A DNA stretch of 64,000 bases, taken from contig ADBE01000112.1 in assembly GCA_000176735.1 (NCBI GenBank), positions 1-64,000 of the forward strand, read 5' to 3'. This stretch comes from Neisseria polysaccharea ATCC 43768. Lineage in GTDB: Bacteria; Pseudomonadota; Gammaproteobacteria; Burkholderiales; Neisseriaceae. Of the stretch, positions 1-64,000 are shown piece by piece. Numbering within the stretch: position 1 is the stretch's first letter; every line of letters starts with the position of its first letter. Below the pieces are notes generated by a model. It made no database searches, was not told the origin of the DNA, and saw nothing but the letters and a program-made list of their open reading frames with translations. The position numbers and the translations under genes were made by a program.

Positions 1-230
1 ACTCGATTATGTTCCCGACGATTTTCTCTTTGGCAACCAAAGGATTGGGCAAATTCACCAACGCGGCTTCCGGTGTGCTGTGTACCGCGATTGTCGGCGG
101 TGCGGTCGTGCCGGTGATTCAAGGTTGGGCGGCGGATACTTACACCCTGATGTCTTCGTTTGTCGTTTCCGTTATCTGTTACCTGTATATCGTGTTTTTT
201 GCGGTGTACGGATATAGGGCGGACGAATAA
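1..230 (+). CDS. gluP: Sugar MFS transporter (GluP/FucP family), 3' end
   Basis: This is the carboxy-terminal part of a major-facilitator sugar transporter; the 5' part lies before the window. The reading frame is open from base 3 and ends at TAA 230. Visible residues SIMFPTIFSLATKGLG and two following hydrophobic segments ending in YGYRADE match the end of the FucP/GluP (glucose/galactose:H+ symport) family, which sits in the inner membrane. A DUS-pair terminator follows directly. The family call is good; the sugar specificity is inferred from Neisseria homologues. Confidence 0.8.
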   Translation, partial: SIMFPTIFSLATKGLGKFTNAASGVLCTAIVGGAVVPVIQGWAADTYTLMSSFVVSVICYLYIVFFAVYGYRADE

Positions 231-243
231 TCTTTTTCTTGAG

Positions 244-278
244 AAATGCCGTCTGAACATCTTTCAGACGGCATTTTT
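244..278 (+). terminator. DUS-pair hairpin terminator after gluP
   Basis: ATGCCGTCTGAA at 246-257 is followed by its reverse complement at 263-274 and a T run. The inverted DUS pair gives a strong hairpin just after the gluP stop. Confidence 0.85.
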
Positions 279-316
279 GCGTACCGGTGTTTGCGGCGTG
301 TGTGCCGAGGTTTTAA

Positions 317-471
317 TATAGTGGATTAACAAAAACCGGTACGGCGTTGCCTCGCCTTAGCTCAAAGAGAACGATTCTCTAAGGTGCTGAAGCACCAAGT
401 GAATCGGTTCCGTACTATTTGTACTGTCTGCGGCTTCGTCGCCTTGTCCTGATTTTTGTTAATCCACTATA
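317..471. repeat. Full-length Correia element (CREE), 155 bp
   Basis: The element is bounded by TATAGTGGATTAAC and its inverted copy GTTAATCCACTATA. It includes the internal stretch with CTCAAAGAGAACGATTCTC that shorter Correia elements lack. A copy of the same length lies at 35351-35505. It sits in a 680-base stretch (231-912) that holds no gene, only repeats and the nhaC promoter region. Confidence 0.93.
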
Positions 472-537
472 TTTCCCGCCATCCCAAAAACGAAGAGCGG
501 CAGGAATTTATCGGAAAAACAGCACCTCTCCGCCGTC

Positions 538-677
538 ATTCCCGCGAAAGCGGGAATCTAGGAACTCAAAGCTGCAAGAATTTATCAGAAACAACCGAGA
601 CTTAAAAAAACGGATTCCCGTCTGCGCGGGAATGACGGGACTTTAGGTTTTTGTTTTTCTGTTTTTGCGGGAATGAC
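538..677. repeat. NIME repeat block with dRS3 units
   Basis: Two 20-bp dRS3 inverted repeats, ATTCCCGCGAAAGCGGGAAT at 538-557 and ATTCCCGTCTGCGCGGGAAT at 614-633, flank an RS-type spacer. A third half-unit (GCGGGAATGACG) lies at 666-677. This is the usual arrangement of Neisseria intergenic mosaic elements. Confidence 0.88.
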
Positions 678-682
678 GAATT

Positions 683-710
683 TATAGTGGATTAAATTTA
701 ATCCACTATA
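683..710. repeat. Minimal Correia palindrome, 28 bp
   Basis: Two Correia terminal repeats are joined with no interior: TATAGTGGATTAAA is followed directly by its perfect reverse complement. The 3' flank is AT-rich and leads into the nhaC upstream region. Confidence 0.85.
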
Positions 711-912
711 CTTCAATTCATAAAAGTCTTATATGCCAACAAACAAAAAAATAAAAAATTATATTTCAAAAAAATTAATTTAAATCGAGAAAATTGCCGT
801 TTTGTTTCTGCCCGGCTTTTGTAAAACGCTAAAATGCCGTCTGAAAACGTCGGGCGGATTCGGTATGGTGTGTTAGAATCCGTTAACTTTATATCAAATC
901 GGGCAAAGAATC

Positions 913-2292
913 ATGTTTGCTTTCAAATCCTTACTCGATATGCCGCGCGGTGAGGCACTTGCCGTCGTCGTCGCTCTGATTGCCGCGATGGGCTATACCA
1001 TCATTTCATTGGAGTGGCTGCCGCATATGTCCATTATTGCCGCCATCGTCGTGCTGATTTTGTACGGCTTGGCGCGCGGTTTGAAATACAACGATATGCA
1101 GGCAGGGATGATAGGTGCGTTGAATCAGGGTATGGGCGCGATTTACCTGTTTTTCTTCATCGGGCTGATGGTCAGCGCGCTGATGATGAGCGGCGCGATT
1201 CCGACGCTGATGTATTACGGTTTCGGACTGATTTCCCCGACTTATTTTTATTTTTCCGCCTTCGCGCTGTGTTCCGTCATCGGCGTGTCCATCGGCAGCA
1301 GCCTGACCACCTGCGCTACGGTCGGCGTTGCCTTTATGGGGATGGCGGCGGCGTTTCAGGCCGATATGGCGATGACGGCGGGCGCGATTGTTTCGGGCGC
1401 ATTTTTTGGCGACAAAATGTCCCCGCTCTCCGACACCACGGGCATTTCCGCGTCCATCGTCGGTATCGACCTGTTTGAGCACATCAAAAACATGATGTAC
1501 ACCACCATCCCCGCATGGCTCATCAGCGCGGCACTGATGCTTTGGCTTTTGCCGAATGTCGCCGCATACGATATGGGCAGCGTCGAATCCTTCCGCAGCC
1601 AGCTTGAAGCCACGGGATTGGTGCACGGCTATTCGCTGATTCCGTTTGCACTATTGGTCGTTTTGGCATTGATGCGCGTCAACGCCGTGGTCGCCATGCT
1701 CTTTACCGTCATGGTTGCCGTTGCGGTAACTTATCTGCACAGTACGCCCGATCTGCGTCAGCTCGGCGCGTGGTTTTACGGCGGCTACAAACTCGAAGGC
1801 GAAGCGTTTAAAGACATCGCCAAACTCATTTCGCGCGGCGGCTTGGAAAGTATGTTTTTCACGCAAACCATCGTGATTCTTGGGATGAGTTTGGGCGGGC
1901 TGCTGTTTGCGCTGGGCGCGATTCCTTCCCTGCTGGATGCCGTCCGCAGCTTTTTGACGAATGCCGGACGCGCGACGTTCAGCGTTGCCATGACTTCGGT
2001 CGGGGTCAATTTCCTGATTGGAGAGCAATATTTGAGCATCCTGCTTTCGGGAGAAACCTTCAAACCTGTTTACGACAGGCTCGGACTACATTCCCGAAAC
2101 CTCTCGCGCACGCTCGAAGATGCGGGGACGGTTATCAACCCGCTCGTGCCGTGGAGCGTGTGCGGCGTATTTATCAGCCACGCCCTCGGCGTACCCGTTT
2201 GGGAATATCTGCCCTATGCCTTTTTCTGCTATTTGAGTTTGGCTTTGACGCTTCTGTTCGGCTGGACGGGGCTGACTTTGAGCAAAAAATAA
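913..2292 (+). CDS. nhaC: Na+/H+ antiporter, NhaC family
   Basis: A 459-residue polytopic inner-membrane protein, near the usual NhaC length. It is strongly hydrophobic with about 11-12 predicted membrane segments. The SIGSSLTTCATVGVAFMGM stretch (residues about 120-140) and GAFFGDKMSPLSDTTGISASIVGID (about 160-185) are characteristic of NhaC proteins, with conserved D, K, S and T residues in the transport core. Family members exchange Na+ for H+ for sodium and pH homeostasis. The gene stands alone, with the repeat-rich gap before it and a DUS-pair terminator after it that it shares with convergent corC. Confidence 0.88.
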   Translation: MFAFKSLLDMPRGEALAVVVALIAAMGYTIISLEWLPHMSIIAAIVVLILYGLARGLKYNDMQAGMIGALNQGMGAIYLFFFIGLMVSALMMSGAIPTLMYYGFGLISPTYFYFSAFALCSVIGVSIGSSLTTCATVGVAFMGMAAAFQADMAMTAGAIVSGAFFGDKMSPLSDTTGISASIVGIDLFEHIKNMMYTTIPAWLISAALMLWLLPNVAAYDMGSVESFRSQLEATGLVHGYSLIPFALLVVLALMRVNAVVAMLFTVMVAVAVTYLHSTPDLRQLGAWFYGGYKLEGEAFKDIAKLISRGGLESMFFTQTIVILGMSLGGLLFALGAIPSLLDAVRSFLTNAGRATFSVAMTSVGVNFLIGEQYLSILLSGETFKPVYDRLGLHSRNLSRTLEDAGTVINPLVPWSVCGVFISHALGVPVWEYLPYAFFCYLSLALTLLFGWTGLTLSKK

Positions 2293-2303
2293 GCGGATAA
2301 GCG

Positions 2304-2347
2304 AAATGCCGTCTGAACCTGTTTTCTGGTTTCAGACGGCATTTTTA
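2304..2347. terminator. Bidirectional DUS-pair terminator between nhaC and corC
   Basis: ATGCCGTCTGAA at 2306-2317 pairs with TTCAGACGGCAT at 2331-2342, followed by TTTT. It lies between the convergent ends of nhaC and corC. Confidence 0.85.
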
Positions 2348-2429
2348 TGTTTGGCGGATGGGGCGGATTGAAACAGAAAACGCCCGTACCGTCATCCTAA
2401 ACTGTGCAGAAAGTGCTGGCAGGCTCTGC

Positions 2430-3254
2430 TTACTTCACGCGTGTTGCCATCAGCGTATGCAGGCGGCGGTTGTCGGCGCGTGCGACGGTAAATTGCAGGC
2501 CGCCGATGATGACTTTTTCGCCGCGCACGGGCAGATGCCCTAACTCTTGAATGACCAGGCCGCCGATGGTATCGGCTTCTTCGCTGCTGTATTCTGTGCC
2601 GAAGAAGGTGTTGATGTCTTCGATTTCGGTAGCGGCGTGGATGCGCCATCGTTCGGAAGAAACGGCATGGATATTATCGGTGCTGTCATCTTCGTCAAAC
2701 TCGTCTTCGATGTCGCCGACGATTTGCTCGATGATGTCTTCAAAGGTGACCAAACCGGATGTGCCGCCGTATTCGTCGATAACAATCGCCATGTGGTTGC
2801 GCTGTTCGCGGAACTCTTTTAAAAGGGCGGTCAAAGATTTGCCTTCAGGCACGAAAACGGCAGGGCGCAAGACGGATTTTAGGTGGAACTGCTCGGGGTT
2901 GAACATATATTTGAGCAGGTCTTTGGCGTGCAAAATGCCCAAAACTTCGTCTTTGTCTTCGCCGATAACGGGGAAGCGAGAATGGGCGGTATCGATGACG
3001 TAGGCGGTGATGCGTTCGATGCTGTCGTTCTCTTTCAATACGTTCATACGGCTGCGCGTAATCATGGCGTCGCGCACTTCCAGCTCGGCAAAGTCCAATA
3101 CTTTTTCCAGCCGGGTCAGTGTATCGGCGTCAAAAACTTCCTGCTCGTGCGCTTGGCGCAGCAGGGTCAATACGTCTTCGGCGGAGTCGGGCTCGCCGGC
3201 AAGTCGGGAGATTAGGCGTTCGAAAAACTTGGGTTTCGACTGCGTACCGTCCAT
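2430..3254 (-). CDS. corC: CorC/HlyC-family CBS-domain protein
   Basis: This 274-residue cytosolic protein has a paired CBS domain (residues about 65-190; motifs [32 protein letters not shown] and [29 protein letters not shown]) followed by the C-terminal CorC/HlyC transporter-associated domain (about 200-274, [16 protein letters not shown]). It has no membrane anchor. Homologues are linked to Mg2+/Co2+ efflux or called haemolysin-like. It starts at 3254, one base beyond the ybeY stop, so it is translated from the ybeY transcript; a ybeY-corC pair is common in proteobacteria. Confidence 0.88.
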
Positions 3255-3255
3255 T

Positions 3256-3771
3256 TTAATATTCGTCCTCTTGGTAGGGGTTGGGGAAGCCTACCGCCAG
3301 CATCAGGCGGATTTCTTCGGCTTCCATTATTTCGGCTTCATTGTCTTCGATGTGGTCGTAGCCCATCAGGTGTAAAGTACCGTGTATGGTCAGGTGGGCA
3401 AAATGCTGCTCGGGTGTTTTGTCTTGTTCGGCGGCTTCTTTCAAAACCACTTGCGGACAAATCACCAAATCGCCATACAGGCCGTCTGAAAACTGGTCGG
3501 GCAGGATTTCGCCTTCGTTGAGCGCGAAACTCAATACATTGGTGGCGTAATCTTTGCCGCGGTAGTCGCGGTTGTAGGCGCGGGCTTCTTCTTCGTCCAG
3601 AAGAATCAGGCTGATGTCTGCGCGGCGGTATTCGTTTTTCAAGGCAGACCACGCCCAGCGGTAGAAATCGCGTTCGCTTGGAAGGTTGGCGGCGGAAGAA
3701 GCGTTTTCAAAGTTCAGATGAAAACGTTGCCGCTGTAAGGATAAAAAAGGATATTGTTTGGCGCGTTTCAT
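3256..3771 (-). CDS. ybeY: Endoribonuclease YbeY
   Basis: A 171-residue protein carrying the zinc-binding UPF0054 motif HGTLHLMGYDH near residue 130, with RGKDYATNVLSFAL upstream, which is the YbeY signature. YbeY is a metal-dependent RNase used in 16S rRNA maturation and ribosome quality control in the cytoplasm. It heads a two-gene unit with corC and is divergent from hemC, with about 120 bases between the two starts for both promoters. Length and motifs are complete. Confidence 0.93.
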   Translation of the reverse strand: MKRAKQYPFLSLQRQRFHLNFENASSAANLPSERDFYRWAWSALKNEYRRADISLILLDEEEARAYNRDYRGKDYATNVLSFALNEGEILPDQFSDGLYGDLVICPQVVLKEAAEQDKTPEQHFAHLTIHGTLHLMGYDHIEDNEAEIMEAEEIRLMLAVGFPNPYQEDEY

Positions 3772-3890
3772 GTTGTCCGAAAAATTTGGTTTTTAGGCGT
3801 AAATATAACATATTCACCCTCATGCCGTCTGAAGAAACGTTCAAAATATGATAGACTTCACGCCGTTTCCATTCTTTGAACGCATTGAAC

Positions 3891-4826
3891 ATGAACCCGA
3901 AAAAACTCGTTATTGCCAGTCGCGAAAGCCTGCTTGCCATGTGGCAGGCAAAGCATATCCAAGGCCGTCTGAAAGCCCTGTATCCCGATTGCAAAGTCGA
4001 GATTTTGGGTATGACCACGCGCGGCGACCGGATTTTGGACAGAACTTTGTCAAAAGTCGGCGGTAAAGGCTTGTTTGTCAAAGAGTTGGAACAAGCCCTT
4101 CAAGACGGGCGCGCCGATTTGGCGGTGCATTCGATTAAGGATGTACCGATGGATTTGCCCGAAGGTTTCGCCCTTGCCGCCATCGGAGAACGCGCCAATC
4201 CGTTTGACGCGTTTGTGTCCAACCGATACGCGCGTTTGGAAGAAATGCCCGAAAGCGCGGTTGTCGGCACATCCAGCCTGCGCCGCGAAGCCCAGTTGCG
4301 CGCGCGCTATCCGCATTTGGCGATCAAACCCCTGCGCGGCAATGTGCAAACCCGTTTGTCCAAACTCGATAACGGCGAATACGATGCGATTATCTTGGCC
4401 GCCGCCGGTTTGCAGCGTCTGGAATTGGACGGACGCATCCGCATGATTTTGTCGGAATCCGACAGCCTGCCTGCCGCCGGACAAGGCGCGTTGGGTATCG
4501 AAATTGCCGCGCACCGCGAAGACTTGTATGAGGTTTTGAAACCCTTGAACCACGGCGTGACCAATGCCTGCGTTACCGCCGAACGCGCCCTCGCACGCGC
4601 TTTGGGCGGAAGCTGCCAAGTGCCGCTGGCCGCATATTGCACGGAAGAAAACGGCTTGCTGACCTTGCGCGGCTTGGTCGGACACCCCGACGGTTCGGTT
4701 ATTTTGCGGGCGGACGCGCAAGCCCCTGCCGGATACGCCGACGCGCTCGGACGTGCGGTTGCCAAAAAACTGGCGGACGACGGTGCGCGGGAATTGATTG
4801 GGGCGGTATTGCAGGAACAGGTCTGA
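3891..4826 (+). CDS. hemC: Porphobilinogen deaminase (hydroxymethylbilane synthase)
   Basis: HemC polymerises four porphobilinogen molecules to hydroxymethylbilane in haem synthesis. The 311-residue product begins [19 protein letters not shown], aligning with the family start, so ATG 3891 is preferred to the in-frame ATG at 3876. The substrate loop [12 protein letters not shown], the [11 protein letters not shown] motif and the cofactor-attachment region [13 protein letters not shown] (Cys that binds dipyrromethane, near residue 243) are all present. It is transcribed away from ybeY and ends in a DUS-pair terminator shared with the convergent aminotransferase gene. Confidence 0.96.
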
Positions 4827-4860
4827 ACCTGCTTTGCAATCTGACGGGATGAAACAATAA

Positions 4861-4899
4861 ATGCCGTCTGAAAACCGGAAAGGTGTTCAGACGGCATTT
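4861..4899. terminator. Bidirectional DUS-pair terminator between hemC and the aminotransferase
   Basis: ATGCCGTCTGAA at 4861-4872 pairs with TTCAGACGGCAT at 4886-4897 between two convergent genes. Confidence 0.85.
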
Positions 4900-4915
4900 C
4901 GTATGCGCTTTTGTT

Positions 4916-6109
4916 TTACAAGACTTTCACGATGCTTTCGCACAGATAATCGATGTTGTCGTCGGTAATGCCGGCAACGTTGATGCGGCCGGAGCGGACG
5001 GCATAAATGGCAAACTCGTTTTTCAAACGGTCGACTTGTTCGGGAGTCAATCCGCTGAAAGAGAACATACCGTTTTGTTCGATAATGAAATCAAAGTCTT
5101 GGCTTGCACCTTTGGCTTTGAGCAACGCAACAAATTTTTGGCGCATGGCTTTGATGCGGCCGCGCATTTCATCGAGTTCGGCAATCCATTGGGCTTTCAA
5201 ATCATCATTTTTCAACACCAGCGCAATGGTGTTCGCGCCGTGTGAAGCCGGGTTGGAATACAAGGTACGGATGATGGTTTTGACTTGGCTGTGGGCGCGG
5301 GCGGCGGTTGCTTCGTCTTCGGCCACCAAAGTGAACGCGCCGACGCGCTCGTTGTACATACCGAAGTTTTTGGAATAAGAGCTGGCAATCAGCAATTCTG
5401 TATTGTGTTTCAAGAACACGCGCAAGCCGTATGCATCTTCTTCCAAACCGTTGCCGAAGCCTTGGTAGGCAAAGTCAAACAGCGGCAGCCAGCCTTTTTC
5501 GGCAGAAAGTTTTGCCAGAGTTTCCCATTGTTCGGGCGTAGGGTCGATGCCGGTAGGGTTGTGGCAGCAGCCGTGCAGCAGGACGATGTCGCCTTTTTGC
5601 GCCCGGCTCAAGTCTTCAATCATACCGTCCCAATCCAAACCGTGTTTGGCGGCATCATAGTAGCGGTAAGGTTTGTCTTGGATGCCGACCGCTTTGGCGA
5701 TGGCGTTGTGGTTGGGCCAGGTCGGATTGGAAATCCAGATGGTTTGTGCGTCCAACTGACGTTTGGCAAACTCGACGGCAATACGCAATGCGCCTGTACC
5801 GCCAAGGCTTTGCGCTGTTTTGGCGCGACGGCTGGCGATGATTTCGTGGTCTTTGCCGAACAGCAGGATTTGGGTTTGCTCGTTGTAGTCGGCAACGCCG
5901 TCGATAGTCAGGTAATTTTTGGTTGTTTCGCTTTCCAACAGGCGTTTTTCAGCCTCTTTGACGGCTTTGACAATAGGCGTCGCGCCGGATGCGTCTTTGT
6001 ACACGCCGATGCCGAGGTTGACTTTTTCGGGGCGGGTTTCGGCTTTGAATGCTTCGCCCAAACCGAGAATCGGATCGGCGGGGGCGGCGTCGATGTGCTT
6101 GAAGAACAT
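4916..6109 (-). CDS. Aspartate/aromatic aminotransferase, class I PLP enzyme
   Basis: A 397-residue PLP-dependent transaminase beginning [21 protein letters not shown], typical of the AspC/TyrB subgroup. The [11 protein letters not shown] motif (about residue 180), FDFAYQGFG, and the PLP lysine in [13 protein letters not shown] (about residue 245) are present, as is the substrate arginine region [12 protein letters not shown] near the C terminus. It transfers amino groups between aspartate or aromatic amino acids and 2-oxoglutarate in the cytosol. AspC and TyrB cannot be separated from sequence alone here, so no symbol is given. Confidence 0.9.
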
Positions 6110-6190
6110 AGCTTGCTCCTTGATGGGGACGGAAGGTCATTCGGGTTTGCCGATTTTACGCTGTTTTACACGGGCTGGAAACAGACGCAA

Positions 6191-6688
6191 TCACGCCTGC
6201 CCGATATGGGCGAAGGTTTCCCAGTTTGACCGTATGTGTTCTGCAAGCAGGGGCAGGTCTTGTTCGGCGGCTTCGTAGTATGCGCCGTCCCATTCTTCAA
6301 AGTCGGGGAACTGTTTGCGCAGGGAAGGGATGTCCTGCCCTTCGTCGGCGAGCGTTTCGATGGTTTCGCCGTGTTGTTCATAGAGGGCTTTGGCTTTGTC
6401 CAAGACTTTCGGCACGGCTTTGATTTTCCAGCGGCGCAGGCTGACGGCAAGCGGGTTGCGGAAAATGTATTCGCCGTAGCCGGAGGCGATAAGTTGTACG
6501 AAGCCGCCTTCTTCGACTTGGCTGTCGAGGTAGCAGAATGCGGTCAGCGTGTGCTGGTCGTCGGACAGGCAGGAGAGGGATTCGTCGCCGGTTTGGGCGG
6601 TGTGTTCGAGGTAGGCGGAAACGAGGGTGTAGAGCAGGGCGGATGGCTTCTGTTGGCGGATGTCTTCCGGAAGGGTAAGCGCAGTCAT
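6191..6688 (-). CDS. dmp19: DNA-mimic protein DMP19 (DUF4375 family)
   Basis: A 165-residue acidic protein. The full length and sequence (MTALTLPEDIRQQKPSALLY at the start, EEWDGAYYEAAEQDLPLLAEH near the end) match the Neisseria protein DMP19, which is known to mimic the charge pattern of DNA and to sequester a nitrogen-responsive transcription factor (NHTF). Acidic residues cluster in the C-terminal half, in keeping with that role. It is a single gene transcribed upstream of the aminotransferase on the same strand; an 81-base gap separates them and they may be cotranscribed. Identification is from memory of the published protein. Confidence 0.85.
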   Translation of the reverse strand: MTALTLPEDIRQQKPSALLYTLVSAYLEHTAQTGDESLSCLSDDQHTLTAFCYLDSQVEEGGFVQLIASGYGEYIFRNPLAVSLRRWKIKAVPKVLDKAKALYEQHGETIETLADEGQDIPSLRKQFPDFEEWDGAYYEAAEQDLPLLAEHIRSNWETFAHIGQA

Positions 6689-6803
6689 GGTATGCCGTCT
6701 GAAAAGTGGGGATTATAGCGGATTGCGGCTTTGCGCCGAAAATATCCTTTAGCCTGCCGATGGCGTAAAATAGGCGTACACCAACCACGCAAAGGAAAAT
6801 CAA

Positions 6804-7007
6804 ATGGACAATCTGAATCCGCAGGAAATTTCCGTGTTGCCGGAAAATCTGCCGCTGTATTGCTCGGGACCCGACAACGAGCAGTGGAACGGGCATCCGA
6901 GAGTGTTTTTGCCGTTGGGCGAAGGAGAATCGGGCAGCGTTGCCTGTCCGTATTGCGGCACGCGCTACCGCCTTGACGGAAAGATGCCGCATCATCATTA
7001 CGCCTGA
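6804..7007 (+). CDS. Small zinc-finger CHCC-type protein
   Basis: A 67-residue protein ending with a zf-CHCC (NDUFS6-like) motif: HPRVFLPLGE then CPYCGTRYRL and a terminal HHHYA. The Cys pair and nearby His residues would bind one zinc. Such small proteins are widespread in beta-proteobacteria; their function is not established. The ATG is preceded by AAAGGAAAATCAA, a good ribosome-binding site. It is followed by a DUS-pair hairpin at 7025-7060. Confidence 0.8.
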   Translation: MDNLNPQEISVLPENLPLYCSGPDNEQWNGHPRVFLPLGEGESGSVACPYCGTRYRLDGKMPHHHYA

Positions 7008-7022
7008 ATGCAAACGGCGGAA

Positions 7023-7065
7023 AAATGCCGTCTGAAGCCTTTTCCGGTCTCAGACGGCATTTGTT
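7023..7065 (+). terminator. DUS-pair terminator
   Basis: ATGCCGTCTGAA at 7025-7036 pairs with CAGACGGCAT ending at 7060. It closes the zinc-finger gene and faces lldP. A second perfect 10-bp stem, CGGGGAACGG / CCGTTCCCCG at 7118-7143, lies just past the lldP stop but has no T run. Confidence 0.75.
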
Positions 7066-7174
7066 TGGCGGGGCGGGCTGTTCCGGCACCGAGATTCTGC
7101 CCGACACGCTGCCCTGACGGGGAACGGCGGTTTCCGTTCCCCGCGTGCTGCCGCTATGGATGGCGGCGTTTCGC

Positions 7175-8761
7175 CTAGAGGAAGAAAATCATTGCCACGA
7201 CGACGGCAATCACGCCGTAAATCGCCATCGGGATAACGGTTTTCTTGATAATCGCACCTTCGGAATTTTTCACGTCCAATACGGTACATACGGCGATGAT
7301 GTTGTTGAGGCACACCATGTTGCCCATCGCGCCGCCGACGGACTGCAACGCTAGAATCAGGGTAACGGACAGGCCGGTATCCAAGGCGATTTGCTGCTGA
7401 ATCGGGCCGAAAGTCAGGTTGGACACGGTGTTGGAGCCGGAGAAGAACGCACCGATCGCGCCCAGATACGGTGAGAAATAAACCCAGTGTTCGCCCGCCA
7501 TTGCGGCAAATTCCTTACCGATGATTTTCACCATCGAATTGTCGCCGCCGACCAGCATCAGCTGAACCATAATCAGCGCGCCCATCAGGGCAAGCAGCGG
7601 TTTTTTGGTTTGATTGAAGGTTATGGCATAAATCGCCCAAGCATCTTTGAATTTGGTCTTATACAGCAGGATGCAGATCCAAACGGTAAAGACAAACGGA
7701 ATCCAAGCGGGGACGTACAGCGTTTGGTAAGACGCGCTGACATCTTGTCCGAAAATATTGCCGAAGGTAATCGTCAGGGAGTCGCTGACGGTAATTTTGG
7801 ACAAATCAAACGGCAGTTGGAAACTGAACCATTCTTCTTTGCTGGTCAAAATGCCTTTGATGCCCAGCTGTTTGATGCGAGTAACTACCAGCATACCGAT
7901 CAGCATACCCAAAGGGGCGAGTGCTTTGGCGACTTGGGCGAACGGCACTTTTTCGGCATTCGGGTCTTTGGCGTGGTCTTTGCTCAAGCCCCAGCCTTTA
8001 TTAGCTGCAAATACGGAAAACATCAGACCGATTGCGCCGGCAACCAAAGAAGGAAATTCTTCGTTGACCATTGCCAATGCGACATAGGGAAGGGTACAGG
8101 AGAAAATGGCAATGGCGACGAAGCCCAAGTTTTTGCGGATTTCAGACCAAGGTACGATAAAACTCAAGCCGATGACGGGGATGACGAAACCCGCGAAGAA
8201 GTGCATCACGCCGGTCTGCCTGCCGATGGCGAGGATGTCTTCGGCACTCAGGTTCAGCGGTGCGAAACCGAACCAAGTCGGCGTACCGACCGCGCCGAAA
8301 GAGACGGGGACGGAGTTCATCACCAAAGTGAAAATCGCTACTTTCAACGGATTGAAGCCCAAGCTCATCAGAATCGGCGCGGCAATCGCGGCAGGCGTGC
8401 CGAAGCCGGATGCGCCTTCAATCATAAAGGCAAACGACCAGCCGATAATCATCAGTTGCGCTACGGGGTTCGGGCTGATGGTCGCCAGCCATTTGCGGAT
8501 GACATCGATGCAGCCCGTGGTTTCCATCATACGGTTGAACATAATCGCGCCGAAAATCACAGTAATCGGCGTGAGCGTTTTGACGAGGCCGGAAGCGGCG
8601 GTGGCGTTGAGCAGCATTCCCGCATCGCCGAAGTAGAAAAGTTTGATGGCGTAAATCAGCACTGCGGTAATCGGCAGCGCGACGTAGGAAGGCATACTGT
8701 TTTTTTTCACCATCAGCCAAATCAGCAGGACGATGGGGAATATGCTGAGGAAAAGTGCCAT
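7175..8761 (-). CDS. lctP: L-lactate permease (LctP/LldP)
   Basis: A 528-residue inner-membrane permease of the LctP family with about 12-14 hydrophobic segments. Signatures include MIEGASGFGTPAAIAAPILMSLGF, SGSNTVSNLTFGPIQQ and SVGGAMGNMVCLNNIIAVC. It imports L-lactate with protons, a main carbon source for mucosal Neisseria. The gene is monocistronic. The upstream region (8762-9029) has no coding content but holds an inverted-repeat operator AATTGGT-AAG-ACCAATT and a tandem 10-bp repeat (see separate entries). The symbol lldP is also used. Confidence 0.93.
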   Translation of the reverse strand: MALFLSIFPIVLLIWLMVKKNSMPSYVALPITAVLIYAIKLFYFGDAGMLLNATAASGLVKTLTPITVIFGAIMFNRMMETTGCIDVIRKWLATISPNPVAQLMIIGWSFAFMIEGASGFGTPAAIAAPILMSLGFNPLKVAIFTLVMNSVPVSFGAVGTPTWFGFAPLNLSAEDILAIGRQTGVMHFFAGFVIPVIGLSFIVPWSEIRKNLGFVAIAIFSCTLPYVALAMVNEEFPSLVAGAIGLMFSVFAANKGWGLSKDHAKDPNAEKVPFAQVAKALAPLGMLIGMLVVTRIKQLGIKGILTSKEEWFSFQLPFDLSKITVSDSLTITFGNIFGQDVSASYQTLYVPAWIPFVFTVWICILLYKTKFKDAWAIYAITFNQTKKPLLALMGALIMVQLMLVGGDNSMVKIIGKEFAAMAGEHWVYFSPYLGAIGAFFSGSNTVSNLTFGPIQQQIALDTGLSVTLILALQSVGGAMGNMVCLNNIIAVCTVLDVKNSEGAIIKKTVIPMAIYGVIAVVVAMIFFL

Positions 8762-8854
8762 AACGAATCCTTTTTAGGCATTTGCATCATAAGGCGCGTT
8801 GAGGTTTGGAAAGACGTTCAAATCCCGCACACCCGATATTCTGGTTAAAAGATA

Positions 8855-8871
8855 AATTGGTAAGACCAATT
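8855..8871. promoter_or_regulatory. GntR/FCD-type operator candidate upstream of lctP
   Basis: AATTGGTAAGACCAATT is a perfect 7-3-7 inverted repeat with TTGGT/ACCAA half-sites, as bound by FadR/LldR-class GntR regulators. It lies about 95 bases before the lctP start. Known work links the Neisseria regulator GdhR (GntR, FCD subgroup) to lctP control; assigning this site to GdhR is inference. A tandem repeat TACGTAATCT TATGTAATCG follows at 8891-8910. Confidence 0.6.
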
Positions 8872-8997
8872 ATTATGCGTTTGCACACTTTACGTAATCT
8901 TATGTAATCGGTCAAGCATTTTATCGATAATGGCTATTAATGCGGGTTAAGGATGGTGATGATGCGGCGGAGGGAGTGTGGGAAAGGGGCGTGTAAA

Positions 8998-9030
8998 AAA
9001 AGCCGTCCGAAAGGCTTCAGACGGCATTTT
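8998..9030 (-). terminator. Terminator after lpxH with one variant DUS
   Basis: GCCGTCCGAA at 9002-9011 (one mismatch to DUS) pairs with TTCAGACGGC. On the minus strand this follows the lpxH stop at once. Confidence 0.65.
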
Positions 9031-9752
9031 CAGCATTTTTCCAGCGGCACGAATACCGCGCCGTCCCCGTCCACGCGGAGGATTGAAGCATAGTCGTTAT
9101 GCCAGTCGCCCAAAACGATGCGGGTAAAGCCGTTTTCGTGATGGATATGCTCGCGGTGGGTGTGTCCGTGTATCAGCCTTTCCGCGTTAAAGGCGCGAAC
9201 CTGCCGCGCGGTAAAGGCGGCATTGACATCCATAATATCGGCGGGCTTGACCTGTTTTTCCATTTTGCTGACACGCCTGATTTTGGCGGCAAGGCGCGTG
9301 CGCCACTTCAGGGGCAGCATCAGGAACAGTTTTTGCAGCCGCCTGCAATGCACGATGCGGCGGAAACGCAGGTATGCCTTGTCGTCGGTGCACAATGTGT
9401 CGCCGTGGCAGATGAGGGTTTTGCAGCCGAACAAGTCCAAAACCGAGTAATCCGGCAGCAGCGTCATACCTGCCTGCCGGCAAAAATCCCGCCCAATCAG
9501 GAAATCGCGGTTGCCCCTGACGAAGAACACGGCAACGCCTTTGTCGGACAATTTCCTGATTTCCAGCGCAATCGAAGTATTCAACTCGGAAACTTCGTCA
9601 TCGCCCACCCAAAAATCAAACAAATCGCCCAAAATGTAAACCGCCCGCGCCTGCCCGGCGGCGGAAGAACGTAAAAAACGCAGCAACAGCGCGGTCAGTT
9701 CGGGGTGCTTTTCGCTCAAATGCAGGTCGGAGATGAAATAGGCGGGTTTCAT
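9030..9752 (-). CDS. lpxH: UDP-2,3-diacylglucosamine hydrolase LpxH
   Basis: LpxH cleaves UDP-2,3-diacylglucosamine to lipid X and UMP, the fourth step of lipid A synthesis, as a peripheral inner-membrane metallophosphoesterase. The 240-residue product starts MKPAYFISDLHLSE; the phosphoesterase motifs DLHL, GDLFDFWVGDD, RGNRDFLIG, CHGDTL and IHGHTHR are in order. ATG 9752 is chosen because DLHL should lie near the N terminus. Upstream (9753-10000) is a DUS pair at 9875-9901 and no gene. Confidence 0.95.
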   Translation of the reverse strand: MKPAYFISDLHLSEKHPELTALLLRFLRSSAAGQARAVYILGDLFDFWVGDDEVSELNTSIALEIRKLSDKGVAVFFVRGNRDFLIGRDFCRQAGMTLLPDYSVLDLFGCKTLICHGDTLCTDDKAYLRFRRIVHCRRLQKLFLMLPLKWRTRLAAKIRRVSKMEKQVKPADIMDVNAAFTARQVRAFNAERLIHGHTHREHIHHENGFTRIVLGDWHNDYASILRVDGDGAVFVPLEKC

Positions 9753-10000
9753 AGGTTGCTTTCCAATCGGGCGGATGTCGGGGCGGATTATAACGCGCCC
9801 GGCGGCGGGGCAATACGGCAAATGCCGCGACAAGCATCGGGCATTGGCGGAACCGGGGTTCGGGCGTGTTAAAAATGCCGTCTGAAGGCTTCAGACGGCA
9901 TCGCGGGCGCGTGATGCGGTAAGGTTTTGCCGGAAAGATATGGGGTGGTGCGGCGAGATTTCCGTTAAAATACGCTTCTTTTTTATTTTTTCCGACCATT

Positions 10001-13000
10001 ATGCGCCTGACCCACATCAAACTCTCCGGCTTCAAATCTTTTACCGACCCGACCACGATTCATGTGCCGGGGCAGCTTGTTGCGGTTATCGGGCCGAATG
10101 GCTGCGGCAAGTCGAATGTGATTGACGCGGTGCGCTGGGTGTTGGGTGAGGCTTCGGCGAAGCAGCTTCGCGGCGAGAGTATGCAGGACGTGATTTTTAA
10201 CGGTGCGGCGACGCGCCGTCCTGCGCCGAGGGCTTCGGTGGAGCTGGTGTTTGACAACAGCGACCACAGTTTGCAGGGGGCGTGGGGGCAGTATGCCGAG
10301 GTGAGCATCAAGCGGCAGTTGACGCGTCAGGGCGAATCGACTTATTTCATCAACAATCAGACCGTGCGCCGCCGCGACATTACCGATTTGTTTCTGGGTA
10401 CGGGCGTGGGTGCGCGCGGTTATGCCGTTATCGAGCAGGGGATGATTTCGCGCATCATCGAAGCGCGGCCGGAGGAGTTGCGCGCCTATATAGAAGAGGC
10501 GGCGGGCGTGTCCAAATATAAGGAACGCCGCAAGGAGACGGAAGGCCGTCTGAAAGACACGCGCGAGCATTTGCAGCGTTTGGGCGATTTGCAGAATGAG
10601 TTGGCGCGTCAGGTGGAAAAGCTGGAAAAACAGGCGGAAACCGCCGAACGCTACAAATCCCTGACCGCGCAGTTAAACCAACAACAGGATTTGCTCGATT
10701 ACGCCCAATGGCAGCAATCGCTTGCCGCCGCCGATAAGGCGACCGCGCAGCATCAGTCTTTGCAGGCGCGGCAGGACGAAACCGCCGCGCAGATTCAGGC
10801 GTTAAATGACGAAGTACACGCCTTGCAGACCGCCGAACAATCGCAGCAGCAGGCAGTACACGAATTGAGCAATAAACGCGGCGTGTTGCGCGAGCAGATT
10901 GCCCGTTTGGAAGAACAAATCCGCCATCAGCAAAACCTGCATCAACGCATCGAACGCGACAAGCAGGCGGCGCAGGCGCAGTTGCAGCGTATTCATCAGG
11001 AGCAGCAGCAAATCCGCGTGCAGCTTGAAGAAAACGAGTTGCAGGCCGAAGAAAAGCAAACCGAGCTGGCAGAGTGGGCGATGCAGGTTGCCGAACACGA
11101 AGAGCGTCTGCCCGAATTGGAAGAAGCCCAAGCCACGCTCAACGCCGCCTTCCAAACCCAGCAGGACGAGGCAAACCGCATCCGCCGCGAACTGGCGTTG
11201 AAGCAGCAGCAGCTTGCCCATGCCGAACAAACCGTTGCCAAGCACGAAGAGCGCAAAGGTCGTCTGAAACAGGAAAACCAAGCCCTGAACCTGCCTGACG
11301 AAGCCGAAACCGCCGCCGCGCAGGAAGCAGCCGCCTTGTTGCAAGGCCGGCAAGAGCATTACGAAGAACAAATCATCGCCGCCGAAGAAGCCTTGCACGC
11401 CGCCCGCGAGGCGTTTCAGACGGCATCAAACCGCTTCCAAAGCCTGAAGCAGCAACACATCACCTTGCAGGCGCAGCAGCAGGCGTTGTCGCAAATCCTG
11501 TCGCAACAGCAGGAGACCGCCGACTTCTGGCAGGCAACTAACCACGCCACCGCGCCGCAACTGTGGCAACACATCACCGCGCCCGCCGAGTGGCAGCACG
11601 CCTTGTCCGTCATCCTTGCCGAACGTCTGCACGCCCGCAGCGTGCCGTCTGGTTTCGTGCCGCCCGCGCCGTTGCCGCAGGGGCAGGCGGCTTGGCTTTC
11701 AGACGGCCTCTCCGGCGGCATCAAAAAATCCCTGCCCGTACAGGCATTGTTGAACCAAATCCAAGCGCAGCCGCCGTTTCAGACGGCATTGCACCACTGG
11801 CTCGACGGCGTATTGTGCGCGCCCGATTTGAGCTACGCCCTCGCGCATCAAAACGATTTGGGCGCACACCAAATCTGGCTTACGCCCGAAGGCCATCAGG
11901 TCGACAAAGTCAGCGTCCTGCTCTATGCCAAACCGGCGCAGGAAAGCCTGATTGCCCAAAAAGCGCGCCTCGACGGCATCGCGTCCGAACTGGAAAACCT
12001 CGCCCCCGAACTCTCCGCCGCCGAAGCCGCGTTCAAACAGGCGGATGCCGCCGTGCGCTCGTCCGAAGTGCAGCACAAAAACCTGATGCAGCAGCAACAG
12101 CAGCACACGCGCCAATACAGTCAGGCGCAGCAACGCGCCGCCGAACTTCTGGCGCGCACCAACCAAGGGCAAATCCGCCGCGAACACATCGAGCGCGAAC
12201 TGGCGCAGTTGGCGGAAGAGCAAACCGTGTTGCAACACACGTCCGACGGGCTTTCAGACGACATCGCTACTTTGCAGGAAGCCGCCGCCGAACTTGAACA
12301 CCAGCAGCAAACCACCGCGCACAGCCGCCAAGAGCAGCAAGGCCGTCTGAAACAGGCGCAGCTTGCCCTATTGGAAGCCAATCGCCAATACGGGCTTGCC
12401 GAAGTCGCCGTCCACAAGCTCAACCAGCAAAAACAAAACTACCAACAGCAAATTGCCCAGCTTGAACAACAAACCTTCGATTGGCAGGAACGCCAGCAAG
12501 AGCTTGCCCTCGCCTATGAAACCGAGTTCCAAAACGACGAGCAGCACATCAAGCTCGAAGAGTTGAGCGAAGCCGTACAGAGTTTGGACGAAGAATATAT
12601 TGTCGTACAGGAGAAACTCGCGCAGATTCAGGAGCAGGGTAGGGAACAATACGCCCGCGTACAAACCCTGCAAACCAAGCTGCCGCAGCTTCAGGCCGCC
12701 ACCCAAACCGCCCTGTTGCAGCAGCAGGAAGCCCTGATCAACGCCAAACGCTACCATCAAAACCTGACCGAACGCGCCGCCGATTTGGACGCGCTCGAAG
12801 CGTTGGCGAAAGAATCGCCGAAAGTATTGAACACCAGCATCGGCAGCCTTTCGCAACAAATCGAAGCACTCGGCGCGGTCAACCTCGCCGCCCTGCAAGA
12901 ACTCGAAGAAGCGCGCGAACGCGACGGCTACTACCGCAGCCAGAGCGAAGACGTGCAGGCAGCCATTACTCTTTTGGAAGAAGCCATCGCCCAAATCGAC

Positions 13001-13486
13001 GACAAAACCAAAGCGCGTTTCAAAGAAACCTTCGATGCCGTCAACGGCAAAGTCCAAACCTTCTTCCCGACCCTGTTCGGCGGCGGCGAAGCCACCCTCA
13101 AAATGATAGGCGACGACCTCCTGACCGCCGGCGTGTCCATCATGGCGCGCCCGCCCGGCAAGAAAAACAGCACCATCCACCTCCTTTCCGGCGGCGAAAA
13201 AGCCCTTACCGCCATGAGCCTCGTGTTCGCCCTGTTCAGCCTCAATCCTGCTCCGTTCTGCCTTTTGGACGAAGTCGATGCCCCGCTGGACGATGCCAAC
13301 ACCTCGCGTTTCTGCAACCTGGTCAAAGAAATGTCGGCGCAAACCCAGTTCCTCTACATCTCCCACAACCGCCTGACTATGGAAATGGCGGAACAGCTCG
13401 TCGGTGTAACCATGCAGGAAAAAGGCGTATCGCGCGTCGTCGCCGTGGACATCAAACAGGCGTTGGAAATGGCGGAATCTGCCTGA
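10001..13486 (+). CDS. smc: Chromosome segregation protein SMC
   Basis: A 1161-residue SMC ATPase that dimerises and compacts and segregates DNA. Walker A is GPNGCGKSNVIDAVRWVLGE (residues about 28-47). Two long Gln/Glu/Ala-rich coiled coils (about 165-500 and 640-960) flank a hinge at about 520-640. The C-terminal head has the ABC signature LLSGGEKALTAMSL and Walker B FCLLDEVDAPLDDAN. Several DUS copies lie inside the coding region, some encoding FQTA- or GRLK-type peptides in the coiled coils. Length is normal. It ends in a DUS-pair terminator shared with the convergent dehydrogenase gene. Confidence 0.96.
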   Translation: MRLTHIKLSGFKSFTDPTTIHVPGQLVAVIGPNGCGKSNVIDAVRWVLGEASAKQLRGESMQDVIFNGAATRRPAPRASVELVFDNSDHSLQGAWGQYAEVSIKRQLTRQGESTYFINNQTVRRRDITDLFLGTGVGARGYAVIEQGMISRIIEARPEELRAYIEEAAGVSKYKERRKETEGRLKDTREHLQRLGDLQNELARQVEKLEKQAETAERYKSLTAQLNQQQDLLDYAQWQQSLAAADKATAQHQSLQARQDETAAQIQALNDEVHALQTAEQSQQQAVHELSNKRGVLREQIARLEEQIRHQQNLHQRIERDKQAAQAQLQRIHQEQQQIRVQLEENELQAEEKQTELAEWAMQVAEHEERLPELEEAQATLNAAFQTQQDEANRIRRELALKQQQLAHAEQTVAKHEERKGRLKQENQALNLPDEAETAAAQEAAALLQGRQEHYEEQIIAAEEALHAAREAFQTASNRFQSLKQQHITLQAQQQALSQILSQQQETADFWQATNHATAPQLWQHITAPAEWQHALSVILAERLHARSVPSGFVPPAPLPQGQAAWLSDGLSGGIKKSLPVQALLNQIQAQPPFQTALHHWLDGVLCAPDLSYALAHQNDLGAHQIWLTPEGHQVDKVSVLLYAKPAQESLIAQKARLDGIASELENLAPELSAAEAAFKQADAAVRSSEVQHKNLMQQQQQHTRQYSQAQQRAAELLARTNQGQIRREHIERELAQLAEEQTVLQHTSDGLSDDIATLQEAAAELEHQQQTTAHSRQEQQGRLKQAQLALLEANRQYGLAEVAVHKLNQQKQNYQQQIAQLEQQTFDWQERQQELALAYETEFQNDEQHIKLEELSEAVQSLDEEYIVVQEKLAQIQEQGREQYARVQTLQTKLPQLQAATQTALLQQQEALINAKRYHQNLTERAADLDALEALAKESPKVLNTSIGSLSQQIEALGAVNLAALQELEEARERDGYYRSQSEDVQAAITLLEEAIAQIDDKTKARFKETFDAVNGKVQTFFPTLFGGGEATLKMIGDDLLTAGVSIMARPPGKKNSTIHLLSGGEKALTAMSLVFALFSLNPAPFCLLDEVDAPLDDANTSRFCNLVKEMSAQTQFLYISHNRLTMEMAEQLVGVTMQEKGVSRVVAVDIKQALEMAESA

Positions 13487-13508
13487 ACGACGAGTCCGGA
13501 TGTCAAAA

Positions 13509-13541
13509 ATGCCGTCTGAACAGCGTTCAGACGGCATTTCG
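13509..13541. terminator. Bidirectional DUS-pair terminator between smc and adh
   Basis: ATGCCGTCTGAA at 13509-13520 pairs with TTCAGACGGCAT at 13526-13537 between convergent genes. Confidence 0.85.
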
Positions 13542-13561
13542 ATGTGTACCGCCACGTCAAA

Positions 13562-14608
13562 TCAGTGGTGATGGCCGCAGCCGCATTCTTTTTTCATATC
13601 GATCACCATACGGCCGGTGATTTTGCCTTCGCGCATTTCTTGGAAAATGGCGGGTGCTTCATCCAAAGCACGCAGTTGGACTTTCGGCACAACCAAACCT
13701 TCCGCGCCGAATTGGAAGGCTTCTTCCAAATCTTTGCGCGTGCCGACCAAAGAGCCGACCACTTCGATGCCGTCCAAAACCAAACGTGGGATGGACAAAT
13801 CCATCGATTCCGGCGGCAGTCCGACGGCAACCACACGTCCGCCAGCACGGACGCAATCCACGGCAGAGTTGAATGCGGCGGCAGATACGGCGGTTACGAC
13901 CGCAGCGTGTGCGCCGCCGGTTTTTTCCTGAATCACTTTGGCAGCGTCTTCTTTGGCGGCGTTGACAACCAAATCCGCGCCGGTTTCTTTGGCAAACGCC
14001 AGTTTTTCATCGTTGATGTCGATGGCGACAACGTGCGCGCCGAATACTTTTTTCGCGTATTGGACACCCAGGTTGCCCAAACCGCCCGCGCCGTAAATCG
14101 CAATCCATTGGCCCGGACGCACGCCGGAAACTTTCACGGCTTTGTAGCAGGTAACGCCGGCACAAGTGATGCTGGACGCTTGGGCGGGGTCGAGACCGTC
14201 GGGGACTTTGACCGCATAATCCGCATTGACGATGCAGTGGGTCGCCATACCGCCGTCGGCGGTGTAGCCCGCGTTCAATACGGAACGGCACAGGGTTTCG
14301 CGGCCGGTGTTGCAGTATTCGCACGAGCCGCAGCTTTGGAACAGCCAGGCGATGCTGACGCGGTCGCCGACTTTCAGATTTTTCACACCGTCGGCAACTT
14401 CTTTAACCAAACCGATGCCTTCGTGTCCCAATACGCGGCCCGGTTTGTCGCCGTAGTCGCCTGCCGCAACGTGCAGGTCGGTGTGGCACACGCCGCAATA
14501 TTCGACTTCGACCAATGCCTCGCCGTATTCCAACGGGCGAACCTCGCGTTCGACTACTTCCACATCGCCCGCTACATTTTTATTTACAACAACTGCCTGC
14601 ATTTTCAT
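13562..14608 (-). CDS. adhP: Zinc-dependent alcohol dehydrogenase (AdhP-like)
   Basis: A 348-residue medium-chain dehydrogenase/reductase. Catalytic-zinc ligands appear in [15 protein letters not shown] and GHEGIGLV. The structural-zinc lobe has [15 protein letters not shown]. The NAD-binding Rossmann motif is [15 protein letters not shown] (about 172-186), so NAD(H) and a primary alcohol/aldehyde pair are likely. The protein ends [10 protein letters not shown], an extra Cys/His-rich metal-binding-like tail. A promoter (TTGACC at 14693-14698, 17-bp spacer, TATGCT at 14670-14675) and an upstream Zur-box-like palindrome suggest zinc-responsive expression. Substrate specificity is not visible. 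Confidence 0.9.
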
Positions 14609-14669
14609 GATTGCGCTCCTTAGTTACGGTAAAAAACCTGTAAACGGAATGTTGTCCGATATAAGGGTA

Positions 14670-14698
14670 AGCATACGCTTCCGCATCTTGCGGGTCAA
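14670..14698 (-). promoter_or_regulatory. Sigma-70-type promoter of adhP
   Basis: On the minus strand, TTGACC and TATGCT are separated by 17 bases, about 60 bases before the adhP ATG. The -35 box matches the consensus in five of six bases. Confidence 0.6.
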
Positions 14699-14728
14699 AT
14701 GGTATGTTGTTGAAAAATATGGGTTATA

Positions 14729-14743
14729 TGTTATACTATAACA
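14729..14743. promoter_or_regulatory. Zur-box-like palindrome upstream of adhP
   Basis: TGTTATACTATAACA is a perfect 7-1-7 palindrome. It fits the meningococcal Zur box as I recall it (TGTTATDNHATAACA). It lies upstream of the -35 box, centred roughly 70 bases before the likely transcription start, a position that fits activation rather than blocking. Confidence 0.65.
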
Positions 14744-14828
14744 ACTTGGAAAGGCGCGGCATCCGGACGGTTGCCGGATAAGGGGCGGCAGGTTTCAAGT
14801 TTGAAAAAACCGGACGGGAAACCCGCAA

Positions 14829-14865
14829 AAATGCCGTCTGAACACAGCTTCAGACGGCATTTTTA
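14829..14865 (-). terminator. DUS-pair terminator after pilV
   Basis: ATGCCGTCTGAA at 14831-14842 pairs with TTCAGACGGCAT at 14849-14860, with A and T runs on both sides, just past the pilV stop on the minus strand. Confidence 0.8.
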
Positions 14866-14889
14866 CGGGTTTGCGGGTTCGGCGGAGGA

Positions 14890-15279
14890 TCAGTCGAAGT
14901 CCGGGCAGGATTGTCCGTTGCCGGCGGCGGAAAGCGTGCCGCCGTCGTTGAGCGTGACGATGCAGGTTTCGCCTTCGTTGGTCGTCGGATTGGGGACGGC
15001 CTGAAGGGTGAAGTGGTCGGGGGTGACTTTGCTTAAGGTAATGTTGAAATATTTGTTTTGTTTCAGTTTTTTTGGGTCGTAGTTGTCAAACGTCCCTTTT
15101 TGGCGGTAGTAACGCTCCAAGTTTTGCGCGTTCATCAGCAGGGTGGATTTGACTTCCGACAGGCGGATGCGCCGGGTGTAGGCTTTATAAGAAGGGTAGG
15201 CGATGAGCGTCAGGATGCTGAGGATGGCGACGGCAATCAGCAGCTCGAGCAGCGTAAAGCCTTTTTGAACGTTTTTCAT
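14890..15279 (-). CDS. pilV: Minor type IV pilin PilV
   Basis: A 129-residue prepilin: MKNVQKG then FTLLELLIAVAILSILTLIAYPSY, the class III signal with PilD cleavage after G7 and Glu at mature position 5. The C-terminal disulfide loop is between CIVTLND and QSCPDFD. Length and sequence fit Neisseria PilV, a minor pilin that modulates adhesion and antagonises DNA uptake. It is encoded away from the pil core genes and divergent from macA. Distinction from other minor pilins (ComP, PilX) rests on length and recall. Confidence 0.85.
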   Translation of the reverse strand: MKNVQKGFTLLELLIAVAILSILTLIAYPSYKAYTRRIRLSEVKSTLLMNAQNLERYYRQKGTFDNYDPKKLKQNKYFNITLSKVTPDHFTLQAVPNPTTNEGETCIVTLNDGGTLSAAGNGQSCPDFD

Positions 15280-15431
15280 AGCAATGTGTTTCCATTTGTT
15301 TATCGGTCGGCGGCATTATAACGCCGTATCGGAAATGGCGGAATATGTAAACGGATTGAAATTTTCGGGAAAGCAGATTGTATAAGTCATTTAAAACAAA
15401 TGGTTATTTTTATTGTCGGCAGTTTGCCGCC

Positions 15432-15460
15432 TTGGATGGGGCAGGGACTTGCGGTAGAAT
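15432..15460 (+). promoter_or_regulatory. macAB promoter with weak TAGAAT -10 box
   Basis: TTGGAT (15432-15437), a 17-base spacer and TAGAAT (15455-15460) lie 45 bases before the macA ATG. The G in the third -10 position is the base reported in gonococci to keep macAB expression low compared with TATAAT. Confidence 0.7.
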
Positions 15461-15504
15461 CCGCTTCCGATTTATGGGATTGGCGCATACAGAGAATTGA
15501 AAAT

Positions 15505-16683
15505 ATGGCAAAAATGATGAAATGGGCGGCTGTTGCGGCGGTCGCGGCGGCAGCGGTTTGGGGCGGATGGTCTTATCTGAAGCCCGAACCGCAGGCTTCT
15601 TATATTACGGAAACGGTCAGGCGCGGCGACATCATCCGGACGGTTTCTGCGACAGGTGAGATTTCGCCGTCGAATCTGGTGTCGGTCGGCGCGCAGGCAT
15701 CGGGGCAGATTAAGAAACTTTATGTCCGGCTCGGACAACAGGTCAAAAAGGGCGATTTGATTGCGGAAATCAATTCGACCACGCAGACCAACACGCTCAA
15801 TATGGAAAAATCCAAATTGGAAACGTATCAGGCGAAGCTGGCATCGGCACAGATTGCATTGGGCAGTGCGGAGAAGAAATACAAACGCCAGGCGGCGTTG
15901 TGGAAGGATGATGCGACCTCTAAAGAAGATTTGGAAAGCGCGCAGGATGCGCTTGCCGCCGCCAAAGCCAATGTTGCCGAGCTGAAGGCTTTAATCAGAC
16001 AGAGCAAAATTTCCATCAATACTGCCGAATCGGAATTGGGTTACACGCGCATTACCGCAACGATGGACGGCACGGTGGTGGCGATTCCCGTGGAAGAAGG
16101 GCAAACCGTGAACGCGGCGCAGTCTACGCCGACGATTGTCCAATTGGCGAATCTGGATATGATGTTGAACAAAATGCAGATTGCCGAGGGCGATATTACC
16201 AAGGTGAAGGCGGGGCAGGATATTTCGTTTACGATTTTGTCCGAACCGGATACGCCGATTAAGGCGAAGCTCGACAGCGTCGACCCCGGGCTGACCACGA
16301 TGTCGTCGGGCGGCTACAACAGCAGTACGGATACGGCTTCCAATGCGGTCTATTATTATGCCCGTTCGTTTGTGCCCAATCCGGACGGCAAACTCGCCAC
16401 GGGGATGACGACGCAGAATACGGTTGAAATCGACGGTGTGAAAAATGTGCTGATTATTCCGTCGCTGACCGTGAAAAATCGCGGCGGCAAGGCGTTTGTG
16501 CGCGTGTTGGGTGCGGACGGCAAGGCGGCGGAACGCGAAATCCGGACCGGTATGAGAGACAGTATGAATACCGAAGTAAAAAGCGGGTTGAAAGAGGGGG
16601 ATAAAGTGGTCATCTCCGAAATAACCGCCGCCGAGCAGCAGGAAAGCGGCGAACGCGCCCTAGGCGGCCCGCCGCGCCGATAA
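15505..16683 (+). CDS. macA: MacA periplasmic adaptor of macrolide efflux pump
   Basis: A 392-residue membrane fusion protein. MAKMMKWAAVAAVAAAAVWGG is an N-terminal anchor; then come the lipoyl half-motifs (SVGAQASGQIKKLYVRLGQQVKKGDLIAEI and GYTRITATMDGTVVAIPVEEGQTV), an alpha-helical hairpin (about 110-180) and beta-barrel and membrane-proximal domains. MacA links MacB to an outer-membrane channel and exports macrolides and some lipopeptides. ATG 15505 is used because it starts the anchor. macB follows after 65 bases that contain a DUS hairpin, so MacB may be partly attenuated. Confidence 0.93.
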   Translation: MAKMMKWAAVAAVAAAAVWGGWSYLKPEPQASYITETVRRGDIIRTVSATGEISPSNLVSVGAQASGQIKKLYVRLGQQVKKGDLIAEINSTTQTNTLNMEKSKLETYQAKLASAQIALGSAEKKYKRQAALWKDDATSKEDLESAQDALAAAKANVAELKALIRQSKISINTAESELGYTRITATMDGTVVAIPVEEGQTVNAAQSTPTIVQLANLDMMLNKMQIAEGDITKVKAGQDISFTILSEPDTPIKAKLDSVDPGLTTMSSGGYNSSTDTASNAVYYYARSFVPNPDGKLATGMTTQNTVEIDGVKNVLIIPSLTVKNRGGKAFVRVLGADGKAAEREIRTGMRDSMNTEVKSGLKEGDKVVISEITAAEQQESGERALGGPPRR

Positions 16684-16689
16684 ACGAAT

Positions 16690-16729
16690 ATGCCGTCTGA
16701 ACACGGAAACGGTTTCAGACGGCATTTGT
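16690..16729 (+). terminator. DUS-pair hairpin between macA and macB
   Basis: ATGCCGTCTGAA at 16690-16701 pairs with TTCAGACGGCAT at 16714-16725. It lies inside what should be one operon, so it may be a leaky terminator or simply an uptake site. Confidence 0.6.
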
Positions 16730-16748
16730 TATTGATTTACGGAATATT

Positions 16749-18683
16749 ATGAGCTTGATCGAATGTAAAAATATCAACCGCTATTTCGGCAGCGGCGAGA
16801 ACCGCGTCCATATTTTGAAAGACATCAGCCTGTCGATAGAGAAGGGCGATTTTGTCGCCATCATCGGGCAGTCCGGTTCGGGCAAGTCCACGCTGATGAA
16901 CATACTCGGCTGTTTGGATACCGCCGGTTCCGGTTCGTATCGAATCGACGGTATCGAAACTGCCAAAATGCAGCCTGACGAACTGGCGGCATTGCGCCGC
17001 GAACGCTTCGGTTTCATCTTCCAACGCTACAACCTCTTAAGCTCGCTGACCGCAAGGGACAACGTCGCGCTGCCAGCCGTGTATATGGGTATGGGCGGCA
17101 AAGAGCGTTCCGCGCGGGCGGACAAACTCTTGCAGGATTTGGGTTTGGCAAGCAAAGAGGGCAACAAGCCCGGCGAACTCTCGGGCGGACAGCAGCAGCG
17201 TGTCTCCATCGCCCGTGCCCTGATGAACGGCGGAGAAATCATCTTCGCCGACGAGCCGACCGGCGCGCTCGATACCGCCAGCGGCAAAAACGTGATGGAA
17301 ATCATCCGCAGGCTGCACGAAGCCGGGCATACCGTCATTATGGTAACGCACGACCCCGGCATTGCCGCCAATGCCAACCGCGTCATCGAAATCCGGGACG
17401 GCGAAATCATTTCCGACACCTCGAAAAATCCCGAAATCCCCGCAAGCAAGGTCGGGAGGATTCAGGAAAAAGCCTCGTGGTCGTTTTATTACGACCAGTT
17501 TGTCGAAGCCTTCAGAATGTCGGTGCAAGCAGTATTGGCGCACAAAATGCGTTCGCTGCTGACCATGCTCGGCATCATCATCGGTATCGCTTCGGTGGTT
17601 TCCGTCGTCGCATTGGGCAACGGTTCGCAGAAAAAAATCCTCGAAGACATCAGTTCGATGGGGACGAACACCATCAGCATCTTCCCCGGGCGCGGCTTCG
17701 GCGACAGGCGCAGCGGCAAAATCAGAACCCTGACCATAGACGACGCAAAAATCATCGCCAAACAAAGCTACGTTGCTTCCGCCACGCCCATGACTTCGAG
17801 CGGCGGCACGCTGACCTACCGCAACACCGACCTGACCGCCTCGCTTTACGGCGTGGGCGAACAATATTTCGACGTGCGCGGGCTGAAGCTGGAAACGGGG
17901 CGGCTGTTTGACGAAAACGATGTGAAAGAAGACGCGCAAGTCGTCGTCATCGACCAAAATGTTAAAGACAAACTCTTTGCGGATTCGGATCCGTTGGGTA
18001 AAACCATTTTGTTCAGGAAACGCCCCTTGACCGTCATCGGCGTGATGAAAAAAGACGAAAACGCTTTCGGCAATTCCGACGTGCTGATGCTTTGGTCGCC
18101 CTATACGACCGTGATGCACCAAATCACAGGCGAGAGCCACACCAACTCCATCACCGTTAAAATCAAAGACGATGCCAACACCCAAGTCGCCGAAAAAGGG
18201 TTGACCGAGCTGCTCAAAGCGCGGCACGGCACGGAAGATTTCTTTATGAACAACAGCGACAGCATCAGGCAGATGGTCGAAAGCACCACCGGCACGATGA
18301 AGCTGCTGATTTCCTCCATCGCCCTGATTTCATTGGTGGTCGGTGGCATCGGCGTGATGAACATTATGCTGGTGTCCGTTACCGAGCGCACCAAAGAAAT
18401 CGGCATACGGATGGCAATCGGCGCGCGGCGCGGCAATATTTTGCAGCAGTTTTTGATTGAGGCGGTGTTAATCTGCGTCATCGGAGGCTTGGTCGGCGTA
18501 GGTTTGTCCGCCGCCGTCAGCCTCGTGTTCAACCACTTTGTAACCGACTTCCCGATGGACATTTCGGCGGCATCCGTTATCGGGGCGGTCGCCTGTTCGA
18601 CCGGAATCGGCATCGCGTTCGGCTTTATGCCTGCCAATAAAGCAGCCAAACTCAATCCGATAGACGCATTGGCGCAGGATTGA
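16749..18683 (+). CDS. macB: MacB macrolide-export ABC transporter
   Basis: A 644-residue half-transporter with the ATPase first (Walker A GQSGSGKSTLMNILG at about 41-55, signature LSGGQQQRVSIARAL, Walker B IIFADEPTGALD), then a membrane segment at about 275, a large periplasmic domain (about 300-520) and three C-terminal membrane helices ending at LNPIDALAQD. This fused architecture is diagnostic of MacB. Dimeric MacB drives export with MacA and an outer-membrane channel. It ends shortly before two hairpins and is convergent with dsbC. Confidence 0.95.
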   Translation: MSLIECKNINRYFGSGENRVHILKDISLSIEKGDFVAIIGQSGSGKSTLMNILGCLDTAGSGSYRIDGIETAKMQPDELAALRRERFGFIFQRYNLLSSLTARDNVALPAVYMGMGGKERSARADKLLQDLGLASKEGNKPGELSGGQQQRVSIARALMNGGEIIFADEPTGALDTASGKNVMEIIRRLHEAGHTVIMVTHDPGIAANANRVIEIRDGEIISDTSKNPEIPASKVGRIQEKASWSFYYDQFVEAFRMSVQAVLAHKMRSLLTMLGIIIGIASVVSVVALGNGSQKKILEDISSMGTNTISIFPGRGFGDRRSGKIRTLTIDDAKIIAKQSYVASATPMTSSGGTLTYRNTDLTASLYGVGEQYFDVRGLKLETGRLFDENDVKEDAQVVVIDQNVKDKLFADSDPLGKTILFRKRPLTVIGVMKKDENAFGNSDVLMLWSPYTTVMHQITGESHTNSITVKIKDDANTQVAEKGLTELLKARHGTEDFFMNNSDSIRQMVESTTGTMKLLISSIALISLVVGGIGVMNIMLVSVTERTKEIGIRMAIGARRGNILQQFLIEAVLICVIGGLVGVGLSAAVSLVFNHFVTDFPMDISAASVIGAVACSTGIGIAFGFMPANKAAKLNPIDALAQD

Positions 18684-18696
18684 GGTTGGAACAAAG

Positions 18697-18769
18697 ATGC
18701 CGTCTGAAGCTGCCGCGACAGGCTTTAGACGGCATTTGAAAAAGGCTTGGAATTTTCCAAGCCTTTTTT
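18697..18769. terminator. DUS pair followed by strong intrinsic terminator
   Basis: ATGCCGTCTGAA (18697-18708) faces a variant TTTAGACGGCAT (18724-18735). Next to it, AAGGCTTGGAA and TTCCAAGCCTT form a perfect stem with flanking A and T runs at 18739-18769, a bidirectional terminator for macB and dsbC. Confidence 0.88.
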
Positions 18770-18778
18770 GCGGATGGA

Positions 18779-19561
18779 TTATTGATTTTTGCGGATGATT
18801 TCCTCCAGTTGGGGCATCGGGCTGTAGCCGCTTTGGCTGCGCCCGTTGGGGAAGACGAGGGTCGGCGTGCCGTTGAAGCCGAACTGTTCGCCCAAGGAAG
18901 TGGTTTCCGCGACGGGGTTGTCGCAGATGCTGCCGCCGGCCGGGAATTTGCCTTTACGCATCCAATCCGTCCACGCTTTGGCGCGGTCGGGCTGACACCA
19001 TAAGATTTGCGCCTTGCGCGCGGCATCGGGGTGCAGGCCGGCAATGGGCATCATAAAGCTGTAAACCGTCACGTCGGTCATTTTTTCAAACTCGTGTTCC
19101 AGGCGTCTGCAGAACGGGCAGTCGGGGTCGGAGAAGACAGCGACTTTCAGCTTGCCGTTGCCGCGCACTTCTTTGATGGCTTTGTCCAAAGGCAGGGAGG
19201 CGAAGTCGATTTTGTTCAAATCTGCCATACGCTGTTCGGTGAGGTTTTTCCGGTTGTTGATGTCAATAAGTTCGCCGGAAAATAGATAATTGGCGTTTGC
19301 ATCGGTGTAGATAATCTGCCTGCCGCTGACGACGACTTCGTAAATGCCTTTGACCGGTGTTTCGCTGACGCTCAACACTTTCAAATCTTGGGCGGAATAG
19401 ATTTTTTCCAAACGCGCTTTCAAAGAGGCGGCAACGGATTTGCCGGCGGACTCGGCTTTGACGGCGGGTTCGGCGTTGGCATTGGAAACGGGCGTTTGCC
19501 CGCAAGCCAGCAGCGGGAGGACGGTAAAGGGGGTTAAGATTTTGATTAACTTGGTTTTCAT
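18779..19561 (-). CDS. dsbC: Disulfide isomerase DsbC
   Basis: A 260-residue periplasmic thioredoxin-fold protein. The N terminus MKTKLIKILTPFTVLPLLACGQ has a lipobox-like LLAC, so it may be a lipoprotein. The N-terminal dimerisation domain (about 50-115) precedes the thioredoxin domain with the CPFC active site in FSDPDCPFCRRLEHEF and cis-Pro loop GTPTLVFPNG. DsbC rearranges wrong disulfides in exported proteins. ATG 19561 is chosen because it begins the signal sequence; the open frame extends further upstream without a signal. Confidence 0.9.
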   Translation of the reverse strand: MKTKLIKILTPFTVLPLLACGQTPVSNANAEPAVKAESAGKSVAASLKARLEKIYSAQDLKVLSVSETPVKGIYEVVVSGRQIIYTDANANYLFSGELIDINNRKNLTEQRMADLNKIDFASLPLDKAIKEVRGNGKLKVAVFSDPDCPFCRRLEHEFEKMTDVTVYSFMMPIAGLHPDAARKAQILWCQPDRAKAWTDWMRKGKFPAGGSICDNPVAETTSLGEQFGFNGTPTLVFPNGRSQSGYSPMPQLEEIIRKNQ

Positions 19562-19684
19562 ATAAGATGACTGCGCGTGTTGGAAAAGCGGCATTGTATC
19601 AAACCTCTGTTGCGCCTGCATTGCGCCGAGGCTCAATTTATCGTCTGAAAATAGCTTCCGGCTGTTAAAATACGCAAAAAAATG

Positions 19685-19725
19685 ATTTGTCTGCCTGTAT
19701 AATCTACCACCGTATCGCCGTAAAC
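19685..19725 (+). repeat. Relic copy of the priA 5' end
   Basis: The 28 bases at 19698-19725 (TATAATCTACCACCG...GTAAAC) match the priA start region at 20528-20555 with three substitutions, and the similarity continues upstream (ATTTGTC...). The priA ATG is ATA here, so no start remains. The two copies bracket the unrecognised gene at 19818-20483. Confidence 0.75.
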
Positions 19726-19817
19726 ATATGGCTAAGCGGACTTCGGGCCGGTTTGAGGCCGTCTGAAAGATTTGCGGCGGGCAACTGAAAGATTTTACCG
19801 ACATTTTGAGAGAAAAA

Positions 19818-20483
19818 ATGAACCAACAAGAATACGCTGAATATCTGTTTAAGCTGCTGGGCGAAGAGCCGCAGGCAGCAGATAAATATAATGGCTGGGA
19901 GGATTATTTCTACGGTTTGTTTCAGGGGTTTATGCCCGACGGAGAAGGCGTGGCTGCGGTGTTTGAACCTTTGGAAAAGGGACAGGAATTGCTGGCGCGC
20001 ATTATGCCTGTGTATCAAAACACTGCCGAACACAACCAAGAGATCCTCGACGGCGGCTATATTCCCGGCTATTTCTGCCCGCCTGCGCAAGATGAGGCAG
20101 AAGTGAGACAGACGGGTGAGCGTTTGTTGGAAGGGTTGCGCGAATTTGCCCGCTTTGTTGAAGACGAAGAGCTGATTGCAGCCTTGGCAGCGATTAAACA
20201 GATACGTTTTGGCGAACCTGCGGAAGAGTTTGACGATACTCGGGATTTGTTGGGAGAGGTATTTGGCGAATGGCAGACGGGCAATACGGATGACAACAGC
20301 CCCGAACAAGTGTTGGACGAAGCCTATTATTCTATAAATTGCGATTATTACCTGTCCGCCTATCTGCAATATCCGCTTTACCGCACCAAGCCCGACAGCG
20401 ATTTTCTCCGTCCTTATTTCGATTTGTGGAAACAGGGTTACGGCTTTACTTTGGATAAAGACTGTTTATATTTGTGCAAATAG
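19818..20483 (+). CDS. Unrecognised acidic cytosolic protein
   Basis: A 221-residue protein beginning MNQQEYAEYLFKLLGEEPQAADKY. I do not recognise its family. It has no signal peptide or membrane segment, is acidic, rich in aromatic residues (GWEDYFYGLFQGFMP, CDYYLSAYLQYPLYRTKP) and largely helical in appearance. It lies between a relic copy of the priA 5' end and priA itself, which suggests a later insertion. A start at 19806 (TTG) is possible, but ATG 19818 follows GAGAGAAAAA, a fair ribosome-binding site. Downstream it reaches within 46 bases of priA. Confidence 0.7.
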   Translation: MNQQEYAEYLFKLLGEEPQAADKYNGWEDYFYGLFQGFMPDGEGVAAVFEPLEKGQELLARIMPVYQNTAEHNQEILDGGYIPGYFCPPAQDEAEVRQTGERLLEGLREFARFVEDEELIAALAAIKQIRFGEPAEEFDDTRDLLGEVFGEWQTGNTDDNSPEQVLDEAYYSINCDYYLSAYLQYPLYRTKPDSDFLRPYFDLWKQGYGFTLDKDCLYLCK

Positions 20484-20528
20484 CTTCCGTTTTTTCAGAC
20501 GGTCTCAAACCATTTGTCCGACCACGCT

Positions 20529-22718
<2,190 letters not shown>

Positions 22719-22732
22719 TTATCGGCAATACG

Positions 22733-22766
22733 ATGCCGTCTGAAAACCGTTTCAGACGGCATTTTT
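22733..22766. terminator. Bidirectional DUS-pair terminator between priA and nnrS
   Basis: ATGCCGTCTGAA at 22733-22744 pairs with TTCAGACGGCAT at 22751-22762, then TTTT, between convergent genes. Confidence 0.85.
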
Positions 22767-23862
22767 ATTCCGGATCGTCTGTAAACGCGTTCGCTCGAAA
22801 AATCGGTACGAATGTCAGCAGGTAAAGCACGAACACGGCGGCGGTCAGAATCGCGGGGACAGTGATGAAGAATATCGGGTTCACGTTCATTAAAACAGCG
22901 CGCGAGACGGCGGCGGCAAAGAGGATGGGGACGGCGATGCGGCAGAGTTTGGGGTAGTCGAGCTTGGTAAAGCCGCTGTGCCACAGTCCGGCAGTCAGCC
23001 ACACCATCATCACGCCGCCCGTCATGCCGCCGAGGGTAATCAGGTGCATGGGCGCGGAGGCGGGCAGGTTTTGCAATTTCGCCGCGCCTGTCCACAGATA
23101 GCCTGCCGCGGCAAAGAGCTGGAGCAGGTAATAAGTGCGGACGTAGTGTTTGCGCAGGAGTTCGTGATGGTGAAGCTCACGCAGCTTGGCAAGCAGGATG
23201 AAGCCGACGGCGAGCGCGGTAAAACCGGCGGTTTGCGCGGGCAGCCAAAGTTCGGCGGCGGCGTGCAAGAGCAGGAAAGTAATAGCGATGTTTTTATAAA
23301 CGATATTTGGAATAAAAACAGGGTCTTTCAGACGGCATTCTTTAAGGGCTTCCGCGCCCAAAAGAATGCTGACGCGGACGGATACGAACATGACCGCCGC
23401 CATATTCAAATGCACTTGCGCGCGCAGTAAGTTCAAATCGCCGCCGACGGCATAGGCCGTCTGAAAAATAGTAAACGCGGCAAGCAGCATTAAGAGGGCG
23501 AAGTTATCAGTGTTGCGGTCGAGCCAAATCAGCCAGACGCAGAACAGCAGCAACACCAGCCAATAGGCAGCGACGAAAAACGAGGCAGTTTGCGGCGAAA
23601 AGGGCAGTATAGCGGATGCGGCGAGCAATAATGCCGCCAAAATGGTCGAGGCAGGCTTCAGGTTGCCCGAAAAACCCGTCCAATCCAACAAAGCCGCAGT
23701 CAGGAAACCACCATATGCCGCAGGCAGCATGAGTTCTAAGAAGATTTGGCGGTGCAAAATGACGGCACTAGGGCTGATGAAAAACACCAGCGCGCCGAGT
23801 ATGGCAAGCACCGCCGCACTGACGAAAAACGGCCGCATGGGGTGGGTGAAAAATTTATTCAT
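22765..23862 (-). CDS. nnrS: NnrS-family membrane protein
   Basis: A 365-residue inner-membrane protein with about 12 hydrophobic segments. HPMRPFF at the N terminus, the LRAQVHLNMAAVMFVSVRV segment (about 165) and APMHLITLGGMTGGVMMVWLTAGLWHSG (about 270) are NnrS signatures with the conserved His residues. NnrS is a haem/copper membrane protein that protects against nitric oxide stress. Here it is solitary, but it fits a genome that also encodes N2O reduction further along. The gap to the ABC transporter (23863-24261) holds only repeats. Confidence 0.88.
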   Translation of the reverse strand: MNKFFTHPMRPFFVSAAVLAILGALVFFISPSAVILHRQIFLELMLPAAYGGFLTAALLDWTGFSGNLKPASTILAALLLAASAILPFSPQTASFFVAAYWLVLLLFCVWLIWLDRNTDNFALLMLLAAFTIFQTAYAVGGDLNLLRAQVHLNMAAVMFVSVRVSILLGAEALKECRLKDPVFIPNIVYKNIAITFLLLHAAAELWLPAQTAGFTALAVGFILLAKLRELHHHELLRKHYVRTYYLLQLFAAAGYLWTGAAKLQNLPASAPMHLITLGGMTGGVMMVWLTAGLWHSGFTKLDYPKLCRIAVPILFAAAVSRAVLMNVNPIFFITVPAILTAAVFVLYLLTFVPIFRANAFTDDPE

Positions 23863-23929
23863 CGCTTGGCTTGATTCTGTATGAAGATGTTTTCGGATAT
23901 GGATTTATTGGGCGGACAGGGCTGTATCT

Positions 23930-24250
23930 TTTGTTGAAGAGGCAAGCCTGCGGTTTGCCTGCCCTCTCCCTAGCCCTCTCCCACGGGGAGAGGGGATTAG
24001 GCTGTCGAGCCCGAACATTCTCAGGTTTACCTACCATCCGATTCTCAATCCTGAGCCCTCTGATTTTCAGCAACCTGTTCCTTTTCTCTCTGCGGGAGAG
24101 GGAATCGGGCTGACAAACCCGAACATTCTCAGGTTTACCCACCATCTGATTCTTAATCCCGGACTCTCTGATTTTCAGAAACCTGATTCCCTCTCCCCGT
24201 GGGAGAGGGTTAGGGAGAGGGCAACGAACCGCAAGGTTCGTCAGGCACTC
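23930..24250. repeat. Two imperfect 108-bp direct repeats bounded by GAGAGGG motifs
   Basis: CCCGAACATTCTCAGGTTTA occurs at 24010 and again at 24118, within units that also share CTCTGATTTTCAG and AACCTG. The units are bounded and separated by complementary CCCTCTCCC / GGGAGAGGG stretches that can pair across the whole block. No gene is present. Confidence 0.8.
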
Positions 24251-24261
24251 AAATCCCCTTA

Positions 24262-24957
24262 TCACTCATAATAATGAATCCCCTGAAACTCCCTTGCTAC
24301 CACGGCTTCTTCAAAAGCCGAATCGCGTTCGGACAGCGGCGTGGGCAGGGTTATCACGTTTTGCACGTTCATGCCCTTAGTGGAAAGCAGCATGATTTCA
24401 TGGCTCAGGCGCGCGGCTTCGAAGCGGTCGTGCGTTACCAGCATACACGCCATGCCCTGCCGCTCGATTTTCTCCACCAGCATGGCGACCAAAATATCGC
24501 GCAAATCGCGATCCAAACCGACAAACGGCTCGTCCAGCAAAGCAAGGTCGCAGCCGCACAGCAGCAGGCGCAAAAATGCCACCCGTTTTGCCATACCGCC
24601 GGACAACTCGGTCGGATATTTGTTCATATCGCCCGCAGTCAGCCCGACTTTCGCCGCCAGCGCGACGATTTCGCCTTCATCGGGTTTGTCCATAAAAATC
24701 GCGATATTCTGCATCGCGGTCAAGTTTTCCGGCAGGCGGTTTTCCTGAAACAGAAAACCCGTTTTACGGAAAGTATTACGTATCGTGCCCGATTTTGGCG
24801 TTTCCAAGCCCGCAATCAACCGCAAAACCGTCGTTTTGCCGCAGCCGCTCGGCCCGAACAAGGCCTTCACTTCGCCGTGTTGCAGGTTCAAACTGAAATC
24901 GCGCACGATGGGGTCGCGGAGAATTTCAAAACGCACGTTTTCAAGACAGAGCATCAT
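24262..24957 (-). CDS. ABC transporter ATP-binding protein (NitT/TauT-type)
   Basis: A 231-residue cytosolic ATPase with Walker A GPSGCGKTTVLRLIAGLE (about 35-52), signature ELSGGMAKRVAFLRL, Walker B LALLDEPFVGLDRD and switch histidine THDRFEAARL. It resembles ATPases of nitrate/sulfonate/thiamine-precursor importers. ATG 24957 overlaps the permease stop (ATGA), showing translational coupling; a GTG nine bases earlier is also open. It is the last gene of a minus-strand locus with a permease, binding protein and TonB-dependent receptor. The substrate is unknown. Confidence 0.88.
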   Translation of the reverse strand: MMLCLENVRFEILRDPIVRDFSLNLQHGEVKALFGPSGCGKTTVLRLIAGLETPKSGTIRNTFRKTGFLFQENRLPENLTAMQNIAIFMDKPDEGEIVALAAKVGLTAGDMNKYPTELSGGMAKRVAFLRLLLCGCDLALLDEPFVGLDRDLRDILVAMLVEKIERQGMACMLVTHDRFEAARLSHEIMLLSTKGMNVQNVITLPTPLSERDSAFEEAVVAREFQGIHYYE

Positions 24958-25751
24958 CTTCTCCACGGCATAAACAAAATTTCCAAAGGCTTGGTAATCA
25001 GGTATTCAAACAGCGACACAAACACAATGACCAACACCACATAAGCCATCACCGTCGAAGTCTCCAGCATCGCCCTCGCGTCCGCAATCCGCGCGCCCAC
25101 GCCTTCGCTCGCGCCCAAGAGTTCCGCCATAATCACCACCTTCACCCCCATCGCCACCGCCACGCCGACGCTGGAGATCACATAGCCCGTCAGATGCGGG
25201 ATATACAGATAGCGGATTTTTTTCAGACGGCCTAATTTATAAGCGTCAAACAATTCCTCATGCTGCTTGTTCACGCTCGCCATCCCGACCGCCGCACTCG
25301 CAAACGTCAGCGGCGCAACCAACACAATGATGGTAAACAACACACTCGGATTGCCGAAACCAAACCAAAACAGAGCCATTACCACCCAAATAATCGGCGG
25401 CATCGCCAACAAAATCGTAATCACAGGCTTGAGCAACGCCATCGCCGTCTTAAAACTGCCCGCCACCAGCCCCGCCGCCAATCCCGCTACCAGCGCAACC
25501 GAAATTCCCACCACCGACCGCCATAGAGAAATCCCAATTTCGTTTTTCTGAAAATGTTTCAATAAATCAAACGACTTTTGAAACACCTCGACTGGCGCAG
25601 GCAGCATAAACTCGCCGAACACGGCACTGCCCCATGCCCACAACACCACCACCACCATCGCCACACTCAGACCGGCAAAGCCGCTCCAAAGGTAGTCGAT
25701 GATGTAAAACACTGCAGGCTGCGGTTTGCGGATTTTGTCGGTTTTAATCAT
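24954..25751 (-). CDS. ABC transporter permease (NitT/TauT-type)
   Basis: A 265-residue inner-membrane permease with about six hydrophobic segments. The EAA-type loop is GMASVNKQHEELFDAYKLGRLKKIRYLYIPHLTGYV (about residues 155-190), which docks the ATPase. It belongs to the BPD_transp_1 superfamily and most resembles SsuC/TauC/ThiX permeases. It overlaps the downstream ATPase gene by four bases. A 450-base repeat-bearing gap separates it from the binding-protein gene on the same strand. The substrate is unknown. Confidence 0.87.
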   Translation of the reverse strand: MIKTDKIRKPQPAVFYIIDYLWSGFAGLSVAMVVVVLWAWGSAVFGEFMLPAPVEVFQKSFDLLKHFQKNEIGISLWRSVVGISVALVAGLAAGLVAGSFKTAMALLKPVITILLAMPPIIWVVMALFWFGFGNPSVLFTIIVLVAPLTFASAAVGMASVNKQHEELFDAYKLGRLKKIRYLYIPHLTGYVISSVGVAVAMGVKVVIMAELLGASEGVGARIADARAMLETSTVMAYVVLVIVFVSLFEYLITKPLEILFMPWRR

Positions 25752-25788
25752 GGTTTGAGTGTTGGTTGATGGGGATGGTTTGGGGATG

Positions 25789-26112
25789 ATAGGCCGTCTG
25801 AAAAATCAGTTATCAGGATATTTGTATCCGACAGTTTGTTCAGCTATGCCGTAAAGTCGGATGCCGGAGTCTGACCCACGGTTACCACCCGCCGTCATTC
25901 CCGCGCAGGCGGGAATCCAGAAGTTTGACACTGCTGCAATTTTAAAACATTCCTGCAATATCAGAGACTGGATTCCCGCCTGCGCGGGAATGACGGCTTT
26001 TTGTGTACTGTTCTAACTATTATCTGATAGGCCGTCTGAAAAGAGTAGATCGGATACTCGTATCCGACAGCCCAGTTTAGCCGAAATATCGGATTCAAGA
26101 ATCTGATCTACG
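25789..26112. repeat. NIME insert flanked by two related RS-type modules
   Basis: dRS3 units ATTCCCGCGCAGGCGGGAAT (25897-25916) and ATTCCCGCCTGCGCGGGAAT (25972-25991) bracket a spacer. On either side, modules starting GATAGGCCGTCTGAAAA and containing GTATCCGACAG (25789-25880 and 26028-26112) are similar to each other, as if a module had been duplicated round the NIME. The gap 25752-26201 contains no gene. Confidence 0.75.
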
Positions 26113-26201
26113 CTGCTGATAATGTCCTTATAGCCCGTCTGAAAATGACAAGTCAGATTTCATGGTTACTCCACTATTTTCAGACGGCCTCTTTCCTCCT
26201 T

Positions 26202-27179
26202 TTAAGCCAAGAAGAACCCGTTATCCGGCAGCTTGCCGCCCAGAAGTTTCGGGTTGAACTGCATCAGGATTTCGTAAAACTTCAAAATCTCGTCCTTCAC
26301 TTCGCTGCCTTTGGTTACCGTCAGCCGCGCGCCGTCCAAGCCCATGACTAGGGCGGGTTCGGGGGCGGGGAGGTAGTTTTTGCCGATTTTCGCCGCGCTT
26401 TGGCGGTTGGTCAGTATCCAGTTGAGCGCGTTTTTCAAATCCTGATGGAAGAGGTCGAACTGTGCCTTGTGTGCGTGGAAATATTCTTCGTTGGCGATGA
26501 TGCCTGCCATCGGAATCAGTGGTTTGGTGTCAAACGTCTGCCCCCATGCTTTTACCAAATCAAAGCCGCGTACGACGTTTATGCCCATGGTTTTACCTTT
26601 AAGCAGGCTGGCGGTTGCCATCGGTTCGGGCAGGATGACGGCGTGGTAGTCTTTGCTCAAAAATAGTCCGACTGCTTCGGGCGGTGTGGCAGCGTATGTA
26701 ATGCTGACTTTGTGTGCGTCGATTTTCAGTTTTTTCAACAAGGCTTGCAGCACGATGTCGGGCATGTCGTTTTTAAACGGCACGAGGATTTTTTTGCCGA
26801 CCAAATCCTGCGGCGAGGTAATCGCGCTGCCTTTGCACATCAGCTGAGTGATGCCGTTGGTCAAAATATTGACCATGCCGACTTTCTGCCCTTGGTTGCG
26901 CAGGTTTACGCCGACATTACTCGGACTCATCATGACTTTAAATTGTCCGCTCGCCACGCCCGCGCGCAGTTGATCGGGCGATCGCCAGATTTTCAGCGAT
27001 ACATCTGCCTGTTTCGCCAGCTTGCCTTGCAACGCCGCTACGGCAATGGTTACGCTGGGCATCGCAGGCGCGCCGTACACGGTAAATTGCTCTTTACCGG
27101 CTGCCAACAATGAAGGCGAAACGCCTGCGGCTGCCAGCGCGGCGGTCATTTTTAAGAAATCACGTCTTTTCATATCCAT
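26202..27179 (-). CDS. Tat-exported ABC substrate-binding protein (NMT1/NitT-type)
   Basis: A 325-residue protein with a twin-arginine signal, MDMKRRDFLKMTAALAAAGV then SPSLLAAG, so it is exported folded to the periplasm. The body has the NitT/TauT binding-protein pattern: early SVTIAVAALQ, GQFKVMMSPSNVG, VGKKILVPFKNDMPDIV and EPMATASLLKG. ATG 27179 is preceded by AGGAG at good spacing. Tat export may mean that the ligand or a cofactor is loaded in the cytosol, or simply reflects ancestry. It follows the TonB-dependent receptor by 57 bases and is probably cotranscribed. The ligand is unknown. Confidence 0.87.
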   Translation of the reverse strand: MDMKRRDFLKMTAALAAAGVSPSLLAAGKEQFTVYGAPAMPSVTIAVAALQGKLAKQADVSLKIWRSPDQLRAGVASGQFKVMMSPSNVGVNLRNQGQKVGMVNILTNGITQLMCKGSAITSPQDLVGKKILVPFKNDMPDIVLQALLKKLKIDAHKVSITYAATPPEAVGLFLSKDYHAVILPEPMATASLLKGKTMGINVVRGFDLVKAWGQTFDTKPLIPMAGIIANEEYFHAHKAQFDLFHQDLKNALNWILTNRQSAAKIGKNYLPAPEPALVMGLDGARLTVTKGSEVKDEILKFYEILMQFNPKLLGGKLPDNGFFLA

Positions 27180-27236
27180 TTTTTTATCTCCTAATTCTTA
27201 ATAAGCCGGTGTGGCATTCTTTCAGACGGCCTGATT

Positions 27237-29156
27237 TTAAAAAGCCGCATGCAAACTCAACCAATATGTCCTGCCCGGTGCATACACTACGCTGGGGGAT
27301 AGGGCGAGGACGTGGTCGCCGCTGATGTGTTCGGCGTATTTTTTGTTGAACACGTTGTTCACGCCCAAGCGCAAGCCGTATTTGTCTTTGATGTTTACGC
27401 CTGCGTACACATCGGCAACGGTAAAGCCTTTGGCGGCTTCGCGTTTGTCTATGCCCAGACCGCTTGCCGCGTCAAAATCGCCGCGCGTTTGTTTGGCGAC
27501 AAAGCGTGCCGCCGCGCCAATGTTGTAGCTGCCGTGGGCAAAGTAGTTTTTGTAGTCGGCTTGGACGGCGGCTTCAAACGGACGGATTTGATAGAGCGGC
27601 CTGCCGTCGGTTTCGTTGTGTCCGTAGTTGTAGGCGGCTTTGATGCCTGCGGCCCAATGCGGATTGAAGTTGTAACGCGCGTAGGCCTGCGCGGTAATGA
27701 GGCGTGCGTCCACGTTGCGTGTGATGATGCCGCCGCCGTTGGATGAAATACCGCTTTGTCCGTGTGCGCGGTCAAAAATAATCAGGTCTTTGACTTTGTC
27801 CGCCACAAGCGTGCCGCCCACGTTCCATCCCGCGCCTGCGAGCGAGTTCATATAGCCGTTGTAGTAGTCGTTGCGGCTGTCGGCGGTGAGCTTGATGCGG
27901 TTGTGTTTTTCGTTTTTCAGCAGGGGATTGCCCACGATAGCGGCGGCCGGTTTGGAATCTGTTAACGCGCCGTTCGTACGGTTTTGCATGATGGCGGCAA
28001 GCGAGTTGAAGCGTTCGGTGTTGTCGCCGATGCGTTCCAAATGTGCGAGGGAAATGCTGTATTTTTGCGTTTCAGACGGCGTGAAATCGTATTTGAGTTC
28101 GCCCGACAAAGCACGACGGCGCACTTTGCCGTTGAAGTCGTAGCCGTAATGGGTTTTCCAGATTTGTTGTGATGAGGCGAAGGAAAAACCGGGTTTTATT
28201 GGGTTTTCAGGCTGTGCCGTATTTTTGCGTACGTCCGCTTCGTTGAGTTCGTAGCTTAAGCCCAAGCCCAGTTTGTGTTGGTCGTCAAACTTGTAAGACA
28301 AGGTATCGGCAATGCGCCAGCGGTCGAGGTGTACATCGGCGAAACGGTAGCCGTTGAGGAAGTCGCGCATGGGAGTGTGGGCGTTGCGCTCGCCGTTTTG
28401 GCTGTCATTGCGGTAGCTGACGGCGGCGGTGTTGTGGAACTTGCCGAAATCCGCGTCGTGTTTGAGCGAGAAATCATACACTTTGCGGTCAAGCTCTACG
28501 AACACTTGCTGCGGCGTATTGTTTTGGCGCAGGGAGTAATTGTCGGCATGGCGTTTGAGTTTGATGACGCCTGCTTCCGCGCTGACCGTATTGCTCAAAT
28601 CGGCATTACCCCAACGCGCGTTGAGTTTGGCGATGTGGCGTTCGGTATCCAATGCGTCGTTGACGAACTGCGGCTGGCGGTCGTTGTTGATGTCGTTGTG
28701 CAGATAAGTGAGGCGGTATTCTTGATTTTCAGACGGCACGAAACCGAGTACCAAAGCCTGATTGAAGCGGCTGTATTTCCAATCGGTATCGCGCCCGCCG
28801 CCGTCTTTATAACCGTTGGCTTTGGTGTGATTGAGGTTGGCCACGCCGTAAATATTCGCCCCGCGTGCTTGCGCGGTAACGGAGTTGTAAAAACTTTTGC
28901 CGTAAAAGCCGCTGTTTGTCTTCAACGGACGGAAGGCTTGGTCTATGTTTTCGGTAACAAAGTAATGATCGCTGCGGTCGGTGCGGTCGAATTGGTTTTC
29001 GGGGAAATAGCCTTGCGCTGCGGTCAGGGCAATCGGTTTGGGAGGGGAGAAGGTTTTGACGGATTGTATTTCTTCAGTATTTGCCAGTTGTTCTGCCCAA
29101 GACGGAGCAACGGAAAAAACGGTCATCAAAGCCCATGTGAGAGTATTTAGTTTCAT
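27237..29156 (-). CDS. TonB-dependent-receptor barrel, apparently without plug domain
   Basis: A 639-residue outer-membrane protein. The signal peptide is about residues 1-21 (cleavage after SWA). Only about 70 residues precede barrel-like sequence (GANIYGVANLNHTKANGYKDG onward), against the roughly 130-150 of a usual plug. It ends YWLSLHAAF with terminal Phe as expected for BAM recognition, and the late motifs VADVYAGVNIKDKYGLRLGVNNVFNKKYAEH are TonB-receptor barrel hallmarks. It heads the locus with a Tat-exported binding protein and ABC importer, under a Fur-box-like site. It resembles the OprC/NosA branch, but the substrate is unknown. Confidence 0.82.
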   Translation of the reverse strand: MKLNTLTWALMTVFSVAPSWAEQLANTEEIQSVKTFSPPKPIALTAAQGYFPENQFDRTDRSDHYFVTENIDQAFRPLKTNSGFYGKSFYNSVTAQARGANIYGVANLNHTKANGYKDGGGRDTDWKYSRFNQALVLGFVPSENQEYRLTYLHNDINNDRQPQFVNDALDTERHIAKLNARWGNADLSNTVSAEAGVIKLKRHADNYSLRQNNTPQQVFVELDRKVYDFSLKHDADFGKFHNTAAVSYRNDSQNGERNAHTPMRDFLNGYRFADVHLDRWRIADTLSYKFDDQHKLGLGLSYELNEADVRKNTAQPENPIKPGFSFASSQQIWKTHYGYDFNGKVRRRALSGELKYDFTPSETQKYSISLAHLERIGDNTERFNSLAAIMQNRTNGALTDSKPAAAIVGNPLLKNEKHNRIKLTADSRNDYYNGYMNSLAGAGWNVGGTLVADKVKDLIIFDRAHGQSGISSNGGGIITRNVDARLITAQAYARYNFNPHWAAGIKAAYNYGHNETDGRPLYQIRPFEAAVQADYKNYFAHGSYNIGAAARFVAKQTRGDFDAASGLGIDKREAAKGFTVADVYAGVNIKDKYGLRLGVNNVFNKKYAEHISGDHVLALSPSVVYAPGRTYWLSLHAAF

Positions 29157-29168
29157 TTCTTATCTCAT

Positions 29169-29191
29169 GATAATAATTATTATTTATTATC
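29169..29191. promoter_or_regulatory. Fur-box-like site before the receptor gene
   Basis: GATAATAATTATTATTTATT, continued by ATC, matches the Fur repeat pattern (GATAAT units with an inverted ATTATC end). It ends 13 bases before the receptor ATG on the minus strand, in a very AT-rich region, where binding would cover the promoter or start. Iron (Fur) repression is inferred. Confidence 0.6.
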
Positions 29192-29333
29192 CTATTAAAA
29201 AAAATTTAAGTAAATAAGAAAATGATATAAAAAATTTCCAGATAACCGATACAACAGTTAGAACTTGGGCTTGGGAATATCACGGTAGATGAATTTGGAA
29301 CCTCTGTCATGCTATTGTTTTTTATCGCAATTG

Positions 29334-29366
29334 AAAAAAACGCGAACCGAATAGTTCGCGTTTTTT
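29334..29366. terminator. Intrinsic terminator of dnaK
   Basis: CGCGAAC (29341-29347) and GTTCGCG (29354-29360) form a stem with flanking A7 and T6 runs, so it can act on both strands. It lies just past the dnaK stop on the minus strand. Confidence 0.9.
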
Positions 29367-29379
29367 CAGACGGCATCAA

Positions 29380-31308
29380 TTATTTTTTGTCGTCTTTTAC
29401 TTCTTCAAAGTCGGCATCTACGACGTCATCGTCTTTCTTTGCAGAAGCATTGGTTTGTGCGCTTTCACCTGCTTGGGCTTCGGCTTGCGCTTGAGCGTAA
29501 ACCATTTCGCCCAGTTTTTGGCTGGCTGCACCCAAAGCTTCGGCTTTGGCATCGATAGCTGCTTTGTCGTCGCCTTTAACTGCTTCTTCGGCTTCTTTCA
29601 GCGCGGCTTCGATTTTTTCTTTCTCGGCTGCGTCGAGTTTGTCGCCGTAGTCGGCCAAAGATTTTTTCACAGAGTGAATCAGGGCTTCGGCTTGGTTGCG
29701 GGAAGCGACCAATTCAGTCAGCTTTTTATCTTCTTCGGCATTGGCTTCGGCATCTTTCACCATGCGTTCGATTTCTTCTTCGCTCAAACCTGAAGAACCT
29801 TGGATGGTAATGTTGGCCGCTTTGCCAGTGCCTTTGTCTTTGGCAGAAACGTGCAAGATACCGTTGGCGTCGATGTCGAAAGTAACTTCAATTTGCGGCA
29901 CACCGCGAGGTGCGGGTGCGATGTCGCCCAAGTTGAACTGACCCAAAGATTTGTTGGCAGAAGCGCGTTCGCGTTCGCCTTGCAGTACGTGGATGGTTAC
30001 TGCGCTTTGGTTGTCTTCGGCGGTAGAGAACACTTGCGACGCTTTGGTCGGGATGGTGGTGTTCTTCTGAATCAGTTTGGTCATCACGCCGCCCATGGTT
30101 TCGATACCCAAAGACAGAGGAGTTACGTCCAGTAGCAATACGTCGCTGCGGCCGCCGCTCAATACTTCGCCTTGGATCGCTGCGCCTACGGCAACGGCTT
30201 CGTCAGGGTTTACGTCTTTGCGCGGTTCTTTGCCGAAGAAGTCTTTAACGGCTTCTTGTACTTTCGGCATACGGGACTGACCGCCGACCAAAATCACGTC
30301 GTCGATGTCGCTGGTGCTCAAGCCTGCATCTTTCAATGCGGTGCGGCAAGGCTCGATAGAGCGGGCAATCAAGTCTTCAACCAGGCTTTCAAATTTGGCA
30401 CGGGTGATTTTCATGGCCAAGTGTTTCGGACCGGTTGCGTCCATGGTGATGTACGGCAGGTTAATTTCGGTTTGCTGGCCGCTGGATAATTCGATTTTGG
30501 CTTTTTCGGCAGCTTCTTTCAGGCGTTGCAATGCCATCACGTCTTGTTTCAAATCAATGCCTTGCTCTTTTTTGAACTCAGCGATGATGTAATCAATGAG
30601 GCGTTGGTCGAAATCTTCGCCGCCCAAGAAGGTATCGCCGTTGGTTGCCAATACTTCGAATTGTTTGTCGCCGTCGAGGTTGGCGATTTCGATGATGGAA
30701 ATATCAAAAGTACCGCCGCCCAAGTCATATACGGCTACTTTGCGGTCTTTGTTGTCGCCTTTGTCCATACCGAATGCCAAAGCGGCTGCGGTTGGTTCGT
30801 TGATGATGCGTTTTACGTCCAAACCGGCGATACGGCCTGCGTCTTTGGTAGCTTGACGTTGGCTGTCGTTGAAGTAGGCAGGGACGGTAATCACGGCTTC
30901 GGTTACTTTTTCGCCCAAGTAAGCTTCGGCGGCTTCTTTCATTTTACGCAGGACTTCTGCGGAAATTTGAGGAGGAGACAGCTCTTTGCCTTGTGCTTTT
31001 ACCCATGCGTCGCCGTTGTTGGCTTTGATGATTTCGAAAGGCATGGATTCGATGTCGCGTTGGACTTCTTTGCCTTCAAATTTGTGGCCAATCAAACGTT
31101 TGGCAGCGTAAATAGTGTTTTTAGCGTTGGTTACCGCTTGGCGTTTTGCCGGTGCGCCGACGAGGATTTCGCCACCGTCCAGATAAGCGATAACGGATGG
31201 TGTGGTGCGTGCACCTTCTGCGTTTTCGATAACTTTGGTTTGACCGTTTTCGGAAATGGCCAAACAAGAGTTGGTTGTACCTAAGTCGATACCGATTACT
31301 TTTGCCAT
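29380..31308 (-). CDS. dnaK: Chaperone DnaK (Hsp70)
   Basis: A 642-residue Hsp70 starting [18 protein letters not shown]. The nucleotide-binding domain (1-385) has [13 protein letters not shown] and the linker [15 protein letters not shown] begins the substrate-binding domain (about 390-510); the helical lid ends [14 protein letters not shown]. It folds and protects proteins with DnaJ and GrpE. The upstream region carries a sigma-32-type promoter (31377-31405). grpE is about 5 kb away with a similar promoter; dnaJ is not in the window. Confidence 0.97.
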
Positions 31309-31376
31309 GTGGATACTCCTATTTGATTTTGCTTATTTTGAGAAATATGTTGGAACATTTTGTCCCGATGGGCTGT

Positions 31377-31405
31377 AAATAGGGCGGGCGGCGGGCTGTT
31401 TCAAG
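31377..31405 (-). promoter_or_regulatory. Sigma-32 (RpoH) heat-shock promoter of dnaK
   Basis: On the minus strand CTTGAAA (31405-31399), a 14-base spacer and CCCTATTT (31384-31377) match the RpoH consensus CTTGAAA / CCCCATnT, about 70 bases before the dnaK ATG. Confidence 0.75.
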
Positions 31406-31514
31406 CTACAGCATGGTTATAAGTATATAACTTTATGAATATATTGGTTTTATATTTGATTTAATACATTTGGCTCCAATGCATTCAACATAATATTTCA
31501 AATGGCAGGCAGGT

Positions 31515-31787
31515 TTATTCATAGACGATGCCGGCGAGCATTTCCTGTTCGTTCAAGTTACCGTACTCTTTTTCCCAGTCGTGTGAAGACTCGATGATGT
31601 CGCATTCTTTGGAAAGGGAGACTTGTTCTGCATCCATATCTTTGGCGTTCAGCATGTTGAATTGTTCGCACAGGGATGCGGATAAAGTGATGTCGGGCTG
31701 TTTGGCTTCAGAACGGTTTTCTTGGAAGGCAAAGCAGAATGCGGTAAATGCCGCAGTATAGATAAGATATTTGACGGTTTTCTTCAT
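31515..31787 (-). CDS. Small secreted protein of unknown function
   Basis: A 90-residue protein with an N-terminal hydrophobic segment (MKKTVKYLIYTAAFTAFCFA) that looks like a signal peptide, followed by an acidic, mainly polar body with two Cys (SLCEQF and KECDII) able to form one disulfide in the periplasm. I do not recognise the family. AAAAAGGATAGAAAA precedes the ATG. It is divergent from an S24-type repressor gene and the two share a 186-base control region with an inverted-repeat operator candidate. Confidence 0.75.
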   Translation of the reverse strand: MKKTVKYLIYTAAFTAFCFAFQENRSEAKQPDITLSASLCEQFNMLNAKDMDAEQVSLSKECDIIESSHDWEKEYGNLNEQEMLAGIVYE

Positions 31788-31909
31788 TTTTCTATCCTTT
31801 TTCTGTCAATTCAGGATTAAACCTATAGAAAATCTGAAAAATTATGTATTGAGTAAGAAAAATCATACTTTAAATTCAGTTTATCATAGCTGTTCCGTTT
31901 TTGGGATAA

Positions 31910-31941
31910 CTAAGGTAAAATATATTTCATGTTTACTTTAG
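31910..31941. promoter_or_regulatory. Inverted-repeat operator candidate for the S24 repressor
   Basis: CTAAGGTAAA (31910-31919) and TTTACTTTAG (31932-31941) form a 10-bp inverted repeat with one mismatch, 12 bases apart, about 30 bases before the repressor ATG and in the divergent control region. Confidence 0.5.
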
Positions 31942-31973
31942 ATGATTGAATGAAGGGGAGTGGAAGGATATTT

Positions 31974-32660
31974 ATGGAAACCTTTAAAGACAGACTGGTT
32001 TTTTTATGGAAAAGCGAAGCGAGGCAGGCAAAAATCGCATCCGATATTGAAATGACGATTGCGGGCTTCAGCAGGATATGGAATGAAGGTGGTCTGCCAA
32101 AGTCTGAAACATTGAAAAAAATCAAGCAGTTGAAGGGGTGTAGTATCGATTGGCTGTTGACCGGGGAGGGTAATCCGTTTCCGGATGAAGCCCCAAAAAA
32201 ATCCCTTGCTTACGATACCTTGGGAAATGAAGTCGATACGGACGAGTTTGTCTTCGTGCCGAGATATGATATTCGGGCGGCTGCGGGATACGGGCAGTTT
32301 GTCGATCATGAGGAACCTGTATTTACAATGGCGTTCAGACGGCATTGGATTGAGAATTATGTTACCCGCGATACGAAAAACCTGTCTGTAATTTCCGTCA
32401 AGGGGGATTCTATGGAGGGGGTTTTGAATGACGGAGATTCGATTTTGGTCAATCATGGGGAAAATACGCCGAGGGACGGTCTGTATGTGTTGCGGATTAA
32501 TGAAAATCTGCTGGTTAAACGTTTACAGATTGTACCAGGCGGGATTATCAATGTGATTTCTGCAAACGAGGCTTATCCTACTTTTGAAATCAATTTGAAC
32601 GACTTGACCGATGATGTGGAGATTATCGGGCGTGTCGAGTGGTTCGGCAGGACGATTTGA
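31974..32660 (+). CDS. CI/LexA-like transcriptional regulator (S24 peptidase fold)
   Basis: A 228-residue phage-type repressor. The N-terminal DNA-binding domain (about 1-65, METFKDRLVFLWKSEARQAKIASDIEMT then CSIDWLLTGEGNPFP) is of the HTH type seen in CI-like regulators. The C-terminal S24 domain has the nucleophile Ser in SVKGDSMEGVLNDGDSILVN and the general-base Lys in NENLLVKRLQIV, so self-cleavage is possible. ATG 31974 follows AAGGATATTT, a better ribosome-binding site than that of ATG 31950. It is not in a prophage context; its target genes are unknown beyond the likely own operator. Confidence 0.83.
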   Translation: METFKDRLVFLWKSEARQAKIASDIEMTIAGFSRIWNEGGLPKSETLKKIKQLKGCSIDWLLTGEGNPFPDEAPKKSLAYDTLGNEVDTDEFVFVPRYDIRAAAGYGQFVDHEEPVFTMAFRRHWIENYVTRDTKNLSVISVKGDSMEGVLNDGDSILVNHGENTPRDGLYVLRINENLLVKRLQIVPGGIINVISANEAYPTFEINLNDLTDDVEIIGRVEWFGRTI

Positions 32661-32792
32661 GTTTGGGGCTTGAAATTGCAGGCGGTCAAACTTATCTATT
32701 GGGACAATTCCTTTTTCAAAGGCGAAGCCCTGCTTGCCTTTGAAGGGGGTTTGAGAGAGAATGCAGAAAATATTATATTAAGGAATAACACC

Positions 32793-33131
32793 ATGTCGGA
32801 CGAAAGCCCTATTATTTTTACTGACAGCTGCTGTGTCAAAGTTGCCGATTTGATTGCCGAAGAGAACAACCCCGATTTGAAATTGCGGGTTTTTGTCAAC
32901 GGCGGCGGCTGCTCGGGTTTCCAGTACGGATTTACTTTTGACGAAATCAAAAACGACGACGATTTTGAAATTGAGAAAAACGGTTTGGTCTTTTTGGTCG
33001 ATCCGATGAGCTATCAATATCTGGTCGGTGCGGAAATCGACTATACCGAGAGTCTGCAAGGTTCGCAATTCGTCATCCGCAATCCGAATGCGGAAACAAC
33101 CTGCGGTTGCGGATCGTCGTTTTCCGTATGA
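32793..33131 (+). CDS. erpA: A-type iron-sulfur carrier (ErpA/IscA family)
   Basis: A 112-residue protein with the three A-type carrier cysteines: [11 protein letters not shown] and the C-terminal CGCGSSFSV. It carries and passes Fe-S clusters to apoproteins in the cytosol. ATG 32793 follows AAGGAATAACACC; the frame is open further upstream, but the family starts here ([21 protein letters not shown]). The ErpA subgroup is favoured over IscA because the gene is not in an isc cluster; this is inference. A DUS-pair terminator follows. Confidence 0.88.
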
Positions 33132-33147
33132 CCGCTTGGTTTGTGTG

Positions 33148-33178
33148 ATGCCGTCTGAACGTTCAGACGGCATTTTTA
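33148..33178 (+). terminator. DUS-pair terminator after erpA
   Basis: ATGCCGTCTGAA at 33148-33159 and TTCAGACGGCAT at 33162-33173 with T5 form a tight hairpin after the erpA stop. Confidence 0.85.
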
Positions 33179-33290
33179 CTTTTGGAAAATATATTATCGG
33201 GATGAATTCACATATAATCCGATTGTTTGAAGATGAATCGGGTTTCCCGAAAGGAACGGGCGGAACGGTATCAGGCGTATTTGTTCCCTT

Positions 33291-33755
33291 ATGATTGAGA
33301 TGAGTAAAGATTACCGAAACGATTTGTACGATGTATATGTTTCTTACCCGCCCCAAGTGGATCGCGGGCTTATCCGGGAGTGCCTTAAGGAGAATCTCGG
33401 CGAGGAAAAGGCGGAAGGATTGATCGAATCGCTCGATTCCAAACCGCAAGTGCTGGTTGAGGAAAAATGCACTTGGGCGAAACGGGAAGAGTTGCACGAT
33501 TATTTCAGCTATTTGGGTTTGGATATTATTACCCGGAGATATATGGAGTTGGAAACGGTCGTGTCGCCGGAGGAAGGGGAGGGCGAAGGAGAAGGCGCGG
33601 ATGGGGAAATGCCCGAATATCTTGAACTTCATGGCGGGCGGGAAGATGATATTTCCGCACCTTCGCAACCCGAACCGCCGACCCGCAATATCAAACTGCT
33701 GGTTTTCGGGCTGCTGATTGCCTTTTTGGGCTATCTGCTCGGTAAGATTTTTTGA
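33291..33755 (+). CDS. Unrecognised C-terminally membrane-anchored protein
   Basis: A 154-residue protein starting [21 protein letters not shown]. An ordered N-terminal domain (about 1-85) is followed by a Glu/Gly-rich linker ([17 protein letters not shown]) and a single C-terminal hydrophobic segment ([19 protein letters not shown]), so it looks tail-anchored in the inner membrane. The start could also be ATG 33300. It ends 34 bases before ubiB on the same strand and is probably cotranscribed. I do not recognise the domain. Confidence 0.75.
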
Positions 33756-33789
33756 TTGTCCGATAAATGCTGTATTCGGGATTTTATAT

Positions 33790-35301
33790 ATGAAATGGTT
33801 GAAACGCCTGACGGTCATTGTCGGGACTTTTTACCGCTATCGGCTGGCAGGTCTGTGCGCTTCGCTGATGGGTAGCGGTTGGATATGCGCTCTGCTGAAA
33901 ATGATGCCGCAGTCGTCCAAATTGAAAAACGAACCGCCTGCCGTCCGTCTGCGCCTTGCCTTGGAAAGCCTGGGGCCGATTTTCATCAAGTTCGGGCAGG
34001 TATTATCTACGCGCCCCGATTTGATTCCGCACGATTACGCCGTCGAACTGGCAAAGCTGCAAGACAAAGTGCCGCCTTTTGACGCGCGGCTTTCGCGTGA
34101 ACAAATCGAAAAATCGCTGGGCCAGCCCATCGAAAAGCTGTATGCGGAATTTGAAACCGAGCCCGTCGCCAGCGCATCCATCGCCCAAGTACACAAAGCC
34201 CGCCTGCATTCGGGCGAACGAGTGGCGGTTAAAGTTTTGCGCCCCAACCTTTTGCCCCTTATCGAACAGGATTTGTCGCTGATGCGTTTCGGCGCGGCTT
34301 GGGTCGAACGCTTGTTTTCAGACGGCAGGCGTCTGAAGCCGCGCGAAGTGGTGGCGGAGTTCGACAAATACCTGCACGACGAGTTGGATTTGATGCGCGA
34401 AGCCGCCAATGCAGGACAGCTCGGACGCAATTTTCAAAACAGCAATATGCTGATTGTGCCCAAGGTGTTTTACGACTACTGCACAAGCGACGTGCTGACA
34501 ATCGAATGGATGGACGGCACGCCGGTATCCGATATAGCCAAACTCAAAGCAGACGGCATCGATTTGCACAAACTCGCCGATTACGGCGTGGAAATCTTCT
34601 TCACGCAAGTCTTCCGCGACGGTTTTTTCCATGCGGATATGCACCCCGGCAATATTCTGGTTGCCGCCGACAACCGCTACATCGCCCTTGATTTCGGCAT
34701 CGTCGGTACACTGACCGATTACGACAAACGCTACCTCGCCATTAACTTCCTCGCCTTCTTCAACCGCGATTACCACCGCGTCGCCACCGCCCACATCGAA
34801 TCGGGCTGGGTGCCCGCCGACACGCGCGCGGAAGAATTGGAAGCCGCAGTTCGCGCCGTGTGCGAACCTGTGTTCAACAAACCGATTTCGCAGATTTCCT
34901 TCGGCTTGGTGCTGATGCGTCTGTTTGAAGTCAGCCGCCGCTTCAACGTCGAAATCCAACCGCAGCTTGTGCTGCTGCAAAAAACGTTGCTCAATATTGA
35001 AGGTCTGGGTCGCCAACTCGATCCCGATTTGGACTTGTGGAAAACCGCCAAACCGTTTTTGGTGAAATGGATGAACGGGCAGGTCGGCCCTAAAGCCCTT
35101 TGGCGCAACCTCAAAAACGAAGCCCCCGACTGGGCGCAAATCATCCCTTCATTGCCGCGCAAAATCAATGCCTTGGTCGATGAGGCGCGCCGGCAGGAAA
35201 TGCGCGATGCCTATATCCATTTGGTCAAAGTGCAGCAGCGGCAAAGCCTGTGGCTGGCTGTGATTGCGGTTGTTTTGCTGCTGATTTTGCTTTTGAAATA
35301 G
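33790..35301 (+). CDS. ubiB: Ubiquinone biosynthesis kinase-like protein UbiB
   Basis: A 503-residue atypical kinase-like protein of the ABC1/UbiB family. [22 protein letters not shown] holds the KxGQ motif (about residues 60-80); then [16 protein letters not shown] (family A-loop), the [10 protein letters not shown] catalytic segment and [10 protein letters not shown] with the metal-binding Asp. The two C-terminal hydrophobic segments end LLILLLK and anchor it in the membrane. It helps extract or handle ubiquinone intermediates. ATG 33790 gives [10 protein letters not shown], the family start. Confidence 0.93.
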
Positions 35302-35350
35302 GCTTTGTCCGAATCATCGCCCGACTCCGCCCGTTTATAAGGAAACCGGT

Positions 35351-35505
35351 TATAGTGGATTAACAAAAACCAGTACAGCGTTGCCTCGCCTTAGCTCAAA
35401 GAGAACGATTCTCTAAGGTGCTGAAGCACCAAGTGAATCGGTTCCGTACTATCTGTATTGTCTGCGGCTTCGTCGCCTTGTTCTGATTTTTGTTAATCCA
35501 CTATA
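35351..35505. repeat. Full-length Correia element (CREE), 155 bp
   Basis: Ends are TATAGTGGATTAAC and GTTAATCCACTATA; the internal stretch matches the copy at 317-471 almost base for base. The gap 35302-35657 otherwise holds only a DUS-pair terminator. Confidence 0.93.
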
Positions 35506-35608
35506 TTTCCGGTTGCGTGGGAATCGGGGGTATCGAATAAAAGGCATTTTGTCCGACTGACAAGTGCCGGCATCGGCGGCATATCAAGGCGCGGGCTTGA
35601 AGCGGGCA

Positions 35609-35648
35609 ATGCCGTCTGAAGCCCGTTTGGCGTTTCAGACGGCATTGG
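35609..35648 (-). terminator. DUS-pair terminator after cysE
   Basis: ATGCCGTCTGAA at 35609-35620 and TTCAGACGGCAT at 35634-35645 lie just past the cysE stop on the minus strand. Confidence 0.8.
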
Positions 35649-35657
35649 TGCGGATAT

Positions 35658-36476
35658 TCAAATCATAAAGTCGATTTCGGCAAACTGGATATTTTGATCC
35701 ATATCCGCCGACGGTGTTTTGAGCGACCGCGCCACGGGTTTGGCGGGTACGCCGACAACCGTGATGGACGGAGGCACGTCTGAAACCACGACGCTGCCCG
35801 CCCCGATTTTGGCATTGCTGCCGATGTGGATATTGCCCAATATCGAGGCGTTTGCGCCGATCATCACGCCGTCGCCGATTTTGGGGTGGCGGTCGCCACC
35901 TTCTTTTCCCGAACCGCCGAGCGTTACGCCGTGCAAAATCGAAATATTGTTGCCCAACACGGCGGTTTCGCCGGCAACAAAGCCAGTGGCGTGGTCGAGC
36001 ATCAGCCCGTATCCGAAACGGGCGGCGGGATGGATGTCCACGCCGAATACTTCGGACATACGGTTTTGCAGGAAATACGCCAGCGTTTTGCGCCCGTCGA
36101 GATACAGCCGGTGGTTGATGCGGTGTGCCTGAATCGCGTGGAAGCCTTTGAAATATAAAAGCGGCAGCGAATATTCGTCGCAGGCGGGATCGCGTTCGTA
36201 GATGGCTTTCAAGTCTGCTTCGACGCATTTGCCGATTTGGGTGTCGCTGCCCAACGCCTGCTGGTAGATTTCAAACAGCGCGCGCACGTCCATAATCGGG
36301 CTGCCGAGTTTGCTAGAAAGGTGGTAGGCAAGGACGGAGCCGAGGGACTCGTGGCGCAACACGGTTTGGTGCAAAAAACTTGCCAGCATCGGTTCGGCGG
36401 CGGCAGCGGCGGCGGTTTCTTCGCGGATGGTGTGCCAGAGGTCGGAACCGTTTGTGTTCAAATGGTTTTTTTTCAT
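35658..36476 (-). CDS. cysE: Serine O-acetyltransferase CysE
   Basis: A 272-residue enzyme that acetylates serine with acetyl-CoA to give O-acetylserine for cysteine synthesis. The N-terminal helical domain (MKKNHLNTNGSDLWHTIREET onward, to about 140) precedes the left-handed beta-helix built from hexapeptide repeats (DIHPAARFGYGLMLDHATGFVAG, IGANASILGNIHIGSNAKIGAGSVVV). The catalytic His lies in DHATG. The protein acts as a trimer or hexamer and is normally inhibited by cysteine. It is divergent from grpE. Confidence 0.95.
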   Translation of the reverse strand: MKKNHLNTNGSDLWHTIREETAAAAAAEPMLASFLHQTVLRHESLGSVLAYHLSSKLGSPIMDVRALFEIYQQALGSDTQIGKCVEADLKAIYERDPACDEYSLPLLYFKGFHAIQAHRINHRLYLDGRKTLAYFLQNRMSEVFGVDIHPAARFGYGLMLDHATGFVAGETAVLGNNISILHGVTLGGSGKEGGDRHPKIGDGVMIGANASILGNIHIGSNAKIGAGSVVVSDVPPSITVVGVPAKPVARSLKTPSADMDQNIQFAEIDFMI

Positions 36477-36577
36477 AATGGATGCCGTCTGAAAAGCATA
36501 AGGTCGGCGGTATCTTACCGTTTATATGGTTTTTGCGGTAGGGTATTCGGCGGCGGATGTGAAATTTCCTGCCTTTG

Positions 36578-36606
36578 CTTGAAGTTTCTTGAAAATGTCC
36601 TTATCT
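36578..36606 (+). promoter_or_regulatory. Sigma-32-type promoter of grpE
   Basis: CTTGAAG (36578-36584), 14 bases and CCTTATCT (36599-36606) resemble the RpoH consensus with the same spacing as the dnaK promoter, about 50 bases before the grpE ATG. Confidence 0.6.
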
Positions 36607-36657
36607 TGTGCGCGTGATAACCGGATTTTGATTTCCAATTGTTTTAAGGGATACGAT

Positions 36658-37254
36658 ATGAGCGAACAGACACAGCAACAGCAAAACAGTGAAGAAGTGT
36701 TGGAAAATGTGGAGGCGGAAACTTCCGTCGAAGAGGCCGGAACAGCGGAAACATCAGAAAATAATCCTGATGGACGGGAAACGACTGTTGCGCCGACTTA
36801 TGAGGATTTGCAGGCGCGTGTTGCCGGGCTGGAAGCGCAGTTGAAAGACGAACAACTGCGTGCTTTGGCAAACGAGCAGAACCTGCGCCGCCGCCACCAG
36901 CAGGAAATTGCCGATACGCACAAGTTCGCCGGACAGAAGTTTGCCGTGGAAATGTTGCCGGTCAAGGATTATCTGGAAATGGCGCTTTTGGATCAGAGCG
37001 GCAATTTCGATGCGCTGAAAATGGGCGTGCAGATGACTTTGAACGAGTTGCAGAAAGCATTTGATGCCACACAAATCAAGGAAATCAATCCTAAAGCGGG
37101 CGACAAGCTCGATCCGAATATCCATCAGGCGATGCAGGCGGTGGCTAGCGAACAGGAACCCAATACCGTGGTCGGCGTGATGAAGAAGGGCTATACCCTG
37201 TCCGACCGCGTGTTGCGTCCGGCTATGGTTACGGTGGCGCAAAAAGAAGCCTGA
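36658..37254 (+). CDS. grpE: Nucleotide exchange factor GrpE
   Basis: A 198-residue co-chaperone. An acidic, disordered N terminus is followed by a coiled coil (TYEDLQARVAGLEAQLKDEQLRALANEQNLRR) and the C-terminal beta domain with the family motif IKEINPKAGDKLDPNIHQAMQ. GrpE releases ADP from DnaK. ATG 36658 (MSEQTQQQQNSEEV) follows TTTTAAGGGATACGAT; an in-frame start at 36589 is rejected because it lies upstream of or in the promoter. Expressed from a heat-shock-like promoter. Confidence 0.93.
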   Translation: MSEQTQQQQNSEEVLENVEAETSVEEAGTAETSENNPDGRETTVAPTYEDLQARVAGLEAQLKDEQLRALANEQNLRRRHQQEIADTHKFAGQKFAVEMLPVKDYLEMALLDQSGNFDALKMGVQMTLNELQKAFDATQIKEINPKAGDKLDPNIHQAMQAVASEQEPNTVVGVMKKGYTLSDRVLRPAMVTVAQKEA

Positions 37255-37327
37255 AGGCGCCTGGAGAATAATCTGATTTATTTCCTGAAGCGCGTTTTGC
37301 GTATGAACCGATCGAAGTAAAGCGGCA

Positions 37328-37369
37328 ATGCCGTCTGAACCCGCCTGTCGGGCTTCAGACGGCATTTTA
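37328..37369 (+). terminator. DUS-pair terminator after grpE
   Basis: ATGCCGTCTGAA at 37328-37339 and TTCAGACGGCAT at 37354-37365 followed by TTT. Confidence 0.8.
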
Positions 37370-37472
37370 TAGTGGATTAACAAAAATCAGGACAAGGCGA
37401 CGAAGCCGCAGACAGTACAAATAGTACGGCAAGGCGAGGCAACGCTGTACTGGTTTTTGTTAATCCACTATA
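37368..37472. repeat. Short-form Correia element, about 105 bp
   Basis: Bounded by TATAGTGGATTAAC and GTTAATCCACTATA, lacking the internal stretch of the 155-bp copies. It starts within the grpE terminator and ends nine bases before the nqrM stop. Confidence 0.9.
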
Positions 37473-37480
37473 TTTCGGCG

Positions 37481-37696
37481 TTAACGGTCAACCCGTATGC
37501 CTCCTGCCTGTTTTTCTTCATCCAGTTTCTTTTGCAGGGTGTCGCAAGGCGTGTCGCAGTCGCACATTTTTTTCATACCTAAAGCGGTAATGCCGCCGCA
37601 GCTTCCCTTGATGGTGCGTTTTGAGAAGATATAGCCGACTGCCATACCGATGATGACGGTCAGGAAGATGCCGAAGGTAAGGAGCAGGGTTTTCAT
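37481..37696 (-). CDS. nqrM: Na+-NQR maturation protein NqrM
   Basis: A 71-residue protein with one N-terminal membrane segment (MKTLLLTFGIFLTVIIGMAVGYIF) followed by GSCGGI and MCDCDTPCD, the four-cysteine cluster of NqrM. NqrM is needed to deliver iron to the Cys4 site between NqrD and NqrE. ATG 37696 is used; an in-frame ATG 12 bases earlier (MGNT) is also possible. It sits after apbE, downstream of the nqr operon and on the same strand. Confidence 0.9.
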   Translation of the reverse strand: MKTLLLTFGIFLTVIIGMAVGYIFSKRTIKGSCGGITALGMKKMCDCDTPCDTLQKKLDEEKQAGGIRVDR

Positions 37697-37719
37697 AGTG
37701 TTTCCCAATCGGTGTGTGT

Positions 37720-38775
37720 TTAACGGAGCAGCTTGGCAAATTCGGAAGACATCGCGGTGCGGTAGCCGCCTTTATCCCTGACAATCAGGAAAATGGCGAG
37801 TTTTTCGCGCTCTGCCAGCTTCAGGGCTTCGGTTTCGCCCAACACGAATAAGCCTGTGGACAAGCCGTCCGCTGTCATCGCGCTGTCTGCGACCACGCTG
37901 ATGGAGGCGAGGTTGTGGCTGATGGGGCGTTTGTTGTTCGGGTTGATGATGTGGGAGAGGCGTTTGCCGCTTTTATCGACGTGGAAAATACGGTAATCGC
38001 CGGAAGTGGCAAGCGAACGGTTGTTCAGCGGGACGATGATTTGCGTATTGCCGCCTTGGACGATATTGGGCTGCTCGATACCGATGCGCCACGGTTCGCC
38101 GCGCGCGTTTTTGCCTTTGCCGTGCAACTCGCCGCCGATTTCGACCAGATAATTTTGAATGCCGTATTTTTCCAGTTCGCCCGCAACTTTATCAACGCCG
38201 AAGCCTTTGGCAATCGAAGATAAATCCAAATAGGCTTTGGGGTGGGTTTTGCTCAAGGAGGCGGAATCTTTGTCTTGTTGCAAAATGATTTTGTCTATGC
38301 CCGTATAAGATGCCGCCTGTTTGATTTGTTCCGGTGTCGGTTCCCGGGTAACGGATTTGTCGGGACCGAATCCCCAAAGGTTGACCAAAGGGCCGACGGT
38401 TACGTCCAGTGCGCCGTGCGTCAGGCGGTTCAGGCGGATGGCTTCGGCGGTAACGTGTGCGAAGTCGCTTGAAATGCGGAGGGGTTTGTTGGCTGTGTGT
38501 TGGTTGAACCGGCTGATTTCGGAATCAGGCTGGTAGGTGGACATCTGCCGGTTGACTTCTTTAAGCGCGTCATCGATGCGCTTTTGTATTTCGGCAGGTG
38601 AGGGGAGTTTGTCCCGATTATTTGAAAGGTATTTGACGGTATAGGTCGTGCCCATCGTTTCGCCTTGAAGGGTAACGGTTTGCGCGGTTTGTTCCGAGCA
38701 GGCGTTCAGGAAGATAAAACCCAGGGCAAATATCAAGGCGCGGATAAAGTTCGGCAGGCGTGTTTCAGACGGCAT
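37720..38775 (-). CDS. apbE: FAD:protein FMN transferase ApbE
   Basis: A 351-residue periplasmic lipoprotein. After MPSETRLPNFIRALIFALGF comes the lipobox LNAC (NACSEQTAQT). Flavin transferase features include GALDVTVGPLVNLWGFGP, AKGFGVDKVA and late SAMTADGLSTGLFVLG. ApbE attaches FMN to Thr residues of NqrB and NqrC (and NosR-type proteins), so its place next to nqr is functional. The chosen start codon is the ATG of an uptake sequence ATGCCGTCTGAA, which encodes MPSE. Confidence 0.92.
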   Translation of the reverse strand: MPSETRLPNFIRALIFALGFIFLNACSEQTAQTVTLQGETMGTTYTVKYLSNNRDKLPSPAEIQKRIDDALKEVNRQMSTYQPDSEISRFNQHTANKPLRISSDFAHVTAEAIRLNRLTHGALDVTVGPLVNLWGFGPDKSVTREPTPEQIKQAASYTGIDKIILQQDKDSASLSKTHPKAYLDLSSIAKGFGVDKVAGELEKYGIQNYLVEIGGELHGKGKNARGEPWRIGIEQPNIVQGGNTQIIVPLNNRSLATSGDYRIFHVDKSGKRLSHIINPNNKRPISHNLASISVVADSAMTADGLSTGLFVLGETEALKLAEREKLAIFLIVRDKGGYRTAMSSEFAKLLR

Positions 38776-38893
38776 AGTGTTTGATGGTTTTGGCAAATGA
38801 CCTGAATTATATCGCAAAACGGCCGGTATGTTTTTATGCCGATGCCGTCTGAAGGGGGTTCGGGCGGCATCGCCCGTCGTTTAGGTGGCGGTA

Positions 38894-38985
38894 TTTAAAT
38901 CAGGACAAGGCGACGAAGCCGCAGACAGTACAAATAGTACGGCAAGGCGAGGCAACGCCGTACCGGTTTTTGTTAATCCACTATA
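38894..38985. repeat. Correia element lacking its left terminal repeat
   Basis: The sequence from ATCAGGACAAGGCGACGAAG to GTTAATCCACTATA is typical short Correia sequence, but the left TATAGTGGATT end is replaced by unrelated GGCGGTATTTAA. Confidence 0.8.
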
Positions 38986-39018
38986 AAAAACAAACCGGTG
39001 TTTTACCAACCGGTTTGT
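38985..39018 (-). terminator. Intrinsic terminator of the 36-residue gene
   Basis: On the minus strand ACAAACCGGT and ACCGGTTTGT form a perfect 10-bp stem (39018-39009 and 38999-38990) followed by T6. It lies 14 bases past the stop of the small gene at 39032-39142. Confidence 0.88.
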
Positions 39019-39031
39019 CAGGGTTTGATGG

Positions 39032-39142
39032 TCAGCGCGTCCTGCGTTGCCATTTGTTGTAGTAGTATTCGTAATCTTCATCACGACCGCCCGATTCGAT
39101 CCAATCATCGTATTCGGGGCTGTTTTCAAAGCTGTCAGACAT
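39032..39142 (-). CDS. 36-residue acidic/aromatic small protein
   Basis: A very short gene reading MSDSFENSPEYDDWIESGG then RDEDYEYYYNKWQRRTR. ATG 39142 is preceded by GCGAGGTACGGATA, a fair ribosome-binding site, and the stop is followed by a perfect intrinsic terminator. The product is acidic, strongly rich in Tyr/Asp/Glu and basic at its end, without membrane segment. It lies between nqrF and apbE on the nqr strand, but nqrF has its own terminator, so it may be transcribed alone. I do not recognise a function. Confidence 0.68.
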   Translation of the reverse strand: MSDSFENSPEYDDWIESGGRDEDYEYYYNKWQRRTR

Positions 39143-39301
39143 TATCCGTACCTCGCAAAATGGGTTTATCGATACTTCTTTGCTTTTCCGCCAAAATATT
39201 TAACCGCACATTCGCTGCAGGGTAAAAAATGGAAGTTCAACGATATTGATACGGGTATGGGCGGATGCCGTCTGAAAGGTGTTCGGACGGTATCGGATAG
39301 A

Positions 39302-39334
39302 AAAAGGAAGAAACCGAGGTTTCTTCCTTTTGTA
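39302..39334 (-). terminator. Intrinsic terminator after nqrF
   Basis: AAAAGGAAGAAACC (39302-39315) and GGTTTCTTCCTTTT (39318-39331) form a 14-bp stem with flanking A/T, just past the nqrF stop on the minus strand. Confidence 0.88.
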
Positions 39335-39348
39335 TTTGAGGTTGGGTT

Positions 39349-40566
39349 TTAACCGCCGAAATCGTCCAAGAGGATGTTTTCGTCTTCCACACCCAAGTCT
39401 TTGAGCATTTTGATGACGGACTGGTTCATAATCGGCGGGCCGCACATATAAAATTCGCAGTCTTCCGGTGCTTCGTGGTTTTTCAGATGGTTTTCGTAAA
39501 CCACGTTGTGGATGAAGCCCGTGTAGCCGTCCCAGTTGTCTTCAGGCAGCGGGTCGGACAGGGCGATGTGCCACGTGAAGTTCGGGAACTCGGCTGCGAG
39601 TTGGTCGAAGTCTTCGACATAGAACATTTCGCGTTTGGAACGTGCGCCATACCAGAAGGTAATTTTGCGTTTGGAGTTCAAACGTTTCAACTGGTCGAAA
39701 ATGTGGGAACGCATCGGTGCCATACCCGCACCGCCGCCGATAAATACCATTTCGGCATCAGTGTCTTTGGCGAAAAATTCGCCGAACGGGCCGGAAATCG
39801 TAACTTTGTCGCCGGGTTTGAGCGACCAGATGTAGGACGACATTTGTCCCGGAGGCGCATCGGGTACGCGCGGGGGCGGCGTGGCGATACGCACGTTCAG
39901 CATAATGATGCCTTTTTCTTCAGGATACGAAGCCATAGAGTAGGCGCGCAAAATCGGTTCGTCCACTTTGGAAACGTATTGCCACAGATTGTATTTGTCC
40001 CAGTCTTCGTGATATTCCTCGGGAATGTCGAAGTCTTTGTAGGCAACGGTGTGCGGTGGGGCTTCAATTTGGATGTAGCCGCCGGCACGGAAGGGGACTT
40101 CTTCGCCTTCGGGAATGGCAAGCTTGAGTTCTTTAATGAACGTGGCTTTGTTGTCGTTGGAGATGACGGTGCATTCCCATTTTTTCACGCCGAACACTTC
40201 TTCGGGTACTTCGATGTCCATGTCGGTTTTGACATTGACTTGGCAGGACAAACGGCAGCCTTCGCGCGCTTCGCGTTTGTTGATGTGGGACAACTCGGTC
40301 GGCAGAATGTCGCCGCCGCCGCTTTTCACGACAACGCGGCATTGTCCGCACGAGCCGCCCCCGCCGCAGGCGGAGGGGATAAAGATGCCTTCGTTGGCAA
40401 GCGCGCCCAAGAGTTTGCCGCCGGCGGGCATCGTCAGCTCTTTTTCGCCGTTGACTTTGATGGTGATGTCGCCTTCGCTGACCAGCTTGGATTTGGCAAA
40501 CAGAATCATCAGTGCCAAAACCAAGACGATGACGGTAAACATCACGATACCTAAAATAATCTCCAT
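39349..40566 (-). CDS. nqrF: Na+-translocating NADH:quinone reductase subunit F
   Basis: A 405-residue NADH-oxidising subunit: N-terminal membrane anchor ([22 protein letters not shown]), 2Fe-2S ferredoxin domain with [14 protein letters not shown] and later CQVNV, then FAD domain ([11 protein letters not shown]) and NADH domain ([21 protein letters not shown]). It passes electrons from NADH via FAD and 2Fe-2S into the pump. It is the last of six clustered nqr genes (A-F) on the minus strand. Confidence 0.97.
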
Positions 40567-40579
40567 ACCGATCCCTTTC

Positions 40580-41173
40580 TTATAACTGGATGCCGGAGAA
40601 CGACATAAACGCCATCGCCATCAGGCCGGCGGCGATAAAGGTAATGCCCAGGCCTTTGAGGCCTTTGGGAGCGTCCGAATATTTCATTTTTTCGGTAATG
40701 CCCGCCAAAGCGACAATCGCCAACATCCAGCCCAAACCCGCGCCGAAGCCGTACACGACGGATTCGCCGAAGTTATACTCGCGCTGCGCCATAAAGGATA
40801 CGGCGCCGAAAATCGCGCAGTTCACGGTAATCAGCGGCAGGTAGATGCCCAATGCGTTGTAGAGGGCTGGGACGAATTTGTCCAAGAACATTTCCAAAAT
40901 CTGTACCAAAGCGGCAATCACGCCGATGAAGGTGATGAATTTCAAAAAGGTCAAATCCACGCCTTCGACAATCGCGCCGTCTTTGAGCAGCGAGTAAACC
41001 AATTGGTTGGCGGGGACGGACAGCCCGAGTACGAAAATTACCGCCACACCCAAACCGAATGCGGTGGATACTTTTTTGGATACCGCCAAAAACGTGCACA
41101 TACCCAAAAAGAAGGATAGCGCCATATTTTCAATGAAGACGGATTTGATAAAGAGGCTCAAATAGTGTTCCAT
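40580..41173 (-). CDS. nqrE: Na+-NQR subunit E
   Basis: A 197-residue inner-membrane subunit with six hydrophobic segments, starting [34 protein letters not shown] and paralogous to NqrD. Conserved Cys residues (GMCTF, VNCAIFG) contribute to the iron or 2Fe-2S centre between NqrD and NqrE. It helps form the Na+ path. It lies 14 bases upstream of nqrF and three bases after nqrD. Confidence 0.96.
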
Positions 41174-41176
41174 AGC

Positions 41177-41803
41177 TTATTCCTCCGCCTGTTCGGGTTT
41201 CCAGGTACGCAGACCCCAAATCAAAAAGCCGATGATGAAGAACGCGCTGGGGGCGAGCAGGAAGAGGCCGTTGGTCTGATACCAGCCGCCGTCCTGCACA
41301 GTTTGGAAAACGGTGTAGCCCAAGAGCTTGCCCGAGCCGATCAGTTCGCGGACGGTGGCGACGACAAGCAGCATCATCCCGTAGCCCGCGCCGTTGCCGA
41401 TGCCGTCGATCAGGCTTTCCAGCGGCGGCTCTTTCATCGCAAATGCTTCGGCGCGACCCATCACGATACAGTTGGTAATAATCAGACCGACGAATACGGA
41501 AAGCTGTTTGGACAATTCGTAGGCAAATGCCTGCAAGAGTTGGTCGACCAGTGTAACCAGCGACGCGATAATCGCCATTTGTACGATGATGCGGATGCTG
41601 TTGGGGATGTAGTTGCGTACCAGCGAAATGAAGAAGCTGGAAAAACCGGTTACCAAACTGACGGAAATACCCATCACGATGGCCGTCTGAAGTTTGGTGG
41701 TAACCGCCAAAGCCGAACAAATACCCAAAACCTGCAAGGCAATCGGGTTGTTGTCGATAAAGGGTGAAAACATTAAGTGTTTCAAGCGTTTCATATCAGC
41801 CAT
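41177..41803 (-). CDS. nqrD: Na+-NQR subunit D
   Basis: A 208-residue membrane subunit with six segments, paralogous to NqrE; conserved [10 protein letters not shown] and [16 protein letters not shown] carry the Cys ligands of the iron centre. It overlaps nqrC by one base, showing tight operon coupling. Confidence 0.96.
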
Positions 41804-42579
41804 TATTGCGCTCCTGCTGATTTCAATTTGTTCAGGTAGGGGATATAGCCGTTTTCGCCAAACCAGTAGGCGAACGAACCTTGCACGCCTTTGGATGTCA
41901 GCGACGCGCCGGAGAGGGCATCTACGCCGTGTTCTTTGTCTGAACCCGCGCCTTTGCCGACGTGCAGGGCGAGTTTGCCTTGTCCGTCAAACAGTTTTTT
42001 GCCGACGAATTTTTGCTGCCACAACGGATTGCCGATTTCGCCGCCCAAGCCCGGGGTTTCGCCTTGTTCGTAGTAGGTAATGCCGTTGATGGTGTTGCCG
42101 TCAGGTTGGATGGCGACGAAGCCGTACATGACCGACCACAAACCGTTGCCGTGCATAGGCAGGATGATTTGCCCGATTTTGCCGTCTTCGCCTTTTACCA
42201 AATAAACTTCGGTGTATTTGGCACGGCTTTTGATGCCTGCCAAATCGTCTTCGGGTTTGATGCGGATGCTTTGCGCGGGGTCTTTGCCTGCGATGCGCGC
42301 GCTGAAGTCTTTCGGCGCGTCTTTCACATATTCGCCGGTCGCCAAATCGACCACGCGTTGCTCGATACGCTCGGCAAAGGTTTTGCTGATGTCGGTGTTT
42401 TTATCCATCAAACCGGCCACGCTCAAAATATAGCCTTGTTTATCTTGGAGTTTTTGTTTTTCTTGGATGGGTTTCAAGCCGACGACCGCACCGGCAACGA
42501 TGACCGAGCAAATCAGGCTGACCGCCAACACCACAATCAGCGTGCCGCTGAAGCTGTCTTTATCGAATTTCTTAGCCAT
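41803..42579 (-). CDS. nqrC: Na+-NQR subunit C (covalent FMN)
   Basis: A 258-residue protein with one N-terminal membrane segment ([21 protein letters not shown]) and a periplasmic FMN-binding domain ending [18 protein letters not shown]; the Thr in SGASLT is the FMN attachment residue, modified by ApbE. ATG 42579 ([12 protein letters not shown]) is chosen; a longer open frame upstream overlaps nqrB. It overlaps nqrB by eight bases. Confidence 0.95.
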
Positions 42580-43804
42580 TGCTGCGCGCCTTTCTGCGTT
42601 TGATGTTCGCTTGTGCGACGAAATAGTCGAAAATCGGGGCAAACAGGTTGGCAAACAGAATCGCCAACATCATACCTTCGGGGTAAGCCGGATTGACCAC
42701 ACGGATCAATACGCACATCACACCGATTAGCGCGCCGTACCACCATTTGCCGACATTGGTAAAGGAAGCAGAAACGGGGTCGGTTGCCATAAACAGCATA
42801 CCGATGGCGAAGCCGCCGACGACCAAATGCCAGTACCAAGGCATAGCAAACATAGCGTTGGTGTCCGAACCGATGAAGTTGAACAGCGAAGACATGGCAA
42901 TCATACCGATCATCACGCCGGCAATAATGCGCCAAGAAGCGATGCGGGCAAACACGATAAACGCGCCGCCGATTAAGAGTGCCAAAGTGGAGACTTCGCC
43001 GATGGAGCCGGGCAGTTTGCCGATAAACGCATCCATCCAAGTGATGGTTTGACCGGTTACGGCGTTTTTCAGGCCGTCTGCACCGTGTGCCGCCCATTGC
43101 GCCAGCGCGGTTGCACCGGAATAGCCGTCAACCGCCGTCCAAACCGCATCGCCGCTCAGGTTGGCTGGGTAGGCGAAGAACAGGAAGGCGCGGCCTGCCA
43201 GCGCAGGGTTCATGAAGTTTTTACCCGTACCGCCGAATACTTCTTTCGCAACCACCACTCCGAAGGTAATGCCCAAAGCCGCCTGCCACAGCGGCAGCGT
43301 GGGCGGAACGATTAAGGCAAACAGAATCGAAGTAACAAAGAAACCTTCGTTGATTTCGTGTTTGCGTACGGTGGCGAACAAGACTTCCCAAAAACCGCCG
43401 ACGATAAATACGGTCGCGTAAATCGGCAGGAAGTAAATCGCGCCGAACAGCATTTTGCCCGACACGCCCGCTTCAGACGGCATATTGATGCCCAAAGCGT
43501 CGGCAAGGGCGTAATGCCAGTCGTTGGCGATGCTTTGTTGCAGCAAATCAGGCGTTAACGCACCGAATGCCTGTACGCCGACGTTGTACATACCGTAAAA
43601 CATAGCGGGGAACAAAGCCAGCCACACCAAAATCATCATACGCTTGGAGTCGAGCGCGTCGCGGACGTGCGCCGCTTTGCGCGTTACCGCGCCGGATGTG
43701 TAGAAAATCGTCGCCGCAGCTTCATAGAGGGCATACCATTTTTCATGTTTGCCGCCCGGCAGGAAGTGCGGTTCGATTTTTTCCAGAAAATGTTTCAAGC
43801 CCAT
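42572..43804 (-). CDS. nqrB: Na+-NQR subunit B (covalent FMN)
   Basis: A 410-residue membrane subunit with about ten segments, starting [32 protein letters not shown] holds the SGAT motif whose Thr carries covalent FMN. It binds riboflavin and quinone and is part of the Na+ channel. The pathway drives Na+ export from NADH oxidation. It lies two bases after nqrA. Confidence 0.96.
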
Positions 43805-43806
43805 AA

Positions 43807-45150
43807 TCAGCCTTCCTTCTCAATGGTTTCCAGCACCTTGTGCAACAGCGGGCCGTATTCGTATTTGCCCGGGCAGACGAAGCTGCACAAAGCGAGGTCT
43901 TCTTCGTCCAATTCCAAGCAACCCAAAGCCTGCGCGCTGTCGGTATCGCCGACGATTAAATCGCGCAAAAGCAAGGTAGGCAGGATGTCCAACGGCATTA
44001 CGCGCTCGTAAGTACCAATCGGCACCATGGCGCGGTCGCCACCGTTGACGGCTGTCGTGAACTTGAAGAGTTTGTTTTTCAGGAAATGACCGAGGGTCGT
44101 ACGCGTAATCGAGTATTTGTCCGGCTGCGGCGCAACCCAGCCGAACAGCTCTTTGCTGCGGCCTTCTTCGATAACGGAAATCTGATTGTGGTAGCGTCCC
44201 AAATAATCATGCGCGCCTTGTGCAATCGCGCCGTTCAATACAGAACCGGAAATCACGCGGTTGTCCGCGTCAACCAATTCGCCGGCGGTAAGTTGAGACA
44301 CCTTCGCGCCCAAAACGGTACGCAAGAGGCGCGGTTTGTTGACTTGCGGACCGCCCAAGGCAACCACGCGCTCGATATTCAGACGGCCTGTGGTAAACAA
44401 ATGACCAATGGCAATCACATCTTGATAATTGATGGTCCAAACGGTTTTATTCGCGCCGACAGGCTCGATGAAATGAATGTGCGTGCCGCTCAAACCGGCA
44501 GGATGCGGGCCGCCGAATTCGTGCGTTTCAATGTTGGCAGCGTTTTCAGACGGCACGTCCGCACCAGCTGCTTTACACACATGGATTTTATGTTCGGTCA
44601 GGCGGCTTAATACCAACAGGCCGCGTTTGAAGTCTTCGGCGGCTTCTTTGATGATAACCGTAGGATCGGCAGCCAGCGGATTGGTGTCCATCGCATTGAC
44701 GAAGATGGCGGACGGCTCGGCATCGACGGCGGGAATTTTGCTGAACGGACGGGTGCGCAGCGCGGTCCACAAACCGGATTGAATCAGATTGCGGCGCACT
44801 TCTTCGCCGCTCAAGTTTGCCAGCGCTTCAGGTGCGTAGCGATCGAACTCGATTTCGTCGTTGCCTTCAACGGCAATCACGACTGACTGAAGTACGCGCT
44901 TTTCGCCACGATGGATGGCGGCGATTTTGCCTGAAGCCGGAGCAGTAAATACTACGCCCGGATTCTTTTTGTCTTCAAACAGCACTTGGCCTTTTTTGAC
45001 GGCTTCGCCTTCCTTGATTTTCATCGAGGGGCGCATGCCGACATATTCTTCGCCAAGCAACGCGACTTCGGTAATGGCCGGGCCGTCATAAATGACTTGC
45101 TCCGGTCTGCCCGCGATGGGCAGGTTTAGACCTTTTTTGATTCTAATCAT
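43807..45150 (-). CDS. nqrA: Na+-NQR subunit A
   Basis: A 447-residue soluble subunit starting [19 protein letters not shown], with the Rnf/Nqr-type biotinyl-lipoyl-like N domain ([37 protein letters not shown]) and conserved [19 protein letters not shown]. It helps bind ubiquinone at the pump. It is the first gene of nqrABCDEF; the promoter lies in the 240-base gap before 45395. Confidence 0.96.
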
Positions 45151-45363
45151 AGATTTGCATTACTTGTGATGGTTAAGGTAAAAACGGCGTGTTTTGATAC
45201 GGTGTCGCGAGGCATCAAAAGCATTGAATAAATTAATGTAGCAAAGTGTTAGATTTTATCAGGAATTGTACCTGTTTGTCAGATTCGCCGCTTTTTTCCT
45301 TGCGGAAGCCGTTTTTAATTGTCGGAAGGGGAAAATATCGATTTGATTATGCTGAAATTTAAA

Positions 45364-45389
45364 ATGCCGTCTGAATGTTCAGACGGCAT
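45364..45389 (-). terminator. DUS-pair terminator after the nhaD pseudogene
   Basis: ATGCCGTCTGAA at 45364-45375 and TTCAGACGGCAT at 45378-45389 form a hairpin with a two-base spacer. The rest of 45151-45394 is nqrA upstream sequence. Confidence 0.8.
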
Positions 45390-45394
45390 AGCGT

Positions 45395-46816
45395 TTACAG
45401 CAGTTTGAAAACGAAAAAGATAAGGGTATGTACGATGAAGACGGGTATCAGGAAGGCGACCGACCACATCATATAGCCGAAGAAAGTCGGCATTGGTACG
45501 CCGCGCTGTTCGGCAATGGCTTTGACCATGAAGTTCGGCGCGTTGCCGATATAGGTCAGTGCGCCCATAAATACCGAACCCATAGAAACCGCCAGCAGGG
45601 TATGGAACAGGGGCCCCGTCATCAAGGCTTGGGCATCGCCGCCCGCCATATTGAAAAACACGAGATAAGTGGGCGCGTTATCCAAGAATGCCGACAATAT
45701 GCCGCTCATCCAAAAATACATCGTATTAATCGGATGACCTGCCGTATCGTGAACCAGCGATACCACCCCACCCAGCGCGCCTGCCTCGCCTGCTTTCAGA
45801 ATGCTCAGGACGGGGAAGATGGTGATGAAGATGCCGAGGAAGAGTTTACCCACTTCGGCGATGGGTTCAAAGTTGAATTCGTTGCCTGCGCGGACTTGTT
45901 TGGGCGTGATTGCCATAGATACGGCGGTCAATGCAATCAGGATGACATCGCGGACGAGGTTTTGCAGGGCGTAACGGCTGCCGAGGATTTCAAATCCCGG
46001 GTGTTCGGGTTTCCAAAGGCCGGACATTAGAACCGCGCTAACCACGCCCACCAGCAGGAGGAAGTTCCATTTGCCGAAGATGGCGATTTTTTCGGGTTTT
46101 CCTGTTGTGCCGGAGTATCTTGTGCAATGCTTTCCTGTTTGAAGAAACGGTTGTCGATGAAATAGAAGGCGGTCAACAGGACAGTGGTGCTGATCAGGAC
46201 AGGGGCAAGCATATGCTTGACCGTCCACATGAAATCTACGCCTTTGAGGAAGCCGAGGAAGAGTGGGGGGTCGCCCAAAGGGGTCAGGCCGCCGCCGATG
46301 TTTGCAACCAAGAAAATGAAGAAGATGACAATGTGCACGCGGTGGACACGGTTTTGGTTGGCTTTCAGCAAAGGGCGGATCATCAGCATTGCCGCGCCGG
46401 TCGTACCCATAATTGAAGCCAGTGCCGTGCCGACGGCAAGCAGGGCGGTGTTGAGCTTGGGTGTGCCGTTCAAGTCGCCCCAAACCAAAATGCCGCCTGA
46501 AATGGTGTACAGGGCAAGTAGCAGCAGGATGAAGGGGATGTATTCTTCAACGAGTGCGTGTGCGACGGTATGGATACCGGCGGACGCGCCAAAAACCAAA
46601 CTGAACGGGATGAGGAACAGCAATGTCCAAAAGGCGGTGATTTTGCCGTAATGGTGATGCCAGGTATGCGAAAAAAACAAGGGACCCAATGCGATAGACA
46701 GCAAAAATCAGGGCAAAGGGCAGACCCCACAGCAGGTTTAGGTTTGCGCCGTCCAAATCTGCGGCGTAAACCGATGCCGGGAAAAGCATTAGTGAAAACA
46801 GGGGTAGGTGGCGCAT
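45395..46816 (-). pseudogene. nhaD: NhaD-type Na+/H+ antiporter, two frameshifts
   Basis: The gene starts at ATG 46816 (MRHLPLFSLMLFPASVYAADL, after GAGGAAAC) and should give an antiporter of about 470 residues. In a run of five T (minus strand, 46707-46703) an extra base turns LLWGLPFALILLSIALGPLFF into VYRIGSL, reaching a stop at 46547. The correct sequence continues in the second frame to about 46092, where a six-A run seems one base short (expected PKKIAIFGKWNFLLL) and reading returns to the first frame. The end (MSGILSAFLDNAPTYLVFFN, FKLL) is typical NhaD. The protein is truncated as read. Confidence 0.85.
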
Positions 46817-47174
46817 CGTGTTTCCTCGATTCAAGCGCTGCCTTGCGCGGCGCGCGGGAGTGATACAGGCTTCGTGCCGCCCGGACATAGGCGGACTGTG
46901 CTGCCTGTTTGTTTTTGAAAAAAGTTTTCCGATTGATTGTAAAGTAAATAATCAGGATAAACCAGTTTCCCAAACCGGAAGGCGGCGGGAAGGCGGATTG
47001 CCGTGCTTGGGAATATATGTTCTTTTTGATAAATAATTTTATTTAAAACAAATAAATATATGTCTTTAATAAATAATCTATCGAAAACGAAAAATGAATT
47101 TATTTTAACATATATTTGCAATGAAACAGGTTTGCCCCACCCGTTTGTTTGCCCTTATCCCTTTCAGACGGCAT

Positions 47175-47534
47175 TCAAGATTCGGGCCTGCGCCACATCC
47201 ATATGGCGACAAGGGAACAAAAAACCGATGAAACCGCCCCGACCCACCAGCGTTGGGGAAACTGCCAAAACATCATCAGACAGGATGCGGTCATCATACT
47301 GATGGCGAAAATCTTGGCTTTGCGCGGCACTGCGCCGTTTTGTTCCCAGTTATGAACCATCGGACCGAAATAGCGGTGCCGGTGCAGCCAGCGGTGAAAA
47401 CGCGGGGATGCCTTTGCCCAGCAGGCGGCGGAGAGCAGTACGAACGGCGTGGTCGGCAACAGCGGCAAAAAAATGCCGATGATACCCAACAGCAGGGAAA
47501 TGCAGCCGCAAATAATCAATAGATAACGTATCAT
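47175..47534 (-). CDS. YbaN-like DUF454 inner-membrane protein
   Basis: A 119-residue protein with three hydrophobic segments, including GIIGIFLPLLPTTPFVLLSAACWAKASPRFHRWL, the DUF454/YbaN signature. The family is widespread and of unknown function. It lies alone on the minus strand between the nhaD pseudogene and the asnC regulator. The gap 46817-47174 is AT-rich (upstream of nhaD) and holds no gene. Confidence 0.85.
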   Translation of the reverse strand: MIRYLLIICGCISLLLGIIGIFLPLLPTTPFVLLSAACWAKASPRFHRWLHRHRYFGPMVHNWEQNGAVPRKAKIFAISMMTASCLMMFWQFPQRWWVGAVSSVFCSLVAIWMWRRPES

Positions 47535-47635
47535 TTTCCAATCCGGTCTTTATCGGAGACAAACAGGTATTGTAAGAATCCCGCCCGTTTCTATCCGCCG
47601 TGCCGGTAGGGAAAATGGGGAGGAAGGTCTTATTC

Positions 47636-48112
47636 CTACAACAGATGGTTGAGTGGTAGGGATGTGGTATGTTTGATTTCTTTTAAAACGAAACTTGATT
47701 GGGCATCCTGTACGCCGTGGTGGGATAAAAGAGTGTCAAGAACGAAATGGGAGAACGCGCTCATGTCGGTAAAAAATGCTTGAAGCAGGTAGTCGGTCTC
47801 TCCCGTCAGCGCGAAGCAGCTCAAAACTTCCGGCCATTTTCGAACCGATGCGGCAAAATCTTCCCGCGCGTCTTTTGCTTTGCTGATGGAAACGCGGATA
47901 AATGCCTGAAGTCCCAAGTTGACAGATTCCGGAGACAGCAGCGCGGCATATTGGCGGACGATGCCGGCATCTTCCAACTGCTTCAGACGGCGCAGGCACG
48001 GAGAAGGCGAAAGTGCGACACGTTCGGACAGTTCGACATTGGTCAGCCTGCCGTTTTCCTGGAGAACCTGTAAGATTTTAATATCGGTTTTGTCTAAAGT
48101 GAGTTGGGGCAT
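47636..48112 (-). CDS. asnC: Lrp/AsnC-family regulator (meningococcal AsnC)
   Basis: A 158-residue regulator with an N-terminal HTH (LDKTDIKILQVLQENGRLTNVELSERVALSPSPCLRRLKQLEDAG) and a C-terminal RAM/effector domain (VLSCFALTGETDYLLQAFFTDMSAFSHFV). It matches the meningococcal AsnC whose structure and nutrient-poor regulon have been studied. ATG 48112 (MPQLTLDKTD) is the family start. It is divergent from the gcvT riboswitch, so it could also respond to amino acid supply at this locus, which is inference. Confidence 0.9.
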   Translation of the reverse strand: MPQLTLDKTDIKILQVLQENGRLTNVELSERVALSPSPCLRRLKQLEDAGIVRQYAALLSPESVNLGLQAFIRVSISKAKDAREDFAASVRKWPEVLSCFALTGETDYLLQAFFTDMSAFSHFVLDTLLSHHGVQDAQSSFVLKEIKHTTSLPLNHLL

Positions 48113-48318
48113 ATTTGCGTTCCGTTTTAAGGAATTCGGATTGTCTGTCCGTATGTTTGCGGCAATCCGCGTAGATGGAGACCATATTAACATATAAAAA
48201 GTTATACCGTCATCCGGGACAAATTTTGTTTTCGGAAAATCATGTGAAAACAGAGGCGGTCGGTTTGCATCTCTTTAAGACGGCTTGCCCAAACCGCCGA
48301 TTCAAGACATAATCGGGA

Positions 48319-48570
48319 AATGTGCAGGAGAGAGCTACACCCGATTACGCGTAGCCGCCGAAGGCGCAGATGCCCTTAAATCGCTCAGGCAACAGGGACT
48401 GCACATTGAAATAAAACATCTGGAGAGCGGCGTTTCCCAAAGATACGCCCACCGAAGGGGAGAAGGCCGTCTGAACCACCATTCAGACAACCGCGCAAAG
48501 CAGTGAGCAGACTGGTTTGCCATCATGCGGATACGGCCGAAAATCTCAGGTTCAAGGACAGATAGGGTCA
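48319..48570 (+). ncRNA. Tandem glycine riboswitch before gcvT
   Basis: Aptamer 1 spans 48319-48407 with a 9-bp P1 (AATGTGCAG / CTGCACATT), GGAGAG, CCGCCGAAGGCGCA and CTCAGGCAACAGGGAC core motifs. Aptamer 2 spans about 48418-48563 (ATCTG / CAGAT), with GGAGAGCGGCGTT, CACCGAAGGGG and CTCAGGTTCAAGGACAG. The second aptamer has an extended arm closed by GGCCGT (48465) and ACGGCC (48533) that contains an uptake sequence and a GTCTGAA/TTCAGAC hairpin. After it, CCGCGCAC / GTGCGCGG at 48572-48589 is the likely expression platform. Glycine should switch on gcvT. Confidence 0.9.
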
Positions 48571-48625
48571 TCCGCGCACAGGTGCGCGGGCGGCATCTGA
48601 ACAAAAAATCCGGAGAAACTTGAGA

Positions 48626-49726
48626 ATGACTACTCTGAAAACCACCCCATTTCATCAAGCCCATCAAGATGCAGGCGCGAAGCTGGTAGATTTTGCCGGC
48701 TGGGAGCTGCCCATCCATTATGGTTCGCAAATCGCCGAACACGAAGCCGTGCGCACCGACGCCGGTATGTTTGACGTATCCCATATGCTTGTTACCGACG
48801 TAGCAGGCGCAAATGCCAAAGCCTTTTTCCGCAAATTGATTGCCAACGATGTCGCCAAGCTCGCTTTTGTCGGCAAAGCCCTTTATTCCGCTTTGCTCAA
48901 CGACAACGGCGGCGTGATTGACGACTTGATCGTTTACCGCACCAATGAAGCTGAAACCCAATATCGCATCGTGTCCAACGGCGCGACCCGCGAAAAAGAC
49001 ACGGCGCAATTCCACAAAGTCGGACAAGAGTTCGGCGTTGCCTTCAATCCGCGCTACGACCTCGGCATGCTCGCCGTACAAGGCCCGAAAGCCATCGAGA
49101 AACTCCTGACCGTCAAACCCGAATGGGCAGATGTCGTCCGCAACCTCAAACCGTTCCAAGGCGCGGATTTGGGCAACGACTGGTTTGTCGCCCGTACAGG
49201 CTATACCGGAGAAGACGGCGTCGAAGTGATTCTGCCGAGTACTGAAGCCGTCGCATTCTTCAAAGCCCTGCAAGCAGCAGGCGTACAGCCTTGCGGCCTC
49301 GGCGCGCGCGATACCCTGCGCATGGAAGCCGGTATGAACCTCTACGGCAACGATATGGACGACGACACCAGCCCGCTCGAAGCAGGTATGGGTTGGACGG
49401 TTGATTTGAAAGACGAAAGCCGCGATTTCGTCGGCAAAGCCGCCTTGCTGGCATTGAAAGAAAAAGGCGTTACCGTCAAACAGGTCGGCCTGTTGCTCGA
49501 CAAAGGCGGCATCCTGCGCGCGCATATGGAAGTGTTGACCGACAAAGGCAAAGGCGAAACCACCAGCGGCGTATTCTCTCCAAGCCTGAAACAATCCATC
49601 GCCATCGCCCGCGTGCCGAAAGACTTTGACGGCGATACCGCCAAAGTGCTGATTCGCGGCAAAGAAGTGGACGTACGCGTACTGAAGCTGCCGTTCGTCC
49701 GCAACGGTCAGAAACAGTTTAATTGA
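48626..49726 (+). CDS. gcvT: Glycine cleavage T protein (aminomethyltransferase)
   Basis: A 366-residue folate-dependent enzyme that takes the methylene group from glycine to tetrahydrofolate. Starts [43 protein letters not shown] and [14 protein letters not shown] are family motifs; the [18 protein letters not shown] segment is conserved. ATG 48626 follows CCGGAGAAACTTGAGA. Controlled by the riboswitch. gcvH follows; gcvP is not in the window. Confidence 0.96.
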
Positions 49727-49732
49727 TGCGGT

Positions 49733-49767
49733 TTCAGACGGCATTTTCATTTCATATGCCGTCTGAA
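49733..49767 (+). terminator. Inverted DUS pair (outward order) after gcvT
   Basis: TTCAGACGGCAT (49733-49744) precedes ATGCCGTCTGAA (49756-49767). The reverse order of the usual pair still forms a hairpin; a terminator role is plausible. Another single DUS lies at 49848. Confidence 0.6.
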
Positions 49768-49887
49768 AGCAGGTTTTAATTGTTGTCCGATACGGACGTT
49801 TGTAGAAAGCCTTGAACAAGGTATCTGTGGATATTGATTCATATAGATGCCGTCTGAAAATAACCCCTACCAATGGAGAATCAAACC

Positions 49888-50274
49888 ATGAGCAACAACA
49901 TCCCGGCCGAACTGAAATACGTTGCCAGCCATGAATGGCTGCGCCTTGAAGAAGACGGTACCATCACCGTCGGTATTACCCACCACGCGCAAGAGCTGTT
50001 GGGCGACATCGTGTTTGTCGAGCTGCCCGAAGTCGGCGCGAACCTTGCCGCCGAAGAGCAAGCCGGTGTGGTTGAGTCTGTAAAAGCCGCATCTGACGTG
50101 TATGCGCCGATTGCGGGCGAAGTCGTTGCCGTCAACGATGACTTGCCCGGCGCACCTGAAACTGCCAACAGCGATCCTTACGGCGCAGGCTGGTTCTTCA
50201 AAATCAAACCTGCCAATCCTGCCGATTACGACAGTCTGCTGACTGCCGAACAATACGCGGGCGAAGTGGATTAA
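49888..50274 (+). CDS. gcvH: Glycine cleavage H protein
   Basis: A 128-residue lipoyl carrier starting [21 protein letters not shown]. The lipoyl lysine is in [20 protein letters not shown] (about residue 64). It shuttles the aminomethyl group between P, T and L proteins. ATG 49888 follows GGAGAATCAAACC. It lies 160 bases beyond gcvT, with DUS hairpin between, so it may have its own promoter. Confidence 0.96.
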
Positions 50275-50425
50275 ACCGCCCGGCTGCTCGACGGCAACCG
50301 CCGGACAAACGGAAACTGCACCTTCAGACGGCATTTTTGCGGTCGGAGGTGCAGTTTTTTGTCCGTGTTTTAAGGAAGCAGTTAGGCTATAATAACGGCC
50401 TATATTCATCTTTACCGATTTTTTC

Positions 50426-51673
50426 ATGCAACTTACCGCCGTCGGACTCAATCATCAAACCGCACCTTTAAGCATACGGGAAAAGCTGGCGTTTACCGCG
50501 GCCTGCCTGCCCGAAGCCGTCCGCAATCTTGCCCGAAGCAATGCGGCAACGGAGGCGGTAATCCTTTCTACCTGCAACCGCACCGAGCTTTACTGCGTCG
50601 GCGATTCGGAAGAAATCATCCGATGGCTTGCCGATTACCACAGTTTGCCGATTGAAGAAATCCGTCCGTATCTGTACACGCTGGATATGCAGGAAACCGT
50701 GCGCCATGCCTTCCGAGTTGCCTGCGGGCTGGATTCGATGGTGTTGGGCGAGCCGCAGATTTTAGGACAGATTAAGGATGCGGTCAGGGTTGCTCAAGAG
50801 CAGGAAAGTATGGGTAAGAAACTCAATGCCCTATTCCAAAAAACCTTTTCCGTTGCTAAAGAGATCCGTACCGATACCGCTGTCGGCGAGAACTCGGTTT
50901 CCATGGCTTCCGCTTCCGTCAAGTTGGCAGAGCAGATTTTCCCCGACATCGGCGATTTGAATGTCTTGTTTATCGGTGCGGGTGAGATGATTGAGTTGGT
51001 TGCTACTTATTTTGCTGCTAAAAACCCCAGATTGATGACGGTTGCCAACCGGACGCTGGCGCGTGCACAGGAGTTGTGCGACAAGCTCGGTGTTAACGCC
51101 GAACCGTGTCTGCTGTCCGATCTGCCTGCCATTCTGCACGATTACGACGTGGTAGTTTCTTCAACGGCGAGCCAGTTGCCCATTGTCGGCAAAGGCATGG
51201 TGGAGCGTGCATTGAAACAAAGGCAGAGTATGCCGTTGTTCATGCTTGATTTGGCGGTGCCGCGCGACATTGAGGCGGAAGTCGGCGATTTGAATGATGC
51301 CTATCTTTATACGGTGGACGATATGGTCAATATCGTCCAAAGCGGCAAGGAGGCAAGGCAGAAGGCCGCCGCCGCCGCCGAAACGCTGGTGTCCGAGAAG
51401 GTTGCCGAATTTGTCAGGCAGCAGCAGGGCAGGCAGAGTGTCCCGTTAATCAGGGCATTGAGGGATGAGGGAGAGAAAGCGCGCAAACAGGTCTTGGAAA
51501 ATGCGATGAAACAGCTTGCCAAAGGCGCAACGGCAGAAGAGGTTTTGGAACGGCTGTCCGTCCAACTGACCAACAAGCTGCTGCATTCACCGACCCAAAC
51601 CTTGAATAAGGCGGGGGAAGAAGATAAAGATTTGGTTCATGCCGTCGCGCAGATTTATCATTTGGACAAATAA
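50426..51673 (+). CDS. hemA: Glutamyl-tRNA reductase
   Basis: A 415-residue NADPH enzyme that makes glutamate-1-semialdehyde from glutamyl-tRNA, the first step of tetrapyrrole synthesis by the C5 route. It has LSTCNRTELYCV with the catalytic Cys (about residue 50), the GEPQILGQIKDAVR motif and the NADPH Rossmann segment LFIGAGEMIELVATYF. The C-terminal dimerisation helices end VHAVAQIYHLDK. ATG 50426 starts MQLTAVGLNHQTAPLSIREK. A DUS-pair terminator follows. Confidence 0.96.
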   Translation: MQLTAVGLNHQTAPLSIREKLAFTAACLPEAVRNLARSNAATEAVILSTCNRTELYCVGDSEEIIRWLADYHSLPIEEIRPYLYTLDMQETVRHAFRVACGLDSMVLGEPQILGQIKDAVRVAQEQESMGKKLNALFQKTFSVAKEIRTDTAVGENSVSMASASVKLAEQIFPDIGDLNVLFIGAGEMIELVATYFAAKNPRLMTVANRTLARAQELCDKLGVNAEPCLLSDLPAILHDYDVVVSSTASQLPIVGKGMVERALKQRQSMPLFMLDLAVPRDIEAEVGDLNDAYLYTVDDMVNIVQSGKEARQKAAAAAETLVSEKVAEFVRQQQGRQSVPLIRALRDEGEKARKQVLENAMKQLAKGATAEEVLERLSVQLTNKLLHSPTQTLNKAGEEDKDLVHAVAQIYHLDK

Positions 51674-51690
51674 CGGTGCGCCGGAAAAGG

Positions 51691-51725
51691 ATGCCGTCTG
51701 AAGGGGTTTCAGACGGCATATTTTT
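51691..51725 (+). terminator. DUS-pair terminator after hemA
   Basis: ATGCCGTCTGAA at 51691-51702 and TTCAGACGGCAT at 51708-51719 followed by T5. Confidence 0.85.
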
Positions 51726-51817
51726 GTGCTGTCTGACAACATCGTGAAATCCCACATTATATCGATGTAATTACAAAGTATTATCCCGTATGCGGATTGG
51801 TTTTAAGATTTGTAAAT

Positions 51818-51859
51818 TTGATTTGCATCAAAAAATCGCCGATAGATGATTCATATAAT
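51818..51859 (+). promoter_or_regulatory. Class II FNR promoter of nosR
   Basis: TTGATTTGCATCAA at 51818-51831 is an exact FNR consensus (TTGAT-N4-ATCAA). TATAAT at 51854-51859 puts the start near 51866, so the FNR centre lies at about -41.5. No -35 box is needed in this arrangement. Confidence 0.85.
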
Positions 51860-51896
51860 ATCAATATTAAAGAGTATCGGTATATCGGGGATAGCT

Positions 51897-54227
51897 ATGT
51901 CCTGTTTTTCAATCCGGCGTATGTCTGCGTTTCGGGCGCGGATAACGGCGTTTTTTGTCGCCTTTGTCTTTTTGACGGCGGCACTGCCCGCTTATGCGGA
52001 GCGTCTACCTGATTTTCTGGCGAAAATACAGCCTTCGGAAATCTTTCCGGGGGCGGACCGTTACGGCAAACCGGAAGGTAAGCCCATGGTCGCCCGCGTT
52101 TACAAAGGCGACGAGCAGCTCGGTTTGGTCTATATCACGACCGATGTGGTCAATACGCGCGGTTATTCGAGCAAACCGATCGATACGCTGATGGCGTTGG
52201 CAAACGACGGTACGATAACCGGAGCGAAACTGGTCGATCATCACGAACCGATTATGCTGATTGGTATTCCGCAGTCGCGTGTCGATAAATTCATCGACAA
52301 ATATATCGGTCTGAACTTTATTAAAAATCCGCCGACCCCGGGCGTGGCGCCGGGCGACATTATCAGTGGTGCGACTGTTACGCTGATGGTGATTAACGAC
52401 AGCATCCAGCGTTCGTACAAGGTCATTGCCAACCAATACCGTCTGGGTTCGGACAAGGCCCTTCAGACGGCATCCGCTTCCGATGTTCAGGAAGCCGTGC
52501 CTGCGGCAGAAACCCGTCCGCGCCGTATGGCAAATCCCGACAAGCAGGACATTTTGTCTTGGGACGAACTTTTGAAACAAAAGGCCGTCGGTCATCTGCA
52601 TATCACGCTCGATCAAATTAACAAATTGTTTGAGAAAGGCGGCAAGGCCGGCGTGGCCGATCACGCCGAACAGGGCGATCCTGACGATACCTTTATTGAT
52701 TTGTATGTTGCCTTGGTCAGCCAGCCTTCCATTGGTAAAAGCTTGCTGGGTGAGGACGGCTGGGCACATCTGCAAAAACGGCTGAAACCCGGTCAACAGG
52801 CTGTTTTGGTTGCCGGAGAGGGCCGTTATTCTTGGAAAGGTTCGGGCTATGTGCGCGGCGGTATTTTCGACCGTATCGAGATGATACAGGGGGAGAACAG
52901 CTTCCGTTTTACTGATGCCCAACATGAACGCGTCGTCGCACTGTCTGCCGCCGGTTCGCCGCGTTTTAAAGAAGTTTCTTGGTTTACCATCCCTGAAGGC
53001 GTAGAGTTTGACGGTGCGGAGCCGTGGCGTCTGCAATTAATGGTTCAGCGCGTATTGAGCGTGAACGATAAAGCCTTCGTTACCGCCGATTTGGATTACG
53101 AATTGCCTCAGGGTTATTATGTCGATGATCCTAAAGCGCCGCCCGTGGAAATCAGCGCGCCTGTCGAAGCCGTACCTGCCGCGGCATCCGATACCGCTTC
53201 AGACGGCATTGCCGAAGATGCGTCAGCTGAAAACGGTGTATCCAACCAATTATGGAAACAGATTTGGAAAGCGAAACAGGGGCAGATTATCGTTGTCGGC
53301 ATTGCACTGACCATATTGTTACTGGTGTTTTTGTTCCAAGACTGGATTGTGCGTTACGAAAAATGGTACGACCGCTTCCGCCTTGCCTTTTTGACCTTCA
53401 CGCTCTTCTATATCGGCTGGTATGCGCAGGCACAGCTTTCGGTCGTCAATACGCTGACGCTGTTTTCCGCCATCCTTACCGAATTTCATTGGGAGTTTTT
53501 CCTGATGGATCCGATTGTGTTCATCCTGTGGCTGTTCACGGCTGCAACCATGCTGCTGTGGAACAGAGGAACGTTTTGCGGTTGGTTGTGTCCGTTCGGC
53601 TCATTACAGGAATTGACTAACCGGATTGCCAAAAAACTGGGTGTGAAACAGATTATCGTACCGCATATGCTGCATACCCGCTTGAGCGTTATCAAGTACC
53701 TGATTTTCTTCGGGCTTTTGGCAATTTCGTTGTATGATTTGGGTACGGCGGAAAAATTTGCCGAAGTCGAACCGTTCAAAACCGCGATTATCTTGAAATT
53801 TGTACGCGAGTGGTGGTTTGTCGCATTTGCCGTTGCTCTTCTGGTCGCAGGGCTGTTTATCGAACGTTTCTTCTGCCGTTATCTGTGTCCGTTGGGAGCC
53901 GGTATCGCGCTGCCGGGCAGATTCCGCGTGTTTGATTGGCTGAGACGTTATAAAATGTGCGGTAATCCCTGCCAAATTTGTACGCATGAATGCCCTGTAC
54001 AAGCGATTGCCCCGGAGGGAGATATCCATCCGAACGAATGTATCCAGTGTCTGCATTGCCAAGTCATGTACCACCACGATACGCGCTGTCCGCAAGTTGT
54101 GGCAGTGAATAAGAAAAAACAAAAACAGGCTGCTGCAAAATCAGGGGAATTGGAGAGTGTCTCCAAGCAGCCGCAGGAACAGGTTGTCCATTTTGTCAAA
54201 CCCGAAACGGCGCAATCTGAAAAATAA
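51897..54227 (+). CDS. nosR: NosR, electron donor protein for N2O reductase
   Basis: A 776-residue membrane flavo-iron-sulfur protein. MSCFSIRRMSAFRARITAFFVAFVFL is a signal or anchor; the periplasmic FMN-binding domain has GAKLVDHHEPIM and SGATVTLMVI (Thr for covalent FMN, likely ApbE-dependent). Then four to six membrane segments (about 450-650) with WLCPFGSLQEL and YLCPLGAGIALPG, and C-terminal 4Fe-4S motifs CGNPCQICTHECP and CIQCLHCQ. NosR feeds electrons to NosZ from quinol. ATG 51897 follows GGGGATAGCT. No stop interrupts it. Confidence 0.94.
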   Translation: MSCFSIRRMSAFRARITAFFVAFVFLTAALPAYAERLPDFLAKIQPSEIFPGADRYGKPEGKPMVARVYKGDEQLGLVYITTDVVNTRGYSSKPIDTLMALANDGTITGAKLVDHHEPIMLIGIPQSRVDKFIDKYIGLNFIKNPPTPGVAPGDIISGATVTLMVINDSIQRSYKVIANQYRLGSDKALQTASASDVQEAVPAAETRPRRMANPDKQDILSWDELLKQKAVGHLHITLDQINKLFEKGGKAGVADHAEQGDPDDTFIDLYVALVSQPSIGKSLLGEDGWAHLQKRLKPGQQAVLVAGEGRYSWKGSGYVRGGIFDRIEMIQGENSFRFTDAQHERVVALSAAGSPRFKEVSWFTIPEGVEFDGAEPWRLQLMVQRVLSVNDKAFVTADLDYELPQGYYVDDPKAPPVEISAPVEAVPAAASDTASDGIAEDASAENGVSNQLWKQIWKAKQGQIIVVGIALTILLLVFLFQDWIVRYEKWYDRFRLAFLTFTLFYIGWYAQAQLSVVNTLTLFSAILTEFHWEFFLMDPIVFILWLFTAATMLLWNRGTFCGWLCPFGSLQELTNRIAKKLGVKQIIVPHMLHTRLSVIKYLIFFGLLAISLYDLGTAEKFAEVEPFKTAIILKFVREWWFVAFAVALLVAGLFIERFFCRYLCPLGAGIALPGRFRVFDWLRRYKMCGNPCQICTHECPVQAIAPEGDIHPNECIQCLHCQVMYHHDTRCPQVVAVNKKKQKQAAAKSGELESVSKQPQEQVVHFVKPETAQSEK

Positions 54228-54355
54228 GCATCCGGGGGAAGCCTGAAGCCAAAGTGTCAGGCAGACAGGGTTTCCCTGGAAGGATAATAAAATTTTTTTC
54301 CCATCGGCTTGCCGTCTGAAAACCGGTTTGCCGTATTTTATCCAAGGAGTGTTGT

Positions 54356-56323
54356 ATGTCAGACGAAAAATTAGAACAAAACGGCTTGAGCCGTCGTTCA
54401 TTCTTAGGTACGGCCGCCGCTTCCGGTGCAGGTATTGCCGGTGCGGGTCTGTTGGGTTTGGCGGGTTGCTCTAAAGACGGCGAACAGGCTGCCGCTAACG
54501 CTTCCGGAGCGGCCCCTGTCGCCAAGGAGCATGGTGAAGCCAAACCAGGTCAACTGTCTTCCGAAGTCGGTCCGGGCGAACTCGACCAATATTACGGCTT
54601 CCTTTCCGGCGGTCAGTCCGGCGAGATGCGCCTGATTGGTCTGCCTTCCATGCGCGAACTGATGCGTATCCCCGTGTTCAATATGGACAGTGCGACCGGT
54701 TGGGGACGTACCAATGAGAGCTTGAAAGTCCTCAACGGCAATATTACTGAAGAAACCCGTAAATTCTTACAAGACAGCGGCCTGCGCTGCTACCCCAACG
54801 GCGACCTTCACCACCCGCACTTGTCGTTTACCGACCAAACTTATGACGGCCGCTATGCCTATGCCAACGACAAGGCAAACAACCGCGTCTGCCGCGTGCG
54901 TCTGGATGTGATGAAGGCCGACAAAATCATCGACATCCCTAATGCTTCAGGTATTCACGGTCTGCGTCCGCAACGTTATCCGAAAACCGGTTATGTCTTT
55001 GCCAACGGCGAACACATTACTCCTGTTAGTGGCGTAGGCAAACTGGATGATGCAAAAACCTGGAATGCCGTGTATACCGCCATCGACGGCGAAACCATGG
55101 AGATCGCATGGCAAGTATTGGTTGACGGTAACCTGGACAACGGTGATGCCGACTATCAAGGCAAATATTCTTTTGCCACCTGCTACAACTCCGAGCGCGC
55201 GCTGACCGTACAAGGTGCGTCTTCCAACGAGCAAGACTGGTGCGTCGTTTTTGACCTGAAAGCCATCGAAGAAGGCATCAAAGCGGGCGACTTCAAAGAA
55301 GTTAACGGTGTGAAAATGCTGGACGGTCGCGCTGAAGCCAAATCCAAATACACGCGTTATATCCCTGTGCCGAACTCTCCTCACGGCTGTAATGCTTCTC
55401 CCGACGGCAAATACATCATGCTCAACGGCAAGCTGTCTCCGACCGTTACCGTATTGGATGTCAGCAAGCTGGACGATTTGTTCGCCGGCAAAATCAAAGA
55501 GCGCGATGTCGTCGTAGCCGAACCGCAACTGGGTCTCGGCCCCTTACACACTGCATTTGACGGTCGCGGCAATGCTTATACGACATTGTTTATCGACAGC
55601 CAAATGGTGAAATGGAACATCGACGACGCAATCAAAGCCTACAAAGGCGACAAAGTCGATCCGATCAAACAAAAACTTGACGTTCACTATCAACCGGGCC
55701 ATAACCATACGACCATGGGCGAAACCAAAGAAGCCGACGGTCAATGGCTGGTGTCTTTGAACAAGTTCTCTAAAGACCGCTTCTTGAATGCCGGCCCGTT
55801 GAAACCCGAGTGCGACCAATTGATCGACATCTCCGGCGACGAAATGCGTCTGGTACACGACAACCCGACTTTTGCCGAACCGCACGACTTGTGTTTGGTT
55901 GCCGCGTCCAAACTGAACCCGGGCAAAACTTGGGACCGTAACGATCCTTGGTTCTGGCAGGATGCTTTGGAACAGGCGAAAAAAGACGGTGTCGAGCTGG
56001 AAAAAGCTGCCAAAGTCGTACGCGAAGGCAACAAAGTACGCGTGTACATGACTGCCGTTGCGCCTGCATTCAGCATTCCGCAGTTTGAAGTGAACCAAGG
56101 CGACGAAGTAACCGTTTACGTTACCAACGTCGAAACCATCGAGGATCTGACCCACGGCTTCACTTTGGAAGGCTACGGCATCGCTATGGAGATTGGCCCG
56201 CAAGCCACTTCTTCCGTAACCTTCAAAGCCGTCCGTCCGGGCGTGCACTGGTACTACTGCCAATGGTTCTGCCACGCATTGCATATGGAAATGTCCGGTC
56301 AGATGATTGTTCATCCCAAATAA
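54356..56323 (+). CDS. nosZ: Nitrous oxide reductase NosZ, lipobox-bearing
   Basis: A 655-residue multicopper enzyme reducing N2O to N2 in the periplasm. The Tat signal is [16 protein letters not shown], followed by LAGC (35-38), so it may be a membrane-anchored lipoprotein. CuZ ligands are visible in [36 protein letters not shown] and EPHDLCL. The C-terminal CuA domain has [19 protein letters not shown] with both Cys and His and Met. The enzyme looks complete and the gene is unbroken. It lies between nosR and nosD. Confidence 0.95.
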
Positions 56324-56349
56324 TGCGGCCTGACGGCTGAATATGGAGA

Positions 56350-56388
56350 ATGCCGTCTGAAGGCAACAGGTCTTCAGACGGCATTTAT
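56350..56388 (+). terminator. DUS-pair terminator after nosZ
   Basis: ATGCCGTCTGAA at 56350-56361 and TTCAGACGGCAT at 56373-56384 lie between nosZ and nosD within the presumed operon, so it may only attenuate. Confidence 0.7.
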
Positions 56389-56495
56389 AGCCAAACCGCT
56401 TGCCGTACCGTTTCAGGCGGTTTCGCTATAAAAACAGGCACATTTGAATGATGTTTCATTTTGTTTTGCCATACCGAACGAAACAGAGGAACACT

Positions 56496-57851
56496 ATGCA
56501 CACATCCGCGCTCCGTATATGGCTGAAGGCCGTGCTGATACTTGCCGCCGGCAGCATTTTTCAGACGGCATCGGCAGCCATCGTCCACGTTTCCCCGCAA
56601 GACAACCTTGCCGAAATTTTTGCCCGCGCCCGGGCGGGCGATACGCTCAAACTGGCTTCCGGCGTATATCAAACCAAACTTTATATCGACAAACCGATTA
56701 CGATTGAAGGACCTGCCGACCGTTCCGCAACCATCGAAGGGGACAGGAGCGGTCGTACGATAGCTGTGCATGCGCCGGACGTAACGCTCCGCAACCTGAC
56801 CGTTACCCGTTCCGGTATGAGCCTGCCTGCAATGGATGCCGGTATTTATCTCGAAGAAACCGCCCCGCGCGCCCTGATTGAACACAACAATATTTTGGAT
56901 AATTCGGTCGGCGTATATCTGCATGGTTCTGCCGATGCGATGGTGCGCGAGAACAAAATTGTTGGCGATGCGACTTTGCGCGTGAACGAGCGCGGCAACG
57001 GCGTTACCGTTTGGAACGCGCCCGGCGCGCAGGTCGTCGGCAACGATATTTCCAAAGGCCGCGACGGCATTTTTTCCAATACCAGCACGCACAACACCTA
57101 TAAAAACAACCGCTTCAGCGATTTGCGTTTCGCCGTCCACTATATGTACACCAACGACAGCGAAGTCAGCGGCAATATTTCCGTGGGCAACAATATGGGC
57201 TATGTGCTGATGTTTTCCGAGCGGCTCAAAGTATTCGACAATATCGCCGTCGGCAGCCGCGACCAGGGCATTATGCTCAACTATGTCAACTATTCCGATA
57301 TTCACGACAACATTATCAACAAAGCGGGCAAGTGCGTTTTTGCCTACAATGCCAACTACGATAAACTGTCCGCCAATCATTTTGAAAACTGCCAAATCGG
57401 CATACACTTTACCGCCGCCATCGAAGGCACGTCTCTGCACGACAATTCCTTTATCAACAACGAAAGCCAGGTCAAATACGTCAGCACGCGCTTTCTCGAC
57501 TGGAGCGAGGGCGGACACGGCAACTACTGGAGCGACAACAGCGCGTTCGATTTGAACGGCGACGGCTTCGGCGACAGCGCGTACCGGCCCAATGGCATCA
57601 TCGACCAAATCATTTGGCGCGCGCCCGTATCGCGCCTCTTGATGAACAGTCCCGCAATCAGCATCGTCAAATGGGCGCAGGCGCAGTTTCCCGCCGTTCT
57701 GCCCGGCGGCGTGGTGGACAGCAAACCGCTGATGAAGCCTTATGCCCCCAAAATTCAAACCCGTTATCAGGCGATGAAGGACGAGCTGCTCAAAGAAGCC
57801 GAAACGCGGCAGTCGGAATGGGGCAGGGCGGAAAACGGTTCTTTGAACTAG
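56496..57851 (+). CDS. nosD: NosD, periplasmic copper-delivery protein
   Basis: A 451-residue periplasmic right-handed beta-helix protein (pectate-lyase-like CASH repeats: DAGIYLEETAPRALIEHNNI, GVYLHGSADAMVRENKI, IMLNYVNYSDIHDNII). The signal peptide is MHTSALRIWLKAVLILAAGS and cleaves near TASA|A; an inverted uptake sequence encodes FQTA there. NosD passes copper to NosZ with the NosFY ABC transporter. ATG 56496 follows GAGGAACACT. A longer frame upstream is rejected because it precedes the signal peptide. Confidence 0.93.
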   Translation: MHTSALRIWLKAVLILAAGSIFQTASAAIVHVSPQDNLAEIFARARAGDTLKLASGVYQTKLYIDKPITIEGPADRSATIEGDRSGRTIAVHAPDVTLRNLTVTRSGMSLPAMDAGIYLEETAPRALIEHNNILDNSVGVYLHGSADAMVRENKIVGDATLRVNERGNGVTVWNAPGAQVVGNDISKGRDGIFSNTSTHNTYKNNRFSDLRFAVHYMYTNDSEVSGNISVGNNMGYVLMFSERLKVFDNIAVGSRDQGIMLNYVNYSDIHDNIINKAGKCVFAYNANYDKLSANHFENCQIGIHFTAAIEGTSLHDNSFINNESQVKYVSTRFLDWSEGGHGNYWSDNSAFDLNGDGFGDSAYRPNGIIDQIIWRAPVSRLLMNSPAISIVKWAQAQFPAVLPGGVVDSKPLMKPYAPKIQTRYQAMKDELLKEAETRQSEWGRAENGSLN

Positions 57852-57856
57852 TCTGC

Positions 57857-57890
57857 TTCAGACGGCATCCGGATTCAAATGCCGTCTGAA
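57857..57890 (+). terminator. Inverted DUS pair between nosD and nosF
   Basis: TTCAGACGGCAT (57857-57868) is followed by ATGCCGTCTGAA (57879-57890), the reverse of the usual order. The nosF ribosome-binding site follows directly, so strong termination is unlikely. Confidence 0.55.
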
Positions 57891-57908
57891 AACACAAAAG
57901 GAACAACC

Positions 57909-58805
57909 ATGACCACACATCATGTCGAATTGAGGAATGTCACCAAACGGTTCGGGGCGCAAAAAGCGGTCAACCAAGTCGATTTGGTTTTGAAGGCCGG
58001 AGAAAGTGTCGGGCTTGCCGGACACAACGGCGCGGGCAAGTCCACCATTATGAAGCTGATACTCGGGCTGATTACCCCGACCGAAGGCGAAGTGATGCTT
58101 TTGGGTGAACGTACCGGCAGCAAAGCGGGGGCTCGGCTTCGCAGCCAAATCGGCTACCTGCCCGAAACCGTTGCGCTGCACCCTTCGCTGACCGGCATCG
58201 AAACGCTGGACTTTTACGCGAAACTTAAAAAACAGCCGCTCACACAAAACCGGGGGCTGCTTGAGCGCGTCGGTATTTCACAGGCGGCACACCGCCGCGT
58301 CGGCACTTATTCTAAAGGTATGCGCCAACGCCTTGCCTTGGCACAAGCCCTGCTGGGCGAGCCCAAAGTCCTGCTGTTTGACGAACCAACAACCGGCCTC
58401 GACCCTGCATCACGACAAATGTTTTACGAAGTCGTGCGCGAACTCAACGGGCGCGGCGCGACCGTATTGCTCAGCACCCACGCCCTTGCCGAGTTGGACG
58501 GACACGCCGACCGCATTATCGTGATGAAAAACGGCGTTAAGGTTGCCGACGGCAGTATGGACGAATTGCACGTCCAAAGCGGACTGCCGCTGACCGTCAA
58601 TATCCGCCTCAATGCACCGCGCACCCTCAGCAGCCGCTGGCAGCCGCTTTCAGACGGCATTTCCTACCGGGCGCAATGTCAGGCGGAAGAACGCATGAAC
58701 CTTTTGGGCGAATTGGGCAGCCTGTCCGACCTTGCCTATCTCGATATCCACACCCCGACGCTTGATGAAATGTACGCACAGTTCTTGAAAAGGGAGGACG
58801 TATGA
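57909..58805 (+). CDS. nosF: NosF copper-processing ABC ATPase
   Basis: A 298-residue ATPase: Walker A GHNGAGKSTIMKLILG (about 38-53), signature TYSKGMRQRLALAQALL, Walker B VLLFDEPTTGLD and switch histidine STHALAEL. With NosY it powers copper-site assembly in NosZ via NosD. ATG 57909 (MTTHHVELRNVTK) follows AAAGGAACAACC. It overlaps nosY by four bases (ATGA). Confidence 0.94.
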   Translation: MTTHHVELRNVTKRFGAQKAVNQVDLVLKAGESVGLAGHNGAGKSTIMKLILGLITPTEGEVMLLGERTGSKAGARLRSQIGYLPETVALHPSLTGIETLDFYAKLKKQPLTQNRGLLERVGISQAAHRRVGTYSKGMRQRLALAQALLGEPKVLLFDEPTTGLDPASRQMFYEVVRELNGRGATVLLSTHALAELDGHADRIIVMKNGVKVADGSMDELHVQSGLPLTVNIRLNAPRTLSSRWQPLSDGISYRAQCQAEERMNLLGELGSLSDLAYLDIHTPTLDEMYAQFLKREDV

Positions 58806-59632
58806 ACCCTGTTTGGATTATTACCGGCAAAGAAGTCCGCGACAGCCTGCGCAACCGTTGGGTGCTTGCCGCCGCCCTCCTGCTTGCCGCACTCGCCCTT
58901 TCTTTGGGTTTTCTCGGCAGCTCGCCCACCGGTTCGGTCAAGGTCGATCCGCTGACCGTTACCGTCGTCAGCCTGTCGAGCCTGTCTATTTTCCTGATTC
59001 CGCTGATTGCGATGCTGCTTTCCTATGACGCACTGATTGGGGAAATCGAGCGCGGAACGATGGCGTTGCTGTTAAGTTATCCCATTTCGCGCAACCAAAT
59101 TCTTGCTGGCAAGTTTGTCGGACACCTCATCATCCTCGCCCTTGCCACCACGGCAGGTTACGGATTGGCAGGCATTACGTTGCAACTTGCCAACGGCAGC
59201 TTTGATATTGCCGCTTGGAAACCCTTTGCATTGTTGATTGCCGCCAGCGTCATCCTCGGTGCGGCTTTTCTGTCTATGGGCTACTTGATTAGTGCGAAAG
59301 TCAAAGAACGGGGGACGGCGGCCGGTATTTCAATCGGCGTGTGGTTGTTTTTCGTCGTCATCTTCGATATGGCGCTTTTGGGTATTCTGGTTGCCGACTC
59401 GAAACAGGTCATTACCGCGCCCGTCGTTGAAACGGTGCTGCTGTTCAATCCCACCGACATCTACCGCCTGCTCAACCTGACCGGTTACGAAAATACGGCT
59501 ATGTATGCGGGTATGGCGGGTTTGAGCGGACAAATCAGCCTGACCGTCCCCATTTTGCTGACCGCGCAGGTTTTATGGGTTATCATTCCGCTTGTTTTGG
59601 CAGCCGGAATTTTTAGAAAGCGACAAATATGA
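58802..59632 (+). CDS. nosY: NosY permease of the NosFY transporter
   Basis: A 276-residue membrane protein with six hydrophobic segments and the ABC2-type layout. ITGKEVRDSLRNRWVL begins the first membrane segment region, and SYPISRNQILAGKFVGHL is the coupling-loop segment. It pairs with NosF. It overlaps both nosF and nosL by four bases. Confidence 0.93.
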   Translation: MNPVWIITGKEVRDSLRNRWVLAAALLLAALALSLGFLGSSPTGSVKVDPLTVTVVSLSSLSIFLIPLIAMLLSYDALIGEIERGTMALLLSYPISRNQILAGKFVGHLIILALATTAGYGLAGITLQLANGSFDIAAWKPFALLIAASVILGAAFLSMGYLISAKVKERGTAAGISIGVWLFFVVIFDMALLGILVADSKQVITAPVVETVLLFNPTDIYRLLNLTGYENTAMYAGMAGLSGQISLTVPILLTAQVLWVIIPLVLAAGIFRKRQI

Positions 59633-60123
59633 AGAAAACCCTGTTGGCAATTGTTGCCGTTTTCGCCTTAAGTGCCTGCCGGCAGGCGGAAGAGGCGGCA
59701 CCTCCTTTACCTCAGCAGATTAGCGATCGTTCGGTCGGACACTATTGCAGTATGAATCTGACCGAACACAACGGCCCCAAAGCCCAGATTTTTTTGAACG
59801 GCAAACCCGATCAGCCCGTTTGGTTCTCCACCATCAAGCAGATGTTCGGCTATACCAAACTGCCCGAAGAGCCTAAAGGCATCCGTGTTATTTACGTTAC
59901 CGATATGGGTAATGTTACCGATTGGACAAATCCCAATGCCGACACGGAGTGGATAGATGCGAAAAAAGCCTTTTACGTCATCGACAGCGGCTTTATCGGC
60001 GGTATGGGCGCGGAAGACGCGCTGCCGTTCGGCAAAAAGGAGCAGGCTGAAAAATTTGCAAAGGATAAAGGTGGCAAGGTTGTCGGTTTCGACGATATGC
60101 CTGATACCTATATTTTCAAGTAA
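59629..60123 (+). CDS. nosL: NosL copper chaperone lipoprotein
   Basis: A 164-residue lipoprotein: MKKTLLAIVAVFALSAC ends in the lipobox. HYCSMNLTEHNGPKAQIF holds the conserved copper-binding CxM motif and the second part has TDMGNVTDW and FGKKEQAEKFAKDKGGKVV. It binds Cu(I) and hands it to the NosZ assembly. It overlaps nosY by four bases and a DUS-pair terminator ends the operon. Confidence 0.94.
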   Translation: MKKTLLAIVAVFALSACRQAEEAAPPLPQQISDRSVGHYCSMNLTEHNGPKAQIFLNGKPDQPVWFSTIKQMFGYTKLPEEPKGIRVIYVTDMGNVTDWTNPNADTEWIDAKKAFYVIDSGFIGGMGAEDALPFGKKEQAEKFAKDKGGKVVGFDDMPDTYIFK

Positions 60124-60135
60124 ATCCAAACAGAA

Positions 60136-60178
60136 ATGCCGTCTGAACGTTGAAGCCAAGGTTCAGACGGCATTTTTT
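60136..60178. terminator. DUS-pair terminator at the end of the nos operon
   Basis: ATGCCGTCTGAA at 60136-60147 and TTCAGACGGCAT at 60162-60173 followed by T6, between convergent nosL and ETF-QO. Confidence 0.85.
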
Positions 60179-60256
60179 GTCATGGGTTCAAACGGGGCAG
60201 GTTTGAACAACTGCCCCATTCCTTATTCCTGACCGGGCGTAACGGCGGAATAAGGT

Positions 60257-61918
60257 TTACATCCCGCCGTAATTCGGCCCGCTCGCGCCTTCGGGACAAA
60301 TCCAAGTGATGTTTTGCGTCGGGTCTTTGATGTCGCACGTTTTGCAGTGAAGGCAGTTGGCGGCATTGATTTGCAGGCGCGGGCTGCCGTTTTCTTCGAC
60401 GATTTCGTACACACCCGCCGGACAATAGCGCGTTTCGGGCGAGGCGTATTCTTTATAGTTCACGTCTATCATCGTTTGCGGATTGTTCAGCACCAAATGG
60501 TCGGGCTGGTTTTCTTCGTGCGCGAGATTGGCGAGGAAGACGCTGCTCAAGCGGTCAAAGGTCAACACGCCGTCGGGTTTCGGATAATCAATCGGTTTGC
60601 ATTCGGCGGCTTTTTTGAGCTGCTCGTTGTCTTTGCCGTGATGTTTCAAGGTCCACGGGGCTTTGCCTCTGAAAATCATCTGGTCGATGCCGGTATAAAG
60701 CGAGCCGAGGTAAACGCCCCATTTGAATGACGGACGGACATTGCGCGCGGCGTAAAGCTCTTGATACAGCCAGCTTTGTTCAAACAGTTTTTGATAGTTT
60801 TCCGCTTCTTTGCCGCTGTTAAAGTTTTCCACTTCTTCAAGGTTTTCCAACAAGGGGAACATGGCTTCGGCGGCGAGCATGGCGGATTTCATCGCGGTAT
60901 GAATGCCTTTGATGCGCGGCATATTGAGGAAACCTGCCGCGTCGCCGATTAAAACGCCGCCTTTGAACGAGAGCTTCGGCAGGCTTTGCAAACCGCCTTC
61001 AATCAGCGAACGCGCGCCGTAAGCAATGCGGCGGCCGCCTTCAAAGGTTTTGCGGATTTCGGGATGGGTTTTGAAACGTTGGAACTCTTCAAACGGCGAC
61101 AGATACGGGTTTTGATAGTCCAAACCGACCACGAAGCCGACGGCGACTTTGTTGTCGTCGAAATGGTAAACAAACGCGCCGCCGTAGGTTTTGCTGTCCA
61201 GCGGCCAGCCTGCGCTGTGCACCACCAAACCGGGCTGATGCTGTTCAGACGGCACTTCCCAAACTTCTTTAATGCCCAAGCCGTAAGTTTGCGGCTGGCT
61301 GTTTTGGTCGAGTTTGAAGCGTTCGATGATTTGCTTGGAAAGCGAACCGCGACAGCCCTCGGCAAACAGGGTTTGCTGCGCCCAAAGCTCCATGCCGGGC
61401 TGGAATGAATCGGTCGGCTCGCCGTCTTTGCCCACGCCCATATTGCCGGTCGCAATGCCTTTGACCGAACCGTCTTCGTGATACAGCACTTCGGCAGCAG
61501 CAAAGCCCGGATAGATTTCCACACCCATATTTTCCGCCTGCTCCGCCAACCAGCGTACGACTTCGCCCAAGCTAACGATGTAGTTGCCGTGATTGTCGAA
61601 ATTCGGGGTAATCGGCAGGTTGAACGCCTTTTTCTCCGTCAGGAACAACACCTTGTCCTGCGTTACTGTGCGTGTCAGCGGCGCGCCTTTTTCTTTCCAG
61701 TCGGGAATCAACTCATTCAGCGCAATCGGATCGATAACCGCACCCGCCAGCGAATGTGCACCTGCTTCAGAACCTTTCTCCACCACGCAAACGCTGATTT
61801 CGCACCCGTTCTGTTCGGCAAGCTGCTTGAGTTTGATGGCGGCGGACAAACCCGACGGGCCTGCGCCAACAATCACGACATCGTATTGCATACTGTCGCG
61901 GGTGATGGATTCTGTCAT
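60257..61918 (-). CDS. etfD: Electron-transfer flavoprotein-ubiquinone oxidoreductase
   Basis: A 553-residue FAD/4Fe-4S membrane-associated enzyme passing electrons from ETF to ubiquinone. FAD-binding VVIVGAGPSGLSAAIKLK is at residues about 10-27. The 4Fe-4S cysteines are in CPAGVYEIV, NCLHCKTCDIKDP and ICPEGASGPNY. It oxidises ETF from fatty acid or amino acid breakdown. The gene is solitary on the minus strand; the etfAB genes are not in the window. Symbol choice varies (etfD, fixC-like, ETFDH). Confidence 0.95.
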   Translation of the reverse strand: MTESITRDSMQYDVVIVGAGPSGLSAAIKLKQLAEQNGCEISVCVVEKGSEAGAHSLAGAVIDPIALNELIPDWKEKGAPLTRTVTQDKVLFLTEKKAFNLPITPNFDNHGNYIVSLGEVVRWLAEQAENMGVEIYPGFAAAEVLYHEDGSVKGIATGNMGVGKDGEPTDSFQPGMELWAQQTLFAEGCRGSLSKQIIERFKLDQNSQPQTYGLGIKEVWEVPSEQHQPGLVVHSAGWPLDSKTYGGAFVYHFDDNKVAVGFVVGLDYQNPYLSPFEEFQRFKTHPEIRKTFEGGRRIAYGARSLIEGGLQSLPKLSFKGGVLIGDAAGFLNMPRIKGIHTAMKSAMLAAEAMFPLLENLEEVENFNSGKEAENYQKLFEQSWLYQELYAARNVRPSFKWGVYLGSLYTGIDQMIFRGKAPWTLKHHGKDNEQLKKAAECKPIDYPKPDGVLTFDRLSSVFLANLAHEENQPDHLVLNNPQTMIDVNYKEYASPETRYCPAGVYEIVEENGSPRLQINAANCLHCKTCDIKDPTQNITWICPEGASGPNYGGM

Positions 61919-61994
61919 GGCGGTTCCTATTGTTTATTATCGATTTTAAAACGGGCAATTATACAACGCAGACAGTCGCTTACCAAATAAAACA

Positions 61995-62033
61995 ATGCCG
62001 TCTGAAATAGCTTCTCGGGCATTCAGACGGCAT
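61995..62033 (-). terminator. DUS-pair terminator after the glycosyltransferase
   Basis: ATGCCGTCTGAA at 61995-62006 and TTCAGACGGCAT at 62022-62033. It begins 15 bases beyond the restored stop of the glycosyltransferase (62048), which supports that stop. Confidence 0.8.
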
Positions 62034-62047
62034 TTGCCCCCATATGG

Positions 62048-62967
62048 TCAGAGATATTTTTTATCCGGCAGTTGCGCAAAGAGGCAGTCATATTCTTTCT
62101 TCAGTTCAGGGATATTTTTGACAATTCTGCCAATTTTATCGAATTCAATCAGTAGGATTTGACGGACAGTTTCTGCGTATCTTGAATCGGTCTGCCTTTC
62201 CATCAGCGGTACGAGGTAGGTAAGCAGATTGTGAAGGTAATCGGTCAGCCTGTGGTCGGGTAGGGCGGTTGTCAGACTTCCTTTTCTGCGGTGGTAAATA
62301 AAAAGGGAATGTCAACCTCCAAGACTTTTCCGCCTGCAATCAGAAATTCAGAGATGAAAACCATATCTTCCCCAAAACGCATACCGTTGCGATAGGTAAC
62401 ACCCGTAGCGACAAGGTGGCGACGGTCAATCATAAAGCACATATTGTGTAGAGGCCAGTGATGAGGCAGACTCTGCATCAATATCCCCTGCATAGATGAG
62501 ATTTTTCCATTGTGCTGTTCTTTAAATTGAAAAACGGGCTTACACCTCAACATATTTTTCCCCTCTTCATAAGGAGGACGGAGATATACGCCTTTAATCG
62601 CTTGAAGTCCGTTATCTTGAGCAAGTCTTGCCCACAAACCGAAATCTATGGGGTAAAGTTCGTCATCAGGGTCTAAGAACATGATGAAATCCCCCGTTGC
62701 AAGTTTTAATCCGGCATTGCGTGCCGCTGCCACGCCCCTGTTTTGGCTGCTGACAACGGTAATAAAGGGATATTGGTGCATATATTTCGCCAGGATTTCC
62801 GCACTGCCATCTGTCGAACCGTCGTCTATCAAAATAATTTCTTTGCGTACCGTTTGAAGCAATATGCTTTCGAGCGCGCGGGGGATATAGGGTGCAACAT
62901 TATAGACGGGCAGGATGAAGCTGATACTGGGTAGATTATCGGAGGTTGCTTTATCGTTGGAGTACAT
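62048..62967 (-). pseudogene. Family 2 glycosyltransferase, one-base frameshift near the end
   Basis: As read it makes 231 residues starting MYSNDKATSDNLPSISFILP, with the GT-A fold motifs YNVAPYIPRALES, LIDDGSTDGSAEIL and FLDPDDE (metal-binding). It stops at 62272 after PFLFTTAEKEV. Beyond that point another frame continues with FIYHRRKGSLTT and ends at 62048 (PDKKYL). A five-A run on the plus strand (62300-62304) read as six would join them to about 306 residues, the usual size for this family. It probably adds a sugar to lipooligosaccharide or a glycan, but this is not proven. Confidence 0.82.
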
Positions 62968-62986
62968 CTGAATCCTTAATTTGTTG

Positions 62987-63093
62987 TATAGTGGATTAAA
63001 TTTAAATCAGGACAAGGCGACGAAGCCGCAGACAGTACAAGATAGTACGGCAAGGCAAGGCAACGCTGTACTGGTTTTTGTTAATCCACTATA
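62987..63093. repeat. Short-form Correia element, 107 bp
   Basis: Bounded by TATAGTGGATTAAA and GTTAATCCACTATA, it lies between the adhesin and the glycosyltransferase, 20 bases before the glycosyltransferase start. Confidence 0.9.
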
Positions 63094-63145
63094 AAAGGCG
63101 AAGTATGCAGATGGGCAACTTTAGGATATGGCCTGCATACAAAAT

Positions 63146-63183
63146 CCAAAATGCCGCACCTATCTGCAAGTGCGGCATTTTTA
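63146..63183 (-). terminator. Non-DUS intrinsic terminator of the adhesin gene
   Basis: AAAATGCCGCAC (63148-63159) and GTGCGGCATTTT (63170-63181) form a 12-bp stem, about 40 bases beyond the restored adhesin stop at 63222. Confidence 0.82.
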
Positions 63184-63221
63184 CTATAGGCTGTGTTCCA
63201 ATAGGTATTAATGGCGGAAGA

Positions 63222-64000
63222 TCACCATTGATAGCCGACAGCCGCTCCAAATAACGGTTTTTGGTATTGTTGCCGGAGAAATTGAACGAAGCACCTGCCT
63301 TCAGGATTACTTTACCGTTGTCTGAGAGGCTGGAGTAACCGATTGCAAGAGCCTGTTCGCCGTTGTAGTGTGCCGTAGAAGCGGATACCATCGAGTGTCC
63401 TGCATAAGTCGGTTGAGGAAGGAGTGCGACCGCTCCTGCTTTGGCGATACCGCCGTTCACTGATTTATCCAACTTGTCGACTTTTTGCTCTATAGAGGAA
63501 ATCCGTTCAGAGGAGGACATATTGTTGATTTTCTTTTTCCCATTTTCGGAAAGGGTTAGAGTTAGTTTGTTATTTGAATATTCAATTTTAACGTCTGATC
63601 CATCCTGATTGAATTCATCCGGTAATCCTTGAATTAGATTCTCACGAAATTCCTCAAGCTTTTTATCAATCTTTTCAGGTACGTGGTTATACAGTTGATA
63701 CAGTTGATCTCCGGTAACCGCATCAGTCGAACCCGGACCAATCCCACCATTTGAAATGTTGGTAATCAGGGTGCCACTGCCGTCATAGCCGATGGTAATA
63801 TCCCCATATTTAATAACGTTCTCCGGATCGTGTGTATCTTCAACTGTTTGTTTATTGCTGTCATCATCTATTGGGTTTTTTATCATCAGCTTTCTGGCCG
63901 ACGTTGCCCCACTGCCGTCAGCCTGAGCGTATGGCACGGCGGATATGCCGATTCCTGTGGCTGCTGCTGTGAGGATGAGTTTGGATATTGCCGTATGTTT
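63222..64000 (-). pseudogene. YadA-like trimeric autotransporter adhesin, frameshifted and cut by the window end
   Basis: The reading frame is open to base 64000 (KHTAISKLILTAAATGIGIS, then AVPYAQADG), most of a signal peptide whose ATG probably lies just outside. A short head and neck (GDITIGYDGSG, STDAVTGDQLYQLY) and coiled-coil stalk lead to the YadA anchor with VDKLDKSVNGGIAKAGAVALLPQP and HYNGEQALAIGYSSLSDNGKVILKAGASF. In a T5 run (63258-63262) a sixth base would give PLFGAAVGYQW and a stop at 63222, the classic YadA end. As read, the frame instead runs on to 63089, through a terminator and Correia end, and loses the terminal Trp. Confidence 0.82.

Follow-up and report, generated by a model that had tools for sequence, protein, structure and literature searches.

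The plug is the defining part of TonB-dependent receptors, and its interplay with TonB and substrate in opening the barrel is a long-standing question. One protein that works without plug or TonB, the siderophore receptor LbtU of Legionella, belongs to a barrel family different from that of the protein described here. In an engineered case, the plug-less barrel of FpvAI is uptake-deficient and is partly rescued by a soluble plug supplied in trans (PMC10994204), and displacement of the plug has been seen in crystals (PMC7782687). The available parts of these two papers, and of a third on motor proteins (PMC12215075), describe no natural plug-less receptor, a statement that leaves the subscription literature mostly uncovered. 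Among plugged receptors, the nearest to our protein are copper receptors of the OprC/NosA type, whose site we follow through the ligands named in the available part of PMC8610252, a CxxxM motif in the plug and an HxM motif in the barrel.

The locus lies in a Neisseria window of 64,000 nucleotides, the whole stretch of DNA analysed. The original prediction described a receptor followed on the same strand by a Tat-signal NitT/TauT-type binding protein, a permease and an ATPase. Coordinates, which put all four frames on the minus strand, bear this out, as do Pfam matches above cut-off for the last three (NMT1, BPD and ABC) and for the Tat signal (PF10518). The gene set as listed was sound for these four and incomplete in one respect, a fifth member being an NnrS gene (PF05940, 160.7 bits against a cut-off of 28). 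The features are as follows.

22765..23862, minus strand: NnrS-family membrane protein (a second paralogue), the fifth gene of the set
24262..24966, minus strand: ABC ATPase, 234 aa, its gene overlapping that of the permease by 13 bases
24954..25751, minus strand: ABC permease (BPD_transp_1), 265 aa
26049..26068, minus strand: terminator-like hairpin between the binding-protein and permease genes (consensus only)
26202..27179, minus strand: Tat-signal NitT/TauT-type (NMT1) substrate-binding protein, 325 aa
27237..29156, minus strand: plug-less TonB-receptor-like outer-membrane barrel, 639 aa (frame, profile and model evidence), comprising a signal-peptide-like start at about 1-22 (by eye), a conserved N-terminal segment at 23-90 and the barrel at about 91-639
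29169..29187, minus strand: Fur-like operator, -31 to -13 from the start codon of the barrel gene (14/19 consensus; footprint)
29186..29214, minus strand: promoter-like TTTACT-17-GATAAT adjoining the Fur-like operator (consensus only)

Promoter-like matches are no commoner in this region than in shuffled sequence. The ATG of the barrel gene lies 223 bases from the end of dnaK, and a gap of 450 bases, which contains the hairpin, parts the binding-protein gene from that of the permease. Gap and hairpin together make a single transcript for all the genes a candidate only, and they also count against the reading favoured below.

That a receptor-type barrel is present without its plug, as predicted, was confirmed by Pfam, profile comparison and AlphaFold. 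The window protein has no match to Pfam Plug (PF07715), and because its frame measures 640 residues from stop to stop no plug can hide upstream of a wrongly called start. The TonB-copper model TIGR01778 aligns with residues 95-639 from profile position 135 on (4.8e-54; 184 bits, below the cut-off of 472). The receptor-barrel family PF00593 has no match to the window protein or to the plug-less relatives L095 and L096, and scores above its cut-off in 5/5 relatives from another order as well as in L099 and L094. The fold check that had been proposed, for a compact N-terminal plug, gave an AlphaFold model with 21 strands of at least 8 residues, none of them before residue 91, and an N-terminal segment at pLDDT 22-27; kinship leads us to expect 22 strands in plug-less barrels. 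When the plug-less set was compared by profile with a plugged OprC-like set, the barrels matched at E 8.8e-68 in an alignment beginning only past the plug, and the N-terminal segment matched the plug with a probability of 0.1%. The N-terminus resembles by eye the plug's DPP--YI-P--FD stretch; the same comparison gave no support to its being a plug remnant. Pfam Plug matched none of the 14 plug-less rows scanned (nine in a set of ten whose sole match was the control L100, and five from the other order) and was present in all eight plugged controls, while 171-208 residues precede the HxM column in plug-less proteins against 282-321 in plugged ones. A plug acting in trans was also rejected. The Pfam Plug search of the whole genome, which a very degenerate lone plug could escape, returned nine matches at E<=0.001, all of them full receptors, whose frames run to 705-914 residues and in one case hold an internal stop.

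The plug-less form also occurs in other Neisseriaceae, in Lonepinella, in MAGs labelled Campylobacter and in another order. A branch with 100/100 support separates twenty-one such proteins from the OprC/NosA-type copper receptors. Left out of this set are the interrupted gonococcal gene, the remnant in G008 and duplicates of loci already included (from among L010-L020, L090-L093, L101-L106, L113 and L114); the reading of L112 began at an internal ATG, its first residues missing, and that of L088 at an in-frame point without an ATG. The complete CxxxM-HxM site is kept in 14/14 plugged relatives, which were picked by hand; near-identical paralogues (L022, L024, L026, L027, L029, L033-L036, L038, L039) and the short loci L116-L126, except those taken again as L127-L132, were unused. 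In the plug-less proteins all four copper ligands are lost, and a copper-receptor identity was rejected on that ground. A sample of 398 genomes from the phylum yielded 16 matches at 1e-40. Three of these were plug-less (G000, G009, G231); the other 13 had frames of 683-808 residues with the match starting at profile position 103 or later, and copper motif and Pfam Plug were found in all six of those examined, the remaining seven being judged by length only. By sequence, the plug-less proteins form one group, with a barrel of the OprC/NosA copper-receptor kind, and we infer a single loss of the plug, in an ancestor resembling the copper receptors. That the nearest plugged relatives are copper receptors keeps some role for a metal conceivable.

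The segment ahead of the barrel is itself conserved. P38, P39, I42 and N54 are invariant in 21/21 plug-less proteins, within a pattern F-x-P-P-x-x-I-x-P ... N-Q-F-D in which the window protein has L for the third P. Among Neisseria, dN/dS is 0.093 over residues 23-90 and 0.138 over the whole protein (nine of the ten uninterrupted rows, that of N. bergeri being left out for a deletion). The plug-less architecture, which these ratios show to be under purifying selection in Neisseria and which recurs in the other groups, is not a truncation; intact frames, dN/dS and the tree likewise led us to reject a pseudogene or assembly error for the plug-less group. The original prediction of an open or differently gated pore stands as to the plug and is qualified as to openness, since a conserved segment of about 68 residues could fill the lumen. 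The pLDDT of 22-27 makes the place of that segment in the predicted model tentative, an observation that counts against the gating proposal.

A Fur-box-like site had been placed 13 bases ahead of the ATG, and consensus and footprint agree on its position. Scored against the general Fur consensus, the best 19-base match at the window promoter reaches 14/19, with p 0.043 in a 180-base scan and 0.026 in a 70-base scan; judged alone, this putative site is weak. The 70-base scan took in 14 of the 21 plug-less promoters (leaving out L046, L050-L053, L088 and L112), which score 13-15/19 with 11/14 at p<=0.05, as against 0/15 control upstream regions. In the 180-base scan of 19 promoters, the gonococcal one among them, 11 were at p<=0.05 and eight above it, the worst being L088 at 0.39. 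Four upstream regions of binding-protein genes without the barrel gene (L076, L077, L078, L083) gave no Fur-like site at p<=0.05.

The binding protein, whose gene accompanies that of the barrel, has Tat-signal residues R5 and R6 that are invariant in 15/15 binding proteins. Across the family its gene directly follows that of the barrel in 13/13 genomes having the latter, and in the other order in 5/6; it does so too at L096 and L099, stands after a cupin gene at L095, and is missing beside the barrel gene of G454. The flanks of the pair differ, with dnaK (by match) on some occasions and fumC- and ruvA-like genes (by eye) on others. The co-occurrence of the four genes, which the original prediction put forward as a check, is supported, with the qualification that the barrel is present in only 13 of the 22 family genomes that carry the binding protein. 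Of the 20 Neisseria genomes encoding the binding protein, eight lack the barrel gene and a ninth (G008) has remnants only; six of those eight have permease and ATPase genes following, so the importer can do without the barrel. A second NnrS accompanies the binding protein in 20/20 Neisseria genomes, against 1/26 without it (Fisher p 4e-12, uncorrected for kinship). In gene order, the barrel is almost invariably followed at once by a Tat-signal binding protein, and in many cases also by permease, ATPase and NnrS. The available parts of the literature on NnrS with a TonB-dependent receptor in Neisseria do not describe the present locus.

The fold of the binding protein matches those of 3hn0 (Z 23.9), PqqT (Z 21.6) and SsuA (Z 20.7), at 16-19% identity, with pyrimidine-, bicarbonate- and nitrate-binding and zinc-bound binding proteins as further structural neighbours. 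PqqT being among the top matches, PQQ was considered as substrate and set aside, nothing else speaking for it. Evidence on the substrate comes from fold and promoter, and the bicarbonate, nitrate and zinc-bound binding proteins among the neighbours count against the reading favoured below.

We favour, at a probability of about 0.5, an importer under iron control whose barrel is gated by the conserved N-terminal segment, probably works independently of TonB, and carries a cargo other than copper. The locus would be an uptake system responding to iron shortage. Its barrel would not stand permanently open; by analogy with the free N-terminus of chitoporin and CymA, the N-terminal segment would lie in or under the lumen and gate the pore, and the substrate, not TonB, would displace it. 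The N-terminal segment might also serve as a dock for the binding protein, which would catch the substrate before the ABC transporter takes it in. A plug-less barrel may in any case need a partner, because the engineered FpvAI barrel is deficient on its own and part-rescued in trans. The substrate would most likely be a small organic compound, probably anionic, or its iron chelate, and not free copper, and NnrS, from a family tied to nitric-oxide stress, would probably act on or protect the imported compound or iron pool at the inner membrane. The broader proposal, that natural plug-less barrels derived from copper receptors form a TonB-free, N-peptide-gated wide pore under iron control which hands its substrate to a Tat-exported binding protein, is tentative, with the odds somewhat against it.

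The barrel might instead still be TonB-dependent, its short N-terminus standing in for the plug in minimal form and carrying a degenerate TonB box by which TonB pulls it out. Neisserial N-termini carry DEIQPV or EEIQSV, loosely like the general TonB-box motif, the low-confidence model places residues from 35 on where plugs sit in known receptors, and the segment is conserved; but the TonB-box-like stretch is unconserved beyond Neisseria, plug similarity is absent by profile and Pfam, and the residues before the HxM column are too few to match plugged receptors. We consider this unlikely, though not strongly so. The term TonB receptor in the original prediction is doubtful, because the plug is missing and a TonB box is not conserved. 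That the gene is a decaying, functionless copper receptor is scarcely credible. In the gonococcal genome G015 the gene is broken, and in G008 a mere remnant is left (loci L054, L085); the gonococcal genome examined carries a decayed copy, so that the locus is no trait of that strain; against decay in general, the gene is uninterrupted in 10 of 11 Neisseria genomes, its overall dN/dS is low, and the same plug-less form recurs in distant groups.

A surface receptor or loop-closed pore, near the importer through shared regulation and not through passage of a substrate, would suit the long stretches between model strands (e.g. 376-415), the Neisseria genomes that have the binding protein without the barrel, and the terminator-like site parting these two genes from the permease. 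We hold it improbable, as the binding-protein gene directly follows across unrelated flanks and bacterial families and the barrel is under purifying selection. A copper or denitrification system, in which the barrel still lets through copper, free or chelated, destined for nitrous oxide reductase or nitrite reductase, and NnrS is its partner, is more improbable still. Besides the OprC-type kinship, it draws on the heme and copper contained in the NnrS family (available parts of PMC1274295 and PMC6769254) and on nos_propeller, found in 17/20 genomes with the binding protein against 11/26 without (p 0.006, uncorrected for kinship); the loss of all four copper ligands in 21/21 proteins, the lack of any invariant Cys, His or Met across 15 binding proteins and the Fur-like operator all oppose it.

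A natural group without the plug, yet with barrel, N-terminus, partner genes and probably iron control, amounts to a natural experiment on the plug's role. Conservation of so wide a plug-less pore in distant groups raises the question of its closure and cargo, and the locus makes an uptake system open to experiment, with a link to NnrS, a protein of unsettled function. Were the gated-pore reading true, evolution would have turned an active transporter back into a selective pore that is gated and iron-controlled.

Among known systems, the OprC/NosA-type copper receptors (TIGR01778) are like our protein in the barrel. Pseudomonas aeruginosa OprC is its best PDB sequence match, and the model superposes on the OprC fold with Z 18.4 and rmsd 4.3 over 504 residues; unlike them, it has no plug at all, and in 21/21 plug-less proteins CxxxM is absent and HxM has become RxA or RxV. 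Vibrio chitoporin and CymA are barrels without a folded plug that a free N-terminus can close, according to the available part of PMC5768706. CymA turns up as a poor fold match (Z 15.6, rmsd 9.2), and chitoporin differs in being a 16-strand trimer; the likeness in gating is by analogy. The binding protein shares its fold with PqqT, SsuA and other NitT/TauT-type proteins, yet at 16-19% identity and with a Tat signal that sets it apart, a likeness at the level of fold. Neisserial TdfF, a receptor without known ligand, is reported in the available part of PMC9519893 as iron-repressed, of 80 kDa and pathogen-restricted; by that description it would differ from a plug-less protein of 639 residues interrupted in a gonococcal genome. 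The engineered FpvAI barrel resembles ours in having no plug, but is laboratory-made and uptake-deficient, whereas the present barrel is natural and conserved.

Receptor, binding protein, permease and ATPase genes all lie on one strand, in agreement with the original prediction; it is the minus strand, and an NnrS-family gene (PF05940) is the fifth of the set.

Features of the locus in the window
29380-31308, minus strand: dnaK, ahead of REC
27237-29156, minus strand: REC, the plug-less TonB-receptor-like barrel, after dnaK
26202-27179, minus strand: binding protein gene, after REC
24954-25751, minus strand: permease gene, after the binding protein gene
24262-24966, minus strand: ATPase gene, after the permease gene
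22765-23862, minus strand: NnrS gene, 399 bases past the ATPase gene

REC and the binding protein gene are 57 bases apart, while a 450-base gap with repeats and a terminator-like hairpin precedes the permease gene. By eye, inverted repeats of the attcccgc...gcgggaat kind occupy 25888-26000 in this gap and resemble small neisserial repeats, presumably dRS3; REC itself has a signal-peptide-like N-terminus and a C-terminal phenylalanine. The window is neisserial, since GCCGTCTGAA, which we take to be the neisserial uptake word, occurs 85 times against 0.14 expected and its closest named relatives belong to species of Neisseria. The window also contains a propeller domain of nitrous oxide reductase (55673-55885, plus strand), inside a 667-residue frame.

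REC lacks a plug, as had been claimed from its sequence. It has no Pfam Plug match, and neither has any of the 14 plug-less rows that were scanned (nine in one set, five in another); the domain was detected in all eight plugged controls (loci L100, L127-L132 and L023); the window genome yields nine Plug matches, every one within a frame of 705-914 residues. The suggested fold prediction, done in AlphaFold from 10 sequences, produced a moderately confident barrel (mean pLDDT 59.6) with 21 strands of at least eight residues, the earliest beginning at residue 91. Ahead of this residue the model shows the helix of the signal peptide, another of four residues (71-74) and two isolated bridge residues, with pLDDT of 22-27 across residues 21-90. 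The known structures closest to the model are those of TonB-dependent receptors (PhuR, Z 19.8; OprC, Z 18.4), most matches beginning to align at residue 35; the modelled N-terminus thus sits at the plug position, a placement in a low-confidence segment which must not be over-read. In profile-profile comparison the match between the barrel and the plugged family began just past the plug (E 8.8e-68), whereas the N-terminal segment did not resemble the plug at all (probability 0.1%). Library searches turned up no natural plug-less receptor.

REC was found in 11 of 46 genus genomes, ten copies being uninterrupted (90-94% identity, that of N. bergeri shorter by 18 residues) and one interrupted, and at 1e-80 in 13 of 83 family genomes, among them two of genus g8 (49%). 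Named plug-less matches come from N. viridiae, N. elongata, N. bergeri, N. gonorrhoeae (an interrupted copy) and Lonepinella koalarum (57%), and from MAGs: two rumen Neisseriaceae and two with a Campylobacter label. A draw of 369 genomes from the class added one case, G231; in its order, seven of 32 genomes had a match at 1e-30, of which L107 is plugged and the other six lack a plug (31-37% identity). Among 398 genomes of the phylum no new plug-less case appeared at 1e-40, seven of the 13 long matches being judged by length only. The plug-less receptors form one conserved group: in a tree of barrel columns, a 100/100 branch with a long stem separates all 21 from 14 plugged copper receptors. 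As this tree was rooted at its midpoint, a single plug loss is inferred rather than demonstrated. Loci L094, L097 and L095, from rumen and Campylobacter-labelled MAGs, carry closely related receptors despite labels of different phyla, so gene transfer or mis-binning is possible there.

Decay was also observed. In N. gonorrhoeae DSM 9188 (G015; L054, L098) the binding protein and ATPase genes read through, while those for the receptor, permease and NnrS have been interrupted or cut short. G008 retains only a short REC remnant; all five genes persist as remnants in its locus L085, the receptor being recognisable over residues 1-59 only.

Across nine neisserial REC sequences (36 pairs), dN/dS was 0.138 overall; by region it was 0.093 (residues 23-90), 0.112 (barrel) and 0.366 (signal peptide). 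P38, P39, I42 and N54 are invariant in all 21 plug-less proteins, while F36, P44, Q55, F56 and D57 are kept in 20, the window REC (L44) being the sole one without P44. When 616 windows were ranked by conservation across 12 representatives, residues 34-57 came 91st; judged by sequence, the N-terminal segment is conserved, though not the most conserved part. The copper ligands described for OprC, plug Cys143 and Met147 with barrel His323 and Met325 (PMC8610252), are all kept in 14/14 plugged relatives and gone from the plug-less receptors: the plug pair is absent from 21/21, and the barrel HxM has become RxA (20) or RxV (1). Because the barrel half of the site has changed too, a new ligand is suggested, rather than mere truncation. 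By eye, several of the plugged receptors at L128 to L131 have neighbouring genes that resemble energy genes of the ExbB/TonB type or a transporter of the membrane.

Partner genes accompany the plug-less receptors, and the proposed search for co-occurrence in other genomes bore this out. The binding protein, present in 20/46 genus and 22/83 family genomes, lies immediately past REC in 13/13 REC-bearing family genomes (itself interrupted in G014), in L096 and L099, and in five of the six plug-less genomes of the G231 order, G454 being the exception. At L095, in a Campylobacter-labelled MAG, a 107-residue cupin gene (L095:10903-11223) separates the two and may hint at the substrate. Four loci (L094, L095, L097 and L099) show the full order, with permease, ATPase and NnrS in sequence, 352-400 bases ahead of the permease in L094 and L097, and an NnrS fragment under the Pfam cut-off in L099. 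In eight Neisseria genomes the binding protein occurs without REC; permease and ATPase follow it in six (G007, G019, G022, G023, G026, G034), and neither was seen within the stretch covered in G004 and G031. REC-less groupings of binding protein, permease, ATPase and NnrS occur at L083 and, judged by eye except for NnrS, which Pfam identifies, at L089 of G231, where an additional binding-protein copy leads the set. G452, G453, G454 and G456, of the latter's order, each have an extra binding-protein copy.

NnrS is found in 46/46 Neisseria genomes. A second, divergent NnrS occurs in 20/20 genomes with the binding protein vs 1/26 without (G020), and nos_propeller in 17/20 vs 11/26, counts which ignore kinship. 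The second NnrS is broken in G015 and G008 and apart from the binding protein in G004 and G031; in the window genome it is the 22765-23862 copy, the better NnrS match being G000:C117:3881-4996. NnrS is described as a protein that contains heme and copper and belongs to NO-responsive regulons (PMC1274295), and it would have a role in the uptake set.

Most REC promoters carry a Fur-like site. Scanning 70 upstream bases with the Fur consensus, p being derived from first-order shuffles, gave best matches of 13-15 of 19 at 14 REC promoters, with p<=0.05 in 11 (L049, L094 and L111 fell short) and in 0/15 control upstreams (ten binding-protein, three permease, two dnaK). Over 180 bases, 11 of 19 REC promoters reached 0.05 and eight missed it (L047, L049, L051, L052, L095, L099, L088, L111). 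In this wider scan the best match fell within positions -38 to -7 relative to the start codon in Neisseria, the rumen loci L094, L096 and L097, and Lonepinella, a position shared though flanking genes differ, and elsewhere in L095, L088 and L108. As upstreams of binding-protein genes in Neisseria genomes without REC (L076, L077, L078, L083) are among the negative controls, an iron-type switch seems to accompany REC.

The binding-protein model (mean pLDDT 74.6) matched 3hn0 (Z 23.9), PQQ-bound PqqT (Z 21.6) and SsuA (Z 20.7), and its matches also include relatives carrying bicarbonate, nitrate or zinc. Across 15 binding proteins, W65, N92, N104, D138, D141, Y162, E168, E185 and R204 are among the invariant residues, but no Cys, His or Met is invariant, which at the level of sequence favours an organic ligand over a bare soft metal; the substrate class of the REC system we infer.

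REC belongs to the barrel family but falls outside the copper receptors and, by the plug test, outside TonB-dependent receptors proper. Its N-terminus would gate the pore, the substrate would be handed over to the binding protein, and transport would be independent of TonB. We propose that it works like chitoporin, whose N-terminus shuts the pore until substrate ejects it (PMC5768706). Engineered plug-less FpvAI is described as uptake-deficient and partly rescued by its own plug supplied in trans (PMC10994204); by analogy, REC may have a partner worth seeking.
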